From positions 3,286,001 through 3,350,000 of the forward strand of contig NZ_JARVZZ010000001.1 in the NCBI RefSeq assembly GCF_029846115.1: DNA of 64,000 nucleotides. Reading direction: 5' to 3'. The position numbers and the translations under genes were made by a program. Source of the stretch: Serratia marcescens. GTDB lineage: Bacteria; Pseudomonadota; Gammaproteobacteria; Enterobacterales; Enterobacteriaceae. This document shows positions 1-64,000 of this stretch, piece by piece. Under the pieces are notes generated by a model. That model worked only from the letters and a program-made list of their open reading frames with translations, was not told the origin of the DNA and did not search any database. The first letter of the stretch is position 1. The number at the start of each line of letters is the position of its first letter.

Positions 1-42
1 GTAAAATCCCGTCTGTGAATCCAATAGTTGATGCTTGCTCAT
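1..42 (-). CDS. 5' end of an unidentified gene, cut by the left edge
   Basis: On the minus strand an ATG at 42-40 opens a frame without stops to the window edge, reading MSKHQLLDSQTGFY. An AGGG ribosome-binding site lies about 8 nt upstream, and the gene starts 27 nt after the stop of the acyltransferase gene. It is therefore probably the next gene of the microcin operon. In related class IIb microcin clusters the following genes encode the HlyD-like adaptor and ABC exporter, but 14 residues are too few to say which gene this is. Confidence 0.4.
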   Translation of the reverse strand, partial: MSKHQLLDSQTGFY

Positions 43-69
43 CGGCTCATCCCTGATGTTTATTTTTCT

Positions 70-510
70 TTATTTTTTTACCGTCATCAGTTTGCCCGTT
101 CGGCGGGAACGCCATACAACCGTGCGACGTTCTGCGATTGGGTAAACTGTTTTAAGGTGTTCCAAACATAAATGCGCGCTGCCTGGCTTGCAGCAAAAGT
201 CTAAAATACACAGCGTGCCGCCCTCATCCCATTCTGAGTTATGCAGAAGAAACTGCGGATCGTTAATAAATCGACCCAGCGTCTCATCTCTCAGGTAGGC
301 CCAGGTTATATATCCTAACGGATTATCCAAATGATCGAATAATATTTTGAATTGATTTTGATTAATCGCTTCCTGAGTCCATAGCTGCAACGTTTTTATA
401 TGGTACAAACTGTAATTTTTATTCATCAACATACAGCTAACGGCGAAGCCCAGGCTCTCGTATTGACTGAACTTACTTTTACCCTGCTGGTTTTCTTTGA
501 TAAAACTCAC
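70..510 (-). CDS. mchD: HlyC/MchD-like acyltransferase, microcin maturation
   Basis: A 146-residue protein of the toxin-activating lysine-acyltransferase (HlyC) fold. The central block (LGYITWAYLRDETLGRF, about residues 66-82, then WDEGGTLCILDFCCKPG near 94-110) matches the family layout of a conserved tryptophan stretch followed by a hydrophobic strand with Asp-Phe. In class IIb microcin clusters the members of this family (MchD, MceI) act with MchC/MceJ to join glucosylated enterobactin to the C-terminus of the microcin; that role is inferred here from the neighbours. The start codon is GTG with GAGG 8 nt upstream. It lies 18 nt after the mchC-like gene, in the same transcription unit. Confidence 0.78.
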   Translation of the reverse strand: MSFIKENQQGKSKFSQYESLGFAVSCMLMNKNYSLYHIKTLQLWTQEAINQNQFKILFDHLDNPLGYITWAYLRDETLGRFINDPQFLLHNSEWDEGGTLCILDFCCKPGSAHLCLEHLKTVYPIAERRTVVWRSRRTGKLMTVKK

Positions 511-528
511 GAAATATCCTCAGCGTTA

Positions 529-2055
529 TTATTGTAATACGTTGATCGCCTGACGCTCGAAACGATCCAGATAGATTTGCAACTGTTCGCTGATCTCGCT
601 GAATTCACCGCGCCAGCCGGCAATTTCTTGAAAAATCACTTCACGGCGCATGAACGCGCGGGAGCCCAACCTTCTGGTGACGGTCTGCTTCATCGCCTGT
701 TGTAATCCGGCGGCGGTTTGATCCGCTGATGTTTCCTGAAGGTACTTCGCGTATAACCGCTGGAATGCCAGAGAAAATCTCTCTTCCGCTGTCGTACCCT
801 GTTGTTCGGCGGAAACCCTGACGGGCGAGTCGATGAGCCGATGTAACAGGGCAATCGCCGGATGAGCATTCCCCTGGCCCAGACCTTGTCGACGGCTAAA
901 GATGCCGGGAGCCAAATCGAACATTTTTTGCAAGCGTTCGCCTAAGGCGAACCAGTCGGCGGTGAGAGGCAGGCGTTGTAAAAATGCAGAGTCAAAACCC
1001 GCCATACCGAGATTATCCAGCAGGCAGGCTCGCGTGTAGGCCATATTAAAGGCCGCGCCGATGCCTTGGTGCGCTGCCGCGAGAAATGCCGGGCCAAATT
1101 GATGCTTGGCTAAATAAAAAGCGAGATCTTGCACGCCTCTCAGCAACAAAGGGGCGTCTTCGTTGAGTTTGTTGTGCTGAATGTAGCTGCGGCCGGGATC
1201 GCGACGTTCTGCGGGAAAAACACTGCGAACACCATGAAAGTCCAGCAGCCTGCCGGCCATATCGCAATTGGAGGGTGAGGTCATCATCACCAAATGGCGG
1301 GTACGGCAGTAAGCTATCTGCGTCGCAAGGCGCCGTGCAAGCTCGCAGAGCCCGTAGAAGGCTCGTTCTTCCTGCGGCAACGCCAACCAGCGCGCAGCGT
1401 CAAACTCAGAGGGACGAGGCAGAAAGGTTGGTGCGGCGACAATGAGCTTTTTGGTCCGCTCAATATCCGAAGGCTGCCTTTGCATCGCATCATGAGGATG
1501 ATAGTAGGGCGCGCGGCAAAAATGTGCAGGGCGCACGACGGGTTCGCGCACCAGCAACGCCTTGCGGTTATGGACGCCTCCCGCCGATGCAGGAGAGAGG
1601 GTGGCGATGGGGTTGTCGGTCAGCAAGATCGCCTTATTGGGCACGGCACCGTAAGGCAGCAGTTTGGCCATGACGTTTCCCCATAATGCCTCCAATACTG
1701 CGCCGGTCATTGTCAACTCGCCATCGACATGCTTCGCCCCTTGACCGACTAACGCATTGGCTCCGATGCCTTTAACCTGCCATCGCCCATCAAAGCCACA
1801 GCGTGCGCCGCCGCCGTTGCGCGAAATAGCCCCGCCGCCATAACGTTCGGCGAAAAAGACTTTTTCATCGTTTAAGAGCGGCGTGCCGTCATCAAAAATA
1901 GCATGACGATTATTTTCTTCGATGAGATAGCTGGTCTCATTTTTCAGTTCGCTCTGCTCTGCAGGGTTTAATCCGTTGTGCCAGAGTAATTGAGAACCTG
2001 TCTTTTTTGCGACGAAAGGAATCAAGCTTTCGTGAAGCATGGCGAGGTTTTTCAT
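529..2055 (-). CDS. mchC: MchC/MceJ-like microcin modification protein
   Basis: A 508-residue soluble protein without signal peptide or membrane segment. Size, order and partnership with an HlyC-like acyltransferase fit MchC (microcins H47/M) and MceJ (E492), which are needed to attach the catecholate siderophore to the microcin C-terminus. I recognise no catalytic motif; the identification rests on overall resemblance and on the neighbours. A glycine-rich stretch near residues 70-85 (RYGGGAISRNGGGARCGF) is notable. The start is ATG with a weak, A-rich upstream region and no clear Shine-Dalgarno sequence, which suggests lower expression than the microcin gene 80 nt upstream. Confidence 0.72.
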   Translation of the reverse strand: MKNLAMLHESLIPFVAKKTGSQLLWHNGLNPAEQSELKNETSYLIEENNRHAIFDDGTPLLNDEKVFFAERYGGGAISRNGGGARCGFDGRWQVKGIGANALVGQGAKHVDGELTMTGAVLEALWGNVMAKLLPYGAVPNKAILLTDNPIATLSPASAGGVHNRKALLVREPVVRPAHFCRAPYYHPHDAMQRQPSDIERTKKLIVAAPTFLPRPSEFDAARWLALPQEERAFYGLCELARRLATQIAYCRTRHLVMMTSPSNCDMAGRLLDFHGVRSVFPAERRDPGRSYIQHNKLNEDAPLLLRGVQDLAFYLAKHQFGPAFLAAAHQGIGAAFNMAYTRACLLDNLGMAGFDSAFLQRLPLTADWFALGERLQKMFDLAPGIFSRRQGLGQGNAHPAIALLHRLIDSPVRVSAEQQGTTAEERFSLAFQRLYAKYLQETSADQTAAGLQQAMKQTVTRRLGSRAFMRREVIFQEIAGWRGEFSEISEQLQIYLDRFERQAINVLQ

Positions 2056-2098
2056 TTTTTAAATCGTTATTTTTATGGGTGCAGGGCAAGTTAAATAC

Positions 2099-2129
2099 CG
2101 GCCTTATTATACAAGGGGTAATAAGGCCG
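2099..2129 (-). terminator. Hairpin after the microcin gene, possible partial terminator
   Basis: An 11-bp perfect stem (2099-2109 with 2119-2129, 9-nt loop) begins 6 nt after the microcin stop codon. On the minus strand it is followed only by a weak T-containing tail, so it could attenuate or protect mRNA instead of ending it. In plus orientation it is followed by six Ts. Its position would let the microcin be made in excess over the modification enzymes. Confidence 0.5.
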
Positions 2130-2135
2130 CGTTTT

Positions 2136-2423
2136 TTAATTTGAAGAATCCGGTGTTGAAAGTGACGACGACGGTGAAGGGCGACCACCGCCACTGCCAT
2201 TCCATGTTGGGCCCATGGGAACCTGTGGAATAGCAACGTTAACCGGCATGTGCGGTGCGGCCTGAATAGCGATTTCCGTGCCCACGCCCACGGCTAATGA
2301 TACGGGGGTGGGCAATTTCGCTATTGTGCTCAGGCTGCCGACAATAAGCGAAGTCGGATTATAAGAATCATTGCCGTCAGATCCGTTAATACATGACAAC
2401 TCAACTTCCGTTAAGGCTCTCAT
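2136..2423 (-). CDS. Class IIb (siderophore) microcin precursor
   Basis: A 95-residue precursor with the hallmarks of class IIb microcins. The leader MRALTEVELSCINGS matches the double-glycine-type leader (MR-L-E-L-I-G-G/A/S), so ABC-exporter cleavage is expected after Gly14-Ser15, leaving an 80-residue peptide that starts DGNDS. The front (INGSDGNDS, then LIVGSL) resembles microcin M. The rear (PVNVAIPQVPMGPTWNGSG) closely resembles microcin E492, followed by the expected Ser/Gly/Pro tail (SPSSSLSTPDSSN). The last residue is Asn, not the Ser that carries glucosyl-enterobactin in E492. Its ATG overlaps the stop of the immunity gene (ATGA), so the two are translationally coupled. By analogy, the target would be enterobacteria with catecholate-siderophore receptors. 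Confidence 0.88.
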   Translation of the reverse strand: MRALTEVELSCINGSDGNDSYNPTSLIVGSLSTIAKLPTPVSLAVGVGTEIAIQAAPHMPVNVAIPQVPMGPTWNGSGGGRPSPSSSLSTPDSSN

Positions 2424-2710
2424 TTAAGCTCCTTCTTGCGAGAGGTAATGGATAACACAAGCGAAAAAATAACCGCCATCGGCAAACCATACATTGCCGT
2501 GATTTTAAGGGCCGCCGTATCCAAAAGGATCGCCTGGCGCTGCAGGCAATAGTCTAAAAATACGGCAAGGGGGAATATCAAGAACAGCATGACGATATGG
2601 TACGTGCGCAAGCCTTTTTTCTTCGCGTTTTTATAAATCGCACTGATAATGAGGATGAAAATGACAATAAGAACTATTTCCGTTATAAGCTGCAATTTGA
2701 TTAGCTCCAT
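2420..2710 (-). CDS. Microcin immunity protein, small membrane protein
   Basis: A 96-residue hydrophobic protein with three predicted membrane helices (about residues 6-27, 38-56 and 70-88) separated by short basic loops (YKNAKKKGLR; SRKKELK). Size and topology match MceB, the three-helix immunity protein of microcin E492, and it lies directly before and overlaps the microcin gene, as immunity genes do in this class. Sequence-level resemblance to MceB is low, as is usual for such proteins. It is the first gene of the operon, with a promoter about 20 nt upstream of the start codon. The Shine-Dalgarno sequence is poor. Confidence 0.8.
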   Translation of the reverse strand: MELIKLQLITEIVLIVIFILIISAIYKNAKKKGLRTYHIVMLFLIFPLAVFLDYCLQRQAILLDTAALKITAMYGLPMAVIFSLVLSITSRKKELK

Positions 2711-2727
2711 TAATCAAAATTTACATC

Positions 2728-2756
2728 AAGTTACATTGGGTAACCGGATAAGTCAA
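2728..2756 (-). promoter_or_regulatory. Candidate sigma70 promoter of the microcin operon
   Basis: On the minus strand TTGACT (2756-2751) and TAACTT (2733-2728) are separated by exactly 17 nt, just upstream of the immunity gene. The -35 box is near consensus; the -10 box is weaker, which suits an activated or iron-regulated promoter. Confidence 0.5.
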
Positions 2757-2803
2757 CAGGGTATTTTATGATTCTTCTTTATTTATCATGGTATTGAATT
2801 AAT

Positions 2804-2820
2804 TAATCATAAAATGATTA
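2804..2820. promoter_or_regulatory. Palindrome TAATCAT-AAA-ATGATTA upstream of the microcin promoter
   Basis: A perfect 7-bp inverted repeat with a 3-bp spacer in an AT-rich stretch, about 50 bp upstream of the -35 box. Siderophore microcins are usually iron-regulated, but this is not a good match to the Fur consensus. It could bind another regulator or bend DNA. The rest of the 2,711-3,011 gap shows no gene. Confidence 0.3.
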
Positions 2821-3011
2821 CATTTGGTGACTATGTGCTGGAAATAAAAAAATAAAGATGTCACCGACGTTTCTGGCTGCGGCCGGCGAGGCGGCTAACT
2901 TCTAATCACTTGTTTTTGCTCAAACTGCCAACTGCACCTAAGCTAGGAGGTGATTCAGAGGGAGCGATTCCCCGAGACCTTATTCCGTGAACATGGAGGA
3001 GTTTCGATTTG

Positions 3012-5213
3012 ATGCGTTTATCCACATTGGTGCTGGCGATCGGCATGGCGCTGGGCTCGCAGGCACAGGCAGCAGAAACCCAACCTCACGCCGACCATAG
3101 CGCGCTGCCCAGCGGCCAGGCGAAGGAGGCTACCGTGACCGGTGAAGCCAATCAGCACGACAAGCAAAAGACTCAAAATCCGTTCTTCTATCAAAGCCGT
3201 CTGCCGTTCCAGGCGCCGCCGTTCAACCTGATCAAGGAAAGCGACTACGCGCCGGCGATCGAAGCGGGCATCAAGCAAAAGCGGGAAGAGGTGGAGAAGA
3301 TCGCCAACAACCCGGCCAAGCCCAACTTCAAAAATACCTTGGTGGCGCTGGAGCAGGCCGGTTCGCTGCTGACGCGGGTGATGAACGTGTTCGGCGCCAT
3401 GACCTCGGCCAACACCAGCGATGCGCTGCAGAAGCTGGATGAAGAAACCTCGCCGACGCTGGCGGCATTGAACGACGACATCATGCTCAACGGCAAGCTG
3501 TTCGCGCGCATCAAGGCCATCTATCAGGATCGCGATGCGCTGAAGCTGGATCCGGAATCGCGCCGGCTGGTGGAAGTGACCTACAAGAACTTCGAGCTGG
3601 CGGGTGCCAACCTGTCGGACGCCGACAAGGCCAAGCTGAAGGCGCTGAACCAGGAAGCGGCGACGCTGAGCACCCAGTTCACCAACAAACTGCTGGCGGC
3701 GAGCAAAAACGGCGCGCTGGCGATAACCGACCCGGCGAAGCTGGACGGCCTGTCGGAAGGTGAGCTGGCTGCGGCGGCCCAGGCGGCCGCCGAACGCAAG
3801 CTGGAGAAACAGTGGCTGCTGGTGCTGCAAAACACCACGCAACAGCCGTTGCTGCAGAGCCTGAAAGATCGCGACACCCGCCAAGCGCTGTTCGACGCCT
3901 CCTGGACGCGTGCGGAGAAGGGCGACGGCAACGATACCCGCCAAACCATCTCCCGTCTGGCCAAGGTGCGCGCCGAGCAGGCCAAGCTGCTGGGCTACCC
4001 GAACTACGCCGCCTGGAAACTGCAAAACCAGATGGCCAAGACGCCGGATGCCGCGCTGAGCTTTATGCGCAATATCGTGCCGGCGGCCACCGCGCGCGCC
4101 GAGCGTGAAGCCAAAGACATTCAGGCGGTGATCGACCAGCAGAAAGGCGACTTCAAGGTGCAGGCCTGGGACTGGCAGTTCTACGCCGAACAGGTGCGCA
4201 AGGCCAAGTACGATCTGGACGAGTCGCAGATCAAGCCTTACTTCGAGCTGAACAACGTGCTGAACAACGGCGTGTTCTACGCCGCCAACCTGCTGTACGG
4301 CATCAGCTTCAAAGAGCGCAAGGACATCCCGGTCTACCAGGCGGACGTCAAGGTGTATGAAGTGTTCGACAAGGACGGCAAATCGCTGGCGCTGTTCTAC
4401 ACCGACTACTTCAAGCGCGACAACAAGGGCGGCGGCGCCTGGATGAGCAACTTCGTCGATCAGTCGAAGCTCAACGGCACCAAGCCGGTGATTTACAACG
4501 TCGCCAACTTCACCAAACCGGCGCCGGGCCAGCCGGCGCTGCTGTCGTATGACGACGTAATCACCCTGTTCCACGAGTTCGGCCATGCGCTGCACGGCAT
4601 GTTCGCCGATCAGGAATACCCGAGCCTGTCGGGCACCAACACCGCGCGCGACTTCGTCGAGTTCCCGTCGCAGTTCAACGAGCACTGGGTCAGCGATCCG
4701 AAAGTGTTCAGCCACTTCGCCAAGCACTACCAGACCGGTGAGGCGATGCCGCAGGAACTGGTCGACAAGATCAAGAAGGCCGACAAGTTCAACAAGGGCT
4801 ACAGCATGACCGAGCTGTTGTCCGCCGCGCTGCTGGACATGCACTGGCACATGCTGACCGCCGATCAGCCGCAGCAGGACGTGGACAAGTTCGAGGCTGA
4901 GTCGCTGCAAAAAGACAAGGTCGATCTCAGCTACGTGCCGCCGCGCTACCGTTCCAGCTATTTCCAGCACATCTGGGGTAACGGCTACGCCGCGGGCTAC
5001 TACGCCTATCTGTGGACGGAAATGCTGGCGGACGACGCCTTCCAGTGGTTCACCGAACACGGTGGCCTGACCGCCGAAAACGGCCAGCGCTTCCGCGACA
5101 TGATCCTGTCGCGCGGCAACAGTCAGGATCTGGAGAAGCTGTACATCGACTGGCGCGGCAAAGCGCCGAGCATCGAGCCGATGCTGATCAACCGCGGGCT
5201 GAAGGACGAGTAA
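3012..5213 (+). CDS. dcp: Dcp-like M3 peptidase, periplasmic dipeptidyl carboxypeptidase
   Basis: A zinc metallopeptidase of family M3 that removes C-terminal dipeptides. The active site HEFGH is at residues 521-525, with the third zinc ligand Glu550 in FVEFPSQ. At 733 residues it is longer than E. coli Dcp (about 680) because of an N-terminal signal peptide (MRLSTLVLAIGMALGSQAQA) and a charged linker, so it should be exported to the periplasm. The ATG at 3012 is preferred over the adjacent TTG at 3009 because GGAGGAG lies 10 nt before it. It stands alone, facing the nic genes across a bidirectional terminator. Confidence 0.9.
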   Translation: MRLSTLVLAIGMALGSQAQAAETQPHADHSALPSGQAKEATVTGEANQHDKQKTQNPFFYQSRLPFQAPPFNLIKESDYAPAIEAGIKQKREEVEKIANNPAKPNFKNTLVALEQAGSLLTRVMNVFGAMTSANTSDALQKLDEETSPTLAALNDDIMLNGKLFARIKAIYQDRDALKLDPESRRLVEVTYKNFELAGANLSDADKAKLKALNQEAATLSTQFTNKLLAASKNGALAITDPAKLDGLSEGELAAAAQAAAERKLEKQWLLVLQNTTQQPLLQSLKDRDTRQALFDASWTRAEKGDGNDTRQTISRLAKVRAEQAKLLGYPNYAAWKLQNQMAKTPDAALSFMRNIVPAATARAEREAKDIQAVIDQQKGDFKVQAWDWQFYAEQVRKAKYDLDESQIKPYFELNNVLNNGVFYAANLLYGISFKERKDIPVYQADVKVYEVFDKDGKSLALFYTDYFKRDNKGGGAWMSNFVDQSKLNGTKPVIYNVANFTKPAPGQPALLSYDDVITLFHEFGHALHGMFADQEYPSLSGTNTARDFVEFPSQFNEHWVSDPKVFSHFAKHYQTGEAMPQELVDKIKKADKFNKGYSMTELLSAALLDMHWHMLTADQPQQDVDKFEAESLQKDKVDLSYVPPRYRSSYFQHIWGNGYAAGYYAYLWTEMLADDAFQWFTEHGGLTAENGQRFRDMILSRGNSQDLEKLYIDWRGKAPSIEPMLINRGLKDE

Positions 5214-5240
5214 GTTCGGCCATTCCCGGTAAGTAAACAA

Positions 5241-5261
5241 AAGGGCGCGTTATGCGCCCTT
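5241..5261. terminator. Bidirectional terminator between dcp and nicT
   Basis: An 8-bp perfect stem AAGGGCGC/GCGCCCTT (5241-5248, 5254-5261) with loop GTTAT lies between the converging genes. T-rich flanks occur on both sides (CTTTTT on the plus strand, TTTTGTTT on the minus strand). Confidence 0.75.
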
Positions 5262-5285
5262 GGTCTTTTTCGGCTTGGCCGACAT

Positions 5286-6596
5286 TCAGCGGTTCACCAC
5301 CTTGGCCGGCAGGGCCACCACCAGCAGCGAGCTGAGCAGCAGGCAGCCGGCGAAGGCCCAGAGCGCGCCGCCGCTCTTGCCGGTCAGATCCAGCGCCAGC
5401 CCCATCAGCGAATTGCTCACCAGCCCGGCGATGTTGGCCAGCGAACAGGCCAGCGCGAAGCCGGTCGCCGCCGCCGTGCCACGCAGGAAGGTAGCCGGCA
5501 GGCTGAAGAACACCGGCACCGCGCCGATGATCGCCGCCTGGGCGATGGAGAACAGCAGCACCGTGGCCAGCGCATTGTGGGTGAAGAAGGTGCTGCCGGC
5601 CATCGCCAGCGCACCGACGATAAACGGCACGATGATATGCCAGCGCCGTTCGCGCAGCCGGTCGGAACTGCTGCCTATCAGCAGCATGCCGAGCAGGGCG
5701 GCGACGCTGGGGATCGCCGTCAGGTAGCCGATGGTGGTGATATCGGTGACGCCGGCGGTTTTGATGAAGGTCGGCATCCAAAAGCCCATGGCGTAGGCGC
5801 TGAGCAGAATGGCGAAGTCAATGCCGCCGAGCATCCACACTTTCAGATTGAAGAAGCCGTCGCGGAAGCTGTGCTTGCCGTGATCGGCCTCGGCGTCGTC
5901 GCGCGCCAAATCGTCGGCGATGCGTTGTTTCTCCTCGGGCGTCAGCCACTTGGCCTGCTGGTAGGTATTAGGCAACAGCCAGAAGGTCAGCACGCCCAAC
6001 AGCACGCTGGGAATGCCCTCCAGCAAAAACAGCCACTGCCAGCCGTGCAGCCCGTGGCGCATGTCGAAATGGCCCATGATCCAGCCGGAGAGCGGCCCGC
6101 CGATCACGCTGGACAGCGGCAGGCCGATCATGAACAGCGCGATGATGCGGCCGCGGCGATAGGTCGGGAACCACAGCGTCAGGTAAAAGAGCACGCCGGG
6201 CAGAAAACCGGCCTCCGCCACGCCGAGCAGAAAGCGGATGACGTAGAACTGGGTCGACGTGGTGACGAACATGGTGGCGGTGGACAGCAGCCCCCAGGTG
6301 ATCATGATGCGGGCGATCCACATCTTGGCGCCGACGCGCTGCAGGATCAGGTTGCTCGGCACCTCGAACAGAATATAGCCGACGAAGAACAGCCCGGCGC
6401 CCAGGCCGAAGGCCGCTTCGCTCAGCTGCAGCGCGTCGGCCATTTGCAGCTTGGCCAGCCCGACGTTGATGCGATCGAGGTAGGCCGCCAGGTAACACAG
6501 GCAAAGAAACGGGATCAGTTTCCAGGTGATTTTGCGGTACAGCAGCAGCGATTCTGCGTTCGCTTTCCCCGCCAGCGGGGTGTCGACAATGGCCAT
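5286..6596 (-). CDS. nicT: MFS transporter, probable nicotinate uptake
   Basis: A 436-residue major facilitator with 12 predicted helices, of the anion:cation symporter (phthalate permease-like) group. The loop between helices 2 and 3 holds the family signature region (VPSNLILQRVGAKMWIARIM), and a long central loop separates the two six-helix halves. It is the last gene of the minus-strand nic cluster, matching NicT of Pseudomonas putida by context, so nicotinate or 6-hydroxynicotinate is the likely substrate. The ATG has GGAG 8 nt upstream. A 142-nt gap with several GC-rich hairpins separates it from nicF. Confidence 0.75.
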   Translation of the reverse strand: MAIVDTPLAGKANAESLLLYRKITWKLIPFLCLCYLAAYLDRINVGLAKLQMADALQLSEAAFGLGAGLFFVGYILFEVPSNLILQRVGAKMWIARIMITWGLLSTATMFVTTSTQFYVIRFLLGVAEAGFLPGVLFYLTLWFPTYRRGRIIALFMIGLPLSSVIGGPLSGWIMGHFDMRHGLHGWQWLFLLEGIPSVLLGVLTFWLLPNTYQQAKWLTPEEKQRIADDLARDDAEADHGKHSFRDGFFNLKVWMLGGIDFAILLSAYAMGFWMPTFIKTAGVTDITTIGYLTAIPSVAALLGMLLIGSSSDRLRERRWHIIVPFIVGALAMAGSTFFTHNALATVLLFSIAQAAIIGAVPVFFSLPATFLRGTAAATGFALACSLANIAGLVSNSLMGLALDLTGKSGGALWAFAGCLLLSSLLVVALPAKVVNR

Positions 6597-6628
6597 GATG
6601 TTGTCTCCAGGTGGTGCGTGTTGGCCTC

Positions 6629-6706
6629 CGCAGGAGGCGCCTGTTGTGTTTGCGTTGCATGGGCGCCGCCCTGTTTCGGGCGGTCGCGTGAGGCGCTGTC
6701 TGCGCC
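6629..6706 (-). other. Cluster of GC-rich hairpins between nicF and nicT
   Basis: Three short inverted repeats lie side by side: GCCTCC-GCA-GGAGGC near 6629, CCGCCC/GGGCGG at 6666-6671 and 6678-6683, and GGCGC/GCGCC near 6692-6706. None has a T-run. They may stabilise or process the nicCDEF-T message and so set transporter level; this is inference. Confidence 0.35.
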
Positions 6707-6738
6707 TTCGTTATTGTCGTTGCAGGTGAATCGTTGAC

Positions 6739-7368
6739 TCATAACCGGTTCAGGTAGTCGAGCGCCTCCCGTTTGTGCACCACGTCGCCGTATTTGCTGT
6801 CGATGTCGAACAGGTTGGCTTCGTGCGGGCCGGGGTGACGATCGCCGACGCACTCGCGCACCACCATGGCGCGAAAGCCGTGTTGCACCGCGTCCACCGC
6901 GCTGGCACGGATACAGCCGCTGGTGGAGCAGCCGATCATCAGCAGCGTGTCGATCCCTTGCGCCACCAGCAGCGGCGCCAGCGCGGTGCCGAAGAAGGCG
7001 CTGGCGTATTGCTTGCTCAGCACCACCTCATCGGCCAGCGGCGCCACCGGCGGGCAGAACGCCGCCAGCGGGTTGCCCGCCACCATGTCCTTCATTACCG
7101 GCGCTTTCTTGACCCACAGGCCGCCATCGGCAAAATGCCCTGCATGATAGCGGATGTGGGTATGGATCACCGGAATTCCCGTGCGGCGCGCACAGGCCAG
7201 CAGTTCGCGGCTTTCCTCGACCGCGCTCACCACGCCCGGCGCGAACAGCGGTGCGCCTTCGGTGGTGTAGGCCTGCATAAAGTCGATCGCCAGCAGCGCC
7301 GGGCACCGGCCGAAGCCGAGGCGCTGGCCCCAGACGCCGCGATAGTTGTCGCTGAGGGTGTCGTTCAT
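6739..7368 (-). CDS. nicF: Maleamate amidohydrolase
   Basis: A 209-residue cysteine hydrolase of the isochorismatase-like superfamily. The catalytic triad is visible as Asp29 (LLAIDF), Lys119 (SKQYASAFF) and nucleophile Cys152 (STSGCIRASA). NicF converts maleamate to maleate and ammonia in the nicotinate pathway. Length and position beside the maleate isomerase gene fit NicF well. It starts 9 nt after the nicE stop, within the nicC-D-E-F-T operon. Confidence 0.88.
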   Translation of the reverse strand: MNDTLSDNYRGVWGQRLGFGRCPALLAIDFMQAYTTEGAPLFAPGVVSAVEESRELLACARRTGIPVIHTHIRYHAGHFADGGLWVKKAPVMKDMVAGNPLAAFCPPVAPLADEVVLSKQYASAFFGTALAPLLVAQGIDTLLMIGCSTSGCIRASAVDAVQHGFRAMVVRECVGDRHPGPHEANLFDIDSKYGDVVHKREALDYLNRL

Positions 7369-7377
7369 TCTGCCTCC

Positions 7378-8130
7378 TCAATAGGCGCCGGACAGCAGGG
7401 CGCCGGCGCCGGGGACGATCGGCTCCAGCTCCAGCGCGGTCAGCATCGCGTAAGTGGTGGCGATAGCGGCGGTGATCACCGGTTTGCCGGTTTGGGCCTC
7501 CACCGTCGGAACGGCCGGCAGCGAAGGCATCTGCACGCAGGCGGACAGCACGATAGCGTCGACCTCGCGTAAATCCATCTCGGCGACGATCCCCGGCAGC
7601 CTGGCCGGATCGTGCCGGCCGACGTCGAGGTTGTCCGGGATCTCCAGCGCGCGCCATACCTTGACCTCAATGCCTTCGTGCTGGATGTAGTCCACCACCA
7701 GCTGGGTCAGCGGTTTCATATAGGGCGCCACCAGCGCGATGCGTTTGGCGCCGATCACTTTCAGGCCGTTGACCAGCGCGCCGGCGCTGCTGATAACCGG
7801 CGCGGCGGCCTGATTGTCTTTCGTCACCTGCGCCAGCCTGGCCTGCGATTCGCGGTGGTAGCCCAGCCCCATCGCCATGATGGCCACCAGGCAGGCGTAG
7901 CCGAGCACGTCGACCCGCGCGTCGGAGAGCTCCAGCGCGCAGCGATCGGACTCGGCGTCCATCGCCGCCAGCTCTTCTTTATTGACGTGTTTCATGCGCA
8001 TGCGGCTGGAGTGAAAGGTGAAACGCTCCGGGCGTATCAGCTGGCGCGCGCCCAGCATCGCCGGGATCTCGGTTTCCATTGTGGTGTTGGAGCTGGGCAC
8101 GATCTGGCCGATGCGGTAGTGGTTGCTCAT
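7378..8130 (-). CDS. nicE: Maleate cis-trans isomerase
   Basis: A 250-residue Asp/Glu racemase-superfamily protein that isomerises maleate to fumarate, the last step of nicotinate degradation before the TCA cycle. The typical N-terminal VPSSNTTMETEIP (residues 11-23) and the paired catalytic cysteines Cys80 (LGYACLVA) and Cys198 (LSACVQMPS) are present. Spacing is 15 nt from nicD and 9 nt to nicF, so it is co-transcribed with both. Confidence 0.9.
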   Translation of the reverse strand: MSNHYRIGQIVPSSNTTMETEIPAMLGARQLIRPERFTFHSSRMRMKHVNKEELAAMDAESDRCALELSDARVDVLGYACLVAIMAMGLGYHRESQARLAQVTKDNQAAAPVISSAGALVNGLKVIGAKRIALVAPYMKPLTQLVVDYIQHEGIEVKVWRALEIPDNLDVGRHDPARLPGIVAEMDLREVDAIVLSACVQMPSLPAVPTVEAQTGKPVITAAIATTYAMLTALELEPIVPGAGALLSGAY

Positions 8131-8145
8131 GTCGGTGTTCCTCAG

Positions 8146-10112
<1,967 letters not shown>

Positions 10113-10146
10113 TCAGCGTAGGCCCAACGCGTGGCTGGACGATCGA

Positions 10147-10174
10147 TTTATAGTGTATGCACTAGATAACGCAA
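10147..10174 (-). promoter_or_regulatory. Candidate nicC promoter with embedded operator
   Basis: On the minus strand TTGCGT (10174-10169) and TATAAA (10152-10147) are 16 nt apart. Between them lies TAGTG-N4-CACTA (10151-10164), the first of two AGTG-N4-CACT palindromes in this gap. A regulator such as NicR bound there would block RNA polymerase. Confidence 0.5.
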
Positions 10175-10334
10175 AGTTGCAAAAGTGTTAAATCAGATCT
10201 TGCTCACGCTAATTGACGGCGAATTACTGTTAAACTCATGTTAATCACAGGATTGCAGAGGGATGAAATAGGACTTTCTTATGATGGACATTCGCGGCTT
10301 GCTTTCCTTTGCTTTTTTGACTTAGATAAAAACG

Positions 10335-10346
10335 AGTGTGTTCACT
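10335..10346 (+). promoter_or_regulatory. Second AGTG-N4-CACT palindrome, candidate NicR operator for nicX
   Basis: AGTGTGTTCACT has the same half-sites and spacing as the palindrome in the nicC promoter. It lies 7 nt after a possible -10 box TAGATA (10323-10328; TTGCTT -35 at 10299-10304, 18-nt spacer). One operator per divergent operon is the arrangement expected for a MarR-type repressor such as NicR. Confidence 0.5.
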
Positions 10347-10415
10347 TTAAATTGCTTGAGAAATAACCGCCGCCTTGCGGGCGTCGGACACCCTTGACGA
10401 GACAGGAGACAGGCC

Positions 10416-11474
10416 ATGGCGGTCAATGAAACCCAGTTGGTACAGCTGTTCGAGCAGGTGCTTACGCTGTCGAAGGTCGATGCTTCGCAGAGCGTGGCGA
10501 TTTTGAAAAGCCATTATTCCGATGCGCGCACGGTGCGTGCCGCGACCGACGCGGCGCTGCGGCTGGGCGCCAGGGTGTATGCCGTTGAGCTGCCGGCGTT
10601 CAACCATCCGCGGGCGATGGGCAACGACATGACCGCCTATTGCGGCGACACCGCGCTGACCGGCAACCTGGCGGCGCAGCGTGCGCTGGAGGCCGCCGAC
10701 CTGATCGTCGATACCATGATGCTGCTGCATTCACCGGAGCAGGAGCAGATCCTGAAAACCGGCACCCGCATCCTGCTGGCGGTGGAGCCGCCGGAGGTAC
10801 TGGCACGCATGTTGCCCAACGCGGAGGACAAGGCGCGGGTGCTGGCCGCCGCCGCCGTGCTGGAGCAGGCGAAGCTGATGCAGGTGACCTCCAGCGCCGG
10901 CAGTGATTTCCGCGCGCCGCTCGGGCAATACCCGACGGTGACCGAGTACGGCTATGCCGATGAACCGGGGCGCTGGGATCACTGGCCGAGCGGCTTCCTG
11001 TTCACCTGGCCGAATGAGGAGCAGGCGGAAGGGGTGCTGGTGCTGGAGGTCGGCGATATCTTGCTGCCGTTTAAAAGCTACGCGCGCGAACGCATCACGC
11101 TGGAGATCGAACAAGGGTTCGTCACCCGCATTCACGGCGGCTTCGAGGCGGAATACCTGCGCGAATACATGAAATACTTTGACGATCCGGAGGTGTACGG
11201 CATCTCGCACATCGGCTGGGGCCTGCAGCCGCGCGCCCAGTGGACGGCGATGGGCCTGCACGACAAGAACGACGGCATGTGCATGGACGCGCGCGCGTTC
11301 TACGGCAACTTCCTGTTCTCCACCGGGCCGAACACCGAAGTGGGCGGCACGCGCAAAACGCCTTGCCATATGGACATCGCGCTGCGCCGCTGCGACATCC
11401 ACCTCGACGGGCAAACGGTGGTGGCGGACGGGGAAGTGGTGGCGCCGGAGGCGTCGCGCGTGCGCCGGGCGTAA
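10416..11474 (+). CDS. nicX: 2,5-dihydroxypyridine 5,6-dioxygenase
   Basis: A 352-residue protein of the NicX family, an iron(II) extradiol-type ring-cleaving enzyme unrelated to classic extradiol dioxygenases and related in fold to M29 leucyl aminopeptidases. It opens 2,5-dihydroxypyridine to N-formylmaleamate, the substrate of NicD. Acid- and histidine-rich C-terminal blocks (YGISHIGWGLQP; KNDGMCMDARAF; CHMDIALRRC) probably hold the metal ligands. Start ATG follows GACAGGAGACAGGCC. First gene of the plus-strand nic operon. Confidence 0.9.
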   Translation: MAVNETQLVQLFEQVLTLSKVDASQSVAILKSHYSDARTVRAATDAALRLGARVYAVELPAFNHPRAMGNDMTAYCGDTALTGNLAAQRALEAADLIVDTMMLLHSPEQEQILKTGTRILLAVEPPEVLARMLPNAEDKARVLAAAAVLEQAKLMQVTSSAGSDFRAPLGQYPTVTEYGYADEPGRWDHWPSGFLFTWPNEEQAEGVLVLEVGDILLPFKSYARERITLEIEQGFVTRIHGGFEAEYLREYMKYFDDPEVYGISHIGWGLQPRAQWTAMGLHDKNDGMCMDARAFYGNFLFSTGPNTEVGGTRKTPCHMDIALRRCDIHLDGQTVVADGEVVAPEASRVRRA

Positions 11475-11540
11475 TCGTTGCTGCCAACGGCGGGGGTTTG
11501 TACTATTCTCGTGGATTCCATAGATGGTGAGAGTGACGCA

Positions 11541-12014
11541 ATGACGCCCCCCGAATACCCGTCAGCCGTGAGCGGCCAACCCGAAAATTATCATTTTACC
11601 GAGCAAGTCGGGCACCTGCTGCGCAAGGTTTATCAGCGCCATGTGGCGATTTTCCAGCAAAACGTCGGCGATTCGCAGCTGACGGCGGTGCAGTTCATCA
11701 CCCTGTGCGCGGTGCGCGATATGGGGCCGAGCTCGCTGACCGAGCTGGTGCAGGTGACGGCGGTGGATCAGGCCACCATACGCGGCATCGTCGAGCGGCT
11801 GAAGGCGCGCGATCTGATCACCGTGACGCCGGATCCGGTCGATCGGCGCAAGGTGGTGGTCGGCCTGACCGACGCCGGCGCCGTGCTGCTGACGGAAACG
11901 GTGCCACAGGCGGCGAAAATCACGGAGCTGACGTTCGGCACGCTCAACCCGGCCGAACGGATAGCGCTGATATTCCTGCTGAATAAAATGCTGGAAGATC
12001 CGCCCACCGGCTGA
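11541..12014 (+). CDS. nicR: MarR-family repressor of the nic genes
   Basis: A 157-residue MarR-type winged-helix protein: helix-turn-helix at about residues 60-85 (SSLTELVQVTAVDQATIRG) and the wing LITVTPDPVDRRKV. NicR of Pseudomonas represses the lower-pathway operons and is released by 6-hydroxynicotinate; the gene order nicX-nicR is the same here. The ATG at 11541 is chosen because the family domain starts shortly after it and GAGAG lies upstream. Likely operators are the AGTG-N4-CACT palindromes at 10151-10164 and 10335-10346. Confidence 0.85.
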   Translation: MTPPEYPSAVSGQPENYHFTEQVGHLLRKVYQRHVAIFQQNVGDSQLTAVQFITLCAVRDMGPSSLTELVQVTAVDQATIRGIVERLKARDLITVTPDPVDRRKVVVGLTDAGAVLLTETVPQAAKITELTFGTLNPAERIALIFLLNKMLEDPPTG

Positions 12015-12099
12015 TTCGCCCGCGCAACGTCGGTTGCCTGGTGGTCGGTGGCGAGAGGCCAGCCCATAAGACCATCATGTGCAGGCGGAGACGCGAACA

Positions 12100-12642
12100 A
12101 TGGCGATATCTGAAGTGCAGTCGCCCAGGGAAGGCGCGAACACCACGCTGACGGAGCATCCGCTGATGCTGTCGGTGAACGGCGAACAGCTTCATGCGCA
12201 GGTGATGGCGGATACGCCGCTCTTGCTGGTACTGCGCAACGATCTGGCGCTCAACGGCCCGAAATACGGCTGCGGCCTGGGCGAATGCGGTGCCTGTACC
12301 GTGTTGATCGACGGCGTGGCGGCGCGCTCCTGCGTGATCCCGGCGCTCGGCGTGTCCGGCCGGGCGATCGTGACCCTGGAAGGCCTTGGCGATCGCCAGC
12401 GCCTGCATCCGGTGCAGCGTGCCTTTATCGAAGAGCAGGCGGCGCAATGCGGCTACTGCCTCAATGGCATGATCATGACCACCAAAGCCCTGTTGGATCG
12501 CAATCCCGCCCCAAGCGAGGCGGAGATCCGTCAGGCGCTGTCCGGTAACCTGTGCCGCTGCGGCACCCATCTCGAAATCCTGCGTGCGGTTCAGCGCGCC
12601 ATCATTCTCTGCCGCGATGAGGACGCCCACGCCCATGACTGA
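12100..12642 (+). CDS. nicA: Nicotinate dehydrogenase, 2Fe-2S small subunit
   Basis: A 180-residue protein with the two [2Fe-2S] domains of molybdenum hydroxylases: the plant-type cluster CGLGECGACTVLIDG with a later Cys, and the helical-domain cluster CGYCLNGM plus LCRCG. With NicB it hydroxylates nicotinate at C6 and passes electrons to cytochromes. The ATG at 12100 has GGAG 9 nt upstream; an in-frame GTG at 12079 lacks a suitable site. The N-terminus carries about 20 residues more than the Pseudomonas protein. The stop overlaps the nicB start by 8 nt. Confidence 0.9.
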   Translation: MAISEVQSPREGANTTLTEHPLMLSVNGEQLHAQVMADTPLLLVLRNDLALNGPKYGCGLGECGACTVLIDGVAARSCVIPALGVSGRAIVTLEGLGDRQRLHPVQRAFIEEQAAQCGYCLNGMIMTTKALLDRNPAPSEAEIRQALSGNLCRCGTHLEILRAVQRAIILCRDEDAHAHD

Positions 12643-15600
12643 TTCCCGTCCCTCATCGCCGATCCAGGCCGAATTGTTGCAGCGCGACGGTGTGCTGCTG
12701 ATCGTCGACAGCGTGCAACCGCCGTCGGGGCCGGTGCCCAAAGGGCAAGTTCCGGTGCTGAAGCCCAAGGAGCAAGGGCTGTTTATCGCCCTGTGCGGCA
12801 GCGGCGAAATCTATGCCTTTAACGGCCATGTCGATCTCGGCACCGGCGTGCGCACCGCGCTCGGCCAGATTGTCGCCGAAGAGCTGTACCTGCGCATGGA
12901 TCAGGTGCAAATGGTGTTGGGCGATACCGAGCGCGCGCCGAATCAGGGCGCGACCATCGCCAGCGCCACGCTGCAGATCTCCGCCGTGCCGCTGCGCAAC
13001 GCCGCCGCCGAAGCACGCCGTTGGCTGTTGCGCCAGGCGGCGCAGCGCTTCGATGCACCGGTGGAACAGCTGACGCTGGAGGAGGGCGTGATCCGCAGCC
13101 CGCAGGGGCAGGCGCTCAGCTACGCCGAGCTGGTGGCCGGCGGTCATGTCGAGCTGTCGATTTCCGGCGACGCGCCGCTGAAACCGCAGGCGGAGTATCG
13201 CCTGGTGGGCACCAGCGCCGCGCGCGTCGATATTCCGGCCAAGGCGACCGGCGAAACCACCTATGTACACGATATGCGCCTGCCGAACATGCTGCACGGC
13301 CGGGTGGTGCGGCCGCCCTATGCCGGGTACGACAGCGGCGAATTTGTCGGCACCAGCCTGCTGGCGGTGGATGAAACCTCGATCGCGCATATTCCCAGCA
13401 TCGTCAAACTGGTGGTGATCGGCGATTTCATCGGCATTGTCGCCGAGCGCGAAGAGCAGGCGATCAAGGCGGCGCAGGCGCTGCAGGTCAGTTGGAAAGA
13501 CTGGCGGCGTAATTTGCCGCAGATGACCGACGTGGCGCAGGCGCTGCGCGACAACCCGCATTCGACCCGGGTGGTGCACGATACCGGCGATGTGGACGCG
13601 GCGCTGGCGGCGGCCGACAGGCGTTTCACCCGCAGCTACCTGTGGCCGTATCAGCTGCATGCCTCGATTGGCCCTTCCTGCGCGCTGGCGGACTACCGGC
13701 CGGAGCGTCTGCAGGTCTGGTCAGGCAGCCAGAACCCGCACATGCTGCGCGCCGATCTGGCCTGGCTGCTGGAATACCCGGAAGCGCAGATCGAGATCGT
13801 TCGCATGGAGGCGGCCGGTTGCTATGGCCGCAATTGCGCCGATGACGTCTGCGCCGACGCGGCGCTGCTGTCGCGCGCGGTGGGCAGGCCGGTGCGGGTG
13901 CAGCTGACCCGCGAACAAGAACATGTGTGGGAACCGAAGGGCACGGCACAGCTGATGGAGGTGGACGGCGGGCTGGACGCCGCCGGGCACCCGGTCGCCT
14001 ACGACTTTCGCACCTATTATCCTTCCAACGGCGCGCCGACGCTGGCGCTGCTGCTGACCGGCCGGGTCGAGCCGCTGCCGGTAGCCTATGAAATGGGCGA
14101 CCGTACCTCGGTGCCGCCTTATGAGTATCCGGCGCTGCGCGTCAGCATCGAGGACATGGCGCCGATCGTGCGCGCCTCCTGGATGCGCGGCGTTTCCGCT
14201 TTGCCGAACACCTTCGCCCACGAATCTTATATCGATGAGCTGGCCCACGCCGCCGGCGTCGATCCGCTGGAATACCGGTTGCGCTATATCCATGACGAAC
14301 GCGCCAGTGAGCTGATGCGCAGCACCGCAGAGCGCGCCGGCTGGACGCCGCATACCGAACCGATGCAGACCCCGGCGGAAGACGGCGTGCTGCGCGGGCG
14401 CGGCTTTGCCTACGCCCGTTACATCCACAGCAAGTTTCCCGGCTTTGGCGCGGCCTGGGCCGCCTGGGTGGCCGACGTGGCGATCGACAAAGCCAGCGGC
14501 GAAGTGGCGGTGACGCGCATCGTGGTTGGCCACGACGCGGGCATGATGGTCAACCCGGACGGCGTGCGCCACCAAATTCACGGCAACGTGTTGCAATCGA
14601 CCAGCCGGGTGTTGAAAGAGCGCGTGACCTTTGAGGAATCGACGGTCTCCGCCAAAGAATGGGGGGCTTACCCGATCCTGACCTTCCCGGAGGTGCCGGA
14701 GGTGGACGTGGTGATGATGCCGCGCCCTTACGATCCGCCGCTGGGCGCCGGGGAGTCGGCGTCGGTGCCCAGCGCGGCGGCCATCGCCAACGCGGTGTTC
14801 GACGCCACCGGCATTCGTTTTCGCGAGCTGCCGATCACCTCGGATAAGCTGCGAGAGGCGCTGAACGGACCGGACGCCGAGCGGCAGGCCGCACCGCCCA
14901 AGAAAAAGAAGCGCGGCAAATGGTGGTTCGGCGGTGCGGCGGGGCTGTTCGGCGCGGTGCTGGGCATCGCGGGCAGCGCCTTGCCGTGGCGGACGGAGAT
15001 CGCGCCGGTGGCGACGCCCGGCGCCGGCACCTGGTCGGCCGCCACCCTGGAGCGCGGCCGCCAGTTGGCCGCCGCCGGAGACTGCGCGGTTTGCCATACC
15101 GCGTCGGAAGGGGCGACCAACGCCGGCGGGCTGGCGATGGCGACGCCGTTCGGCACGCTCTACAGCACCAACATTACCCCGGACGTGGCAACCGGCATCG
15201 GCAACTGGTCATTTACCGCGTTCGATCGGGCGATGCGCCAGGGCATCGCCCGCGACGGCCGTCATCTGTATCCGGCATTTCCTTACACCGCATTCAGCAA
15301 GATGACCGACGGTGACATGCAGGCGCTGTACGCTTATCTGATGTCGCAACCGGCGGTGCGACAGAGCAATCCGGCCAATCAGATGCGCTTCCCGTTTAAC
15401 CTGCGGCCGCTGATGGCCGGCTGGAACGCGCTGTTTCTGCGCCAGGGAGAATATCAACCCGATCCGCAACAAAGCGCGCAATGGAACCGCGGCGCTTATC
15501 TGGTCAACGGGCTCGGCCACTGCGCCGCCTGCCATTCGCCGCGCAATCTGCTGGGGGCGGAAAAGGGCGGCGCGGCTTTCCTGGCGGGGGGGATGGTGGA

Positions 15601-16207
15601 CGGATGGGAAACACCGGCGCTGAATCAATTGGCCAATGCGGACAAACCCTGGACCGAGGAACAGCTGTTTCAGTACTTCCGCAGCGGGCATTCCGCCGAG
15701 CACGGCGTGGCGGCCGGGCCGATGGGGCCGGTGGTCAGTGAACTGGCGACGTTGCCGGAGAGTGATTTGCGGGCGATGGCCAACTATGTGATGTCGCTGA
15801 GCACCAAGGCGACGCTGAATGTGGAACCGCAGGTGCAGTTGGCGGCCCGCGCATTGCCGGCGGCGGGGCAACTGGCCGGCGAGCGGCTGTTTCAGGGCGC
15901 TTGCCAGGCCTGCCACAGCGCCGCCGCCGGGGGGCCGCAGCTGTTCGGCGTCAGCCCGGATCTGGCCAATAACACCAATATCTTCAGCGATCGCCCCGAT
16001 AACCTGATCAAGGTGATCCTGCAAGGGATCCCCCAACCGGCCACCGCTGAATTGGGGTTTATGCCGGGCTTTAAGGACAGTTTTTCCGATCGGCAGGTGA
16101 CGGCGCTGGTGAATTATCTGCGCCAACGCTATGCCGGCGACAAACCGGCCTGGCGCGACGTGGAGGCGCAGGTGGCGCGGCTGCGCGCGGAGCCGGGGAA
16201 TCATTAA
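12635..16207 (+). CDS. nicB: Nicotinate dehydrogenase, molybdopterin/triheme cytochrome subunit
   Basis: A 1,190-residue fusion matching NicB. Residues about 30-745 form the molybdopterin-binding (xanthine dehydrogenase-like) part, including GAGESASVPSAAAIANAV. A basic stretch (KKKKRGK) and a membrane helix (about 762-784) follow, then three c-type heme sites: CAVCH at 817, CAACH at 963 and CQACH at 1090. No N-terminal signal is visible, so the helix should anchor the protein with hemes in the periplasm and molybdenum centre inside. Electrons go to the respiratory chain, not NAD. Start ATG 12635 lies in the nicA 3' end. Confidence 0.92.
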   Translation: MTDSRPSSPIQAELLQRDGVLLIVDSVQPPSGPVPKGQVPVLKPKEQGLFIALCGSGEIYAFNGHVDLGTGVRTALGQIVAEELYLRMDQVQMVLGDTERAPNQGATIASATLQISAVPLRNAAAEARRWLLRQAAQRFDAPVEQLTLEEGVIRSPQGQALSYAELVAGGHVELSISGDAPLKPQAEYRLVGTSAARVDIPAKATGETTYVHDMRLPNMLHGRVVRPPYAGYDSGEFVGTSLLAVDETSIAHIPSIVKLVVIGDFIGIVAEREEQAIKAAQALQVSWKDWRRNLPQMTDVAQALRDNPHSTRVVHDTGDVDAALAAADRRFTRSYLWPYQLHASIGPSCALADYRPERLQVWSGSQNPHMLRADLAWLLEYPEAQIEIVRMEAAGCYGRNCADDVCADAALLSRAVGRPVRVQLTREQEHVWEPKGTAQLMEVDGGLDAAGHPVAYDFRTYYPSNGAPTLALLLTGRVEPLPVAYEMGDRTSVPPYEYPALRVSIEDMAPIVRASWMRGVSALPNTFAHESYIDELAHAAGVDPLEYRLRYIHDERASELMRSTAERAGWTPHTEPMQTPAEDGVLRGRGFAYARYIHSKFPGFGAAWAAWVADVAIDKASGEVAVTRIVVGHDAGMMVNPDGVRHQIHGNVLQSTSRVLKERVTFEESTVSAKEWGAYPILTFPEVPEVDVVMMPRPYDPPLGAGESASVPSAAAIANAVFDATGIRFRELPITSDKLREALNGPDAERQAAPPKKKKRGKWWFGGAAGLFGAVLGIAGSALPWRTEIAPVATPGAGTWSAATLERGRQLAAAGDCAVCHTASEGATNAGGLAMATPFGTLYSTNITPDVATGIGNWSFTAFDRAMRQGIARDGRHLYPAFPYTAFSKMTDGDMQALYAYLMSQPAVRQSNPANQMRFPFNLRPLMAGWNALFLRQGEYQPDPQQSAQWNRGAYLVNGLGHCAACHSPRNLLGAEKGGAAFLAGGMVDGWETPALNQLANADKPWTEEQLFQYFRSGHSAEHGVAAGPMGPVVSELATLPESDLRAMANYVMSLSTKATLNVEPQVQLAARALPAAGQLAGERLFQGACQACHSAAAGGPQLFGVSPDLANNTNIFSDRPDNLIKVILQGIPQPATAELGFMPGFKDSFSDRQVTALVNYLRQRYAGDKPAWRDVEAQVARLRAEPGNH

Positions 16208-16306
16208 CATTGTAAATTGTTACATTGGGTTATTGACTGGCGACGTTCATTCGGGGATTAATGTGAGCCTGATTTTTACCTTACCTATAAAAAACAGGAT
16301 GTTAAC

Positions 16307-17167
16307 ATGGCATTAACCACGCACAAAATGGAAAGCGGCCTGGCCGTAACAGTTCGTTTACCTGATAACCCGGCCAAGGTTCCGGCGATTATTCTGTGTC
16401 ACGGCTTCTGCGGCATTCAGGAGCTGTTGCTGCCGGCCTTTGCCGAGGCCTTCGTCAACGCCGGTTTTGCGGCGGTGACGTTTGACTATCGCGGCTTCGG
16501 CGCCAGCGAGGGTGAACGCGGGCGGCTGGTACCGGCGCTGCAGATTGAGGATATCCTGGCGGTGAGCCGGTGGGTGCAAACGCAGCCGCAGATCGACAGC
16601 GAGCGCATCGGCCTGTGGGGCACGTCGTTTGGCGGCTGCCACGTGTTCGGCGCTGCCGCGGCCGATCCGGCCATCAAGTGCGTCGTTAGCCAGTTGGCTT
16701 TCGCCGACGGGGAAACCATCGTGACGGGGAAAATGGCCGCCGACGAAAAACAGGCGTTCATCGCCACGCTGGACAAAATGGCGGAGAAGAAGCAGGCCAC
16801 CGGCAAAGAGATGTTTGTCGCCGTCACCCGGGTGTTGAGCGATGACGAGTCGAAGGCGTTCTTCGAGGAGAACAAGGCGCGTTACCCGGCGATGGACATC
16901 AAGATCCCGTTCCTGACCGTGCGCGAAACGCTGCGCTATCAGCCGCGTGACAATGCGGCGCGAGTCACATGCCCGGCGCTGGTGGTGGTGGCGGGCGGCG
17001 ATACCGTCAATCCGCCGGAGCAGGGCATCGCGCTGTATGAGGCAGTAGGCAGCGCGAAGAAGGCGCTGCATGTCGAGCAGAATGCGAAGCACTATGACAT
17101 GTACGCCGGCCCGCATTTCGCCGGCATCATCGGGCGTCAGATCGCCTGGTTCAACGATCACCTGTAA
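16307..17167 (+). CDS. Alpha/beta hydrolase, substrate unknown
   Basis: A 286-residue alpha/beta hydrolase of the dienelactone hydrolase/prolyl oligopeptidase-like group. The nucleophile Ser107 is in WGTSFGG, the oxyanion region is CHGFCGIQE (31-39), and the catalytic His is probably in AKHYDMYAG. No signal peptide. It follows nicB by 99 nt, has a poor ribosome-binding site and overlaps the 3' end of the facing LysR gene by 17 nt. A role in nicotinate use is possible but unsupported. Confidence 0.75.
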   Translation: MALTTHKMESGLAVTVRLPDNPAKVPAIILCHGFCGIQELLLPAFAEAFVNAGFAAVTFDYRGFGASEGERGRLVPALQIEDILAVSRWVQTQPQIDSERIGLWGTSFGGCHVFGAAAADPAIKCVVSQLAFADGETIVTGKMAADEKQAFIATLDKMAEKKQATGKEMFVAVTRVLSDDESKAFFEENKARYPAMDIKIPFLTVRETLRYQPRDNAARVTCPALVVVAGGDTVNPPEQGIALYEAVGSAKKALHVEQNAKHYDMYAGPHFAGIIGRQIAWFNDHL

Positions 17168-18056
17168 GACCGTCTCCCCCCTGGCGCAGGAATGCCACCA
17201 GCCGCTGCGCCGGCAGCGGCAGCTGCGCCCGTTCACGTACCACAATCGACAGGTTCCGGGTCGCCCAGTCGTCCGTGAGCGGCAGAGCGCCATGCCGGAT
17301 CTCCGGATGGCGTTGGGCGCTCTCTTCCGGCACCACCGCCAGCCCGGCGCCGCGCAGCACCATGCGGCAGATGGCGTCGAAATTAGCGGCGCGCGCCCGT
17401 AGCCGCATCGGGCCGCCGCTGCGTATCGCCAGCTGCTCCAGATGCTGTTGCAGCGCGCTCTGTTCCGGCAGGCCGATGAAATCAAAAGGCAGGGCATCCG
17501 CAAAGCTGAGTGGGCGGCGGCCGCTGAGCGCATGCCCCGGCGGCAGCGCCAGCACCAGACGATCCTGCCGGAAGGGGTAGCTTGCCAGCCCGCGCAGATC
17601 GGCGTGATCCGCCACGATGCCGATATCCGCCGCCCGTTCGGCGATCGCCTGCGCGATGGCCGGGCTGGGCAGCTCCTCCAGTGCGATGTCAGTGTGCGGG
17701 TGCAGCACCAGAAAATCCGCCAACAGCTCCGGCAAAAAGGCGTCGGCGGCGACGGTATTGGCGACGATGCGCAGCTGGCTGCGCTGGCCCGGCGCAAACT
17801 CGGCCATGTCACCGCGCAGCAGGTCGCGCTGCTGCAGCAGCACGCGCGCGTGTTGCAACAGGCGCTCACCGGCGGGCGTCGCCTGGACGCCGCGTGGATT
17901 GCGCGTCAGCAGCGCCACGCCGGCCTGTTGCTCCAGCCCGCGCATGCGTGCGCTGGCGGCGGCCAGCGACAGCGCGACGCGCTCGGCGCCGGCGGTGATG
18001 CTGCCGGTCTCAAGCACCGCCGCCAACAGTCGCAGATCGATAAAGTCAAAATGCAT
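17151..18056 (-). CDS. LysR-family regulator
   Basis: A 301-residue LysR regulator: the N-terminal winged helix (MHFDFIDLRLLAAVLETGSI, with the recognition helix in about residues 15-40) and a C-terminal effector domain. The ATG at 18056 is the only start that gives the standard N-terminus. It is divergent from the TauE-type permease gene, 106 nt away, and is likely to control it. Confidence 0.85.
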   Translation of the reverse strand: MHFDFIDLRLLAAVLETGSITAGAERVALSLAAASARMRGLEQQAGVALLTRNPRGVQATPAGERLLQHARVLLQQRDLLRGDMAEFAPGQRSQLRIVANTVAADAFLPELLADFLVLHPHTDIALEELPSPAIAQAIAERAADIGIVADHADLRGLASYPFRQDRLVLALPPGHALSGRRPLSFADALPFDFIGLPEQSALQQHLEQLAIRSGGPMRLRARAANFDAICRMVLRGAGLAVVPEESAQRHPEIRHGALPLTDDWATRNLSIVVRERAQLPLPAQRLVAFLRQGGDGLTGDR

Positions 18057-18162
18057 GCGTTCTTCCTCTGTTTTTGCCGCAGGCAGGCTCTGCCATTGCC
18101 GCATTGTGCCGCGCCGTGCCGCCGGCCACAATCGGGCCGTTGATTGCCATAAGGATAGACGT

Positions 18163-18909
18163 ATGCCGCTGACGTTACTCGAGATTATCGCCCTGACGGG
18201 CATTTTTACGCTGGCCGGCACGGTCAAGGGAGCGATCGGCCTGGGCTTGCCGACGGTGTCGATGGGGCTGCTCAGCCTGATGATGCCGCCGGGACAGGCC
18301 GCCGCGCTGCTGCTGTTGCCTTCGCTGGTCACCAATCTGTGGCAGTTGCTGTGCGGGCCGCGACTGGGGCCGCTGTGCCGCCGGCTCTGGCCGATGATGC
18401 TGTGCGTCACGCTGGGCACGTTGCTGAGCGCCGGCGCGCTCACCGCTACCGACGGCCGCCTGGCGCCGCTGGCGCTGGGCGTTTGCCTGATCGGCTATGC
18501 GCTGTTGGGATTCACCCGTTTCGATTGGCGCGTTTCCGCCACGGCGGAGCCTTGGCTGGGGCCGCTGTGCGGCCTGGTGACCGGTGCGCTGACCGGCGCC
18601 ACCGGCGTATTCGTCATACCGGCGGTGCCCTATCTGAACGCATTGGGCCTGGCGCGTGACGATCTGGTGCAGGCGCTGGGGCTGTCGTTCACCGTCTCGA
18701 CGCTGGCGCTGGCCGCCGGATTAGCCTGGCATCAAGCGCTGCCCGGCGCGCTGCTCGGTGGTTCGCTGTTGGCGCTGTTGCCGGCGTTGGCCGGCATGTG
18801 GCTGGGCGGTATCGTACGTCGTCACAGCAGTCCGCTGATTTTTCGTCGCCTTTTCTTTATTGGGTTATTAATCTTGGGCGTTGAGATTGTTTGGCGTTCA
18901 ATTAATTAA
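18163..18909 (+). CDS. TauE/SafE-family membrane permease
   Basis: A 248-residue protein with about eight membrane helices and the duplicated TauE/SafE pattern: the first repeat near GAIGLGLPTVSMG, the second near GALTGATGVFVIPAVPYL. Members export sulfite, sulfoacetate or other organic anions; the substrate here cannot be read from sequence. ATG 18163 has AAGGA 9 nt upstream. Divergent from a LysR gene. Confidence 0.82.
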   Translation: MPLTLLEIIALTGIFTLAGTVKGAIGLGLPTVSMGLLSLMMPPGQAAALLLLPSLVTNLWQLLCGPRLGPLCRRLWPMMLCVTLGTLLSAGALTATDGRLAPLALGVCLIGYALLGFTRFDWRVSATAEPWLGPLCGLVTGALTGATGVFVIPAVPYLNALGLARDDLVQALGLSFTVSTLALAAGLAWHQALPGALLGGSLLALLPALAGMWLGGIVRRHSSPLIFRRLFFIGLLILGVEIVWRSIN

Positions 18910-18982
18910 ATCGATAGCACTTATGTGTAATTAGGTCAGGTATATTATTCTGTATTTTATTCTAATATGATTATTTCCAGCA

Positions 18983-19141
18983 TTGAGAATACACTTTCAG
19001 TCATTCTTGTCAAAAAACAGCCCTTGTGGCAGCGGTTACGGAGCCAGTGGTTTCTGGGGGAATGGCAGCTCTACAGGAAATGGGTATGGCGGCAATGGCA
19101 CTGGACCGAGAGAGGCCAGAGAATCCGGAACCAAACGCTAA
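18983..19141 (+). pseudogene. Short glycine-rich reading frame, possible bacteriocin remnant
   Basis: The frame from a possible TTG at 18983 to TAA at 19139 reads a Gly/Asn/Ser-rich segment (CGSGYGASGFWGNGSSTGNG, then YGGNGTGPREARESGTKR). Such glycine-rich stretches occur at the N-termini of colicins and S-type pyocins. No start codon with a good ribosome-binding site is visible and nothing bacteriocin-like follows, so it may be a relic or a small secreted peptide gene. The AT-rich surroundings differ from the neighbours. Confidence 0.3.
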
Positions 19142-19197
19142 TTAACCGCTGCAATCCTAGCGCAGAAGTAAAATTCTGTGCTTTTATGGGGGATATG

Positions 19198-19464
19198 ATG
19201 AGTAAATATGTTGTTTTTATAAAGAGTGATGAATCAAGGGTGCTGAGAAAGGAAGTGGTTACACGAGAAATAATTAAAGATATGAAGCAAAAGGGGTTCA
19301 GAAAGCATCATGTTGAAGTAGACGCTGAGAACGAGAATGATGCCATTAACAAACTAAATAAGAACAGCAATGACTATTTGGACTCATTGAGAAACTTTTC
19401 CGGTGATTTATTGCTCTGTTCTATTTTTATCATTACTATGGTCATGGTTTATTTATTCAGATGA
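19198..19464 (+). CDS. Small C-tail-anchored membrane protein, unknown
   Basis: An 88-residue protein, unrecognised. The first 65 residues are highly charged (KSDESRVLRKEVVTREIIKD) and probably cytoplasmic; a single membrane helix (LLLCSIFIITMVMVYLF) ends the protein. GGGGGA lies just upstream of tandem ATGs at 19195 and 19198; a further ATG at 19186 is in frame. The AT-rich codon use contrasts with the genes on both sides, suggesting transfer. It follows the glycine-rich frame by 56 nt; an immunity-like role would be speculation. Confidence 0.55.
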   Translation: MSKYVVFIKSDESRVLRKEVVTREIIKDMKQKGFRKHHVEVDAENENDAINKLNKNSNDYLDSLRNFSGDLLLCSIFIITMVMVYLFR

Positions 19465-19859
19465 GCCATAATCCAGTTTTGAATCATTCAATTTTTTATA
19501 CTATACGATTGCCCGCTAACCCCCCAATAAGGCTCAGGCCTGCGGTCCACCTCAAATGGTCTCCTGCATGCCGGAGAGGATGCCTTTGCCGATTTTGCTC
19601 TCCCGTTCTTTATACCCGCCGTGGGCGATGACCCTGCCTTTGCCGTGCGTGAGGTCGCAGCGCTTGCACGCTTTCAACACCCGTTGTTTCACTCGATAGC
19701 GGCGTCGCCCTGGCCGTAGAGGCGGCAAAAAAGTGGTGCAGGCAATGAACGGTGCTGGGGCCAGGCTATTTTTTCTGCCCGCTCCGGTTTTCAATTTACG
19801 GCGCGGCGTATTGCGCGATATTCTGGTTTTCTGATGGGCTAACGGCGGATGAGGGAACC
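19465..19859. other. Gap without a convincing gene
   Basis: An AT-rich start changes at about 19,500 to GC-rich sequence. A minus-strand frame (19794-19552, 80 codons) encodes a basic product with a CKRC pair (VLKACKRCDLTHGKGRVIAH); it has no clear ribosome-binding site and no family I recognise, so it is not called as a gene. The last 15 nt (GAGGGAACC) serve the next gene. Confidence 0.4.
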
Positions 19860-20918
19860 ATGACAGACAGCCAGGCGTTTGAACAACAAAGCCTCGACAA
19901 TCTGCTGAGCTATTGGCGGCGCCATCGCCGCCTGCCGGGCGCGCGCTATCCGGCCGGGCCGACCGACAGCCTGTGCGACGTGCCGGGCGTCAGCGTCGGG
20001 CATCACACCCTGACCGATGGCGAATGCCAGACCGGCGTCACCGCTATCGTGCCGCCGGGCGATCTGTTCAACCAGCCGCTGCCGTGCGGCAGCGCGGTGC
20101 TCAACGGCTTCGCCAAGCCGCTGGGATTGGTGCAATTGAATGAGCTGGGGGAGTTGCAGACGCCTATTCTGCTGAGCAACACCTTCGCCGTCGGCACGCT
20201 GTTCAACGCCATGGTGCGGCGCAGCTGCCTGCGCTACCCGCAGATCGGCCGCGGCAGCGCCACCATCAATCCGCTGGTGCTGGAGTGTAACGACGGCTAC
20301 CTCAACGATATTCAGGCGATGGCGGTGCGCGAGGAGCACGTCTTCAGCGCGCTGGATAACCATTCCACCCGCTTTGCGCGCGGCAGCGTCGGCGCCGGGC
20401 GCGGCATGAGTAGCTTCGGCCTGAAGGGCGGCATCGGCACCGCCTCGCGCTATTGCCCGGGATTAGGCACCATGCTCGGCGTGCTGGTGCTGGCCAACTT
20501 CGGCACCCTCGACTCGCTGACGCTGAGCGGCGTGCGCGTTGGCCCGGCGCTGGGTAAGCTGTTGGCGGATCCGCCGCCGCAGGTGGACGCCGGCTCGGTC
20601 ATTATCATCATCGCCTGCGATCGGGCGCTGGACAGTCGCCAGCTGAACCGCATCGCCCGCCGAGCGGGTGCGGGCCTGGGGCGGGTGGGTAGCCATTGGG
20701 GGCACGGCTCCGGCGATATCGCGCTGGCGTTTTCCACCCGGTTGCTGGGGGCCACGCTGCCGGACGAACGGCTGGAGCCGCTGTTTGCAGCGGCGGCGGA
20801 CGCCACCGAATACGCGGTGCTGGATGCGTTGCTGAGCGCCGAGGGCGTCAGCGGTTTCCAGCAGCATGCGCGCGCAGCGCTGGGCCCGCTGCTCGATCGG
20901 CTGGCGGCGGCAACGTAA
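19860..20918 (+). CDS. DmpA-like P1-family aminopeptidase
   Basis: A 352-residue member of the P1 (DmpA/BapA, S58) family of self-processing N-terminal nucleophile peptidases, which act on L- and D-amino acid amides, D-esters or beta-peptides. The autoprocessing site is expected at Gly245-Ser246 (DAGSVIIIIACD), producing alpha and beta chains with Ser246 as nucleophile. No signal peptide, so cytoplasmic. ATG 19860 has GAGGG 5 nt upstream. It is followed 16 nt later by a dppA-like gene, forming an operon for peptides with D- or unusual residues. Confidence 0.86.
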   Translation: MTDSQAFEQQSLDNLLSYWRRHRRLPGARYPAGPTDSLCDVPGVSVGHHTLTDGECQTGVTAIVPPGDLFNQPLPCGSAVLNGFAKPLGLVQLNELGELQTPILLSNTFAVGTLFNAMVRRSCLRYPQIGRGSATINPLVLECNDGYLNDIQAMAVREEHVFSALDNHSTRFARGSVGAGRGMSSFGLKGGIGTASRYCPGLGTMLGVLVLANFGTLDSLTLSGVRVGPALGKLLADPPPQVDAGSVIIIIACDRALDSRQLNRIARRAGAGLGRVGSHWGHGSGDIALAFSTRLLGATLPDERLEPLFAAAADATEYAVLDALLSAEGVSGFQQHARAALGPLLDRLAAAT

Positions 20919-20934
20919 ATAACGGGAGTGTGAT

Positions 20935-21759
20935 GTGAAAGTCTTTATCTCTGCGGATATCGAAGGCATTGCCGGCGTGATGCGGCCGGAGCAGTGCAAC
21001 CCGGCCCACGCCGACTATGCGGCGGCGCGCGAGCTGATGGAGCAGGAGGTTAACGCCGCCATCGATGGCGCTTTCGCTGGCGGGGCCACCGAGGTGACGG
21101 TGGCCGACAGCCACGCCATGATGCAGAACCTGCGCGCCGATCGCATCGATGGGCGCGCGCGGCTGGTGCAAGGCAAGCCGCGCGGGCTGTCGATGGTGGA
21201 AGGGCTGCAGCATCAACGCTACGACGGCCTGATGTTTATCGGCTACCACAGCGCCGCCGGCGAACATGGCGTGCTGGCGCACACCATCAACGGCCGGGCC
21301 TTTTACCGCGTCAGCCTGAACGGCGAAGCGGTGGGCGAAAGCGATCTGTATGCAGCGGCGGCGGCCGAATTGAACGTGCCGCTGTGGCTGGTGAGCGGTG
21401 ACGACGAGCTGCAACGCTGGATTGCTGAACGTTATCCGCAGTCTGGCTATGTTTGCGTGAAGCGCGCTATCTCGCAAACCGCCGCCGAATCGCTCAGCCC
21501 GCAGCGGGCGCGCGCCGAGATCCGCGAGCGGGTGATGCAGCAGGTGCGCCAGGGCGCGAAACTGCCGGTGGAACGCCGCTTCATGCCGCCTTACCGGCTG
21601 ACGCTGATGGCGGCCAAACCGGTGCTGGCGGATCTGTTCAGCCTGGTGCCCGGCGTGGAGCGCCAGGACGCACTCACCGTGGCCTTCGACAGCGACAACA
21701 TGGCGGCGCAAATCCGCCTGCTCAGCGTTTTCTCCTATCTGGCGACGACGCAGAGCTGA
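20935..21759 (+). CDS. DppA-like D-aminopeptidase, M55 family
   Basis: A 274-residue zinc peptidase of family M55 (Bacillus DppA-like). The N-terminal motif MKVFISADIEGIAGV contains the metal-binding Asp8 and Glu10; further ligands are in the TVADSHAMMQN and GYHSAAGEHGVLAHT blocks. It releases N-terminal D-amino acids from short peptides. Start is GTG at 20935 with a GGGAG site. Together with the DmpA-like enzyme it suggests salvage of D-Ala-containing peptides, for example from cell-wall turnover; that is inference. Confidence 0.86.
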   Translation: MKVFISADIEGIAGVMRPEQCNPAHADYAAARELMEQEVNAAIDGAFAGGATEVTVADSHAMMQNLRADRIDGRARLVQGKPRGLSMVEGLQHQRYDGLMFIGYHSAAGEHGVLAHTINGRAFYRVSLNGEAVGESDLYAAAAAELNVPLWLVSGDDELQRWIAERYPQSGYVCVKRAISQTAAESLSPQRARAEIRERVMQQVRQGAKLPVERRFMPPYRLTLMAAKPVLADLFSLVPGVERQDALTVAFDSDNMAAQIRLLSVFSYLATTQS

Positions 21760-21762
21760 CCC

Positions 21763-21786
21763 CGGTGCGGGTTCCCGCCCGCACCG
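21763..21786 (+). terminator. GC-rich hairpin after the dppA-like gene
   Basis: A perfect 9-bp stem CGGTGCGGG/CCCGCACCG with a 6-nt loop follows the stop codon by a few bases. No T-run follows, so it is more likely an mRNA-stabilising or weak terminator structure. Confidence 0.45.
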
Positions 21787-21916
21787 CACGATTCTCCAAT
21801 AGAAAATCCCTCTTCAACATTAAGCCTACTGAATAATAGGCTACGCTAATTATTGCTCTGTTGCGCTATATCACCCGACGGGCGCGACAAGCCATTCCCA
21901 TAACAAGATTTGTTTC

Positions 21917-21946
21917 GCCGAAGGCAGTGACGCCTTCGGCTTTTTT
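21917..21946 (+). terminator. Strong intrinsic terminator in front of the molybdenum hydroxylase operon
   Basis: GCCGAAGGC/GCCTTCGGC (9-bp stem, 6-nt loop AGTGAC) followed directly by six Ts, ending 13 nt before the ATG at 21960. The GGAG ribosome-binding site begins right after the T-run. No promoter can fit between terminator and start codon, so transcription of the operon must pass through it. Confidence 0.8.
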
Positions 21947-21959
21947 GGAGTCATGAGCA

Positions 21960-24182
21960 ATGAGCATATCCCAAGTTCCGCTTTCGCGGCGGCGGTTTAT
22001 CGTCGGCGCCGGGGCGTTGGTGATCGGCGCCTATCTGCCGTCCACCGGCGCGCTGGCGCGTTCGGCTGCCCCGGCCACCTCCGGCGCGGCGGCGTTTGAC
22101 GCCAACGCCTTCGTTCAGATTGGCGCCGACGGCGTCGTCACCGTGATCAGTAAACACACCGAGGTAGGCCAGGGAGTCTATACCGGCATGGCGACGCTGG
22201 TCGCCGAAGAGCTCGATGCCGACTGGGCGCAGGTACGGGTCGTCGCCGCGCCGGTGGACACCAATATCTACAAAAACCTGACCTTCGGATTCCAGGGCAC
22301 CGGCGGTTCCAGCTCGGTGGCCAATGCCTATGAGCAAATGCGGCGCATGGGCGCCATGGCGCGCGCGCTGCTGGTACAGGCCGCCGCGCAGAGTTGGAAA
22401 ACCTCGGCGCAGGAAATTACCGTGCAGGCGGGCAAGATCCGCCATGCCGCCAGCGGGCGCGAAGCGGGCTTCGGCGAATTTGCCGCGCTGGCCGCCACGC
22501 TGCCGCCGCCCGATCCCGCCAGCCTGACGTTGAAGGATCCGGCCAATTTCACCCTGATCGGCAAAACGCGCGGCCTGCACCGCGTCGATTCATTGGCGAA
22601 AACCAACGGCAGCGCGCAGTTCTCGCAGGATATCCACGAGCCGGGCATGTTGACCGTCACCATCAAGAAGCCGCCGCGCTTCGGCGGCAAGGTGGCGACC
22701 TTCGACGCCGAGCGGGCGCTGGCAGTACCGGGCGTGGTGGCGGTGAAGCAGGTCGCCACCGGCGTGGCGGTTTACGCCAAAAACACCTGGGCGGCGATCC
22801 AGGGGCGGGAACGGTTGAAGGTGACGTGGGACGACGCGCAGGCCGAACGGCGCAACACCGAGGAGATCTACGCCGAATTCCGCCAGGTGGCGCAGAAAAC
22901 CGGCGTGGTGGCGAAGAGTCTCGGTAAGCCGGACGAGGTGTTCGACAAGGCCGACAAGGTGATCGAGGCCGAATACACCTTCCCGTACGTCGCGCACGCG
23001 CCGATGGAGCCGCTGGACGGCTATTTGTTCTGGGACGGCGAGAGCGTCAAGGCGCGCTACGGCTGCCAAATCCAAACGCTCGATCACAAGCAGCTGTGCG
23101 ATCTGTTCGAGTTGCCGCCGGACAAGGTGCAGATTGAAACCATTCTGGCGGGCGGCAGCTTCGGCCGGCGCATCGATTTAGGCAACCCGACGCTGGGGCC
23201 GGATCTGGCGGCCGACATGGCGGCGGCGGCCAAGGGCATCGGCCCTGGTCACGGCGTGAAGGTGGTATGGACACGCGAGGACGACATCCGCAACGGCTGG
23301 TATCGCCCGATGATCCTGCACCGCCTGCGCGGCGCCATTCGCGGCGGCAAGGTGGTGGGCTGGACCGATACCGTGGTCGGCCACTCCTGGACGCGCCACA
23401 GCGCGATGGATGCGCTGGTGGTCAACGGCCTCGATCAGATGATGGTCGAGGGCGCCAGCGAGGTGTCATACACCTTCGAAGCCTTCCGCTGCGATGCGCA
23501 CATCGTGCCCGGCAAGGTGCCGACCACCTCGCTGCGGTCGGTCGCCAGTACCCACACCGGCCACGCGGTGGAGAGCTTTATCGATCAGCTGTTGCAGGAA
23601 ACCGACCAGGATCCGGTCGAAGGGCGGCTGGCGCTGATGGGCGATGCGCCGCGCGCGGCGGGCGTGCTGCGCGCGGTAGCGAAAGCCGCTGACTGGCAGG
23701 GCGCGAAAGTGGTGGACGGGCGCGCGCGCGGCGTGGGCGTCGCCAAGGCGTTCGATACCTATGTGGCGCAGGTGGCCGAGGTGTCGATCGGCGAAGGCGG
23801 CATCCCGAAAGTGCACAAGGTGTGGTGCGCGGTGGACTGCGGCGTGGCGGTGAACCCCGACGTGATCCGCGCGCAGATCGAGGGTGGTATCGGCTACGGC
23901 CTGAGCCTGGCGCTGTACGGCAATATCACGCTGAAAGACGGCGTGGTCGAACAGTCCAACTTCAATAACTTCCGCCCGCTGCGCATCGATGAGATGCCGG
24001 AGATCGAGGTGATCATCGTGCCCTCGAGCGAGAAACCGACCGGCGTGGGCGAGCTGGGGGTGCCGACCATCGCCCCGGCGGTCGGCAACGCGCTGGCGCT
24101 GCTCGGGCGGCCGCGCACCTCGCTGAGCCTGCCGCTGCATAATCCCACTGCGAACCCGGCGTCTGACAAGGAGAGAACCTGA
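21960..24182 (+). CDS. Molybdopterin large subunit of an aldehyde/N-heterocycle dehydrogenase
   Basis: A 740-residue molybdenum hydroxylase large subunit with a twin-arginine signal ([18 protein letters not shown]), so it is exported folded to the periplasm. It resembles the IorB (isoquinoline 1-oxidoreductase) and AldH (membrane-bound aldehyde dehydrogenase) group, with the duplicated Mo-binding region; [10 protein letters not shown] (near 400) and the C-terminal [18 protein letters not shown] block, including the catalytic Glu region, are visible. Followed by a 2Fe-2S subunit (1-nt overlap) and a triheme cytochrome c, the AldFGH-type arrangement. The substrate, aldehyde or heterocycle, cannot be told from sequence. 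Confidence 0.85.
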
Positions 24183-24640
24183 TGATTCAATTAACCGTAA
24201 ACGAGCAGCCGCTGACCTTCGAGGGCGATCCGCACATGCCGCTGCTGTGGTTCTTGCGTGACGAAGCCGGCCTGACCGGCACCAAGTTCGGCTGCGGCAT
24301 CGCCATGTGCGGCGCCTGTACCGTGCATCTGGACGGTGTGCCGGTGCGATCGTGCATGACGCCGGTTTCGGCCGCCGTCGGCAAAAAAATCACCACCATC
24401 GAAGCCGTGGGCGCCACGCCGGAAGGCAAGGCGGTGCAGGAAGCCTGGCTTGATCTGGACGTGGTGCAGTGTGGCTACTGCCAGTCCGGCCAGATCATGA
24501 GCGCCAGCGCGCTGCTGGTGCAAAGCAAGAACCCGAGCGATGCGGACATCGACGCGGCGATGGGCGGCAACGTCTGCCGCTGCGCCACCTATGTGCGCAT
24601 TCGCGCCGCCATCCACCAGGCCGCCAAGGCGTTGGGTTAG
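24182..24640 (+). CDS. 2Fe-2S small subunit of the molybdenum hydroxylase
   Basis: A 152-residue two-cluster ferredoxin-like subunit: [15 protein letters not shown] with a later Cys (residues about 39-60) and CGYCQSGQ plus NVCRC (about 99-140). Like IorA/AldF it wires the molybdenum centre to the cytochrome. It has no signal of its own and would travel with the Tat-bearing large subunit. The ATG overlaps the TGA of the upstream gene (TGATG), giving tight stoichiometry. Confidence 0.88.
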
Positions 24641-24651
24641 GGAGAGATGCG

Positions 24652-25956
24652 ATGAGCAACGCCTTGAAAGGGCTGTTATGGCTGATTATCGCCGTGGTGG
24701 TGTTGGCGGGAGGATACGCGCTGTACACGCTGCTACGGCCCACCGGCGCGGAGCCTGCGGCGCCGATCGCCGGGGCGCCGGCCGGCATCACCGATAAACT
24801 GGCGCGCGGCGAGTACCTGGCGCGCGCTGCCGACTGCGTGGCGTGCCACACCGCGCCGGGCGGCACGCCGTATGCGGGCGGCTTCGCCTTCAAGCTGCCG
24901 TTCGGCACCATTTACGGCACCAACATCACCGCCGACAAGGAGACCGGCATCGGCAACTGGAGCGACGATCAGTTCGTGCGCGCGGTGCGTGAGGGCATCG
25001 GCCCGCAGGGCAACCTGTATCCGGCGATGCCGTACACCTCGTACACCGAACTGAACCGCGACGACGTGCTGGCGATCAAGGATTATCTGTTCAGCCTGCC
25101 GCCGGTGAAACAGACCAACCCGCAAAACGACCTGTCGTTCCCGTTCAACCAGCGCTGGGGCATGAAATTCTGGAACCTGGCGTTCTTCCATGAGCAGCGC
25201 TTTGCGCCGGACCTCAACAAGGATGAACAGTGGAACCGCGGCGCCTATCTGGCGACGGCGCTGGGCCACTGCGGCGAGTGCCATACGCCGCGCAATCTGG
25301 GGTTCGGCCTCAACCAGAGCAAGCACCTGAGCGGTGAAGTGGTGCAGGGCTGGTTCGCCGCCAACATCACGCCGGATAAGCAGACCGGCATCGGCGGCTG
25401 GAGCGACCAGCAGCTGTCGCAATATCTGGCCACCGGCCATGCGCCGGGGCGCAGCAGCGCCGCCGGCCCGATGGCGGAAGCGGTGGAAAACAGCCTGCAG
25501 TTCCTGACGCCGGAAGACAATCTGGCGCTGGTGAAATACCTGCGCGATATCGAACCGATCGCCGGCGACGGCGCGGCGGCGGTGAACCTGCAGCCGAAGG
25601 GCGCAGGGGCTTCCACGCCGATCCTGCCGGGCGAGCAAGACAGTTCGCTCGGGCGGCGGGTGTTCGCCAACGATTGCAGCGGCTGCCACCAGTGGAACGG
25701 GCCGGGCCGCCAGAGCGAGTACGCGTCGCTGGTGGGCAGTACGGCGGTGAACGATCCGCAGGGGCGCAGCGTGGTGCAGGCCATCCTGAAGGGGACGAGC
25801 ATCAGCATCGGCGATCGGCATGAAATGATGCCGGCGTTCGGCAGCGCCTATTCCGACGAGGAAGTGGCGGCGGTCGCCAACTTCGTGGTCGGCCACTTCG
25901 GCGATAAGCAGGGCAACGTCACCGCCAAACAGGTGGCGGAGCAACGCAAGCAGTAA
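24652..25956 (+). CDS. Membrane-anchored triheme cytochrome c subunit
   Basis: A 434-residue cytochrome with an N-terminal uncleaved anchor (ALKGLLWLIIAVVVLAGGYA) and three CxxCH sites: CVACH, CGECH and CSGCH. This matches the cytochrome subunits of acetic-acid-bacterial alcohol/aldehyde dehydrogenases and of gluconate dehydrogenase, which pass electrons to ubiquinone. ATG 24652 has GGGAGAG 6 nt upstream and follows the small subunit by 11 nt. The domain order repeats the C-terminal half of NicB in this window, a paralogous electron acceptor. Confidence 0.88.
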   Translation: MSNALKGLLWLIIAVVVLAGGYALYTLLRPTGAEPAAPIAGAPAGITDKLARGEYLARAADCVACHTAPGGTPYAGGFAFKLPFGTIYGTNITADKETGIGNWSDDQFVRAVREGIGPQGNLYPAMPYTSYTELNRDDVLAIKDYLFSLPPVKQTNPQNDLSFPFNQRWGMKFWNLAFFHEQRFAPDLNKDEQWNRGAYLATALGHCGECHTPRNLGFGLNQSKHLSGEVVQGWFAANITPDKQTGIGGWSDQQLSQYLATGHAPGRSSAAGPMAEAVENSLQFLTPEDNLALVKYLRDIEPIAGDGAAAVNLQPKGAGASTPILPGEQDSSLGRRVFANDCSGCHQWNGPGRQSEYASLVGSTAVNDPQGRSVVQAILKGTSISIGDRHEMMPAFGSAYSDEEVAAVANFVVGHFGDKQGNVTAKQVAEQRKQ

Positions 25957-25979
25957 AGCGAAAAGGCGCGCGGGCCGGC

Positions 25980-26891
25980 TTAGCCTGCGCGCTTCTCGAC
26001 CAGAAAGTCCAGCAGCGCCCTGACCTTGGAAGACATGTACTCACGGGAGGGGATATACAGGTAGAAGCCGGGAAACGGCTGCGACCAGGGCTGCAGGATC
26101 CGCACCAGTTCACCGCGTTCCACCAGCGCCTTCACGGCGAAATCAAAGTGCTGAATAATGCCGACATGTTGCAACGCGGCGCGGATCATGCCGTCGTCGT
26201 CGTTGGTGATCATGCTGCCTTGCGGCTCGACGGAAAAGGTATGGCGCGCGTGCCGCTCGATAGTGGAAAACTCCCATTGATAAATGGCGCCGCTGGTTGC
26301 GTGGCGAAAAGCGATGCAGTTGTGGTTGACCAGATCCGCCGGCGTGGCGGGCGTGCCGTTACGGCTGAGGTACTGCGGCGTGGCCACCGCCACCAGTTCC
26401 ACCTGCGGGGTGATGGGGATCGCCACCATATGCTCGGCGAGGCTTTCACCCAGCCGCACGCCGGCGTCGTAGCCTTCGGAAATGATGCTGGCCATGCCGT
26501 CGTCCATCACCAGTTCAAGCTTCAATCTGGGATAGCGCGCCAGAAATTCGCCGACATGCGGTTCGATAAAGTGCTTGGCGGCCGTGCGCGAGGCGTTTAT
26601 CCGCAGCAGCCCCGCCGGCTCGTGGCGGCTCTCTTCCAGCGTGCCGACGGCGTGTTCGATCGCGCTGAGGGCGGGGGCCAGGGCCTCGAGCAGGCGTTGT
26701 CCTTCCTCCGTGAGCGACATATCGCGGGTAGTGCGGTGGAGCAACTTGACGTTCAGCTGTTTTTCCAGCGCCTTCAGGTTTTGCGACAGCGCGGCGCGGG
26801 AAACGCCCATTTGGGCCGCCGCTTTGGTAAAGCTGCGGTGCTGCGCGATATGCGCGAACCACGCCAGTGAGGGAAGCAGGGAAGGATCCAT
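25980..26891 (-). CDS. LysR-family regulator
   Basis: A 303-residue LysR protein of the CrgA-like group: winged helix within residues 5-60 (MGVSRAALSQNLKALEKQLN) and a substrate-binding domain from about 90. ATG 26891 has GGAG 7 nt upstream; in-frame ATGs further upstream lack this. It is convergent with the molybdenum hydroxylase operon and divergent from the hydrolase at 27040, its probable target. Confidence 0.85.
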   Translation of the reverse strand: MDPSLLPSLAWFAHIAQHRSFTKAAAQMGVSRAALSQNLKALEKQLNVKLLHRTTRDMSLTEEGQRLLEALAPALSAIEHAVGTLEESRHEPAGLLRINASRTAAKHFIEPHVGEFLARYPRLKLELVMDDGMASIISEGYDAGVRLGESLAEHMVAIPITPQVELVAVATPQYLSRNGTPATPADLVNHNCIAFRHATSGAIYQWEFSTIERHARHTFSVEPQGSMITNDDDGMIRAALQHVGIIQHFDFAVKALVERGELVRILQPWSQPFPGFYLYIPSREYMSSKVRALLDFLVEKRAG

Positions 26892-27039
26892 CGATATGCT
26901 CCGCATTGTAAACCACAGCTTAACACTGTAGTCCATTCCCTGTGCTTCTCAAAGAACAATACGGTGTCTAAAGTAAGCGTTATCCCAGCGGAAGCGATGC
27001 CGAGCGCGTTTCCCGAGCCAGCAACCCTGTGAGGAACTC

Positions 27040-27963
27040 ATGATGAAAACGGTCAAAATCAAGCGTCAGTATTGGGACATCGCGGCGGATATCCATTTCC
27101 CGCCGGATTTCGACGAGCGGAAAAAGTACCCGGCGATCATCAGCGCCCACCCGATCGGCAGCTGCAAAGAGCAGACCTCGGGCAACGTCTATGGCGCGGC
27201 GCTGGCGAAAGCCGGCTTTGTGGTCATCGCGTTCGACGCCAGCTTCCAGGGCGAGAGCGGCGGCGAACCGCGCTTTATTGAAGATCCCGCTCAGCGCGTG
27301 GAAGATTTTCGCGTCGTGACCGATTATCTGGTGACGCTGGATTACGTTGATGATCAGCGTATCGGCGTGCTCGGCATCTGCGGCGGCGGCGGTTACGCCA
27401 TCAACGCTTCGATGACGGAGCGGCGCATCAAAGCGGTGGCGACCATCACCGGCGCCAACTATGGCCGGGTAATGCGCGAAGGCGTGTTGGCCAATGGCGA
27501 TCCTGTGGCTTTTCTGGAGGATATTGCCCGGCAGCGCACCGCAGAGGCGCGCGGCGCGGCGTTGCGCGTGGACGTAGGCCTGTACCCAAGCGTTGAGGCG
27601 GCGCAAAAAGACGGCGCCGATATCGATCTGCGCGAGGCGACGGAATACTACCGGACGGCGCGCGGCGAGAAGCCGAACGGCGTAAACAAGACGCTGTATT
27701 CCCATAACGCAGTGGCCGTGGGGTGGGATGCGTTCCACCTGGCGGAAGTGCTGCTGACCCAGCCGCTGTTGGTGATTGTCGGCAGCAAACCCGGCCTGTT
27801 CGGCGCGTTGCGCGACGGCTATGAGATCGTGCGCCGCGCCAAATCGCAGCACAAAGAGCTGGTGGTGGTGGAAGGCTGGTCGCATTACGATCTCTACGAC
27901 AAACCGGAGCCGGTAGCCCAGGCGCTGGAGAAGCTGGTGCCGTTCTTTAACGCCACGCTGTAA
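27040..27963 (+). CDS. Alpha/beta hydrolase with a cysteine-type elbow
   Basis: A 307-residue protein of the dienelactone hydrolase/YcjY-like hydrolases. The nucleophile position reads GICGGGGY, with Cys instead of Ser as in dienelactone hydrolase; SAHPIGSCKEQTSG is the oxyanion region and GWSHYDLYD the His region. Cytoplasmic. Two ATGs start the frame behind GAGGAACTC. Divergent from a LysR gene 148 nt upstream. Substrate unknown. Confidence 0.75.
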   Translation: MMKTVKIKRQYWDIAADIHFPPDFDERKKYPAIISAHPIGSCKEQTSGNVYGAALAKAGFVVIAFDASFQGESGGEPRFIEDPAQRVEDFRVVTDYLVTLDYVDDQRIGVLGICGGGGYAINASMTERRIKAVATITGANYGRVMREGVLANGDPVAFLEDIARQRTAEARGAALRVDVGLYPSVEAAQKDGADIDLREATEYYRTARGEKPNGVNKTLYSHNAVAVGWDAFHLAEVLLTQPLLVIVGSKPGLFGALRDGYEIVRRAKSQHKELVVVEGWSHYDLYDKPEPVAQALEKLVPFFNATL

Positions 27964-27976
27964 GCGCAGGCCGGAG

Positions 27977-27999
27977 GGCGAGGGAGTCTCTCCCTCGCC
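27977..27999. terminator. Hairpin between converging genes
   Basis: A perfect 10-bp stem GGCGAGGGAG/CTCCCTCGCC with a TCT loop separates the hydrolase and the oxalate decarboxylase gene. No T-run, so termination in either direction would be moderate. Confidence 0.5.
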
Positions 28000-28005
28000 G
28001 TGGCG

Positions 28006-29175
28006 TCAGCGGCTGCGCCGTGACATGACTCGCTTGTCTTTCGGCCGATCCTGCCAGTCCTCAACCTGATTGTTGAAGTTATCCGCCAGCAGGTAGGCCG
28101 GGGTTTTCGCCAGCCAGTCGGACAATGAAATATCCTGATAAATGCCGTTGTCCATCACGATCAGCACCTTCAAATCTTCATCGCCGATGTTCTCGATGTA
28201 ATGGCCGAAGCCCTGCGGCACGTAGCCGACGTCTGAAGGGGCGTACTCTTCCGTCTGCGCGTGGCCGTGCGAACTGAACACCGTCATGCGGCCTTTGCCG
28301 GCAATATAGTATTGCCATTCGTTGGCATTGGGGTGCCAGTGCAATTCCCGGATCGCGCCGGGTTTCACGATCTCGATGATGCCGGTCATGGTGGTGGAAA
28401 TGGGAAATTCTTTCGATGACACCAAATGCACGCTCCCGGCGTCATTTTCAAAGAACGGCTTTTGCTTCATTAATTCATAATGGTGGGTCAACGGAGCGTT
28501 ATTTAATCCGCCGTCGTTTTTCGGTAATGGCAAGGTGGGCGGGACGGCGCCGCCGACAATATAGGCCTCACCCTGTTTGGCCTTGGAAAATACCGCCGCC
28601 GGCATGTCGACGCTTTTTTCCAATACCTCTTTCGGCATATGCGCCACCCAATCGGTGATGCTGAAGGTGCCGAATTCGGAGAAGTGCCCGTTATCGAATG
28701 CCAGAATGAAATGCGCGCCGTCCGCCAGCGCCTGAATGGAATGGCCGTAGCCTTTCGGGAAATACCACACGTCGCCGGGGCCGAAATCCGCCACTTCGCA
28801 TTTGCCCTCGGGATCGAGGATGGTGATGCGCGCATGGCCTTCCAGCATAAATGCCCATTCGGCGGCGATGGCGTGCCAGTGCAGTTCGCGCACGCCGCCC
28901 GGCTCCAGCGTCATGTCGACGCCCGCCACGCCTTCGGAGATCGGAAATTGCTCGACGGTAGCCTCGCGCGCCCAGCCGCTGGGCAGGCTGCGTTTTTTGC
29001 TGTCGGTGAATTTGTATTTGTAGAGATGCTGCGCATCGGCAGGCGGCTGGTAGCTGCTGGGAGGCACGATATTGCGGTGGTCGTCGGCAGCGGCATTTTT
29101 AGCGATGCCGCCGATCATGCCGGCGGCGGCCGCGCTGACGGCGGAGACTTTCAATATATCACGACGCGATAGCAT
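28006..29175 (-). CDS. oxdC: Tat-exported oxalate decarboxylase-like bicupin
   Basis: A 389-residue bicupin. A Tat-type signal (MLSRRDILKVSAVSAAAAGM) is followed by two cupin domains, each with the manganese ligands HxH...E...H: ELHWHAIAAEW with GYGHSI, and ELHWHPNANEW with GFGHYI. Oxalate decarboxylase turns oxalate into formate and CO2. The active-site lid that reads SENST in Bacillus OxdC reads SEFGT here; the catalytic Glu is kept. Lid changes are known to shift decarboxylase versus oxidase activity. Monocistronic. Confidence 0.85.
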   Translation of the reverse strand: MLSRRDILKVSAVSAAAAGMIGGIAKNAAADDHRNIVPPSSYQPPADAQHLYKYKFTDSKKRSLPSGWAREATVEQFPISEGVAGVDMTLEPGGVRELHWHAIAAEWAFMLEGHARITILDPEGKCEVADFGPGDVWYFPKGYGHSIQALADGAHFILAFDNGHFSEFGTFSITDWVAHMPKEVLEKSVDMPAAVFSKAKQGEAYIVGGAVPPTLPLPKNDGGLNNAPLTHHYELMKQKPFFENDAGSVHLVSSKEFPISTTMTGIIEIVKPGAIRELHWHPNANEWQYYIAGKGRMTVFSSHGHAQTEEYAPSDVGYVPQGFGHYIENIGDEDLKVLIVMDNGIYQDISLSDWLAKTPAYLLADNFNNQVEDWQDRPKDKRVMSRRSR

Positions 29176-29629
29176 AGCATTTTCTCCAATATAAAACCGT
29201 GCGCCTGCAGTGGCAGGCGACAGGGAAGGTGTAATTACCCTTGAGAGGTATTTTTGTCATCGGCGGGAATAGGCTGTGACCCTTAAATCCTAGCGGCTGG
29301 AATTTATTGGGTAGGCGCTTATTTGTTTGCGTTTGTTACTAAGTGAGAGCGGGTTTGATTATTCATTGTTAATCTATATAGTCATGGCGATGAATTAATC
29401 TTTCTCTGCGATTAAATAAATGAAGCGTCAATGAAACACATTATTTTTGGGCGTTTTTCTCCGATTGCGCTATAGGCGGGCGCAAAAAGTGTGCAGTGGC
29501 GACATTGCAGTGCATTTACGCTAAATCGTGACGCCTTTCACAACACTGACGCGTGGCTATTGCCGAGTATTCGTAAGTATGGCGATACTTTTAGCGCGGT
29601 CGAAAAGATCGCACACCCATTTTTATTGC
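29176..29629. promoter_or_regulatory. AT-rich control region between oxdC and bglF
   Basis: No gene is seen. A candidate plus-strand promoter is TTGGGC (29447-29452), 18 nt, TATAGG (29471-29476), which would start the bgl leader about 150 nt before the antiterminator site. The left half must hold the oxdC promoter; I could not settle its boxes. Confidence 0.4.
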
Positions 29630-29658
29630 GGCGTGTTACTGCTAAAGCAGGCAAGACC
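29630..29658 (+). promoter_or_regulatory. RAT site, BglG-type RNA antiterminator
   Basis: The 29-nt element has the same length and core as the E. coli bgl RAT (TGTTACTGC then GCAGGCAA and ACC). Its 3' end (AAGACC) is also the 5' arm of the following terminator, so bound antiterminator protein excludes the terminator fold. Confidence 0.85.
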
Positions 29659-29716
29659 AAAATAGGAATGCACTTCTCCTTGTGACGAGGCGCATTTCCA
29701 TTTTGGTCTTTTTTTT
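29653..29716 (+). terminator. Leader terminator of the bgl operon
   Basis: An 11-bp stem AAGACCAAAAT/ATTTTGGTCTT (29653-29663, 29700-29710), extended by an imperfect inner stem, is followed by a T-run. It overlaps the RAT by 6 nt and ends 20 nt before bglF: classical sugar-controlled antitermination. Confidence 0.88.
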
Positions 29717-29736
29717 GCATTTTATCGGGGAAAACG

Positions 29737-33005
<3,269 letters not shown>

Positions 33006-33025
33006 GCAGGGTGACGGCCGAGACG

Positions 33026-33868
33026 ATGAAAGTCATTAAGGTTCTCAACAACAGTCTGGTGTTAACCGCGGACGACGATAACCGTGAGGTTATCGCTATG
33101 GGTAAGGGAATTGGTTTTAACAGCAAAACCGGAGACGAGATCAACCCGGCCGCCATTGAGAAAGTGTATGTGGTGCAGGAGGGGCAAAAGGGGCGCGATT
33201 ACCTGCGGCTGATTGAAACTGCTCCGACGGAACACATCGAAATTGTGCAGATGATCCTCAGTGAGGCCAACCGCCAACTGAACGGCAACATTAATGAACA
33301 AATTTTCTTTACGCTGGCTGATCACATCAGTTTCGCTATTGAGCGTCATCACAAGGGCATTGCCATCCAAAACCGCCTGCTGTTCGAGGTGAAGCGCTTC
33401 TACCCGCGAGAGTTTGCGGTGGGGCTGCAGGCCTTGGCATACATTAACCAGCGGCTGAATATCCATCTGCCCGAAGAGGAAGCGGGCAATATCGCCTTTC
33501 ATCTGGTCAATGGCCAGACCGAAGTGCAAAACATGGAGCACACGTTGCTGGCGGTGAAGATGCTGAAAGATGTTTTCAATATCATCAAGTATCACTTTCG
33601 CATCAATATCGACACCGATTCGCTGAACTATGCGCGCTTTTTGGTGCATATGCAGTTCTTTATCCAGCGCATGATTGACGGCAAGCAGATGGCCTCGAAG
33701 GCCGATTTTCTGTTTGCCCAGATGACCGCCGAGTACCCGCACGCCTATCGCGGCGCGCTACTGATCCGCGATTACGTGAAGAATCTGCTGCAAATGGAGA
33801 TGTCGAACGATGAGCTGCTGTATTTGATGATCCACCTGACGCGCATCACCGATCAGCCGGAGACCTGA
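33026..33868 (+). CDS. bglG: BglG-family transcription antiterminator
   Basis: A 280-residue antiterminator: RNA-binding domain at residues 1-55 (MKVIKVLNNSLVLTADDDN), then PRD1 (about 65-170) and PRD2 (about 175-275) with conserved phospho-histidines in LADHISFAIERHHKG and NIAFHLVNGQ. It should bind the RAT at 29630-29658. The ATG at 33026 matches the family N-terminus; the in-frame GTG at 33011 is less likely. The gene is last in the operon (F-B-G), whereas E. coli has it first. Confidence 0.9.
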   Translation: MKVIKVLNNSLVLTADDDNREVIAMGKGIGFNSKTGDEINPAAIEKVYVVQEGQKGRDYLRLIETAPTEHIEIVQMILSEANRQLNGNINEQIFFTLADHISFAIERHHKGIAIQNRLLFEVKRFYPREFAVGLQALAYINQRLNIHLPEEEAGNIAFHLVNGQTEVQNMEHTLLAVKMLKDVFNIIKYHFRINIDTDSLNYARFLVHMQFFIQRMIDGKQMASKADFLFAQMTAEYPHAYRGALLIRDYVKNLLQMEMSNDELLYLMIHLTRITDQPET

Positions 33869-34767
33869 ACCGCTTCGGCGACCAGTTCGCGAAAGCGCTC
33901 AACGATCGGCGAAGCCGGGCTGCGGCGCAGCGCCAGGTAAAGCGGGGCGCTGAGCTGCGCTTCTTCGGCGAGGGTGCGGTAGACGATGCCGTCGCCGGCC
34001 AGCCGCCGCATCGAGCCGGGCACCACTGACAGCCCCAGCCCGGCGCCGACCAGGCTGAGGGTGGCCGGCAGGCGCGGCGCTTCCTGCACGATGCGCGGGC
34101 TGAAGCCGGCGCGGTGGCAGGCGGCCAGGATGGCGTCGTACAGCCCCTGGCCGGCTGGGCGGCGATAGAGAATAAACGCCTCGTGGGCCAGTTCGGCCAG
34201 CGGCAGCGGCTGCTGCGTTTCTTGTGCCAGCCGGTGGCCCAGCGGCAGGGCGACGATCATCGGTTCGCTGAGCACCGGCTCCACGCTCAGGCCGGGAATG
34301 CCGCTGGCCGGCGAGCGCACGAAGGCGGCGTCGAGGCGCTGTTCCAGCAACGCCTCCATCAGTTCGCCGCTGCCGGCTTCTTCCAGCTGGGTGGTGATGC
34401 CCGGCAAGATGTCGCGGTAGCGGCGGAGCAGGTTGGGCACGAACGGGTGCAGCGCGGCGGAGCTGGTGAAGCCGATGGCGATGTGCCCCTGTTCGCCGCG
34501 AGCGGCGCGCTGCACCGCTTCGCGCAGGCGTTCGGCGCGCGCCAGCAGGGCGCGGGCTTCTTCGAACAGCACGCCGCCTGCTTCGGTAACGCGCACGCCG
34601 CGCGGCAGGCGCTGCAACAAGGTGACGCCCAGTTCATCTTCCAGCCCCTGCAGCAGGCGGGTGAGCGGCGGCTGCTGGATAAACAGCCGCTCGGCGGCGC
34701 GGGTGATGTTGCCTTCTTCCACCACGGTGACGAATGCCCGCAGGCGACGCAGTTCGATCATAGCCAT
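33853..34767 (-). CDS. LysR-family regulator, next to the chromate transporter
   Basis: A 304-residue LysR regulator with the standard N-terminal helix-turn-helix (VVEEGNITRAAERLFIQQPP) and effector domain. Its 3' end overlaps the converging bglG by 16 nt. It is divergent from the two-part chromate transporter, 103 nt away, with a LysR-type inverted repeat on its own start codon. It probably controls both itself and the transporter. Confidence 0.87.
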   Translation of the reverse strand: MAMIELRRLRAFVTVVEEGNITRAAERLFIQQPPLTRLLQGLEDELGVTLLQRLPRGVRVTEAGGVLFEEARALLARAERLREAVQRAARGEQGHIAIGFTSSAALHPFVPNLLRRYRDILPGITTQLEEAGSGELMEALLEQRLDAAFVRSPASGIPGLSVEPVLSEPMIVALPLGHRLAQETQQPLPLAELAHEAFILYRRPAGQGLYDAILAACHRAGFSPRIVQEAPRLPATLSLVGAGLGLSVVPGSMRRLAGDGIVYRTLAEEAQLSAPLYLALRRSPASPIVERFRELVAEAVQVSG

Positions 34768-34780
34768 ACCTCAAAGGTAT
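34766..34780. promoter_or_regulatory. LysR-type operator ATACC-N5-GGTAT
   Basis: A perfect 5-5-5 inverted repeat that includes the T-N11-A core typical of LysR sites. It overlaps the start codon of the LysR gene (34767-34765), which suggests autorepression. Confidence 0.5.
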
Positions 34781-34870
34781 CTTTAGTTGTTCCGGAATGC
34801 ATTAGACATCATGGCACGGCGGCGCGCATGATACCAGACATCAAAAAAAGCGATATGGAATGGCAATGTC

Positions 34871-35437
34871 ATGTCAGATATCAATACGTTAAAACCGCAC
34901 CCGGCGGCAGCGCCGGGCAACGCAGAGCTGTTTGTGGGCTTTCTGTGGCTGGGGCTGATCGGCTTCGGCGGCGTGCTGCCGCTGGCGCGCAGTATGTTGG
35001 TGGAGCGCCGGCGCTGGCTGAGCGGCGAACAGTTTACCGAGCTGCTCGGGCTGTGCCAGTTCCTGCCCGGCGGCAATGTGATCAACCTGTCGGTGGCGGT
35101 GGGGATGGAGTTTCGCGGGCTGCGCGGCGCGCTGTGCGCCTTGCTGGGCCTCATCAGCGCGCCGACGGCGATCGTGGTGGGACTGGGCGTGGTCTACGCC
35201 CGCTTCCAAAACGATCCGCATGTGCAGCATGTGTTCGCCGGGCTGGCCGCCGCCGCCGCCGGGCTGCTGCTGTCGACCGGGATCAAGATGCTGCTGCCGC
35301 TGCGCGGTAAATGGCCGGCGTTGGCGATCGTCGCGCTGGCCTTGATCGCCATCGCCTGGCTGCGCCTGCCGCTGTTGCCGACCATGTTGGTACTGGCGCC
35401 GCTGAGCATTCTGCTGATGTGGCGGTGGCCGTCATGA
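34871..35437 (+). CDS. Chromate transporter, N-terminal-type half
   Basis: A 188-residue CHR-domain membrane protein (FVGFLWLGLIGFGGVLPLAR at residues 18-37, about six helices). Short-chain CHR proteins come as adjacent pairs that together equal one long ChrA. They export chromate; in many genomes the physiological anion is unknown. The stop overlaps the start of the second half, so the two are made together. Divergent from a LysR gene. Confidence 0.85.
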   Translation: MSDINTLKPHPAAAPGNAELFVGFLWLGLIGFGGVLPLARSMLVERRRWLSGEQFTELLGLCQFLPGGNVINLSVAVGMEFRGLRGALCALLGLISAPTAIVVGLGVVYARFQNDPHVQHVFAGLAAAAAGLLLSTGIKMLLPLRGKWPALAIVALALIAIAWLRLPLLPTMLVLAPLSILLMWRWPS

Positions 35438-35955
35438 GCGGGGTTTTGATAGCGCTGGCGCTGATCTTCACCGAGCTCTCTTTGCTGGCGTTTGGCGGCG
35501 GGATGACCATTTTGCCGGAAATGCAGCGGCAGGTGGTGGAGGTGCATCAATGGATGAGCGCCCAGGAGTTCAGCGCGCTGTTCGCCATGGCGCAGGCCGC
35601 GCCGGGGCCGAACATGATGATCGTGCCGCTGGTCGGTTGGCACGTGGCCGGCTGGGCGGGGCTGTTGGTGTCTTCGGTCGCCAAGTTCGGGCCGTCTTCC
35701 ATCGTCACGCTGCTGGTGATGGGCGCCTGGCGGCGCTTTAAGGATCGCCCGTGGCGCCGCATCGTGCAGGCCGGGCTGGTGCCGCTGACCGTGGGGCTGG
35801 TGGCGGCCAGCGGCATCTTGATCGCCGAGGCTTCCGCGCCCAGCTGGCGGCTGGCGGCGATCGTGGCGCTGGCGACGGGATTGAGCATGAGCAAGCGCCT
35901 CCATCCGCTGTGGGTGCTGGCGGGCGGCGCGCTGCTCGGCTTGCTGTTCGCCTGA
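35434..35955 (+). CDS. Chromate transporter, C-terminal-type half
   Basis: A 173-residue CHR-domain protein, the partner of the preceding gene. It has the family motifs FTELSLLAFGGGMTILPEM and AQAAPGPNMM and about five helices. The ATG at 35434 overlaps the upstream TGA (ATGA). Opposite membrane orientation of the two halves is typical for the pair. Confidence 0.85.
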   Translation: MSGVLIALALIFTELSLLAFGGGMTILPEMQRQVVEVHQWMSAQEFSALFAMAQAAPGPNMMIVPLVGWHVAGWAGLLVSSVAKFGPSSIVTLLVMGAWRRFKDRPWRRIVQAGLVPLTVGLVAASGILIAEASAPSWRLAAIVALATGLSMSKRLHPLWVLAGGALLGLLFA

Positions 35956-35959
35956 GGGA

Positions 35960-36370
35960 TTAGCGCGGGATCAGCATAAAGCGTGAAGGGCCGTTGCGAT
36001 CGATCAGCTCATAGCGCTTTGGCGCGGTCAGGGCCAGAAACGCCACCATGCTGCCTTCGGCGTCGGTCAGCGTCATGCCGTCCGGCGTCGGCCGCCAGGC
36101 GACCGGCAACGTTTGCAGCGCCAGCGGCTGCAGGCACTGGGCGGAGGCGCTGAAGCGGAAGGCGTTGGTGTTGGCTACCGCTTCGTCGCTCAGCTGCACC
36201 TCGCAGACGGCTTTACCGTCGCCGATGGCGGCGAGCTGCCACTCGCCCTTCAGCGCGGCGGGTTCCAGCAACGGCAGTGAACTGCCCAGGGCACTGCTGC
36301 ACAATACGCTCATAACGACTCCTGTCAGGCTGGCGCGGCGCAAGGCGCGCATAAGGAAATGGGTTGGCAT
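35960..36370 (-). CDS. inh: Periplasmic inhibitor of serralysin-type proteases
   Basis: A 136-residue protein of the Inh/AprI beta-barrel inhibitor family. A signal peptide (about residues 1-29) is predicted to leave a mature chain starting SSLPLLEPAALKGEW; in known inhibitors the N-terminal Ser-Ser-Leu strand inserts into the protease active site. The two family cysteines are in AVCEVQL and AQCLQP. ATG 36370 has AGGAG 8 nt upstream. It is transcribed away from the protease gene instead of following it, and would protect the periplasm during secretion. Confidence 0.87.
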   Translation of the reverse strand: MPTHFLMRALRRASLTGVVMSVLCSSALGSSLPLLEPAALKGEWQLAAIGDGKAVCEVQLSDEAVANTNAFRFSASAQCLQPLALQTLPVAWRPTPDGMTLTDAEGSMVAFLALTAPKRYELIDRNGPSRFMLIPR

Positions 36371-36643
36371 CGGGTCACTCCTTTCGGCTGTCCATTCACA
36401 CCTTAGCATGTTCCCTGCGGGATGATGAGGCAAGGATTAGGTTTTTTAATCCTCGATTATTCTGATCTAACCGGCGATAACATGTCCAAAAAGACGAGTC
36501 ATTAGCCCGCCGATACGCTTATCTTTCTCATTAATACTCCGCTAATACAACTCGTTATGATTATTTCCGTCTTAACGCCCGGCGTGATGATGCGCGGCGC
36601 CGCCGGCTCGCGTCGCCGGGGTGAGTCACTATACTGGTCATTC
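36371..36643. other. Control region between inh and the serralysin-like gene
   Basis: No gene. It contains a 7-bp hairpin AGGATTA/TAATCCT (36433-36453) near the inh side and a possible -10 box TATACT (36630-36635) for the protease without a matching -35 box, suggesting activator dependence. Confidence 0.35.
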
Positions 36644-36659
36644 CTAAGCCTTGGCTTAG
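36644..36659. promoter_or_regulatory. Palindrome CTAAGCC-TT-GGCTTAG upstream of the protease gene
   Basis: A perfect 7-bp inverted repeat with a 2-nt spacer, about 10 nt after the possible -10 box and 65 nt before the start codon. It may be an operator or a 5'-UTR hairpin. Confidence 0.4.
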
Positions 36660-36724
36660 ATTAGAACGACTGATGAATAGTCTTACAAAGCGAGTGGGTT
36701 CCTACTGTGTAAAAGGAGAATGCA

Positions 36725-38341
36725 ATGAGCAGTCGCCACAACGACATTTTGCAAGATGATGATGAGTTCACCAGCCTGTCCGCCACATCCCCCAACTATC
36801 ATAACTATCAGTTTTACTATCACCAGCCCGGCAGCCGCTATGACGGATTGGGCTACGGCGCGCTGTTTACGCTGGACAACGCCAACCTGTACAGCAACCA
36901 GCGCGGCGGAGCAGCCATCAACAACCTGGGTAAAATCCGCGATAACTTCAGCTTCGATCGCGCCGCCGATCAGCTGACGCGGCCGGGCCTGACGCACAAC
37001 GGCGATCAGGTGTATCACCAGCCGGTGGCGCTGACCTATTCCTTCCTGACGCAGAGCGCACTGAACCGCATCGGCCAGACCGGTGACGGTGACAAAGGGC
37101 TGCAACCGCTGACTCAGGCGGCGCAGGCACAGGCGCTGAAATCGATGCAGGCGTGGGCCGACGTGGCGAACGTGACCTTTACCGAAACGGCATCCACCGA
37201 TATCAACCACCGCGCGGACATCACCTTCGCGTATTTCACCCAGCGCGCCGACGGCAGCGCCGCTGAGGGCAGCGGCCCGAATGCCATCAACGCGTACGCC
37301 TATTACCCGCCGAGTTCCAAACCGGGTAGCGATAACGCCTTTGCCGGCACGGTGTGGTTCAACAAAAACTTCGCCACCCATCAGGCGCCGGTTAGCGGCG
37401 ACTTCAGCAGCCAGACCTTCACCCACGAGCTGGGGCATGCCCTGGGGCTGGCGCACCCGGGATCTTATGACGCGTCGTTGGGCAACCCGAGCTATCAGAA
37501 CGATGCCGCTTACTATCAGGATTCGTTGCAATACTCGATCATGAGCTATTTCAACGCCGGTTATACCGGCGCCGACACCAAAGGGATGTATGGTTATGGC
37601 CCGATGGTGGATGACATCGCCGCGATCCAAAAATTGTACGGCGCCAATATGAGCACCCGCACCGGCGACACGGTGTACGGCTTCAACTCCAACACCGGGC
37701 GCGATTTCCTGACCGCCACGGCGGACAACGGCAAACCGGTCAACTTCGCGGTGTGGGACGCCGGCGGCAACGACACGCTGGATTTCTCCGGCTACAGCCA
37801 GCAGCAGATGATCAACCTGAACGACGGGGCGTTCTCCAGCGTCGGCGGCGGCACGCAGAACGTCGCCATCGCGCGCGGGGCGATCATCGAGAACGCCATC
37901 GGCGGCAGCGGGCGTGATGTGATCATCGGCAACGATCAGGACAACCTGCTGGCGGGCAACGCCGGTTCCGACATCCTGTACGGCGGCCTGGGGGCGGATC
38001 ATCTGTGGGGCGGCAAAGATGCCAACAACTTCACCGACTATTTCGTCTATCTCAATGCCAAAGAGTCCACGGTGGCGGCGTTCGACGTGATTGAAGACTT
38101 CGAGCACGGCATCGACAAGATCGATCTCTCCGGCCTGCGTTTCAACAACAGCCTGAGCGAGCTGCGCTTTATCGACAGCGGCAGCGCCTTCAGCGGCCAG
38201 AAGGGCGAGATCCAGCTCAACTTCGACGCCTTCAACGGCACCACCGATCTGCTGATGAACACCCAGAGCAACAGCTATGCCGCCGACTTCAAGATCCACG
38301 TGGTCGGGCAGGTGGAGCAGAGCGATATCTTGTTTGCCTGA
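36725..38341 (+). CDS. Serralysin-family secreted metalloprotease
   Basis: A 538-residue M10B zinc protease, secreted by a type I system. The zinc motif HELGHALGLAHPG starts at His234, with the Met-turn SIMSYF (Met273). RTX repeats follow at about 390-430 (GGSGRDVIIGNDQDN, GGLGADHLWGG), and the C-terminal secretion signal ends in SDILFA. It is about 50 residues longer than classic serralysin and its first 60 residues differ, so it is a paralog (Slp-like) and probably not PrtS itself. No propeptide signal; no secretion genes nearby. Ribosome-binding site AAAGGAG. Confidence 0.88.
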   Translation: MSSRHNDILQDDDEFTSLSATSPNYHNYQFYYHQPGSRYDGLGYGALFTLDNANLYSNQRGGAAINNLGKIRDNFSFDRAADQLTRPGLTHNGDQVYHQPVALTYSFLTQSALNRIGQTGDGDKGLQPLTQAAQAQALKSMQAWADVANVTFTETASTDINHRADITFAYFTQRADGSAAEGSGPNAINAYAYYPPSSKPGSDNAFAGTVWFNKNFATHQAPVSGDFSSQTFTHELGHALGLAHPGSYDASLGNPSYQNDAAYYQDSLQYSIMSYFNAGYTGADTKGMYGYGPMVDDIAAIQKLYGANMSTRTGDTVYGFNSNTGRDFLTATADNGKPVNFAVWDAGGNDTLDFSGYSQQQMINLNDGAFSSVGGGTQNVAIARGAIIENAIGGSGRDVIIGNDQDNLLAGNAGSDILYGGLGADHLWGGKDANNFTDYFVYLNAKESTVAAFDVIEDFEHGIDKIDLSGLRFNNSLSELRFIDSGSAFSGQKGEIQLNFDAFNGTTDLLMNTQSNSYAADFKIHVVGQVEQSDILFA

Positions 38342-38361
38342 GGGCAATGAAGGGGAAAGAG

Positions 38362-38383
38362 AAAAGGGCCGAACGGCCCTTTT
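38362..38383. terminator. Bidirectional terminator after the protease gene
   Basis: AAAAGGGCC/GGCCCTTTT (9-bp stem, GAAC loop) followed by a T-run on the plus strand and, in mirror image, TTTTCTCTTT on the minus strand. It separates two converging genes. Confidence 0.85.
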
Positions 38384-38384
38384 T

Positions 38385-39035
38385 TTACGGCTGGGCCGCC
38401 GCCGCGCTTTCCGCCACGAAGGAGCCGGTCGTCACCGCGCCGGCGCGGCGGTAGTGGGCCACGATCACGCCGCCGGGCGAGACCACCGAGTGGGCCAGCG
38501 TGAAGGCCGCCGGCGCCGCGTTGTCATCGAACAGCCGCTTGCCGCCGCCAAGCACCACCGGGTAGGTGAGCAGGCGCAGTTCGTCCACCAGATCGTTGGC
38601 CAGCAGCTGTTGCATCAGCGTGCTGCTGCCCTGCACCAGCAGCACCGGCCCTTGGGTGCGCTTCAGCTCGCGCAGCCGGGCGAGGATGTCCCGCCCCAGC
38701 CACTGGCTGTTTTCCCACGCCAGCGTCTCGCCGTGGTGGGTGGCGACGTACTTGGTGGCCTGATTGAACACGCGGGCGATGTCGGCGGAAAACGGATCGG
38801 CCTCGTCGGTGATCTGCGGCCAGTAGCCGGCGAAAATGTCGTAGGTGCGCCGCCCCAGCAGCAGATCGAACGGCGTCGAGAAAAGATCGCCCATCGTTTC
38901 CGCAATGGCGTCATCCCAGTAAGGCGCGGTCCAGCCGCCGAAGCGAAAGCCGCCGCTGCGGTCTTCGTCCTGCCCGCCCGGCGCCTGCATCACGCCGTCG
39001 AGGCTGACGAAGGCGCTGGCAATAATCTGTCGCAT
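38385..39035 (-). CDS. Dihydrofolate reductase-like (RibD C-terminal) protein
   Basis: A 216-residue protein of the RibD_C/DHFR-like superfamily (YyaP/YwjB-like). It opens MRQIIASAFVSLDGVMQAPG, has LLLGRRTYDIFAGYWP near 60-75 and VQGSSTLMQQLL near 135, the NADPH-binding layout. The true substrate of this group is unknown; it is not folate reductase by default. Monocistronic, start ATG with AGGAGA upstream. Confidence 0.82.
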   Translation of the reverse strand: MRQIIASAFVSLDGVMQAPGGQDEDRSGGFRFGGWTAPYWDDAIAETMGDLFSTPFDLLLGRRTYDIFAGYWPQITDEADPFSADIARVFNQATKYVATHHGETLAWENSQWLGRDILARLRELKRTQGPVLLVQGSSTLMQQLLANDLVDELRLLTYPVVLGGGKRLFDDNAAPAAFTLAHSVVSPGGVIVAHYRRAGAVTTGSFVAESAAAAQP

Positions 39036-39071
39036 GGCTGTCTCCTGCCGTTGAGTGCCAGCTGAAAGTTT

Positions 39072-39089
39072 AGCCGCCGCGCGGCGGCT
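39072..39089 (-). terminator. 18-bp GC palindrome behind the secreted hydrolase gene
   Basis: AGCCGCCGC/GCGGCGGCT is a perfect palindrome 16 nt after the stop of the minus-strand hydrolase gene, followed by TAAACTTT in that direction. A terminator is plausible but the T-run is weak. Confidence 0.4.
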
Positions 39090-39104
39090 GCGCCAACCGG
39101 CCGC

Positions 39105-40106
39105 TCAGGGCTGCAGCGCCTTGAGCAGTGCCTGATGGAAACGCGCCGGCTCCTCCATTTGCGGCGCATGGCCCAGCCCGGCGAACTCGATCAGCGTGGC
39201 GTGCGGGATCAGCTTCGCCGCCTGTTTGCCCAGCTCCGCGTAATGCCCGATTTTGGCCTTGACCGCCGGCGGGGCGATATCGCTGCCGATGGCGGTGGTG
39301 TCGGCGGTGCCGATCATCAGCGTGGTGGGGGTTTGCAGATCCTTGAACTCGTAATACACCGGCTGGGTGAAGATCATGTCGTAGATCAGCGCCGAGTTCC
39401 ACGCCACCAGGCGATGGCCCGGCCCGTTGTTCAGCCCGGCCAGCATATCCACCCAGCGATCGTACTCCGGCTTCCAGCGGCCGCCGTAGTAGGTGCGCTG
39501 CTCATAGTTGCGGATGCCCTCGGCGGTGGTGTTCAGCTCGCACTTGAACCATTGATCGACGCTGCGCCACGGCACGCCTTTGGCCTTCCAGTCCTCGAGG
39601 CCGATCGGGTTGACCATGACCAGTTGCTCCACTGCCTGCGGATACATCAGGCTGTAGCGCGTGGCCAGCATGCCGCCGGTGGAGTGCCCGATGACGATGG
39701 TCCGGCTGATTTTCAGGTTCTGCAACAGGCCGTGGGTGTTTTGCGCCAGCTGCTGGAAGCTGTACTGGTAATGCGCCGGTTTGGTGGAGGAGCAAAAGCC
39801 GATTTGATCCGGTGCGATGACGCGGTAGCCGGCCTTGCTCAGTGCCTTGATGGTGTCCTGCCAGGTGGCGGCGCAGAAGTTTTTACCGTGCAGCAACAGC
39901 GCGGTGCGGCCATTGGCGGTGCCTTCCGGCGGCACGTCCATATAGGCCATTTTTAACGGCTGCCCCTGCGAGGTGAAGCTGAACTGCTGTAACGGGTAAG
40001 GGTAGTGAAAACCCTGCAGCTCCGGGCCGAACTTCGGCGTTTCGGCGGCGGCGGTGAACGCGGCCAGCGTGGCGCACAGCAGCGCGCTACGGGTGAATCT
40101 CAGCAT
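39105..40106 (-). CDS. Exported alpha/beta hydrolase
   Basis: A 333-residue alpha/beta hydrolase with a signal peptide (MLRFTRSALLCATLAAFTAA-A), so periplasmic or secreted. The nucleophile Ser142 is in GHSTGG, the oxyanion block is LLLHGKNFCAATW, the acid is probably in LMIGTADTTAIG and the His in FAGLGHAPQME. The layout is close to haloalkane dehalogenase/epoxide hydrolase-like esterases; the substrate is unknown. ATG 40106 follows AGGAGATC. Confidence 0.8.
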   Translation of the reverse strand: MLRFTRSALLCATLAAFTAAAETPKFGPELQGFHYPYPLQQFSFTSQGQPLKMAYMDVPPEGTANGRTALLLHGKNFCAATWQDTIKALSKAGYRVIAPDQIGFCSSTKPAHYQYSFQQLAQNTHGLLQNLKISRTIVIGHSTGGMLATRYSLMYPQAVEQLVMVNPIGLEDWKAKGVPWRSVDQWFKCELNTTAEGIRNYEQRTYYGGRWKPEYDRWVDMLAGLNNGPGHRLVAWNSALIYDMIFTQPVYYEFKDLQTPTTLMIGTADTTAIGSDIAPPAVKAKIGHYAELGKQAAKLIPHATLIEFAGLGHAPQMEEPARFHQALLKALQP

Positions 40107-40338
40107 CCTGATCTCCTGAAAAGGGCGATAGCCGAGTATAGCCATAATCAGGGCGTCGGCGCGCCGATGGTTTCAGATAATTCTGTAATGTTACGGCCCG
40201 ATCTCGGGCAAGGTTCCGGCCACGGCCTTGTACACAGTGAACGCGGTCACGCCGCGCAACATTGGCGGTGCCTGATGGTTTTATTTCAAGGCTAAGTTAT
40301 GCGATGCTTAAGCATTATTTATGCAAAAGGATCCTCGC

Positions 40339-40770
40339 ATGTCCGCTTTATCCCGCTGCGCTTTCAGCGAAGGCAGCGTCGCTTTGCCGGAAGGCTATGC
40401 CGATCGCACCGTCAACGTGCTGTTGGCCGGCGATGATGTTTCCCCCTCAATCAATATTTCCCGCGATGCGCTGCAGCCGGCGGAGAACCTGGAAGGCTAC
40501 GTCACCCGCCAGCTCGATGCGCTGGCGCAGGGGCTGAAAGGCTGGGCGTTCAAAAGCCGCGAGCCGGCGACGCTGGGCGATGGATTAACCGCCGGTGAAT
40601 GGGTGCGCGCCAGCTACCTGCGCGACGGCAAGCGCATCTGGCAAAACCAGGCGGTGTTCGCGCTGGCGGAAGGCCGGGTGCTGGTGTTCACCCTGGCGAT
40701 GGCGCGCAAGCTGACGCCGCAAGACGACGCCCTGCTGCAGCAGGTGCTGAACAGCTACCGGGCGGCATAA
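40339..40770 (+). CDS. eagR: EagR-type chaperone for the Rhs effector
   Basis: A 143-residue DcrB/DUF1795 (Eag) family protein. Eag chaperones bind the N-terminal membrane helices of PAAR-type effectors and load them on VgrG of the type VI secretion system. It lies 31 nt before a PAAR-Rhs gene whose N-terminus has exactly such helices, which fixes the pairing. ATG 40339 follows AAAGGATCC. No VgrG gene is in this window. Confidence 0.85.
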   Translation: MSALSRCAFSEGSVALPEGYADRTVNVLLAGDDVSPSINISRDALQPAENLEGYVTRQLDALAQGLKGWAFKSREPATLGDGLTAGEWVRASYLRDGKRIWQNQAVFALAEGRVLVFTLAMARKLTPQDDALLQQVLNSYRAA

Positions 40771-40801
40771 CGATGAACTCTTCACGTAAAAGGACCTTAC
40801 G

Positions 40802-43800
40802 ATGACCGAAGCGGCCCGCGTCGGCGATACCATCGGGCACTCCCATGCCCTGGCCGGCATGATTGCCGGCACCCTTGTCGGCGGCCTGATCGCCGCCGCA
40901 GGCGCGGTGGCGGCGGGTGCGCTGTTCGTCGCCGGCCTGGCAGCTTCCTGTATCGGCGTTGGCGTGCTGCTGATCGGCGCCAGCCTGGCGGTGGGGTATC
41001 TCACCGGGGAGGCGGCCACCGCGGCGCGCGACGGCATTGCCGACGCCGGTGCCGGTAGCCTGACCCCCAAAGGCAATATCGTCACCGGCTCCCCCAACGT
41101 CTTCATCAACGGCAAACCCGCCGCGCTCGCCACCAATAGCCAGGTGGCCTGCAGCGACGACGGCCCGAGCATGCAGATGGCGCAGGGCTCCGACAAGGTC
41201 AGCATCAACGGCCAACCCGCCTCACGCGTGGGGGACAAAACCAACTGCGACGCGCAGGTGATGGAAGGCTCGCCCAACGTGTTTATCGGCGGCGGCACCG
41301 TCACCACCTTGCCGATCAAGCCTGAAGTGCCGGATTGGCTGTACAAGGTCTCTGACCTGACGCTGCTGTTCGCCGGCCTGGTGGGCGGCGTGGGCGGCGC
41401 CGCCGGCAAGCTGGGGGCGCTGGGCAAACTGCTGGGCAAGCTGCCCGGCATCAACAAGCTGGCGCGCATCGCCTGCCGCGCCGGCACCCTGATGACCGCC
41501 ACCGCCGCCGTCGGCATTATCGCCCGGCCGGTGGATATCGTCAGCGGCCAGAAATTCCTCGACGGCGAAGACGATCTTGATTTCGTGCTGCCTTCGCGCC
41601 TGCCGGTCGCCTGGCAGCGCTATTGGCGCAGCGGCAACCCCGGCGACGGCGTACTGGGCCGCGGCTGGAACCTGTTCTGGGAGAGCAGCCTGCAGCCGTA
41701 TCAGGACGGCCTGGTGTGGCGCGCGCCTTCCGGAGACTTCGTCGCTTTCCCGCAGGTACCGCGCGGCCACAAAACCTACTGCGAAGCCGAAAAATGCTGG
41801 CTGATGCACAACGACGACGGCAGCTGGCAGCTGTTTGACGTCGGCGAACAGATTTTCCACTACCCGCCGCTGGCGGGCGACCAGCCGAGTCGGCTCAGCA
41901 TGATCACCGACGCCATCGGCAACGCCACCTCGCTGTTTTACGACGACGAAGGGTTGCTGAGCGAACTGGTGGACAGCGCCGGGCAGCGCCTGATGTGCCG
42001 CTATGCGCAGGGCCGCCTGCGCGAAGTGGCGCTGCAAACCGCCGAAGGCGAACGGACGCTGGCGCGCTACGGCTACGATGAGCAGGGCCAACTGACGACG
42101 GTGAGCAACCGCGCCGGTGAGGTAACGCGCCGCTTCGGCTGGCGCGACGGCCTGATGATCAGCCACCAGGACGCCGCCGGGCTGCTGAACGAATACCAAT
42201 GGCAAGAGATCGACGGCGTGCCGCGCGTGACGGCCTACCGCAACAGTGCCGGAGAATCGCTGGAGTTCGGCTATGACTTCGCCGGCGGGCGCCGCAGCGC
42301 GGTGCGCGGCGACGGCAAGCGGGCGGAGTGGCGGCTGGATGACGACGACAACGTGGCGCAGTACACCGATTTCGACCAGCGCCGCTACGGCTTTATCTAC
42401 CAACGCGGCGAGCTGTGCAGCGTGCTGCTGCCCGGCGGCGCGCAGCGCCAGAGCGAATGGGATCCTTACGGCCGCCTGCTGTCGGAGACCGATCCGCTCG
42501 GCCGCGTGACGCGCTATCAATATTCGCGCAACAGCGGCCGACTGTTCGCCGTCGCGTACCCGGACGGCAGCAGCGAAGCGCAGCACTGGGACACGCTGGG
42601 GCGCCCGACGCGCTATGTCGATGCCCTGGGCCACGCCACGCTGTACCGCTATCCGGATGACGAAGAGAGCCTGCCGGCCGGCGTGATCGACGCGCTGGGC
42701 GGGGAAGTGAAGCTGGAGTGGGACGCCCGCGGCCAGCTGACGCGCTACACCGACTGTTCCGGCAGCGTGACGGCTTATACCTACGATGCGCTGGGGCAAC
42801 TGACGGCGCAGACCGATGCCGAAGGCCACCAGACGCGCTACCGGTGGGATAACGGCGGGCGCCTGCACACCCTGATCCACCCGGACGGCGGCGAAGAGCG
42901 CTTTAACTGGAATGCGCACGGCCAGCTGGCCGAACATCAGGACGCGCTGGGCAGCCTGACCCGCTGGCAGTACAACGCCCTGGGGCTGCCGGTCAGCATC
43001 ACCGACCGCATTAACCGCACCCGGCGCTATCACTACAGCCCGCAGGGCTGGCTGACGCGGCTGGAGAACGGCAACGGCGGCGAATACCGCTTCAGCTACG
43101 ATGCGGTGGGCCGCGTGCTGGCCGAAGAGCGCCCGGACGACACCCGCCACTATTATCGCTACGGCGCGGCCGGGCTGCTGGAGGAGCACCGCGAGGTCGG
43201 CCTGCCGGGCAGCGCGGGTGAGCTGACGCAGCGCGAACAGCGCTTCCGCTTCGACGAGGCCGGGCAGCTGGTCTGGCGCAGCAACGCCAGCGCTGAATGG
43301 CATTACCGCTTCGACGCCATGGGGCGGCTGCGCGAGCTGAACCGCCTGCCGACGGCGAGCGGTGCGGCGCTGGGCATCGAGCCGGACAGCGTGCAGATGC
43401 GCTATGACGCCGCCGGGCGGCTGCTCGGCGAGCAGGGCGTGAATGGCGAGCTGCAATACCAGTGGGATGCGTTGGCCAACCTGCAGGCGCTGACGCTGCC
43501 GCAGGGCGATCGCCTGCAGTGGCTGTATTACGGCTCCGGCCACGCCAGCGCCATTAAATTCAACCAGCAGGTGGTGAGCGAATTCACCCGCGATCGCCTG
43601 CACCGGGAAACCGGCCGCAGCCAGGGCGCGCTGCAGCAGCAGCGGCGTTACGACGCCATGGGCCGCCGCAGCTGGCAGAGCAGCGCCTTCGGCCACGACA
43701 AACTGACCCGGCCGGAAGACGGCGTGCTGTGGCGCGCTTATCGCTATACCGGCCGCGGCGAGCTGGCCGGAGTTAGCGACGCGCTGCGCGGCGAAGTGCA

Positions 43801-45067
43801 CTACGGTTACGACGCCGAAGGCCGCCTGCTGCAACACCGCGAACCTAATCAGGGCAAACCGGGCGCGCGGCTGGTGTACGATCTGGCGGATAACCTGCTG
43901 GGCGAGCGCAGCCCGCAGAGCGACATCGACGCGCACCTGCCGCTGGCGCCGATCGCCGATAACCGGCTGACGCACTGGCAAAAACTGTTTTACCGTTACG
44001 ACGCCTGGGGCAACCTGATCAGCCGGCGCAACGGCCTGTACGAACAGCACTACCGCTACGACGCCGACAATCGGCTGGTGCAGGCGCACGGCCGCGGCCC
44101 GCAGGGCGAGTTCGAGGCGCAGTACCATTACGATGCGCTGGGCCGCCGCAGCCGCAAGGCGGTGCGCTACAAGGGCAAAACCGAACAGACGACCCGTTTC
44201 CTGTGGCAGGGCTACCGGTTGCTGCAGGAGCAGCGCGATGACGGCAGCCGCCGCAGCTGGAGCTACGATCCGGCCAGCCCGTGGAGCCCGCTGGCGGCGC
44301 TGGAGCAGGCGGGCGACAGCCGCTCGGCAGATATTTACTGGTATCACACCGATCTGAACAGCGCACCGCTGGAGGTGACCGACGCGGCGGGCAACCTGTG
44401 CTGGTCCGGGCAATACGACACCTTCGGCAAGCTGCAGGGCCAGACGGTGGCCGGCGCGGCGAAGCGGCAGGGCGCGCAATATCAGCAGCCGCTGCGCTAC
44501 GCCGGGCAATATCAGGACGACGAAAGCGGCCTGCACTACAACCTGTTCCGCTACTACGAGCCCGAGGTAGGGCGTTTCACCACGCAGGATCCGATAGGGT
44601 TGCGCGGCGGGTTGAACCTGTATCAGTATGCGCCGAACCCGCTGATGTGGGTGGATCCGCTGGGGTTGATGAGTTGCTCGACTGATGCAGCTAAGCTTGC
44701 CCGAAATCTGGGGCCACAGCCTATGGGTGGAGGAAAATATGATGCGCACCATATTATAATGTCCAACTCTTCGGATGCCCGAATGGTTGCATTAAGAAAA
44801 CGAATGGATGATCTCGATATTGATATTAATAATTCAAAAAATGGAGTTTGGCTTCCTAATACCAGGGCAGATCGTATAGAAGGTACTTTGACAACTGCCC
44901 ACAAAGGTAATGGGATACATGGCAATGCATATAAGCAATATGTTTATGATAAGCTTATTAACAGTCAGACGGATAAAGAGTTCTTATCTTCCCTTAAGCA
45001 AATAAAAAGTGAGCTTGAGGGCGGTAAGGTATTTCCTCTTGCAAATGGTAGAATCCCCACTTTATAA
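40802..45067 (+). CDS. rhs: PAAR-Rhs T6SS effector with AHH-type nuclease tip
   Basis: A 1,421-residue polymorphic toxin. Residues 15-70 are hydrophobic helices bound by EagR; about 90-165 is the PAAR tip domain (GSPNVFINGKPAA; GSPNVFIGGG); 200-1,260 the Rhs/YD-repeat shell with many YDxxGR-type repeats; about 1,265-1,289 the conserved autocleavage region ending DPLGL. The 132-residue tip contains YDAHHIIMSN (His1316, His1317) and WLPNTRAD, an AHH/HNH-type endonuclease signature, so a DNase is likely. GC content drops sharply at the tip. The cognate immunity gene follows 10 nt later. Confidence 0.92.
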   Translation: MTEAARVGDTIGHSHALAGMIAGTLVGGLIAAAGAVAAGALFVAGLAASCIGVGVLLIGASLAVGYLTGEAATAARDGIADAGAGSLTPKGNIVTGSPNVFINGKPAALATNSQVACSDDGPSMQMAQGSDKVSINGQPASRVGDKTNCDAQVMEGSPNVFIGGGTVTTLPIKPEVPDWLYKVSDLTLLFAGLVGGVGGAAGKLGALGKLLGKLPGINKLARIACRAGTLMTATAAVGIIARPVDIVSGQKFLDGEDDLDFVLPSRLPVAWQRYWRSGNPGDGVLGRGWNLFWESSLQPYQDGLVWRAPSGDFVAFPQVPRGHKTYCEAEKCWLMHNDDGSWQLFDVGEQIFHYPPLAGDQPSRLSMITDAIGNATSLFYDDEGLLSELVDSAGQRLMCRYAQGRLREVALQTAEGERTLARYGYDEQGQLTTVSNRAGEVTRRFGWRDGLMISHQDAAGLLNEYQWQEIDGVPRVTAYRNSAGESLEFGYDFAGGRRSAVRGDGKRAEWRLDDDDNVAQYTDFDQRRYGFIYQRGELCSVLLPGGAQRQSEWDPYGRLLSETDPLGRVTRYQYSRNSGRLFAVAYPDGSSEAQHWDTLGRPTRYVDALGHATLYRYPDDEESLPAGVIDALGGEVKLEWDARGQLTRYTDCSGSVTAYTYDALGQLTAQTDAEGHQTRYRWDNGGRLHTLIHPDGGEERFNWNAHGQLAEHQDALGSLTRWQYNALGLPVSITDRINRTRRYHYSPQGWLTRLENGNGGEYRFSYDAVGRVLAEERPDDTRHYYRYGAAGLLEEHREVGLPGSAGELTQREQRFRFDEAGQLVWRSNASAEWHYRFDAMGRLRELNRLPTASGAALGIEPDSVQMRYDAAGRLLGEQGVNGELQYQWDALANLQALTLPQGDRLQWLYYGSGHASAIKFNQQVVSEFTRDRLHRETGRSQGALQQQRRYDAMGRRSWQSSAFGHDKLTRPEDGVLWRAYRYTGRGELAGVSDALRGEVHYGYDAEGRLLQHREPNQGKPGARLVYDLADNLLGERSPQSDIDAHLPLAPIADNRLTHWQKLFYRYDAWGNLISRRNGLYEQHYRYDADNRLVQAHGRGPQGEFEAQYHYDALGRRSRKAVRYKGKTEQTTRFLWQGYRLLQEQRDDGSRRSWSYDPASPWSPLAALEQAGDSRSADIYWYHTDLNSAPLEVTDAAGNLCWSGQYDTFGKLQGQTVAGAAKRQGAQYQQPLRYAGQYQDDESGLHYNLFRYYEPEVGRFTTQDPIGLRGGLNLYQYAPNPLMWVDPLGLMSCSTDAAKLARNLGPQPMGGGKYDAHHIIMSNSSDARMVALRKRMDDLDIDINNSKNGVWLPNTRADRIEGTLTTAHKGNGIHGNAYKQYVYDKLINSQTDKEFLSSLKQIKSELEGGKVFPLANGRIPTL

Positions 45068-45077
45068 TGGTGATAAA

Positions 45078-45689
45078 ATGAAAGAAGTAGCTGATGGTAT
45101 CAGGGCTAATTTAGATGAAGTGCAGTCTCTTTTTTCGAATGAAGAGCTATTAGCTAGAAAAATAGCTTCGATTGACCACGCGGAGTCAAATGTTATATCG
45201 TGGTCTAAAACTAACGCCTTTAGTATTATTCCATTTTACAATGAATTAACCGGCTTTAAAACCGGAGAAATGTTGAGTAAAGAGCCTAAAAACAAAAGTA
45301 ATACATATTGCTATTTTTCAAATGATGGCCTTATAAATAAAATTGAAAGCTATAACTCAAAAGGAGTTGTAGCGGATACATCTTATGTCATTAGAGATGT
45401 TGATGAGGTTCTTGAAATAAGACAGGATGTAAAGGGCAACTATTTAGCTATAAGTAGAGTTTTTTTAAATTCTCAAGGGCAGCCATCTAGAGCTTTTTTT
45501 GCAAATGATGATGGTAATGTATCTGGTTATCATTACTTTTATAAAGATGGGAAAATCGATAGTATATTGACGGTAAGTAATTACTCTCCTTTACTATATG
45601 TTGTTTTATCATGTGTTTATGATGATGGTAAGATTAGTGAAATTTATTTTAATAACGATAAGGGAAAGGTTGTTATATATCCTCGTTAG
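45078..45689 (+). CDS. rhsI: Immunity protein for the AHH-type Rhs toxin
   Basis: A 203-residue AT-rich gene directly behind the Rhs tip. ATG 45078 with GGTGATAAA before it is chosen over an in-frame start inside rhs. The C-terminal half contains repeated YD-like strands (YYFYKDGKIDSIL; CVYDDGKISEIYFNNDKGK), resembling the MORN/WD-like repeat immunity proteins. It is cytoplasmic, with no signal peptide. Specificity for the adjacent nuclease is inferred from position. Confidence 0.8.
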   Translation: MKEVADGIRANLDEVQSLFSNEELLARKIASIDHAESNVISWSKTNAFSIIPFYNELTGFKTGEMLSKEPKNKSNTYCYFSNDGLINKIESYNSKGVVADTSYVIRDVDEVLEIRQDVKGNYLAISRVFLNSQGQPSRAFFANDDGNVSGYHYFYKDGKIDSILTVSNYSPLLYVVLSCVYDDGKISEIYFNNDKGKVVIYPR

Positions 45690-45739
45690 AATATTAAGTT
45701 GATTCTTAATTGACAGGGCGACTTTAGTTATTTACATGC

Positions 45740-46474
45740 TTCCTGTGGCAGGGCTACCGGTTGCTGCAGGAGCAGCGCGACGACGGCAGCCGCCGCAGCT
45801 GGAGCTACGATCCGGCCAGCCCGTGGAGCCCGCTGGCGGCGCTGGAGCAGGCGGGCGACAGCCGCTCGGCAGATATTTACTGGTATCACACCGATCTGAA
45901 CAGCGCGCCGCTGGAAGTGACCGACGCCGCGGGCAACCTGTGCTGGTCCGGGCAATACGACACCTTCGGCAAGCTGCAGGGCCAGACGGTGGCCGGCGCG
46001 GCGAAGCGGCAGGGCGCGCAGTATCAGCAGCCGCTGCGCTACGCCGGGCAATATCAGGACGACGAAAGCGGCCTGCACTACAACCTGTTCCGCTACTACG
46101 AACCCGAGGTGGGGCGTTTCACCACGCAGGATCCGATAGGGCTGGAAGGCGGGCTGAATTTATATGCTTATGGGCCAAATCCTTTAACTTGGATAGATCC
46201 ATTTGGGCTGAGCTTCCTTCAGATCGTAGGTGATGCTGCTACGACAACCGGGAAAAAGTTCCAAGGTGCTGAGATTTATAAGATAACTAGTAAAGTTAAA
46301 GTTGGGGATGTGACCTTTAAAAAAGGTGATTACTTCTATTTGGATAATCTCCATAAAGATCACTATGAAACCTTCTCATCGTTGGATAAATCCAAAGGAG
46401 TGTTTAATTTGGATGGTTCTTATAATGAGAAAAAGTCAATTGAAGCTGCAAAAAGAAAAGGTCCGGGGTGTTAA
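45740..46474 (+). pseudogene. Displaced Rhs tip 1, colicin E3-like toxin
   Basis: From 45740 the DNA repeats the 3' part of rhs (equivalent to 44198 onward), then switches after DPFGL (46210) to a new 87-residue tip. An in-frame TAG lies 15 nt before the homology and no proper start is seen, so it is a silent cassette unless recombined onto the full-length gene. The tip (KKGDYFYLDNLHKDHYETF, then a basic KKSIEAAKRKG end) resembles the catalytic domain of colicin E3-type 16S rRNA nucleases: an Asp-x2-His-x4-Glu cluster on strand-turn-strand. This is recognition by pattern only. Confidence 0.7.
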
Positions 46475-46475
46475 A

Positions 46476-46814
46476 GTGGATGATAATTTAAAATATGATA
46501 TTTTAAAAAACAAAGATGATTTGATTGAAGGTACATTTTGTTACTCTCTATTTGAGGATGCTTTTTTTGATGAGCGGTTACTAATTGATTTAATAGAGAA
46601 GTCAGAGTTGTTTGTTAAGGAAAACAATCGAGATGAAGATGTTTTAAATTTGCTGTCATGGGTTGTTAATGGTGTTGATCAGTGTTTCACATCCCACAAT
46701 GATAAAGATGACTATTATTCAATTGAAAACTATTCTGTGAATTTGGAGAAAAAATGGTGGGAGGTGTGGCGACCTGAAGTTAATAAGATAGTCAATGGTG
46801 ATAAAGATTGTTAG
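46476..46814 (+). CDS. Immunity protein for displaced tip 1
   Basis: A 112-residue acidic protein (many Asp/Glu, for example NKDDLIEGT and NNRDEDVL), as expected for an inhibitor of a basic rRNase. GTG start 1 nt after the toxin stop, with GGGGTG upstream. Its last third is duplicated, in decayed form, at 50595-50690. Family not recognised. It may be kept for defence although the toxin cassette is not expressed. Confidence 0.65.
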   Translation: MDDNLKYDILKNKDDLIEGTFCYSLFEDAFFDERLLIDLIEKSELFVKENNRDEDVLNLLSWVVNGVDQCFTSHNDKDDYYSIENYSVNLEKKWWEVWRPEVNKIVNGDKDC

Positions 46815-47079
46815 AGTTTTACAACAAATTTGAGCAACATTGAATATGAGATGTAAGGTAGAGGCTTGAAAAGGAGATATTAGGTTCTTTAAAAATAAAA
46901 AAGGAAGAGTAAAAACATTAGATTGTTAGTTGCATCAAAGGCCGCCTGCTGCAACACCGTGAACCCAATCAGGGCAAACCGGGCGCGCGGCTGGTGTACG
47001 ATCTGGCGGATAACCTGCTGGGCGAGCGCAGCCCGCAGAGCGACATCGACGCGCACCTGCCGTTGGCGCCGATCGCCGA
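46717..47079 (+). repeat. 365-bp direct repeat, copy A
   Basis: Spans the 3' end of the immunity gene at 46476-46814, the AT-rich spacer and the start of the second Rhs core fragment. It recurs at 50595-50959 with only scattered substitutions and small indels. The shared non-coding spacer shows duplication of a junction, not just shared Rhs core. Confidence 0.85.
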
Positions 47080-48148
47080 TAACCGGCTGACGCACTGGCA
47101 AAAACTGTTTTACCGTTACGACGCCTGGGGCAACCTGATCAGCCGGCGCAACGGCCTGTACGAACAGCACTACCGCTACGACGCCGACAACCGGCTGGTG
47201 CAGGCGCACGGCCGCGGCCCGCAGGGCGAGTTCGAGGCGCAGTACCATTACGACGCACTGGGCCGCCGCAGCCGCAAGGCGGTGCGCTACAAGGGCAAAA
47301 CCGAACAGACGACCCGTTTCCTGTGGCAGGGTTACCGGTTGCTGCAGGAGCAGCGCGACGACGGCAGCCGCCGCAGCTGGAGCTACGATCCGGCCAGCCC
47401 GTGGAGCCCGCTGGCGGCGCTGGAACAGGCGGGCGACAGCCGCTCGGCGGATATTTACTGGTATCACACCGATCTGAACAGCGCGCCGCTGGAAGTGACC
47501 GACGCCGCGGGCAACCTGTGCTGGTCCGGGCAATACGACACCTTCGGCAAGCTGCAGGGCCAGACGGTGGCCGGCGCGGCGAAGCGGCAGGGCGCGCAAT
47601 ATCAGCAGCCGCTGCGCTACGCCGGGCAATATCAGGACGACGAAAGCGGCCTGCACTACAACCTGTTCCGCTACTACGAACCCGAGGTGGGGCGTTTCAC
47701 CACGCAGGATCCGATAGGGCTGCGCGGCGGGTTGAACCTGTATCAGTATGCGCCGAACCCGCTGATGTGGGTGGATCCGTTTGGGTTGACATGTAGCCAT
47801 TCTGCTAAAAATCCTAAGCAGGCTCACGCTGCTATAAAGGATAAATGGGGACACGATATGACCCCTAAAGAAATGAAGGAGTTACATAAAACAGTAGACA
47901 ATATCAAATTGAATAGACCAGCTTATGCAAGGGATGGTATTGAATTTGAAAATAGTTATCGTATATCACCGAATAGCCAACGACTAGATACAGGTAGTGG
48001 GCCATATAGAGAATGGACAGTTAAGACCCCTGGTGTTGGTAATCGAGGTACAAGACGTATTGTTGTTGATAAAGCGACAGGGAAAGCTTACTACAGTCAT
48101 GATCATTATGATTCCTTTATAGAAATAGATCTTTCAGGGTGGAAATGA
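46938..48148 (+). pseudogene. Displaced Rhs tip 2, barnase-like RNase
   Basis: Homology to rhs starts at 46938 (equivalent to 43819) and runs to DPFGL at 47787. An in-frame TAG stands shortly upstream; the longest frame starts at an internal GTG (46994). The tip of about 118 residues is a barnase-family (microbial guanyl RNase) domain: RDGIEFENSYRISPNSQRLD, YREWTVKTPG, RGTRRIVVDKATGKAYYS and the terminal HDHYDSFIEID with the catalytic His. The Glu of EWTVKTPG and the Arg of GTRRIV fit the barnase active site. Paired with a barstar-like gene. Confidence 0.85.
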
Positions 48149-48477
48149 TGAAGTTTAAACAGGTGGTTGTTGATTTTTCAGAAATAAATACGGATGATGA
48201 ATTTCATGATGAAATGAATAGGATTTTTGGTTTTCCAGATTTTTATGGGAATAATTTCAACGCTTTTGTTGACTGTTTAAATAGTCTTAGATTTCCTGAT
48301 GATGGGATGACTAGTATACACTTAGATAAGGATGAGTATTTGCTGATGAAAATCAATGGAATACATTCATTGTCTGACGACATTAGATATAATTTTTTAT
48401 TGGCGGTAGAGGCTGTCAATAAGGGGGCTATCTCGTTTGGTGACGAAGCATTGATTCTATTACTTTTGGTTAAATAA
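48148..48477 (+). CDS. Barstar-like RNase inhibitor, immunity to tip 2
   Basis: A 109-residue barstar-family protein. The signature loop FGFPDFYGNNFNAFVDCL (residues about 23-40) matches the barstar helix that plugs the barnase active site, and the C-terminal strand IHLDKDEYLL follows. The ATG overlaps the toxin stop (TGATG); ATGs at 48145 and 48148 are both possible, and AGGGTGG spacing favours 48148. It makes the toxin assignment of the preceding cassette firm. Confidence 0.88.
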   Translation: MKFKQVVVDFSEINTDDEFHDEMNRIFGFPDFYGNNFNAFVDCLNSLRFPDDGMTSIHLDKDEYLLMKINGIHSLSDDIRYNFLLAVEAVNKGAISFGDEALILLLLVK

Positions 48478-48832
48478 AAAATGTACTAAAAAGGTGCTCG
48501 ACTTTGAATTAATGTGGCGCTTTTTTAATGATTAAAATAGAGCATTTTTTTAGAGTTGGATTGGCATGTCAGACCATTACGATTCTCTGTTTAGTCGCAA
48601 TCGTATGCTCAATTTTCTCGGTTTTTCATGGGGGGCAATGAATTAAATAAAGTAAGGGAGGGCTAAGTGTTGTCTGTCGGTAGCTAATGAGTAACTTTTT
48701 TATAATGGTCTGCTTTCAGGTAACATCTAATTGATATGAAAAATTAAAATGTGAATAGATAATCTTCAGCTCTTTAAAAATAAAGAATCATAGAAAATTA
48801 ATATTCCAAGTGTTTATTGTAGAGCATGCAAT
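48478..48832 (+). other. AT-rich spacer between cassettes 2 and 3
   Basis: No clear gene. A 26-codon frame at 48566-48646 (MSDHYDSLFSRNRMLNFLGF...) has a plausible ribosome-binding site (GAGTTGGA) and may be the relic of a lost immunity gene. The motif TCTTTAAAAATAAA at 48771-48784 also precedes the neighbouring core fragments. Confidence 0.4.
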
Positions 48833-50008
48833 CTGTTGTAACACCGCGAACCTAATCAGGGCAAACCGGGCGCGCGACTGGTGTACGATCTGGCGGATAA
48901 CCTGCTGGGCGAGCGCAGCCCGCAGAGCGACATCGACGCGCACCTGCCGTTGGCGCCGATCGCCGATAACCGGCTGACGCACTGGCAAAAACTGTTTTAC
49001 CGTTACGACGCCTGGGGCAACCTGATCAGCCGGCGCAACGGCCTGTACGAACAGCACTACCGCTACGACGCCGACAATCGGCTGGTGCAGGCGCACGGCC
49101 GCGGCCCGCAGGGCGAGTTCGAAGCACAGTACCATTACGACGCACTGGGCCGCCGCAGCCGCAAGGCGGTGCGCTACAAGGGCAAAACCGAACAGACGAC
49201 CCGTTTCCTGTGGCAGGGCTACCGGTTGCTGCAGGAGCAGCGCGACGACGGCAGCCGCCGCAGCTGGAGCTACGATCCGGCCAGCCCGTGGAGCCCGCTG
49301 GCGGCGCTGGAGCAGGCGGGCGACAGCCGCTCGGCGGATATTTACTGGTATCACACCGATCTGAACAGCGCACCGCTGGAAGTGACCGACGCGGCGGGCA
49401 ACCTGTGCTGGGCCGGGCAATACGACACCTTCGGCAAGCTGCAGGGCCAGACGGTGGCCGGCGCGGCGCAGCGGCAGGGTGCGCAATACCAGCAGCCGCT
49501 GCGCTACGCCGGGCAATATCAGGACGACGAAAGCGGCCTGCACTACAACCTGTTCCGCTACTACGAACCCGAGCTGGGGCGTTTCACCACGCAGGATCCG
49601 ATAGGGTTGCGCGGCGGGTTGAACCTGTATCAGTATGCGCCGAACCCGCTGATGTGGGTGGATCCGCTGGGGTTGAGTAGTAAGCCTTGTAAAACAGAAA
49701 AAGAGCCGAAAGATTCTTATGAACAAGCTAGGAATAAAGCACTCAAATGGCTTGAGGAACGTGGTTTCAAAGCGGAAAAAGTCAATACAGGGAAATTTGG
49801 CGCAACCAGAGGACAACCTGTTGGAATGACCACCCTTGATGGTAAAACAGGGTTTAGGATTGAATATGATGAGAGAAGTGGTGCTCATATCAATGTCTTT
49901 AGTGGGAAGGATAAGGGAGAGCACTTCTTATTTGATGCAAAAGAATCTACAGTAACTAAGCTTCAGGAACTATTTGATTTCCCGTCGAAACCGTGGAGAG
50001 GAATGTAA
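48833..50008 (+). pseudogene. Displaced Rhs tip 3, unassigned toxin
   Basis: Homology to rhs starts at 48833 and runs to DPLGL at about 49674. The seventh base pair into the homology turns CAA into TAA (48839-48841), an in-frame stop, so the core piece cannot be read from upstream. The tip of about 110 residues starts SSKPCKTEKEPKDS and has two recognisable blocks, ARNKALKWLEERGFKAEK and GFRIEYDERSGAHINVFSGK. I have seen similar ends on other polymorphic toxins but cannot name an activity; the HINVF and basic residues suggest a nuclease. Confidence 0.7.
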
Positions 50009-50445
50009 TGACACTTGATGAAGAAATTAGAAATAAAATAGGTGAGAAATCTATTTTTTTTAATATCGTAGATGATTGGGAATCGATTGCCGATGAGTTA
50101 TCAGATTCTTTCGAATGGACTGGCTCTAAGATAAGCTGGTCTAAAACAAAGGAACATAAGTTTATTAAGTTACATGGAGACTATCAGTCATGGTTATCTC
50201 AGGTGTCTTCTTTTTTAGAGGATAATGCAGTAAATAGAGAAATTTCCATGAGCGATGAGATTTACTACATCAATGATTCCTCTCTGGATTTCTCAGTTAA
50301 GATGAACTCTGATAAAATTCATGAATTTCTTGATTTTGCCTTAAAAAATATACCTCAGCATCATTATTTCTTTGAAAGAAATAAAAAGTGGTGCCTTGCA
50401 ATTAGTTCTGAAGGTTATGCCGATTTTGGTATTTCTGGTAGGTGA
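50008..50445 (+). CDS. Immunity protein for displaced tip 3
   Basis: A 145-residue acidic protein (DEEIRNKIGEKS; DDWESIADELSDSFEW), not recognised. The ATG shares a base with the toxin stop (TAATG) and follows GGAGAGGAATG, so it is coupled to the toxin frame. Position and acidity support an immunity function. Confidence 0.65.
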   Translation: MTLDEEIRNKIGEKSIFFNIVDDWESIADELSDSFEWTGSKISWSKTKEHKFIKLHGDYQSWLSQVSSFLEDNAVNREISMSDEIYYINDSSLDFSVKMNSDKIHEFLDFALKNIPQHHYFFERNKKWCLAISSEGYADFGISGR

Positions 50446-50488
50446 AGTGTTGTTGGGATAGACGTCGAAGAACTTTATAAAACAGTTT

Positions 50489-50536
50489 AAATAAACATCG
50501 TTCCTTGAAAGTTAATTAAAAGTTCGATGTTTATTT
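50489..50536 (+). terminator. 12-bp inverted repeat behind the last immunity gene
   Basis: AAATAAACATCG (50489-50500) pairs perfectly with CGATGTTTATTT (50525-50536) across a 24-nt AT-rich loop. It sits 44 nt after the stop codon and ends in T-rich sequence; likely the end of the array transcript. Confidence 0.5.
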
Positions 50537-50594
50537 CACTGAAAACCACCTATGAGCCAGACAGGTAGAACCAGGCCGACGTGCTACCCCGAAC

Positions 50595-50959
50595 ATTCAA
50601 TTGAAAACTATTCTGTGAATTTGGAGAAAAATAGTGGGAGGTGTGGAGACCTGAAATTAATAAGATAGTTAATGGTGGTAAAGATTGTTAGAGTTTTACA
50701 ACAAATTTGAGCAACATTGAATATGAGATGTAAGGTAGAGGCTTGAAAAGGAGATATTCGGCTCTTTAAAAATAAAAAAGAGGAAGAGTAAAAACATTAG
50801 ATTGTTAGTTGCATCAAAGGCCGCTTGCTGCAACACCGCGAACCCAATCAGGGAAAACCGGGCGCGCGGCTAGTGTACGATCTGGCGGATAACCTGCTGG
50901 GCGAGCGCAGCCCGCAGAGCGACATCGACGCGCACCTGCCGCTGGCGCCGATCGCCGAC
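50595..50959 (+). repeat. 365-bp direct repeat, copy B
   Basis: Second copy of 46717-47079. It contains a decayed 3' end of the tip 1 immunity gene (GGAGAAAAATAGTG instead of the intact reading frame, stop at about 50690), the same spacer and the start of an Rhs core. It ends where the phzF-like gene begins. Confidence 0.85.
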
Positions 50960-50960
50960 A
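50817..50960 (+). pseudogene. Terminal Rhs core remnant
   Basis: About 48 codons of Rhs core (LLQHREPNQGKPGARLVYDL ... PLAPIAD) that stop abruptly and run into the last codons of the facing phzF-like gene. No toxin tip. It marks the right boundary of the rhs array and probably a past recombination or deletion joint. Confidence 0.85.
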
Positions 50961-50962
50961 AA

Positions 50963-51859
50963 CTAAATACCCAATGTCCCGTTAATCAGGGTGCGGCACT
51001 GCCCGCCGATCCAGGGTTCGCCGTCAATAAAGCGCACGCTCACGCGGCCATCTCGATTCAGTTGGGTGCCTTGGCGCACCTGGTAGCCCTGTGCGGTTCG
51101 GCCGCCGTCGGGAAAGCGATTGGCCTTCAATAAGCGCGCCAGGCAGGCATTGGCGCTGCCGGTCACCGGATCTTCAATCAAGGCGCCGCATTCCACCATA
51201 AACGCGCGCATTTCGTAATCGGCCGGTTCGGTTGCGGAGCAGGGGCCATAAATCACCACGCCATCCACATCGCAAGCCGTTTGCAGCCGTTTAATCGTGG
51301 CCTGATCCGGCGTCACCGCCAGGCAGGATTGTGCGTCCGGCAGGCGCACCATCAGCCAGCGAATGCCCATCTCGGCAATCACCGGCAGGGAGCCTTCTTC
51401 AATCACCGCGGGCCGTAAAGCGGCCATCAGCCGTTCTGTTTCCTCAGCCGCCATTGGGCGGAACTCAACTTCGGGCGCGGCGAACGCCAATGTGCCTTCC
51501 GGCTGGATATTGACCGCCACCAGGCCGACGCCGCATTCCTGCATCACCGCTCCAGGCCGTTTAGGCGTCAATCCGGCTTCCAGCAGGGCGTGGGCGGTGC
51601 CCAGCGTTGGGTGGCCGGCGAAGGGCAGCTCTTTTTCGGTGGTGAAAATGCGCACCTTATAATCCGCCGCCGGGTGCGTCGGTTTAAGCACAAAGGTGGT
51701 TTCCGAAAGGTTGGTCCAACGGGCTAATGCCAGCATCTGCGCGGTGCTCAGCCCCTCGGCCTCCAGCACCACCGCCACGGGGTTGCCCTGCAGCGGCGTA
51801 CGGGTAAACACGTCCACCTGTTTGTAGGCGCGGGGTGTCACATCATCACTTCTGAGCAT
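50963..51859 (-). CDS. PhzF-family isomerase-like protein
   Basis: A 298-residue PhzF/YddE-family protein with the two-fold diaminopimelate epimerase-like structure. The N-terminal block YKQVDVFTRTPLQGNPVAVV, the catalytic Glu in NLSETTFVL, ELPFAGHPTLGTAHAL and the late EDPVTGSANACL are all typical. No phenazine genes are nearby, so the function is unknown. The stop codon lies directly at the joint with the last Rhs remnant; the C-terminus (RTLINGTLGI) may have been preserved or altered by that joint. Confidence 0.87.
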   Translation of the reverse strand: MLRSDDVTPRAYKQVDVFTRTPLQGNPVAVVLEAEGLSTAQMLALARWTNLSETTFVLKPTHPAADYKVRIFTTEKELPFAGHPTLGTAHALLEAGLTPKRPGAVMQECGVGLVAVNIQPEGTLAFAAPEVEFRPMAAEETERLMAALRPAVIEEGSLPVIAEMGIRWLMVRLPDAQSCLAVTPDQATIKRLQTACDVDGVVIYGPCSATEPADYEMRAFMVECGALIEDPVTGSANACLARLLKANRFPDGGRTAQGYQVRQGTQLNRDGRVSVRFIDGEPWIGGQCRTLINGTLGI

Positions 51860-51913
51860 TTGCCATCGTCCGTTATCAACAAAACCTGATGATAACGATA
51901 TTCACCAATGACT

Positions 51914-52831
51914 TCAAAGGGTTGAGTTTTGTTTTGAGATACCTGCCCGTCGCCATTTCAGCCCCGGCTTGGCGAACATCACCAGGTTGCCCAGCAGGAT
52001 CAGGCACAGGCCCAGCACGGCGTTGAAGTGCCACTGATAGCCTTCGTAGATCGTTGAGATGGTCAGTGCCACCAGCGGGAATAGCAGGGTGCTGTAGGCC
52101 GCCGCGCCGGCGCCGATGCGGCCGAGCAGGCTGAAGTAAGCGGCGAAGGCGATCACCGATCCGAAGATCGCCAGGTACAGCAGGGAGCCGATATAGCGGC
52201 CGCTGTATTCTATCTGGAACGAGGCGCCCTGCGCCAAGGCGATCAGCGCCATCAACAGCGCGCCGTAGGTCATGGCGTAGGTGTTGGTGGAAAAGATATC
52301 CAGCCCGCGGCGCTGATGGCGCGTGCTGATCATGTTGCCCAGCGAGAAGCCGTAGGTACCGAGCGCGCTCAGGCCGATGCCTTTGAGCAGCTCCGGCGCC
52401 ATGCGGGTGGCGGCCAGATCTTGCCAGAACAGCGCCACGATGCCGGTCAAACCCAGCAGCGCTGCCGGCAGCAGGTTGGGGCTGGGGCGCTGGCGGAAAA
52501 ACAGCAGGCTGTTGAGGGCGTTGAACAGTACCGCCATCGAGAAGATCACCGATTCCAGTCCGCTGCTGATGTAGGCCGCCGCGTGGTAGAAGCAGAAGAA
52601 GTTAAAGCCGAACACGCAGCAGCCCTGCAGCACGCAGAACAGATGATCGCGCGGAGCGAGGCGGCGCAGGCGGCGCGTTAGCAGCAGCACGGCGAACATC
52701 ACCGCGGCGGAAATGGCGAAGCGGTAAGCGATCGATACGGGAATGGCCACCGGCCCTTCCTGTTGCAGGGTGATCGCAATCCAGGTGGTGCCCCAAATCA
52801 GCACCACGGCGAAGTACAACAGCGCATTCAT
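51914..52831 (-). CDS. EamA-family (DMT) transporter
   Basis: A 305-residue protein with ten predicted helices in two EamA repeats (MNALLYFAVVLIWGTTWIAI opens the first; TYGFSLGNMISTR begins the second). Members export amino acids, metabolites or drugs. ATG 52831 is chosen because the first helix starts at once; GGAG lies 11 nt upstream. It is divergent from an AraC regulator gene 181 nt away, its probable controller. Confidence 0.85.
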   Translation of the reverse strand: MNALLYFAVVLIWGTTWIAITLQQEGPVAIPVSIAYRFAISAAVMFAVLLLTRRLRRLAPRDHLFCVLQGCCVFGFNFFCFYHAAAYISSGLESVIFSMAVLFNALNSLLFFRQRPSPNLLPAALLGLTGIVALFWQDLAATRMAPELLKGIGLSALGTYGFSLGNMISTRHQRRGLDIFSTNTYAMTYGALLMALIALAQGASFQIEYSGRYIGSLLYLAIFGSVIAFAAYFSLLGRIGAGAAAYSTLLFPLVALTISTIYEGYQWHFNAVLGLCLILLGNLVMFAKPGLKWRRAGISKQNSTL

Positions 52832-53012
52832 TCTATTTGTTACTCCGAAAAAACCGATGGCGCAGTATCCGCTTTGGCGCGCGGCGGCGCTTGCAGCGCT
52901 TTGCGCCCAGTTGCATATTCTTGCGCTTTTTTTGCCAAAAGCGCGGGGCGGCGGCTGGTATGCGGCGGCGCCACTCTTTACACTGTCGGCATGTCGAACA
53001 ACGGGGCCGGCG

Positions 53013-53882
53013 ATGTCCAACTATCAGGCGTTTGAAACACTGCGTGAGCACAAGGCGCGGCTGCACAGCAGCGTGCTGCTGGGCACCGGCGTGGAGCTGG
53101 CCGCCTGGTCAAACTGCAACGATCGCGTCACGCAGGAAAGCGCCGATCACCATACCCTGAGCCTGTACGTCGCCGACGGCTATGAGTGCTACCAGCAGGT
53201 GCCGGGCGGCTGGCGCAACGGCGGCGGGCCGGATCGGTTCTGCATCATGCCGCGCCAATACGCCTCCACCTGGGACGTGCGCAGCGATCTGTCGTTCGTG
53301 CATCTGTATTGCACCGACGGGCATCTGCGGCAGCTGGCGGAGCAGACCTGGGATCGCAGCCCGGCGGCGATCAACGTAGAGCCGCGCAGCTTCGGCGAAG
53401 ATCCGCAGATCACGCTGCTGTATCGCCAGTTTTTGCTTAACTGCGACTGGCGGGACAGCGCCAATCTGCTGGCGCTCAGCAGCGCGTCTAACCTGCTGAT
53501 GTCGCATCTGATCCAGCGTTACAGCCAGCTGCAGTGGAAGCTGCCGCAGGCGCGCGGCGGCCTGGCGCCTGCGGTGGCCAGGCGGGTGCGGGAATATATC
53601 GAAAACCACCTCGATCGGCCTTTGCTGTTGGCGGATCTGGCGGCGCAGGCCGGGTTGAGCGAATACCATTTCGCCCGCATGTTCAAGCACGCCACCGGGC
53701 TGGCGCCGCACCAGTTTGTGATGCGCGCACGGCTGCAACGCGCGGAACGGCTGCTGCGGCACAGCCAACAGCCGATCACCGAGATCGCGCTGGCGTGCGG
53801 CTTCAGCTCCGCCAGCCATTTCAGCAACCGCTTCAAGGCGGCCTATGGATTTGCTCCGCTGCAGGTGCGGCAGGGGCGCTAA
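53013..53882 (+). CDS. AraC-family regulator
   Basis: A 289-residue regulator with an N-terminal cupin-like sensing part and a C-terminal double helix-turn-helix (about residues 185-285): LLADLAAQAGLSEYHFARMF and ITEIALACGFSSASHFSNRF. ATG 53013 has GGGGCCGGCG before it, not a strong ribosome-binding site. Followed 17 nt later by a VOC protein gene and divergent from the EamA transporter, so it probably controls both. Confidence 0.87.
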   Translation: MSNYQAFETLREHKARLHSSVLLGTGVELAAWSNCNDRVTQESADHHTLSLYVADGYECYQQVPGGWRNGGGPDRFCIMPRQYASTWDVRSDLSFVHLYCTDGHLRQLAEQTWDRSPAAINVEPRSFGEDPQITLLYRQFLLNCDWRDSANLLALSSASNLLMSHLIQRYSQLQWKLPQARGGLAPAVARRVREYIENHLDRPLLLADLAAQAGLSEYHFARMFKHATGLAPHQFVMRARLQRAERLLRHSQQPITEIALACGFSSASHFSNRFKAAYGFAPLQVRQGR

Positions 53883-53899
53883 CCGGAAGGGAGAGCAGC

Positions 53900-54334
53900 A
53901 TGGATCAACAATTTGCCGGGCTGGGCGTGTTGTTTGTCGCCGGATTCGGGCCCGTCACGCGTGAGAGCGACGAGAGCAAGGCGTTTTATGTCGAGGCGCT
54001 GGGGCTGTCGCTCAAGCCGATGCCGGGCAACGAAACCTATCTGCTGTCGGAGCAAGGCGCGCTGGACGGCGTAAAGCATTTCGCCCTGTGGCCGCTGGCG
54101 CAGGCGGCGCAGTCCTGCTTTGGCGACGGTCGCTGGCCGGCGGATCTCGCGGTGCCGCAGGCGTGGATCGAGTTCGACGTGGCCGACATGGCGGCCGCCA
54201 CCCAGGGGCTGGTCGATCGCGGTTATCGGCTGTTGGTCGCCAATCGCGAAGAGCCGTGGGGGCAGAGCGTTACCCGTTTGCTCAGCCCGGAAGGGTTGCT
54301 GGTCGGCGTCACCTATACGCCCTGGCTGCGGTAA
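53900..54334 (+). CDS. VOC-superfamily (glyoxalase/bleomycin-resistance-like) protein
   Basis: A 144-residue VOC protein with two beta-alpha-beta-beta-beta modules: LGVLFVAGFGPVTRESDESK..FYVEALGLSL and WIEFDVADMAAATQGLVDRG, ending SPEGLLVGVTYTPWL. Typical for detoxification or antibiotic-sequestering proteins. Co-transcribed with the AraC gene (GGAAGGGAGAG ribosome-binding site). Substrate unknown. Confidence 0.82.
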   Translation: MDQQFAGLGVLFVAGFGPVTRESDESKAFYVEALGLSLKPMPGNETYLLSEQGALDGVKHFALWPLAQAAQSCFGDGRWPADLAVPQAWIEFDVADMAAATQGLVDRGYRLLVANREEPWGQSVTRLLSPEGLLVGVTYTPWLR

Positions 54335-54515
54335 ACGCCACGCCGTTCGCCGTCGCCTGCTGGCGGTGGGCGGCTTAAGAACAAATACGCATTAGCTTAA
54401 AGCGATCTGCGCTATAAACCCATCAAATCCCCGAGTTATATCCTTCCCTGAAAGCAGAAATTCCGTTCATTGCGTAAAAACCAAGGGCCAGAACGCGCTA
54501 TTGCCATGCCATTTT

Positions 54516-54541
54516 ACGGTGATTTTCCACCGTCTTTTTTT
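54516..54541 (+). terminator. Intrinsic terminator 180 nt after the VOC gene
   Basis: ACGGTG/CACCGT (6-bp stem, ATTTTC loop) followed by C and seven Ts. It lies far from the VOC stop (54334), leaving about 180 nt of untranslated RNA or a separate small transcript in between. No gene is seen in that 54,335-54,515 stretch. Confidence 0.75.
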
Positions 54542-54602
54542 GCCGCCAGGTGCCTGATAGGAATAGAGATTATTCTTATATTTCTGCCAATCGTTAAGAA
54601 AT

Positions 54603-54621
54603 GATAATGATTCTCGTTTTC
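54603..54621 (+). promoter_or_regulatory. Fur box upstream of two exported proteins
   Basis: GATAATGATTCTCGTTTTC matches the 19-bp Fur consensus (GATAATGATAATCATTATC) at 15 of 19 positions. It lies 24 nt before the ATG at 54645, so iron repression of the two downstream genes is likely. Confidence 0.7.
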
Positions 54622-54644
54622 AACCACGGAAAGGAGAAGGAACG

Positions 54645-55097
54645 ATGAAAACAGTGAAGCGAACGGGCATCGCGCTGGCGATAGCCCTGACTTTCCCCCT
54701 GGCATTGCCCGCCGCTACGGCGGCGCAACCCTCCCTGACTAACAGTAAGGCGGCAACGATGACGGAAAAACACGGGCAGTTCATTGCGGTCGGTAAAGTG
54801 GTGCAGGTGACCTTCGGCGATTTCGCCTTCAAGCTGGATTTTACCGATGACAAGACCATGACCTTCACCGGCATCGGCGAGGCGTCGCAGGGCATCACTG
54901 ACACCGTGCAATACACTGCGGTGGAGATTCGGCCGAAGGTCTATATGGTCTATTGGCACGAACCTCAGTCCGGCGACAACGTGACGCATATCGAGGACTT
55001 TGAGCGCGGCGAGGTGTACACCAACATCGCCGCCAGGGACGGCAGCTTCACCCATCTGAAAGGGCAGTTGAAAATCGTAGGTCACTCAGGAAAATAA
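54645..55097 (+). CDS. Exported MoaF-like small protein
   Basis: A 150-residue protein with a signal peptide (about residues 1-27, ending ALPAATAA). The mature part (GQFIAVGKVVQVTFGDFAFK ... YMVYWHEPQSGDNVTHIEDF) resembles the MoaF/calycin-like barrel domain; such small barrels bind lipophilic or redox ligands. Periplasmic location. A strong ribosome-binding site (AAGGAGAAGG) and a Fur box precede it. Co-transcribed with the next gene, 9 nt away. The family call is tentative. Confidence 0.65.
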   Translation: MKTVKRTGIALAIALTFPLALPAATAAQPSLTNSKAATMTEKHGQFIAVGKVVQVTFGDFAFKLDFTDDKTMTFTGIGEASQGITDTVQYTAVEIRPKVYMVYWHEPQSGDNVTHIEDFERGEVYTNIAARDGSFTHLKGQLKIVGHSGK

Positions 55098-55106
55098 GGA
55101 GCAGTT

Positions 55107-55598
55107 ATGAAAAAGGCATTGATCACCTGTGCGATCGTCGGCGGCTTGCTGGCGAGTTACCCGGCGCTGTCAACGGATCAGGCGGCGTCTTACAAATCGG
55201 CCGGCAAAGGCGGTTATCATCATGCCCAGCAGAAGCTGAAGGTGGTGGAAGATCTGTACGCGGGCTTCTTCAACCGCCACGACATCGGCGTGGCACAGAG
55301 GCTGATTGTGGAAAACTACAAGCAGCATAACCCGTTCGTCGGCGACGGCATCAAGCCATTCCTGGATTTCTTCAGCCAGACCTTTAAAGACAATCCGCAG
55401 TACAGCGCCAAAATATACCGCAGCGCGGTCAACGGCGATCTGGTCTACGTTCACGTCAAATATCAAAATAACCCGCAGGATCGCGGCACCGCCAGCGTGG
55501 ATATTTATCGGGTGAACGATCAGGGGAAAATCACCGAGCATTGGGACGTCAATCAGGATGTGCCGGAAAAATCGGCCAACGACAATACCATGTTCTGA
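55107..55598 (+). CDS. Exported SnoaL/NTF2-like protein
   Basis: A 163-residue protein with a signal peptide (MKKALITCAIVGGLLASYPA) and an NTF2-like SnoaL domain (LYAGFFNRHDIGVAQRLIVE ... ITEHWDVNQDVPEKSAN). The polyketide-cyclase-like fold occurs in many exported proteins of unknown role. It follows the MoaF-like gene in one iron-regulated operon, with an AAGGAGCAG ribosome-binding site. Confidence 0.78.
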   Translation: MKKALITCAIVGGLLASYPALSTDQAASYKSAGKGGYHHAQQKLKVVEDLYAGFFNRHDIGVAQRLIVENYKQHNPFVGDGIKPFLDFFSQTFKDNPQYSAKIYRSAVNGDLVYVHVKYQNNPQDRGTASVDIYRVNDQGKITEHWDVNQDVPEKSANDNTMF

Positions 55599-55701
55599 TC
55601 CGCAAGGGCCGCTGCGGCGGCCCTCAACACGCCCGCAACACTTTATTTACTTACATAAATATTAAATGACCGCCGCGTCGAGTAGGCTACGGCCGCCTTT
55701 G

Positions 55702-55744
55702 GCAGTGGTGGCACGGTTGATGGGCGTCATTGTCCCACCACTGC
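55702..55744. other. 10-bp inverted repeat between converging genes
   Basis: GCAGTGGTGG (55702-55711) and CCACCACTGC (55735-55744), 23-nt loop. It may be part of the mdtG 3' end or a transcript-stabilising structure; no T-run. Confidence 0.35.
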
Positions 55745-55769
55745 TTGAGGCGTTTCCCCGCATTTCCCG

Positions 55770-56969
55770 TTATCCCGCGCGTTGATTCTCCACTTTTTTG
55801 AACTGATGGCGCAGCTGCAGCGCATTGCAAAGCACCAACACCGCCGTCACCGCGAACACCCAGCGGAACCCCATCATCGCCGAAATGCCCGAACCCAGCA
55901 GCGGGCCAACCACGTTGCCCAGGTACATAAAGGATTGGTTATACCCGAAGATGCGCCCGGTCACCTGATCGGAGGAATACTTCAGCAGCAGCGCCTGCAC
56001 CGCCGGCATCAGTGCGCCGTCGGCGAAGCCAAGCAGGAAGCGCAGAATGCCCAGCTGCAGCGGCGTATTGACCCAGGCCATCACGGCGAACAGGCCGGTG
56101 GTGAACAGCAGTGCGGCGATCAGGATGCGTGCGGTGCCGATGCGATCGCCGAGCCGCCCGAGGCGCGGTGCCGAGATCAGCGCCGCAATGCCGGGCACGG
56201 CGGCGATCATGCCGCTGACAAAGGCGATATTGCTGACGTCGCCGGACAGCTCGCGGATGAACAGCGTCAGGATCGGGCTGATGGACGAGTTGGCCAGCTG
56301 GATCATCAGGGTACAAACGAACAGGGTGACGATCAGTGTTGGATAGGGCAGCGAACGGAACACCGCCTTGCCGCTCAGCTGATCCGCTTTTTTCACCGTG
56401 ATGCGCCGTTCTTTAATCAGGAACAGCGTCACCAGGAAGCTGACGAACATCAGCCCGGCGGTGACGAAAAACACCACCCGCAGCCCCAGATGATCGGCCA
56501 TCAGCCCGCCCAAGAGCGGCCCAGCGATCACGCCGGAGATCTGCCCGGTAGAGAGCGTGCCCAGCGCCCAGCCGCTTTTATCGCGCGGCGCCTGCGAGGC
56601 GACCAGCGCCATGGCGTTGGGAATATAGCCGGATGTCAGCCCCATCAGCGCGCGCAGCGCGAACAGCTGCCAGACGTTGGTGGCCAGCCCCTGCAGCGCG
56701 ATGACGATCGCCATGCCCAGCGAGGCGCGCAGCAGCATCAGCTTACGACCTTTGCGGTCGGCCAGGCTGCCCCACAGCGGTGAGACTACCGCCGAGACCA
56801 AAAAGGTGCCGCTGAACACCAGCCCGGACCACAGGCTGAGGGATTGCGGATCGCTGACGCCGAGCTGTTCGACGTACAGCGGTAGAAAAGGGAGGATTTG
56901 GCTCATCGCCAGCCCTGTGAAGAAACACCCGAGCCAGACCGAGATCAGATTGACTTTCCACGCTTCCAT
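55770..56969 (-). CDS. mdtG: MdtG-like multidrug efflux MFS transporter
   Basis: A 399-residue 12-helix MFS drug:proton antiporter. It matches E. coli MdtG in blocks: [11 protein letters not shown] (near 28), the motif [15 protein letters not shown] (about 68-82), [14 protein letters not shown] and [17 protein letters not shown]. coli MdtG gives fosfomycin and deoxycholate resistance. Divergent from a MarR gene 251 nt away, which probably represses it. Confidence 0.88.
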
Positions 56970-57096
56970 CGGCTTACCGTACCACGTTGAATAAGGAGGG
57001 ATTTGCTAAGCAAAATAATAATAACACTGCAAATTAATCGGCGAGGGGCAAATGCGTGAGCAAACGTAACCCTGCCGATGCAGTGTCTTTTTTGCT

Positions 57097-57116
57097 ATAT
57101 ATTAATAGCTATATTA
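57097..57116. promoter_or_regulatory. AT-rich palindromic region between mdtG and marR
   Basis: TATATTAATAGCTATATTAT contains the 8-bp palindrome ATAGCTAT (57105-57112) inside an AT-rich stretch with several -10-like hexamers. It is a candidate MarR operator for the divergent pair. The rest of the gap (56970-57220) holds no gene. Confidence 0.35.
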
Positions 57117-57220
57117 TCATAGGTAACTAGGTTAAGCCAGAGCGGCGCGGTAGCCAGGAAGGGCACCGCGCGATCCGGCGGTGTGAAAGCAGGGATAAAC
57201 TGAACGCTAGATTGACGCCA

Positions 57221-57670
57221 ATGAAAAAAGATCACCCTGAAGACGTGACGCTGCTGCGCACGCAGTTAATGTCGCTGGTGCGCCGTATGCGGCGCGAGTC
57301 GCGCAGCGACGAAAAATCCTGGGCCCAGCTGATGCTGTTGGGGGCTATCGATCGCCACGGCGGCGAGGCGACGCCGTCGCTGCTGGCGGAATCGGAGCGC
57401 ATGCGCTCCTCTAACCTGGCGGCCGCGTTGCGTGAGCTGGAGGCCGATGGGCTGCTGGTGCGCACGCCGGATGCCGAAGACAAACGCCGGGTGCGGGTGC
57501 GCCTGACGCCCGCCGGGCTGGGCCTGCTGCAGCAAAGCCGCAGCCGGCGCGAGGCTTGGCTGCTGGCGGCGATGGAGAGCTGCCTAAGTGAGCGCGAGCA
57601 GGCGCTGTTGATTGAGGCGGGCGCGTTGATGGCGCGGCTGGCGGCGGCGCCGTCAACGGAAACGGAATAA
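57221..57670 (+). CDS. MarR-family regulator
   Basis: A 149-residue MarR protein: helix-turn-helix within about residues 50-80 (TPSLLAESERMRSSNLAAAL) and the wing LLVRTPDAEDKRRVRVRLTP. ATG 57221 gives a standard N-terminus although the ribosome-binding site is weak. Divergent from mdtG, which it probably represses; such regulators respond to phenolic or drug-like ligands. Confidence 0.82.
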   Translation: MKKDHPEDVTLLRTQLMSLVRRMRRESRSDEKSWAQLMLLGAIDRHGGEATPSLLAESERMRSSNLAAALRELEADGLLVRTPDAEDKRRVRVRLTPAGLGLLQQSRSRREAWLLAAMESCLSEREQALLIEAGALMARLAAAPSTETE

Positions 57671-57674
57671 TCGA

Positions 57675-57699
57675 CGGGGCGGCCGGTATGGCCGCCCCG
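57675..57699. terminator. Bidirectional GC-rich hairpin
   Basis: A perfect 10-bp stem CGGGGCGGCC/GGCCGCCCCG with a GGTAT-type 5-nt loop between the converging marR and small membrane protein genes. T-runs are poor on both sides. Confidence 0.55.
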
Positions 57700-57707
57700 C
57701 GGCGAGG

Positions 57708-57989
57708 TTACGGCATCGGCCAATCGACTGGCATGGTGCTGACCACGTCCACGTAGCGATCCCAGGCCGAAGACCAGAATTGGGTGAAGGCTTCCAGGGT
57801 CAGGTGGATGCCCATCAGGCCCATCACGAACCAGCAGGCGGTAAATAGGCCCAGGCTGCTGAACATGAACGCCATGCCGTTGCGGCTGGTATTACGGCAA
57901 ACGACGTTTAACTGGCTGGCGAAGAACATCATCACGGCGCTCAGCAACTCCCAGCGCATCATGACTAAACCGGTGGCAATGGTACTCAT
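57708..57989 (-). CDS. Small membrane protein, unknown
   Basis: A 93-residue protein with two predicted membrane helices (about residues 10-28, ELLSAVMMFFASQLNVV, and 38-58, AFMFSSLGLFTACWFVMGLM) and an aromatic, Pro-rich tail (DRYVDVVSTMPVDWPMP). ATG 57989 has GAG upstream; the longer frame upstream has no ribosome-binding site. I recognise no family. Confidence 0.65.
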   Translation of the reverse strand: MSTIATGLVMMRWELLSAVMMFFASQLNVVCRNTSRNGMAFMFSSLGLFTACWFVMGLMGIHLTLEAFTQFWSSAWDRYVDVVSTMPVDWPMP

Positions 57990-58283
57990 CGAACTCGATC
58001 CTATGTAACAAAAAGCCGCATCCGGCAGGGCGCCGACAGGGAAATGCGGGGGAATATCGGGAATAGTGTGATTAAGATCACATTGTAGCATTGGGGCGAA
58101 CGGCGGCTCAATGGGGATTGCGGTGAAAAAATCGCCGACGGTAACATTCCAATATGCTGAAACAGTTATGCTATTTCATTAGCAACCTTTTCATGGGGCG
58201 GTGCGCCCGATAACGCTATGCTTGCCGGCTTTTCAGTCCCCTGATTTTGCGGGGAAATGTGACGCAAAAGGTAACGGCACCGC

Positions 58284-60209
58284 ATGGCCCTGTTAAAAGA
58301 AAAGATTCGCGACCACTCTGCGGAAGAAAGGCTGTTTATCCGCCGGGCAGGCGTGGCGCTGGCGCTGGTGGCGGTTTGTTTTGGCGCGCTGATCGTCAAC
58401 CTCTATCGGTTGCAAATCCGCCAGCACGGCTTTTACCAGACGCGCTCCAATCAGAACGACATCAAGATGCTGCCGATCGCCCCCAGCCGCGGGCTGATCT
58501 TCGATCGCAATGGCATTCCGCTGGTGCGAAACGTGACACTGTATCGTATTGAGATCACGCCCAGCAAAATCTCCGACATGGCGGCGCTGCTACAGGCGCT
58601 GACGCCAATCGTCGACCTGACGCCGGAAGACATCAGCGCGTTTCGCGACGACATGCACCACAACAGCCGCTACAAGCCGGTGACGCTCAAAGCCGGGCTG
58701 AGCGACACCGAGGTGGCGCGCTTTGCCGTCAATCAATACCGTTTCGACGGGGTGACGATCGATACCTATCAACAGCGTGAATATCCTTACGGCGCCCAGC
58801 TGGCGCACGTGCTGGGCTATGTGTCGAAGATCAACGACAGCGATCTCAAACGCCTGGACAAGGCCGGGCTGAGCGAGAACTATGCCGCCGACCGCAACAT
58901 CGGCAAACAGGGCATCGAGGCCTATTACGAGTCCGAACTGCACGGCACCACCGGCTATCAGGAGGTGGAGGTGGATAACCACGGGCGCGTGATCCGCCTC
59001 CTGAAGGAGCAGCCGCCGAAGGCCGGCAAAAACATCTATCTGACGCTGGATCTGCCGTTGCAGCAGTACATCGAATCGGTGCTGAAGGGGCAGCGCGCCG
59101 CGGTGGTGGTCGAAGATCCGCGCGACGGCGGCATCCTGGCGATGGTCTCCAGCCCCAGCTACGATCCCAATCCTTTCGTCAAAGGCATCGGCTATCAGGC
59201 CTATAAGGCGCTGCTGACCAACCCGGATTTGCCGCTGATCAACCGCGTCACTCAGGGCTTGTACCCGCCGGCGTCGACGGTGAAGCCCTACATGGCCGTT
59301 TCGGCGCTGTTCGCCGGCGTGATCACGCCCACCACCACCTTTTTCGGCGCGCCGACCTGGACGCTGCCCGGCACCGAGCGCCGCTACCGCGACTGGCTGA
59401 AAACCGGCCACGGCATGCTCAACGTCACCAAAGCGATCGAGGAGTCCGCCGACACCTTCTTTTATCAGGTGGCATATGAAATGGGCATCGATCGTATCCA
59501 CCACTGGCTGAGCCAGTTCGGCTACGGCCAGTCCACCGGCATCGATCTGAACGAAGAGTACCGCGGCGTACTGCCGAGCCGCGACTGGAAGCTGAAGGTG
59601 CACAAAAAGGGCTGGTATCAGGGGGATACGGTTTCGGTAGGCATCGGCCAGGGATATTGGGTGGCGACGCCGATCCAGATGGTGAAAGCGCTGACCACGC
59701 TGATCAATAACGGCCAGGTGAAAACGCCGCATCTGCTGTATTCGCTGCAGCAGGGCAACCGGGTGACGCGCTACCAGCCGCCTGCGCAAGCGGCGCAGAT
59801 CGGCGATCCCCACTCACCTTATTGGGGCATTGTGCGCAACGGCATGTACGGCATGGCCAACTTGCCGAACGGCACAGGTTACAAACTGTTCCACACCGCG
59901 CCGTATCAGATTGCCGCCAAATCCGGCACCTCGCAGGTGTTCAGCCTGAAGCAAAACCAGACCTACAACGCCAAAATGATCCCGGTGCGGCTGCGCGATC
60001 ACATCTTCTATACGCTGTTCGCGCCTTACAAAACCCCCCGGGTGGCGATGGCGCTGATCCTGGAAAACGGCGGCGGCGACGGCGTGGTGGCGGGGCCGAC
60101 CGCGCGCGCGATCCTCGACCACATTTTTGACCCGGCCAACGCGCCGCAGCCCGGCGATCAGGTGCAAAGTAAACCGCAGTTAAACGACAGTGCGGATGTG
60201 CAACGGTGA
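58284..60209 (+). CDS. PBP2-type D,D-transpeptidase (extra copy)
   Basis: A 641-residue class B penicillin-binding protein closest to MrdA/PBP2. One membrane anchor (about residues 22-45) is followed by the pedestal and transpeptidase domains with Ser331 in STVK, Ser388-Ala-Asp in the second motif and Lys546-Ser-Gly-Thr. The KSGT and SxD forms are PBP2-typical. No rodA, rlpA or rlmH genes flank it, unlike the housekeeping mrdA locus, so it is an additional copy, followed by an extra PBP3. Cell elongation under special conditions is inferred. Confidence 0.85.
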   Translation: MALLKEKIRDHSAEERLFIRRAGVALALVAVCFGALIVNLYRLQIRQHGFYQTRSNQNDIKMLPIAPSRGLIFDRNGIPLVRNVTLYRIEITPSKISDMAALLQALTPIVDLTPEDISAFRDDMHHNSRYKPVTLKAGLSDTEVARFAVNQYRFDGVTIDTYQQREYPYGAQLAHVLGYVSKINDSDLKRLDKAGLSENYAADRNIGKQGIEAYYESELHGTTGYQEVEVDNHGRVIRLLKEQPPKAGKNIYLTLDLPLQQYIESVLKGQRAAVVVEDPRDGGILAMVSSPSYDPNPFVKGIGYQAYKALLTNPDLPLINRVTQGLYPPASTVKPYMAVSALFAGVITPTTTFFGAPTWTLPGTERRYRDWLKTGHGMLNVTKAIEESADTFFYQVAYEMGIDRIHHWLSQFGYGQSTGIDLNEEYRGVLPSRDWKLKVHKKGWYQGDTVSVGIGQGYWVATPIQMVKALTTLINNGQVKTPHLLYSLQQGNRVTRYQPPAQAAQIGDPHSPYWGIVRNGMYGMANLPNGTGYKLFHTAPYQIAAKSGTSQVFSLKQNQTYNAKMIPVRLRDHIFYTLFAPYKTPRVAMALILENGGGDGVVAGPTARAILDHIFDPANAPQPGDQVQSKPQLNDSADVQR

Positions 60210-60316
60210 TGCGGTTTGTTTTTACTTTCTTACAAACTGCAATCTCCTGACCATTTCCGGCAAGGTAGACTGAAATAACACCATAAACCGAATAAAAACG
60301 CAGGGTTAACACAACA

Positions 60317-62035
60317 GTGGCGCCATCGACCAAAAAAAGCGGTAAAACCTATTCTACAGTTCGTTTCGGCTGGATTTGCGCCGGCATGCTGGTCTGTTTT
60401 TTTCTGTTGGCGTTCAGGGTCGGCTATCTGCAGCTGCTGGAACACCAGCAACTGGCGGATCAGGCTGACCAGCGCTCGATCCGCACCCAGGTGGTGCCGA
60501 CCAACCGCGCCATGATCACCGATCGCAATGACGAGGCGCTGGCGGTCAGCGTGTCGTCCAAAGACATCGTGCTGGATCCGAAACACATTCTCGATACCCA
60601 GACCGACACCGGTAACGAGCGCTGGCAGAGCATGGCCAACGTGCTGAAGATCCCGCTGGCGGACGTGCAGCATCTGATCCAAAGCAACGCGCATAAGCGT
60701 TTCGTCTATCTGGCGCGCAAGGTGGAGGACGACAACGCCGCCTATATCAGCAAACTGCACCTGACCGGCGTCAGCACCGAGCAGGATTTCAGCCGCTTTT
60801 ATCCGATGGGCCAGGACGCCGCCGGGCTGATCGGCATCGTCGGCCAGGACAATCAGGGTCTGGAGGGCATCGAGCTGGGCTTCAACCCGCTGTTGCAGGG
60901 CAAAAACGGCCTGCGGGTCTATCAGAAGGACGGCAGCGGCGCGGTGATCGGCGTGCTAAAAAGCGTGGATCCGGTGCCGCCGCCGAACGTGACGCTCAGC
61001 ATCGACAAATTTATCCAGTACGTGCTCTATGCGCAGATCCGCGACGGCGTGGTGGCCAACCAGGCCGACTCCGGCTGTGCGGTACTGGTCAAGATCGACA
61101 CCGGCGAGATCCTCGGCATGGCCAGCTACCCGTCGTTCAACCCGAACAACTATGGCAGCACCCCGGCGAAAGACATTCGCAACGTGTGCAGCAGCGACAG
61201 CTTCGAACCGGGCTCGACGGTGAAACCGGTGGTGGTGATGGTGGGGCTGGAGCATAAGTTGATCCGGCCGGATACGGTGCTGGACACCACGCCGTATCGG
61301 GTGAACGGTCACCTGATCAAAGACGTCGGCCACTGGTCGAAGCTGACCATCACCGGCGTGCTGCAAAAATCGAGCGACATCGCAGTATCGCACATTGCGC
61401 TGGCGCTGCCGGCCACGGTGCTGCCGGCGGTCTATCGCAGCTTTGGCCTGGGGCGGCCGACGGAGCTTGGCATCGGCAACGAGAGCAGCGGCTACCTGCC
61501 GCAGCACCGCGAACGCTGGGCCGATATCGAACGCGCTACCTTCTCCTTCGGCTATGGGCTGCGCGTGACGCCGCTGCAGATGGCGCGCGAGTACGCCGCT
61601 ATCGGTTCCTTCGGCATTTATCGGCCGCTGTCGATCACCAAGGTGACGCCGCCGGTGATGGGGCAACGTATTCTGCCGGCGGATACGGTACGGTCCGTGG
61701 TGCATATGATGGAGAGCGACGCCTTGCCGGGCGGCAGCGGGGTAAGCGCCGCGGTGCCGGGTTACCGGCTGGCGATCAAAACAGGTACCGCCGAGAAAAT
61801 GGGCCCGAGCGGCAAATACGACGGCGGCTACATCAACTACACCGCCGGCGTGGCGCCGGCCAGCGATCCGCAGGTGGCGCTGGTGGTGATGGTCAACAAC
61901 CCGAAAGCCGGCAAGCACTTCGGCGGTTCGGTGGCCGGGCCGGTGTTCGGCAAGATTATGGCCCAGGTGCTGGAGCACATGAATATTCTGCCGGACGCCC
62001 AGCCGCTTAACGTGGTGTCGTCGGTCAAGGGGTGA
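60317..62035 (+). CDS. PBP3/FtsI-type D,D-transpeptidase (extra copy)
   Basis: A 572-residue class B PBP of the FtsI type: one N-terminal membrane helix (about 17-40), Ser300 in STVK, Ser352-Ser-Asp354 in place of the usual Ser-Ser-Asn, and Lys488-Thr-Gly. There are no mraZ-mraW-ftsL or murE neighbours, so it is not the division-cluster ftsI. Start is GTG behind CAGGG. It lies 107 nt after the PBP2-type gene, probably in one transcript. The set recalls PBP2SAL/PBP3SAL of Salmonella, which replace PBP2/PBP3 in acidic conditions; that comparison is by type only. Confidence 0.85.
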   Translation: MAPSTKKSGKTYSTVRFGWICAGMLVCFFLLAFRVGYLQLLEHQQLADQADQRSIRTQVVPTNRAMITDRNDEALAVSVSSKDIVLDPKHILDTQTDTGNERWQSMANVLKIPLADVQHLIQSNAHKRFVYLARKVEDDNAAYISKLHLTGVSTEQDFSRFYPMGQDAAGLIGIVGQDNQGLEGIELGFNPLLQGKNGLRVYQKDGSGAVIGVLKSVDPVPPPNVTLSIDKFIQYVLYAQIRDGVVANQADSGCAVLVKIDTGEILGMASYPSFNPNNYGSTPAKDIRNVCSSDSFEPGSTVKPVVVMVGLEHKLIRPDTVLDTTPYRVNGHLIKDVGHWSKLTITGVLQKSSDIAVSHIALALPATVLPAVYRSFGLGRPTELGIGNESSGYLPQHRERWADIERATFSFGYGLRVTPLQMAREYAAIGSFGIYRPLSITKVTPPVMGQRILPADTVRSVVHMMESDALPGGSGVSAAVPGYRLAIKTGTAEKMGPSGKYDGGYINYTAGVAPASDPQVALVVMVNNPKAGKHFGGSVAGPVFGKIMAQVLEHMNILPDAQPLNVVSSVKG

Positions 62036-62048
62036 TGATTTAAGCGGG

Positions 62049-62083
62049 AAATATTGGGCCAGAGAATCTCTGGCCCAATATTT
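62049..62083. terminator. 35-bp near-perfect palindrome, bidirectional terminator
   Basis: Two 17-nt arms (AAATATTGGGCCAGAGA and its complement) around a single central base, 14 nt after the PBP3 stop and before the converging small gene. In RNA it folds into a stem of about 15 bp with an AT-rich base, effective in both directions. Confidence 0.75.
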
Positions 62084-62107
62084 AATACAACGAGTTTGAC
62101 GTGCGCG

Positions 62108-62311
62108 TTATTTCCCTTGGGTTGCCCACCATTTCGCTACGCAAGCATTGGGTGCCTGAATAGTTTTACCTTCTTTGGTGACATAAGGTACCGGTGAGTA
62201 GATTCTTGAGCAGTAGCCTGCCGGGCGTTCGGTAGCATTAACGGTGAGAGGGAGGCTAACGGTGGTGGCTAAAATCGCTGTGAGCAGCATCAGATTTGAT
62301 AACTTCATCAT
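62108..62311 (-). CDS. Small exported peptide with Kazal-like spacing
   Basis: A 67-residue protein with a signal peptide (MKLSNLMLLTAILATTVSLP, cleavage near TVNA). The mature 40 residues contain only two Cys, in YCSRIYSPVPYVTKEGKTI and NACVAKWW. The pattern C-x4-Y-x-PV...EGKT...N-x-C recalls a minimal Kazal protease-inhibitor domain with one disulfide left. Good AAGGAAG ribosome-binding site before tandem ATGs. Function unknown; the Kazal comparison is a guess from pattern. Confidence 0.65.
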   Translation of the reverse strand: MMKLSNLMLLTAILATTVSLPLTVNATERPAGYCSRIYSPVPYVTKEGKTIQAPNACVAKWWATQGK

Positions 62312-62537
62312 TCTTCCTTAATTAATGAAAATAGAGTCCCATGCTTGCCGTTACACGACGAGCGCTAATGAGAGTATTAATTTGTTGGTATAACGTCTAC
62401 GGCAGATTTCATTATGGATGCGCCCTGATTCATTGATTGATATTTATATTGAATATTTATATCAACATCTAAAAACAACATTTATTTTCCCGAACGCAAT
62501 TGCTGTCTTTCATTGAAATAAATGTTCCAACAAGCGG

Positions 62538-62933
62538 TTAGCTGGGCTCAAGGTAATGCTTCAGCGCCTGCAGATCGGCGTTCACCAGCCCGGCGTCGCG
62601 GGCGAACAGCGCATCGTCCATATCCGGTTGGCGGAACAGGGTGAAGATCACCTCTGTGCCGCGCCGGTTGGCGAGCGCGCGCAGCGGCACGTAGACCACA
62701 CCGCCGTCCGGCAGCGTCACCCAATGATCCAGCACGCCGAAGGCATTTGGCGCGCTGAAGCGAATGTGGATCCGCCCCTGCGGGGTGTCCGCCACCCAGT
62801 CTTCATCTTCTCGCCGCAAGCTGTTGGCTAACCCTTTGGCCCACAAGGGGAAGTTTTTCGGCTGGCTGAGAAAGGCATACACCTCGTCACAAGGGTGGTT
62901 GATGGTAACATGCAGCGTTTGTGCGCTCAGCAT
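62538..62933 (-). CDS. SRPBCC-superfamily protein
   Basis: A 131-residue START/polyketide-cyclase-like protein: the opening strand TLHVTINHPCDEVYAFLSQP followed by FPLWAKGLA is typical of SRPBCC proteins, with the long C-terminal helix at the end. They bind small hydrophobic ligands in a deep pocket. Stands alone; ligand unknown. Confidence 0.78.
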   Translation of the reverse strand: MLSAQTLHVTINHPCDEVYAFLSQPKNFPLWAKGLANSLRREDEDWVADTPQGRIHIRFSAPNAFGVLDHWVTLPDGGVVYVPLRALANRRGTEVIFTLFRQPDMDDALFARDAGLVNADLQALKHYLEPS

Positions 62934-62982
62934 CGTGGTTTCTCCGGTTGGCGGCGATACTTCAGTGTAGATCCCGCCGCGC

Positions 62983-64000
62983 TTAGAAGTAGTAACCGAT
63001 GTTCACGTTGGTGCGAAAATACCATTTATTGCTGCCGGAGGACTGGGTGCCGGTCCAGCCGGTGGCGTTTTCTACGCCGCCCCACGGGTTGGCGTTCTGC
63101 GCCCAGGTCAGATCCACCCACAGCATCACCGGCATGGCGAACACTTGTACCCCCAGCGTGTTCATTTTAGAGTCGGAGCCGCCGTGCCTGTCCTTCCAGA
63201 GCACGCTGTAATCGTTGTAGAACCGCAGCTTTTTCACCGGCCCCCAGGGCACGTCGACGTCGCGCGCCAGGTTGATGGCGGCGGTGGTGGCCTGCGACGG
63301 GATCAGATAGGCCGGCGTCAGGCCGTTGCCCCCCATCAGGATCACCGAATTGTTGGCCCCAGCCGGGCCTTTGGCATCGTAACCGTAGCGGATCACCTGG
63401 CCGGACAGATGCCAGGGATCGTAATTCACCAGCGTATGTAAACCCGCCGCCCAGAAGCTGCCGTTATCGCCGGTCGCCTGGTTATAGAGCCGCGAAGCCG
63501 CCAGCGAACCGCCGAGCTCATTGTCCCAGCCGCCCAGATGGAAAGCGCGCGTCAGCCGCAGGTTTACCTGATCGCGTTTTTCGTTGCGCTGCAGGTGCTG
63601 CGACGCAAAGTTGGTGTTTTTCAGGTCGTCGTAGCTGGCGACGTCGGGGGCATAACGCACGCCGGTCGGCATCATGCGCGGGTAGTAGGCGGCGTCGAAG
63701 GCCCAATCGTCATGCTGGTATTGGTATTTGGCGCCCAGCCCGGTGTTGACGCCGAAGCCGAGGTAAAACGGAATGCCGTACGACCAGCCGAACTGCGGGT
63801 AGGGCATCAGGCCGAACGGTTTGAACGGTGCGCCAAGCTGCACGGCGGAACGCTCAGACAGGTGGTAGCCGACATAGGCGCGATCGATGGCGTATTTGCG
63901 CCGATCCTGAAACCAGAATCCGCTATCGTAAAACGCGTCGTTTACCTGGCCGGCGGCATCGATGCGAAAGGCGTCAAAGCGTAAATGCGGAGGATTTCGA
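62983..64000 (-). CDS. Outer-membrane porin, 5' end beyond the right edge
   Basis: The frame is open to 64000 and beyond; 338 codons are visible. The product is rich in alternating aromatic beta-strands and ends in the outer-membrane signature NIGYYF with terminal Phe. The blocks RAYVGYHLSERSAVQLGAPF and KPFGLMPYPQFGWSY recall the phosphate-selective porin O/P-like and related substrate-specific porins. The signal peptide and first strands lie outside the window. Substrate unknown. Confidence 0.75.
   Translation of the reverse strand, partial: RNPPHLRFDAFRIDAAGQVNDAFYDSGFWFQDRRKYAIDRAYVGYHLSERSAVQLGAPFKPFGLMPYPQFGWSYGIPFYLGFGVNTGLGAKYQYQHDDWAFDAAYYPRMMPTGVRYAPDVASYDDLKNTNFASQHLQRNEKRDQVNLRLTRAFHLGGWDNELGGSLAASRLYNQATGDNGSFWAAGLHTLVNYDPWHLSGQVIRYGYDAKGPAGANNSVILMGGNGLTPAYLIPSQATTAAINLARDVDVPWGPVKKLRFYNDYSVLWKDRHGGSDSKMNTLGVQVFAMPVMLWVDLTWAQNANPWGGVENATGWTGTQSSGSNKWYFRTNVNIGYYF

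Follow-up and report, generated by a model that had tools for sequence, protein, structure and literature searches.

An E492-group microcin operon of Serratia marcescens with two NRPS genes of its own, best seen as a siderophore-type microcin variant

What, if anything, is joined to the C-terminal end of a microcin whose gene lies beside a coupling pair of the MchC/MchD type and upstream of two NRPS genes? In this study we focus on a Serratia marcescens locus that raises this question, at the left end of a stretch of 64,000 nt (the window; NZ_JARVZZ010000001.1:3286001-3350000) in a 5.22-Mb genome. A further 16 kb to the left was included, and positions in this extended piece, L002, are converted to window positions by subtracting 16000. 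An earlier note on this DNA had described a probable new class IIb microcin, a hybrid of microcins M and E492, whose neighbouring genes attach glucosyl-enterobactin. The features on which the argument turns are the following.

2420-2710, minus strand: 96-aa putative immunity protein with three hydrophobic regions, opening the minus-strand run
2136-2423, minus strand: E492-group microcin precursor, 95 aa, above the NF051486 cut-off
2379-2423, minus strand: predicted leader peptide, 15 residues, Gly-Ser end, placed from double-glycine type leaders and the alignment with a microcin M relative
2139-2150, minus strand: codons for the C-terminal residues D-S-S-N, the end proposed for attachment and recognition, from the sequence and the tail comparison
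2099-2129, no strand: 12-bp inverted repeat in the gap from the precursor stop to the mchC start
529-2055, minus strand: MchC/MceJ-like protein, 508 aa, from its database relative and the MchC tree
70-510, minus strand: MchD/MceI-like HlyC-family acyltransferase, 146 aa, GTG start (PF02794, 42.2 bits, E 8.9e-11)
1-42, minus strand: first 14 codons of NRPS1, the remainder lying left of the window
L002:12236-16042, minus strand: NRPS1, 1268 aa, C-A-T plus a 245-aa end of unassigned kind
L002:8091-12236, minus strand: NRPS2, 1381 aa, C-A-T-TE
L002:7862-8050, minus strand: putative immunity protein, 62 aa, hydrophobic
L002:7586-7846, minus strand: class II microcin precursor, 86 aa, MccV match below the Pfam cut-off
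L002:7394-7561, minus strand: putative immunity protein, 55 aa, hydrophobic
L002:7064-7351, minus strand: second 95-aa microcin precursor
L002:3500-6878, strand opposite to the operon: exporter, HlyD partner and C39-type ABC exporter, convergent (PF03412, PF00005 and HlyD domains)

The 95-residue ORF with a Gly-Ser type leader is indeed present on the minus strand, and the profile search that the earlier note had set as a check does find microcin similarity: against the NCBIfam model NF051486 ('E492 group microcin') the precursor scores 63.5 bits (E 2e-17), where the curated threshold is 50 bits, and the match spans the full model (positions 1-88 of 88). A Pfam search returned no family up to E 1. 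The hybrid character holds for part of the peptide, likeness to a microcin M relative lying within the first 19 residues (E 6e-6, single comparison) and likeness to an E492 relative within an 18-residue stretch near the rear, HMPVNVAIPQVPMGPTWN (E 6e-4); thus the term fits two short stretches and not the whole peptide. The gene is clearly under purifying selection, with dN/dS of 0.00-0.05 in three pairwise comparisons, and all three precursors of the operon fall in the same range against up to three relatives. The immunity-like gene gives 0.14-0.22 (three relatives), and the microcin genes are 91-100% identical to the Serratia bockelmannii copies (L003).

The precursor most likely corresponds to SM051 in Parker et al. 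2026 (PMC13101503), a match by description to the available text of that paper (nearest to MchC, serine-rich C-terminus, same neighbours), and such a locus has been linked to microcin and NRPS in PMC4117218; the epithet 'new' is therefore withdrawn. It is a real Serratia bacteriocin precursor that has probably been catalogued before, and we infer, again from descriptions in the text available, that the three peptides of the operon are SM051, SM017 and SM027. According to that text of Parker et al. (PMC13101503), the three peptides occur together in strains Db11 and SM39, with neighbours of the same kinds and no modification assigned; the canonical IIb motif occurs in 0 of 93 S. marcescens peptides, so that class IIa or an undefined subclass is given for the three; SM027, SM051 and SM017 are the most prevalent S. 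marcescens microcins, SM051 being found in 55% of microcin-bearing assemblies; and none of the three is named among the active peptides in the portion available. Gerc et al. 2014 (PMC4117218, seen in part) had suggested, for a microcin-like cluster of S. marcescens Db10, that its two NRPS proteins may make a group that modifies the microcin, and an eLife 2024 study (PMC11634061, seen in part) tested other class IIb peptides with enterobactin coupling.

The surroundings of the precursor agree with much of the class IIb interpretation. The immunity gene said to overlap it, and to encode three helices, is a 96-aa ORF with three hydrophobic regions and a 4-bp overlap. The MchC- and MchD-like genes expected after it are there as well: the closest database relative of the ORF at 529-2055 is 92% identical and named MchC protein [Serratia marcescens], a family termed SelO-related in the accessible part of PMC3281104, and its partner matches PF02794. 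An exporter left of the window, the other check that the note had set, is found as the C39 ABC exporter with HlyD at L002:3500-6878. The locus thus combines a double-glycine type leader, a C39 ABC exporter with its fusion protein and a coupling pair of the MceIJ/MchCD type, and an E492-group class II microcin with an immunity-like gene, coupling pair and exporter stands, in contrast to the attachment of glucosyl-enterobactin, which is not supported. From the first immunity gene to the last microcin, the co-directional genes are separated by gaps of -4 to 80 bp, and from this spacing the ten genes look like a single operon. G+C per kb is 44-59% in the cluster against 57-66% in four adjoining kb, which is consistent with acquisition. 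An anti-phage reading was dropped, PADLOC giving no match for three proteins.

The claim that glucosyl-enterobactin is attached lacks support on several counts. No glucosyltransferase was found in the locus, and when the whole genome was searched with a glucosyltransferase from one canonical locus, the single match was weak and partial (33% over 128 residues), so that, for this one query, an enterobactin glucosyltransferase of the MceC/IroB kind was seen neither in the cluster nor in the genome; the tail is not canonical Gly/Ser, and NRPS genes stand in the operon instead. Among its last 10 residues the precursor has five G+S and a terminal PDSSN, rather than the Gly/Ser-rich motif of about 10 residues typical of class IIb; in the comparison peptides the count is 7-9 in nine of 11, and 5 and 6 in the other two. 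It could still be argued that MchC/MchD attach the host's glucosyl- or plain enterobactin while the product of the NRPS genes is a free siderophore or toxin unconnected with the microcins: proteins of this type are the enterobactin couplers of MccE492 and MccH47 (PMC6071977 and PMC7472721, each seen in part), the genome has EntE, an EntC-like gene, isochorismatase genes and an EntF relative with a Ser code, and Pectobacterium aroidearum has a close-branch MchC without NRPS1. We hold this to be distinctly unlikely, given the weak and partial glucosyltransferase match (one query), the tail without a Gly/Ser motif, the position of the NRPS pair, flanked within the microcin run by the acyltransferase on one side and two further microcins on the other, and its company with the close MchC branch in Serratia, Intestinirhabdus and Photorhabdus.

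That company was followed across 54 MchC stretches (45 named loci, our own, three further Serratia and five plasmids). Seven carry the NRPS1/2 pair (type A; five of them Serratia), four an EntF-like NRPS (type B), eight a glucosyltransferase and 35 none of these, and in 0 of the 54 do glucosyltransferase and NRPS occur together. Twelve enterobacterial MchC loci lie outside types A and B, the close-branch loci L006, L007 and L010 being excluded from this set; eight of them have a glycosyltransferase of about 370 aa and four an enterochelin-esterase relative within the stretch, and in four of the 12 canonical-branch stretches the glucosyltransferase was not seen. By size, fold family and place, set against the description of MceC as a 370-aa glycosyltransferase (PMC6071977, seen in part), we take the enzyme of about 370 aa to be of the MceC kind.

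Among 30 Serratia genomes, eight have an MchC match (five full-length close-branch, two of another branch, one cut short), and NRPS1 occurs in all five genomes with full-length close-branch MchC and in no other of the 30. In the MchC tree, which covers 28 of the 54 loci and carries long-branch warnings, the type A loci and P. aroidearum form one clade with support 99/99, within which the placement of Photorhabdus and Pectobacterium is unsettled. Our argument rests on the 30 Serratia genomes and the named loci because an even draw of 394 genomes across the order is too sparse for the trait: there an MchC search hit eight genomes, our own included, and a search for the NRPS1 end hit one, our own genome itself. 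Furthermore, a plasmid search for the close MchC branch gave 21 records, all below 60% identity.

P. aroidearum is a misfit to the pairing of close-branch MchC with NRPS1. It has a full-length close-branch MchC with HlyC and a tail ending G-S-N; no NRPS was found within 10 kb of MchC and no NRPS1 orthologue in the genome, the best match (34% identity, code DAEDIGTVVK) adjoining an EntE above the equivalog cut-off. This match lies within L115:2438-17334, apparently a catecholate cluster, in which an MxcG-like NRPS with a Lys/Arg-type code is accompanied by EntE, two further NRPS genes and an ORF that looks isochorismatase-like; the same genome also has close-branch MchC.

Other states of the locus were observed in passing. 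In S. proteamaculans (L007:9339-11759) immunity gene and precursor are intact, and the MchC match stops after about 157 codons and adjoins an exporter remnant, which looks like one internal deletion; HlyC was not found in the stretch, nor NRPS1 in the genome. In Klebsiella indica (L010:9421-10917) a close-branch MchC in two pieces lies beside an 81-residue microcin-like peptide ending DTSTN; no NRPS was found close by, nor did the genome yield an NRPS1 orthologue. The EntF-like gene of type B is directly upstream of MchC/MchD (L015:6005-9979, L016:5985-9986, L017:5988-9962 and L008:5967-9989). Its Ser-type code, DVWHFSLIDK, was read in three of the four loci, the NRPS of S. rubidaea L008 being split and giving no code; the C-A-T-TE architecture was checked in L015, in L016 and in both pieces of L008. 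Weak NRPS matches in L018 and L041 were not used. Finally, in Janthinobacterium, Photobacterium, Vibrio, Chitiniphilus and an unclassified proteobacterium (L026, L030, L032, L033, L036, L038 and L039), MchC is accompanied by two further common gene families; in L026, the one of the seven tested, these match family-2 glycosyltransferases and, just below cut-off, radical SAM, and we regard such loci as a possible further modification context.

We now turn to the two NRPSs and their likely product. NRPS1 is a relative of MxcG and EntF and not a member of either family, its best NCBIfam match being MxcG at 598 bits (equivalog cut-off 2300) and its EntF score 301 bits (cut-off 2400), both far below these cut-offs for a catecholate NRPS of that kind. 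It does have what such an enzyme needs in domains and code: in each of the four loci compared, both NRPSs retain intact C-domain and carrier motifs, as NRPS2 does its TE motif, and the NRPS1 code, DAEDIGSVVK, is of a Lys/Arg type, the Lys call being inexact, as the Arg codes in the part of PMC12283262 available are similarly close. This code and that of NRPS2, DLYNWSLIWK, are the same in four of four loci (L002-L005; Serratia, Intestinirhabdus and Photorhabdus), and the NRPS proteins of Intestinirhabdus and Photorhabdus are 43-67% identical to ours (NRPS1: Photorhabdus 43%, Intestinirhabdus 60%). The code DLYNWSLIWK is one that PMC12283262 (same part) gives for domains activating Cys, in that case with thiazole-type products; the C domain of our NRPS2 has a plain HHxxxDG motif, and a cyclisation motif was looked for in it and not found. 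In our genome EntE passes its equivalog cut-off, two relatives, one of EntC and one of EntF (the latter with a Ser code), stay below theirs, and an isochorismatase gene adjoins both EntE and the EntC relative, from which DHB is probably available. Since chrysobactin is DHB-Lys-Ser (PMC3795760, seen in part), a DHB-Lys-Cys product is predicted by analogy.

For the 245-aa end of NRPS1 (L002:12239-12985) a word-limited database search gave seven relatives at E <= 0.001, each between 1257 and 1274 aa in length. AlphaFold2 models of it (three sequences) reach a mean pLDDT of 63.8, with alternating helix and strand, and gave no Foldseek match at E <= 0.001. This end of unknown fold, together with the Cys code, the plain HHxxxDG C domain and the missing cyclisation motif in our NRPS2, would also suit an attached product that is not a siderophore, for instance a thiol- or amine-bearing peptide cap altering stability or targeting another receptor. 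Such a cap is very unlikely in our judgement, in view of the resemblance of NRPS1 to the DHB-using MxcG and EntF, the EntE gene beside its best match in P. aroidearum (34%), and the Fur-like site that precedes the exporter in Serratia.

The tails of the precursors bring a second line of evidence. The three precursors of the operon have unrelated cores and end in TPDSSN, NPADSN and NNTDSN, a D-S-(S)-N pattern. Elsewhere the 95-residue core is joined to a Ser-rich tail closing in GS, both in Yokenella and on a plasmid of Salmonella, and the 86-residue core recurs in Hafnia with an SSSGGGS end. A YESVD core has SSGGGS or SSGDGS as its end in Tenebrionibacter and Cedecea but DDSTN in Intestinirhabdus, which is of the NRPS type; Enterobacter shares the E492-like rear segment, with a GAGSAS end, and not the complete core. 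Three microcin cores and one rear segment are thus found with either tail type, and tail type tracks the MchC branch with one exception, the Photorhabdus asymbiotica candidate, whose end is not N and whose exporter gene is split in the stretch read.

Ends in [ST]N are counted in four of five type-A precursors and in seven of eight precursors of the wider MchC branch (two beside a broken MchC), against 0 of 11 in the comparison set. The 20 precursors behind this count were hand-picked from printed candidates, with 'canonical' assigned by MchC branch; near-identical Serratia copies, ORFs unlike precursors, the 90-residue L100:8065 and L102:8076 (both ending S) and, except for P. gessardii, the candidates outside Enterobacterales (L021, L024, L027, L028, L035, L037 and L040) were dropped. 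Four of the 11 comparison peptides come from stretches in which no glucosyltransferase was seen (L009, L012, L099 and L101); with glucosyltransferase-bearing loci only, the count is four of five against 0 of seven (p about 0.01, by hand). The p values are descriptive only, as the five type-A precursors represent three lineages and counting began after the pattern had been noticed, and gene conversion, not function, may account for the common tail of the three Serratia precursors. Precursor P0095 (ending PDLTN) and the NRPS1 relative P0100 appear to lie on one 22,064-base contig.

These cores also bear on whether the peptides are modified at all. They could be unmodified class IIa-like microcins, the modification genes being relics or serving another use, as would suit the available text of Parker et al. 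(PMC13101503), which names class IIa as one option on account of the missing canonical motif, and the retention of the precursor in S. proteamaculans with a cut-down MchC and without an NRPS1 orthologue. This is unlikely: MchC, HlyC, NRPS1 and NRPS2 are under purifying selection (dN/dS 0.10-0.31 against up to three relatives, HlyC of L003 and NRPS2 of L089 being omitted), active-site motifs are intact in four loci, and relatives of the cores elsewhere bear the canonical coupling tail.

A Fur-like site (16/19) precedes the exporter in five of five Serratia copies, a score reached in 0-1 of 300 shuffles; no Fur-like site above chance was found in the exporter upstream regions of Intestinirhabdus, Photorhabdus and Pectobacterium. 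Fur regulation of the precursor operon itself was considered and rejected: the best upstream match is 11/19, at chance level (reached in 270 of 300 shuffles), and the only good site precedes the exporter. A 14/19 Fur-like match lies inside the precursor gene, with similar scores elsewhere in the window. A scan of L002:6800-19100 gave four promoter-like sites, against 9.8 in shuffles, and 20 terminator-like sites, against 15.8, overall at chance level; of these sites we take as evidence only the hairpin with a T-run after the last microcin gene, because it is kept in the five Serratia copies compared. The 12-bp repeat at 2099-2129, relatives of which are seen in the other Serratia copies printed (weak in L089), is possibly an attenuator keeping the precursor in excess over the maturation enzymes, or an RNA-stabilising hairpin.

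Taken together, the gene content and order, domains, codes, tail pattern and selection observed here are best explained, with a probability of about 60%, by siderophore-type microcins that carry a dedicated NRPS-made, probably catecholate group, produced by their own two-module NRPS and joined by MchC/MchD; the product, linkage chemistry, uptake and activity are what we infer from them, as is the operon structure from gene spacing. The chromosomal ent genes would make DHB, loaded on EntB, from which the starter C domain of NRPS1 would take it and join it to a basic amino acid, most likely Lys; NRPS2 would add Cys, and its thioesterase would free a small catecholate (DHB-Lys-Cys or a bis-DHB form). 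MchC/MchD would couple this catecholate to the C-terminal carboxylate of each precursor at the common D-S-(S)-N end, through the Lys side-chain amine or the Cys thiol in place of the sugar of MccE492. The C39 exporter would cut the leaders and secrete all three conjugates, with more export under iron limitation via the Fur site. Catecholate receptors would let the conjugates into target cells, which would be killed at the inner membrane, where the immunity proteins would shield the producer.

A broader proposal, which we put forward tentatively and with less confidence, is that such operons represent a third siderophore-peptide class, defined by an operon-borne two-module NRPS and a group of the DHB-Lys-Cys type. 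In it the last microcin residues would act as an exchangeable address tag, and toxin cores would have been switched between the glucosyl-enterobactin (Gly/Ser tag) and NRPS (D-S-x-N tag) systems, so that three unrelated microcins can share one private siderophore and receptor route. If so, siderophore coupling to ribosomal peptides would extend beyond glucosyl-enterobactin, and some coupling enzymes would read another C-terminal tag and use a purpose-made siderophore. The operon would then provide a well-defined case in which to study what MchC/MchD recognise and the nucleophile they use. Lacking the tail, its peptides would look inactive when secreted from E. coli without the maturation genes. 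Both the module codes and the tail pattern make the idea of an NRPS-made tail directly testable. Tail exchange, the Lys/Cys codes and the mutual exclusion of glucosyltransferase and NRPS were not found stated in the open-licence literature searched.

The locus is thus a real and probably known microcin, whose operon is best seen as a variant of the siderophore-type microcins with its own NRPS-made tail. With the clusters of microcin E492 (mce, Klebsiella) and of H47 and M, compared here through relatives and papers and not the mce sequence, it shares the E492-group precursor model, an upstream immunity gene, a pair of the MceJ/MceI (MchC/MchD) type and a C39 ABC exporter with HlyD. It differs from them in having two NRPS genes, no glucosyltransferase or esterase match in the stretch, and a D-S-(S)-N instead of a Gly/Ser tail; moreover, the mce cluster has a Fur box at the mceX/mceJI unit (PMC6071977, seen in part), whereas the Serratia precursor operon has no Fur-like site above chance upstream. 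The type B loci (S. ureilytica, S. nevei, P. gessardii and S. rubidaea) likewise have an NRPS gene beside MchC/MchD and no glucosyltransferase seen in the stretch, but theirs is a single C-A-T-TE protein with a Ser-type code and an MchC outside the type-A clade, whereas the Serratia operon has the NRPS1/2 pair and an MchC inside it.

With the chrysobactin and myxochelin catecholate systems (CbsF, MxcG) the operon shares an NRPS1 nearest to MxcG and a plan of DHB, basic amino acid and second residue (PMC3795760, seen in part), the second residue being Ser in chrysobactin and predicted to be Cys for the Serratia NRPS2; NRPS1 has in addition the extra end domain, seen in the seven proteins of the word-limited search. 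The closest counterpart is the SM051-SM017-SM027 locus of Db11 and SM39, matched by description to the available text of PMC13101503 and PMC4117218, with three microcins, NRPS, an AMP-binding protein, acyltransferase, MchC and an opposite-strand exporter; module codes, a tail comparison and a product were not found in that text, and our analysis brings the codes and the tails.
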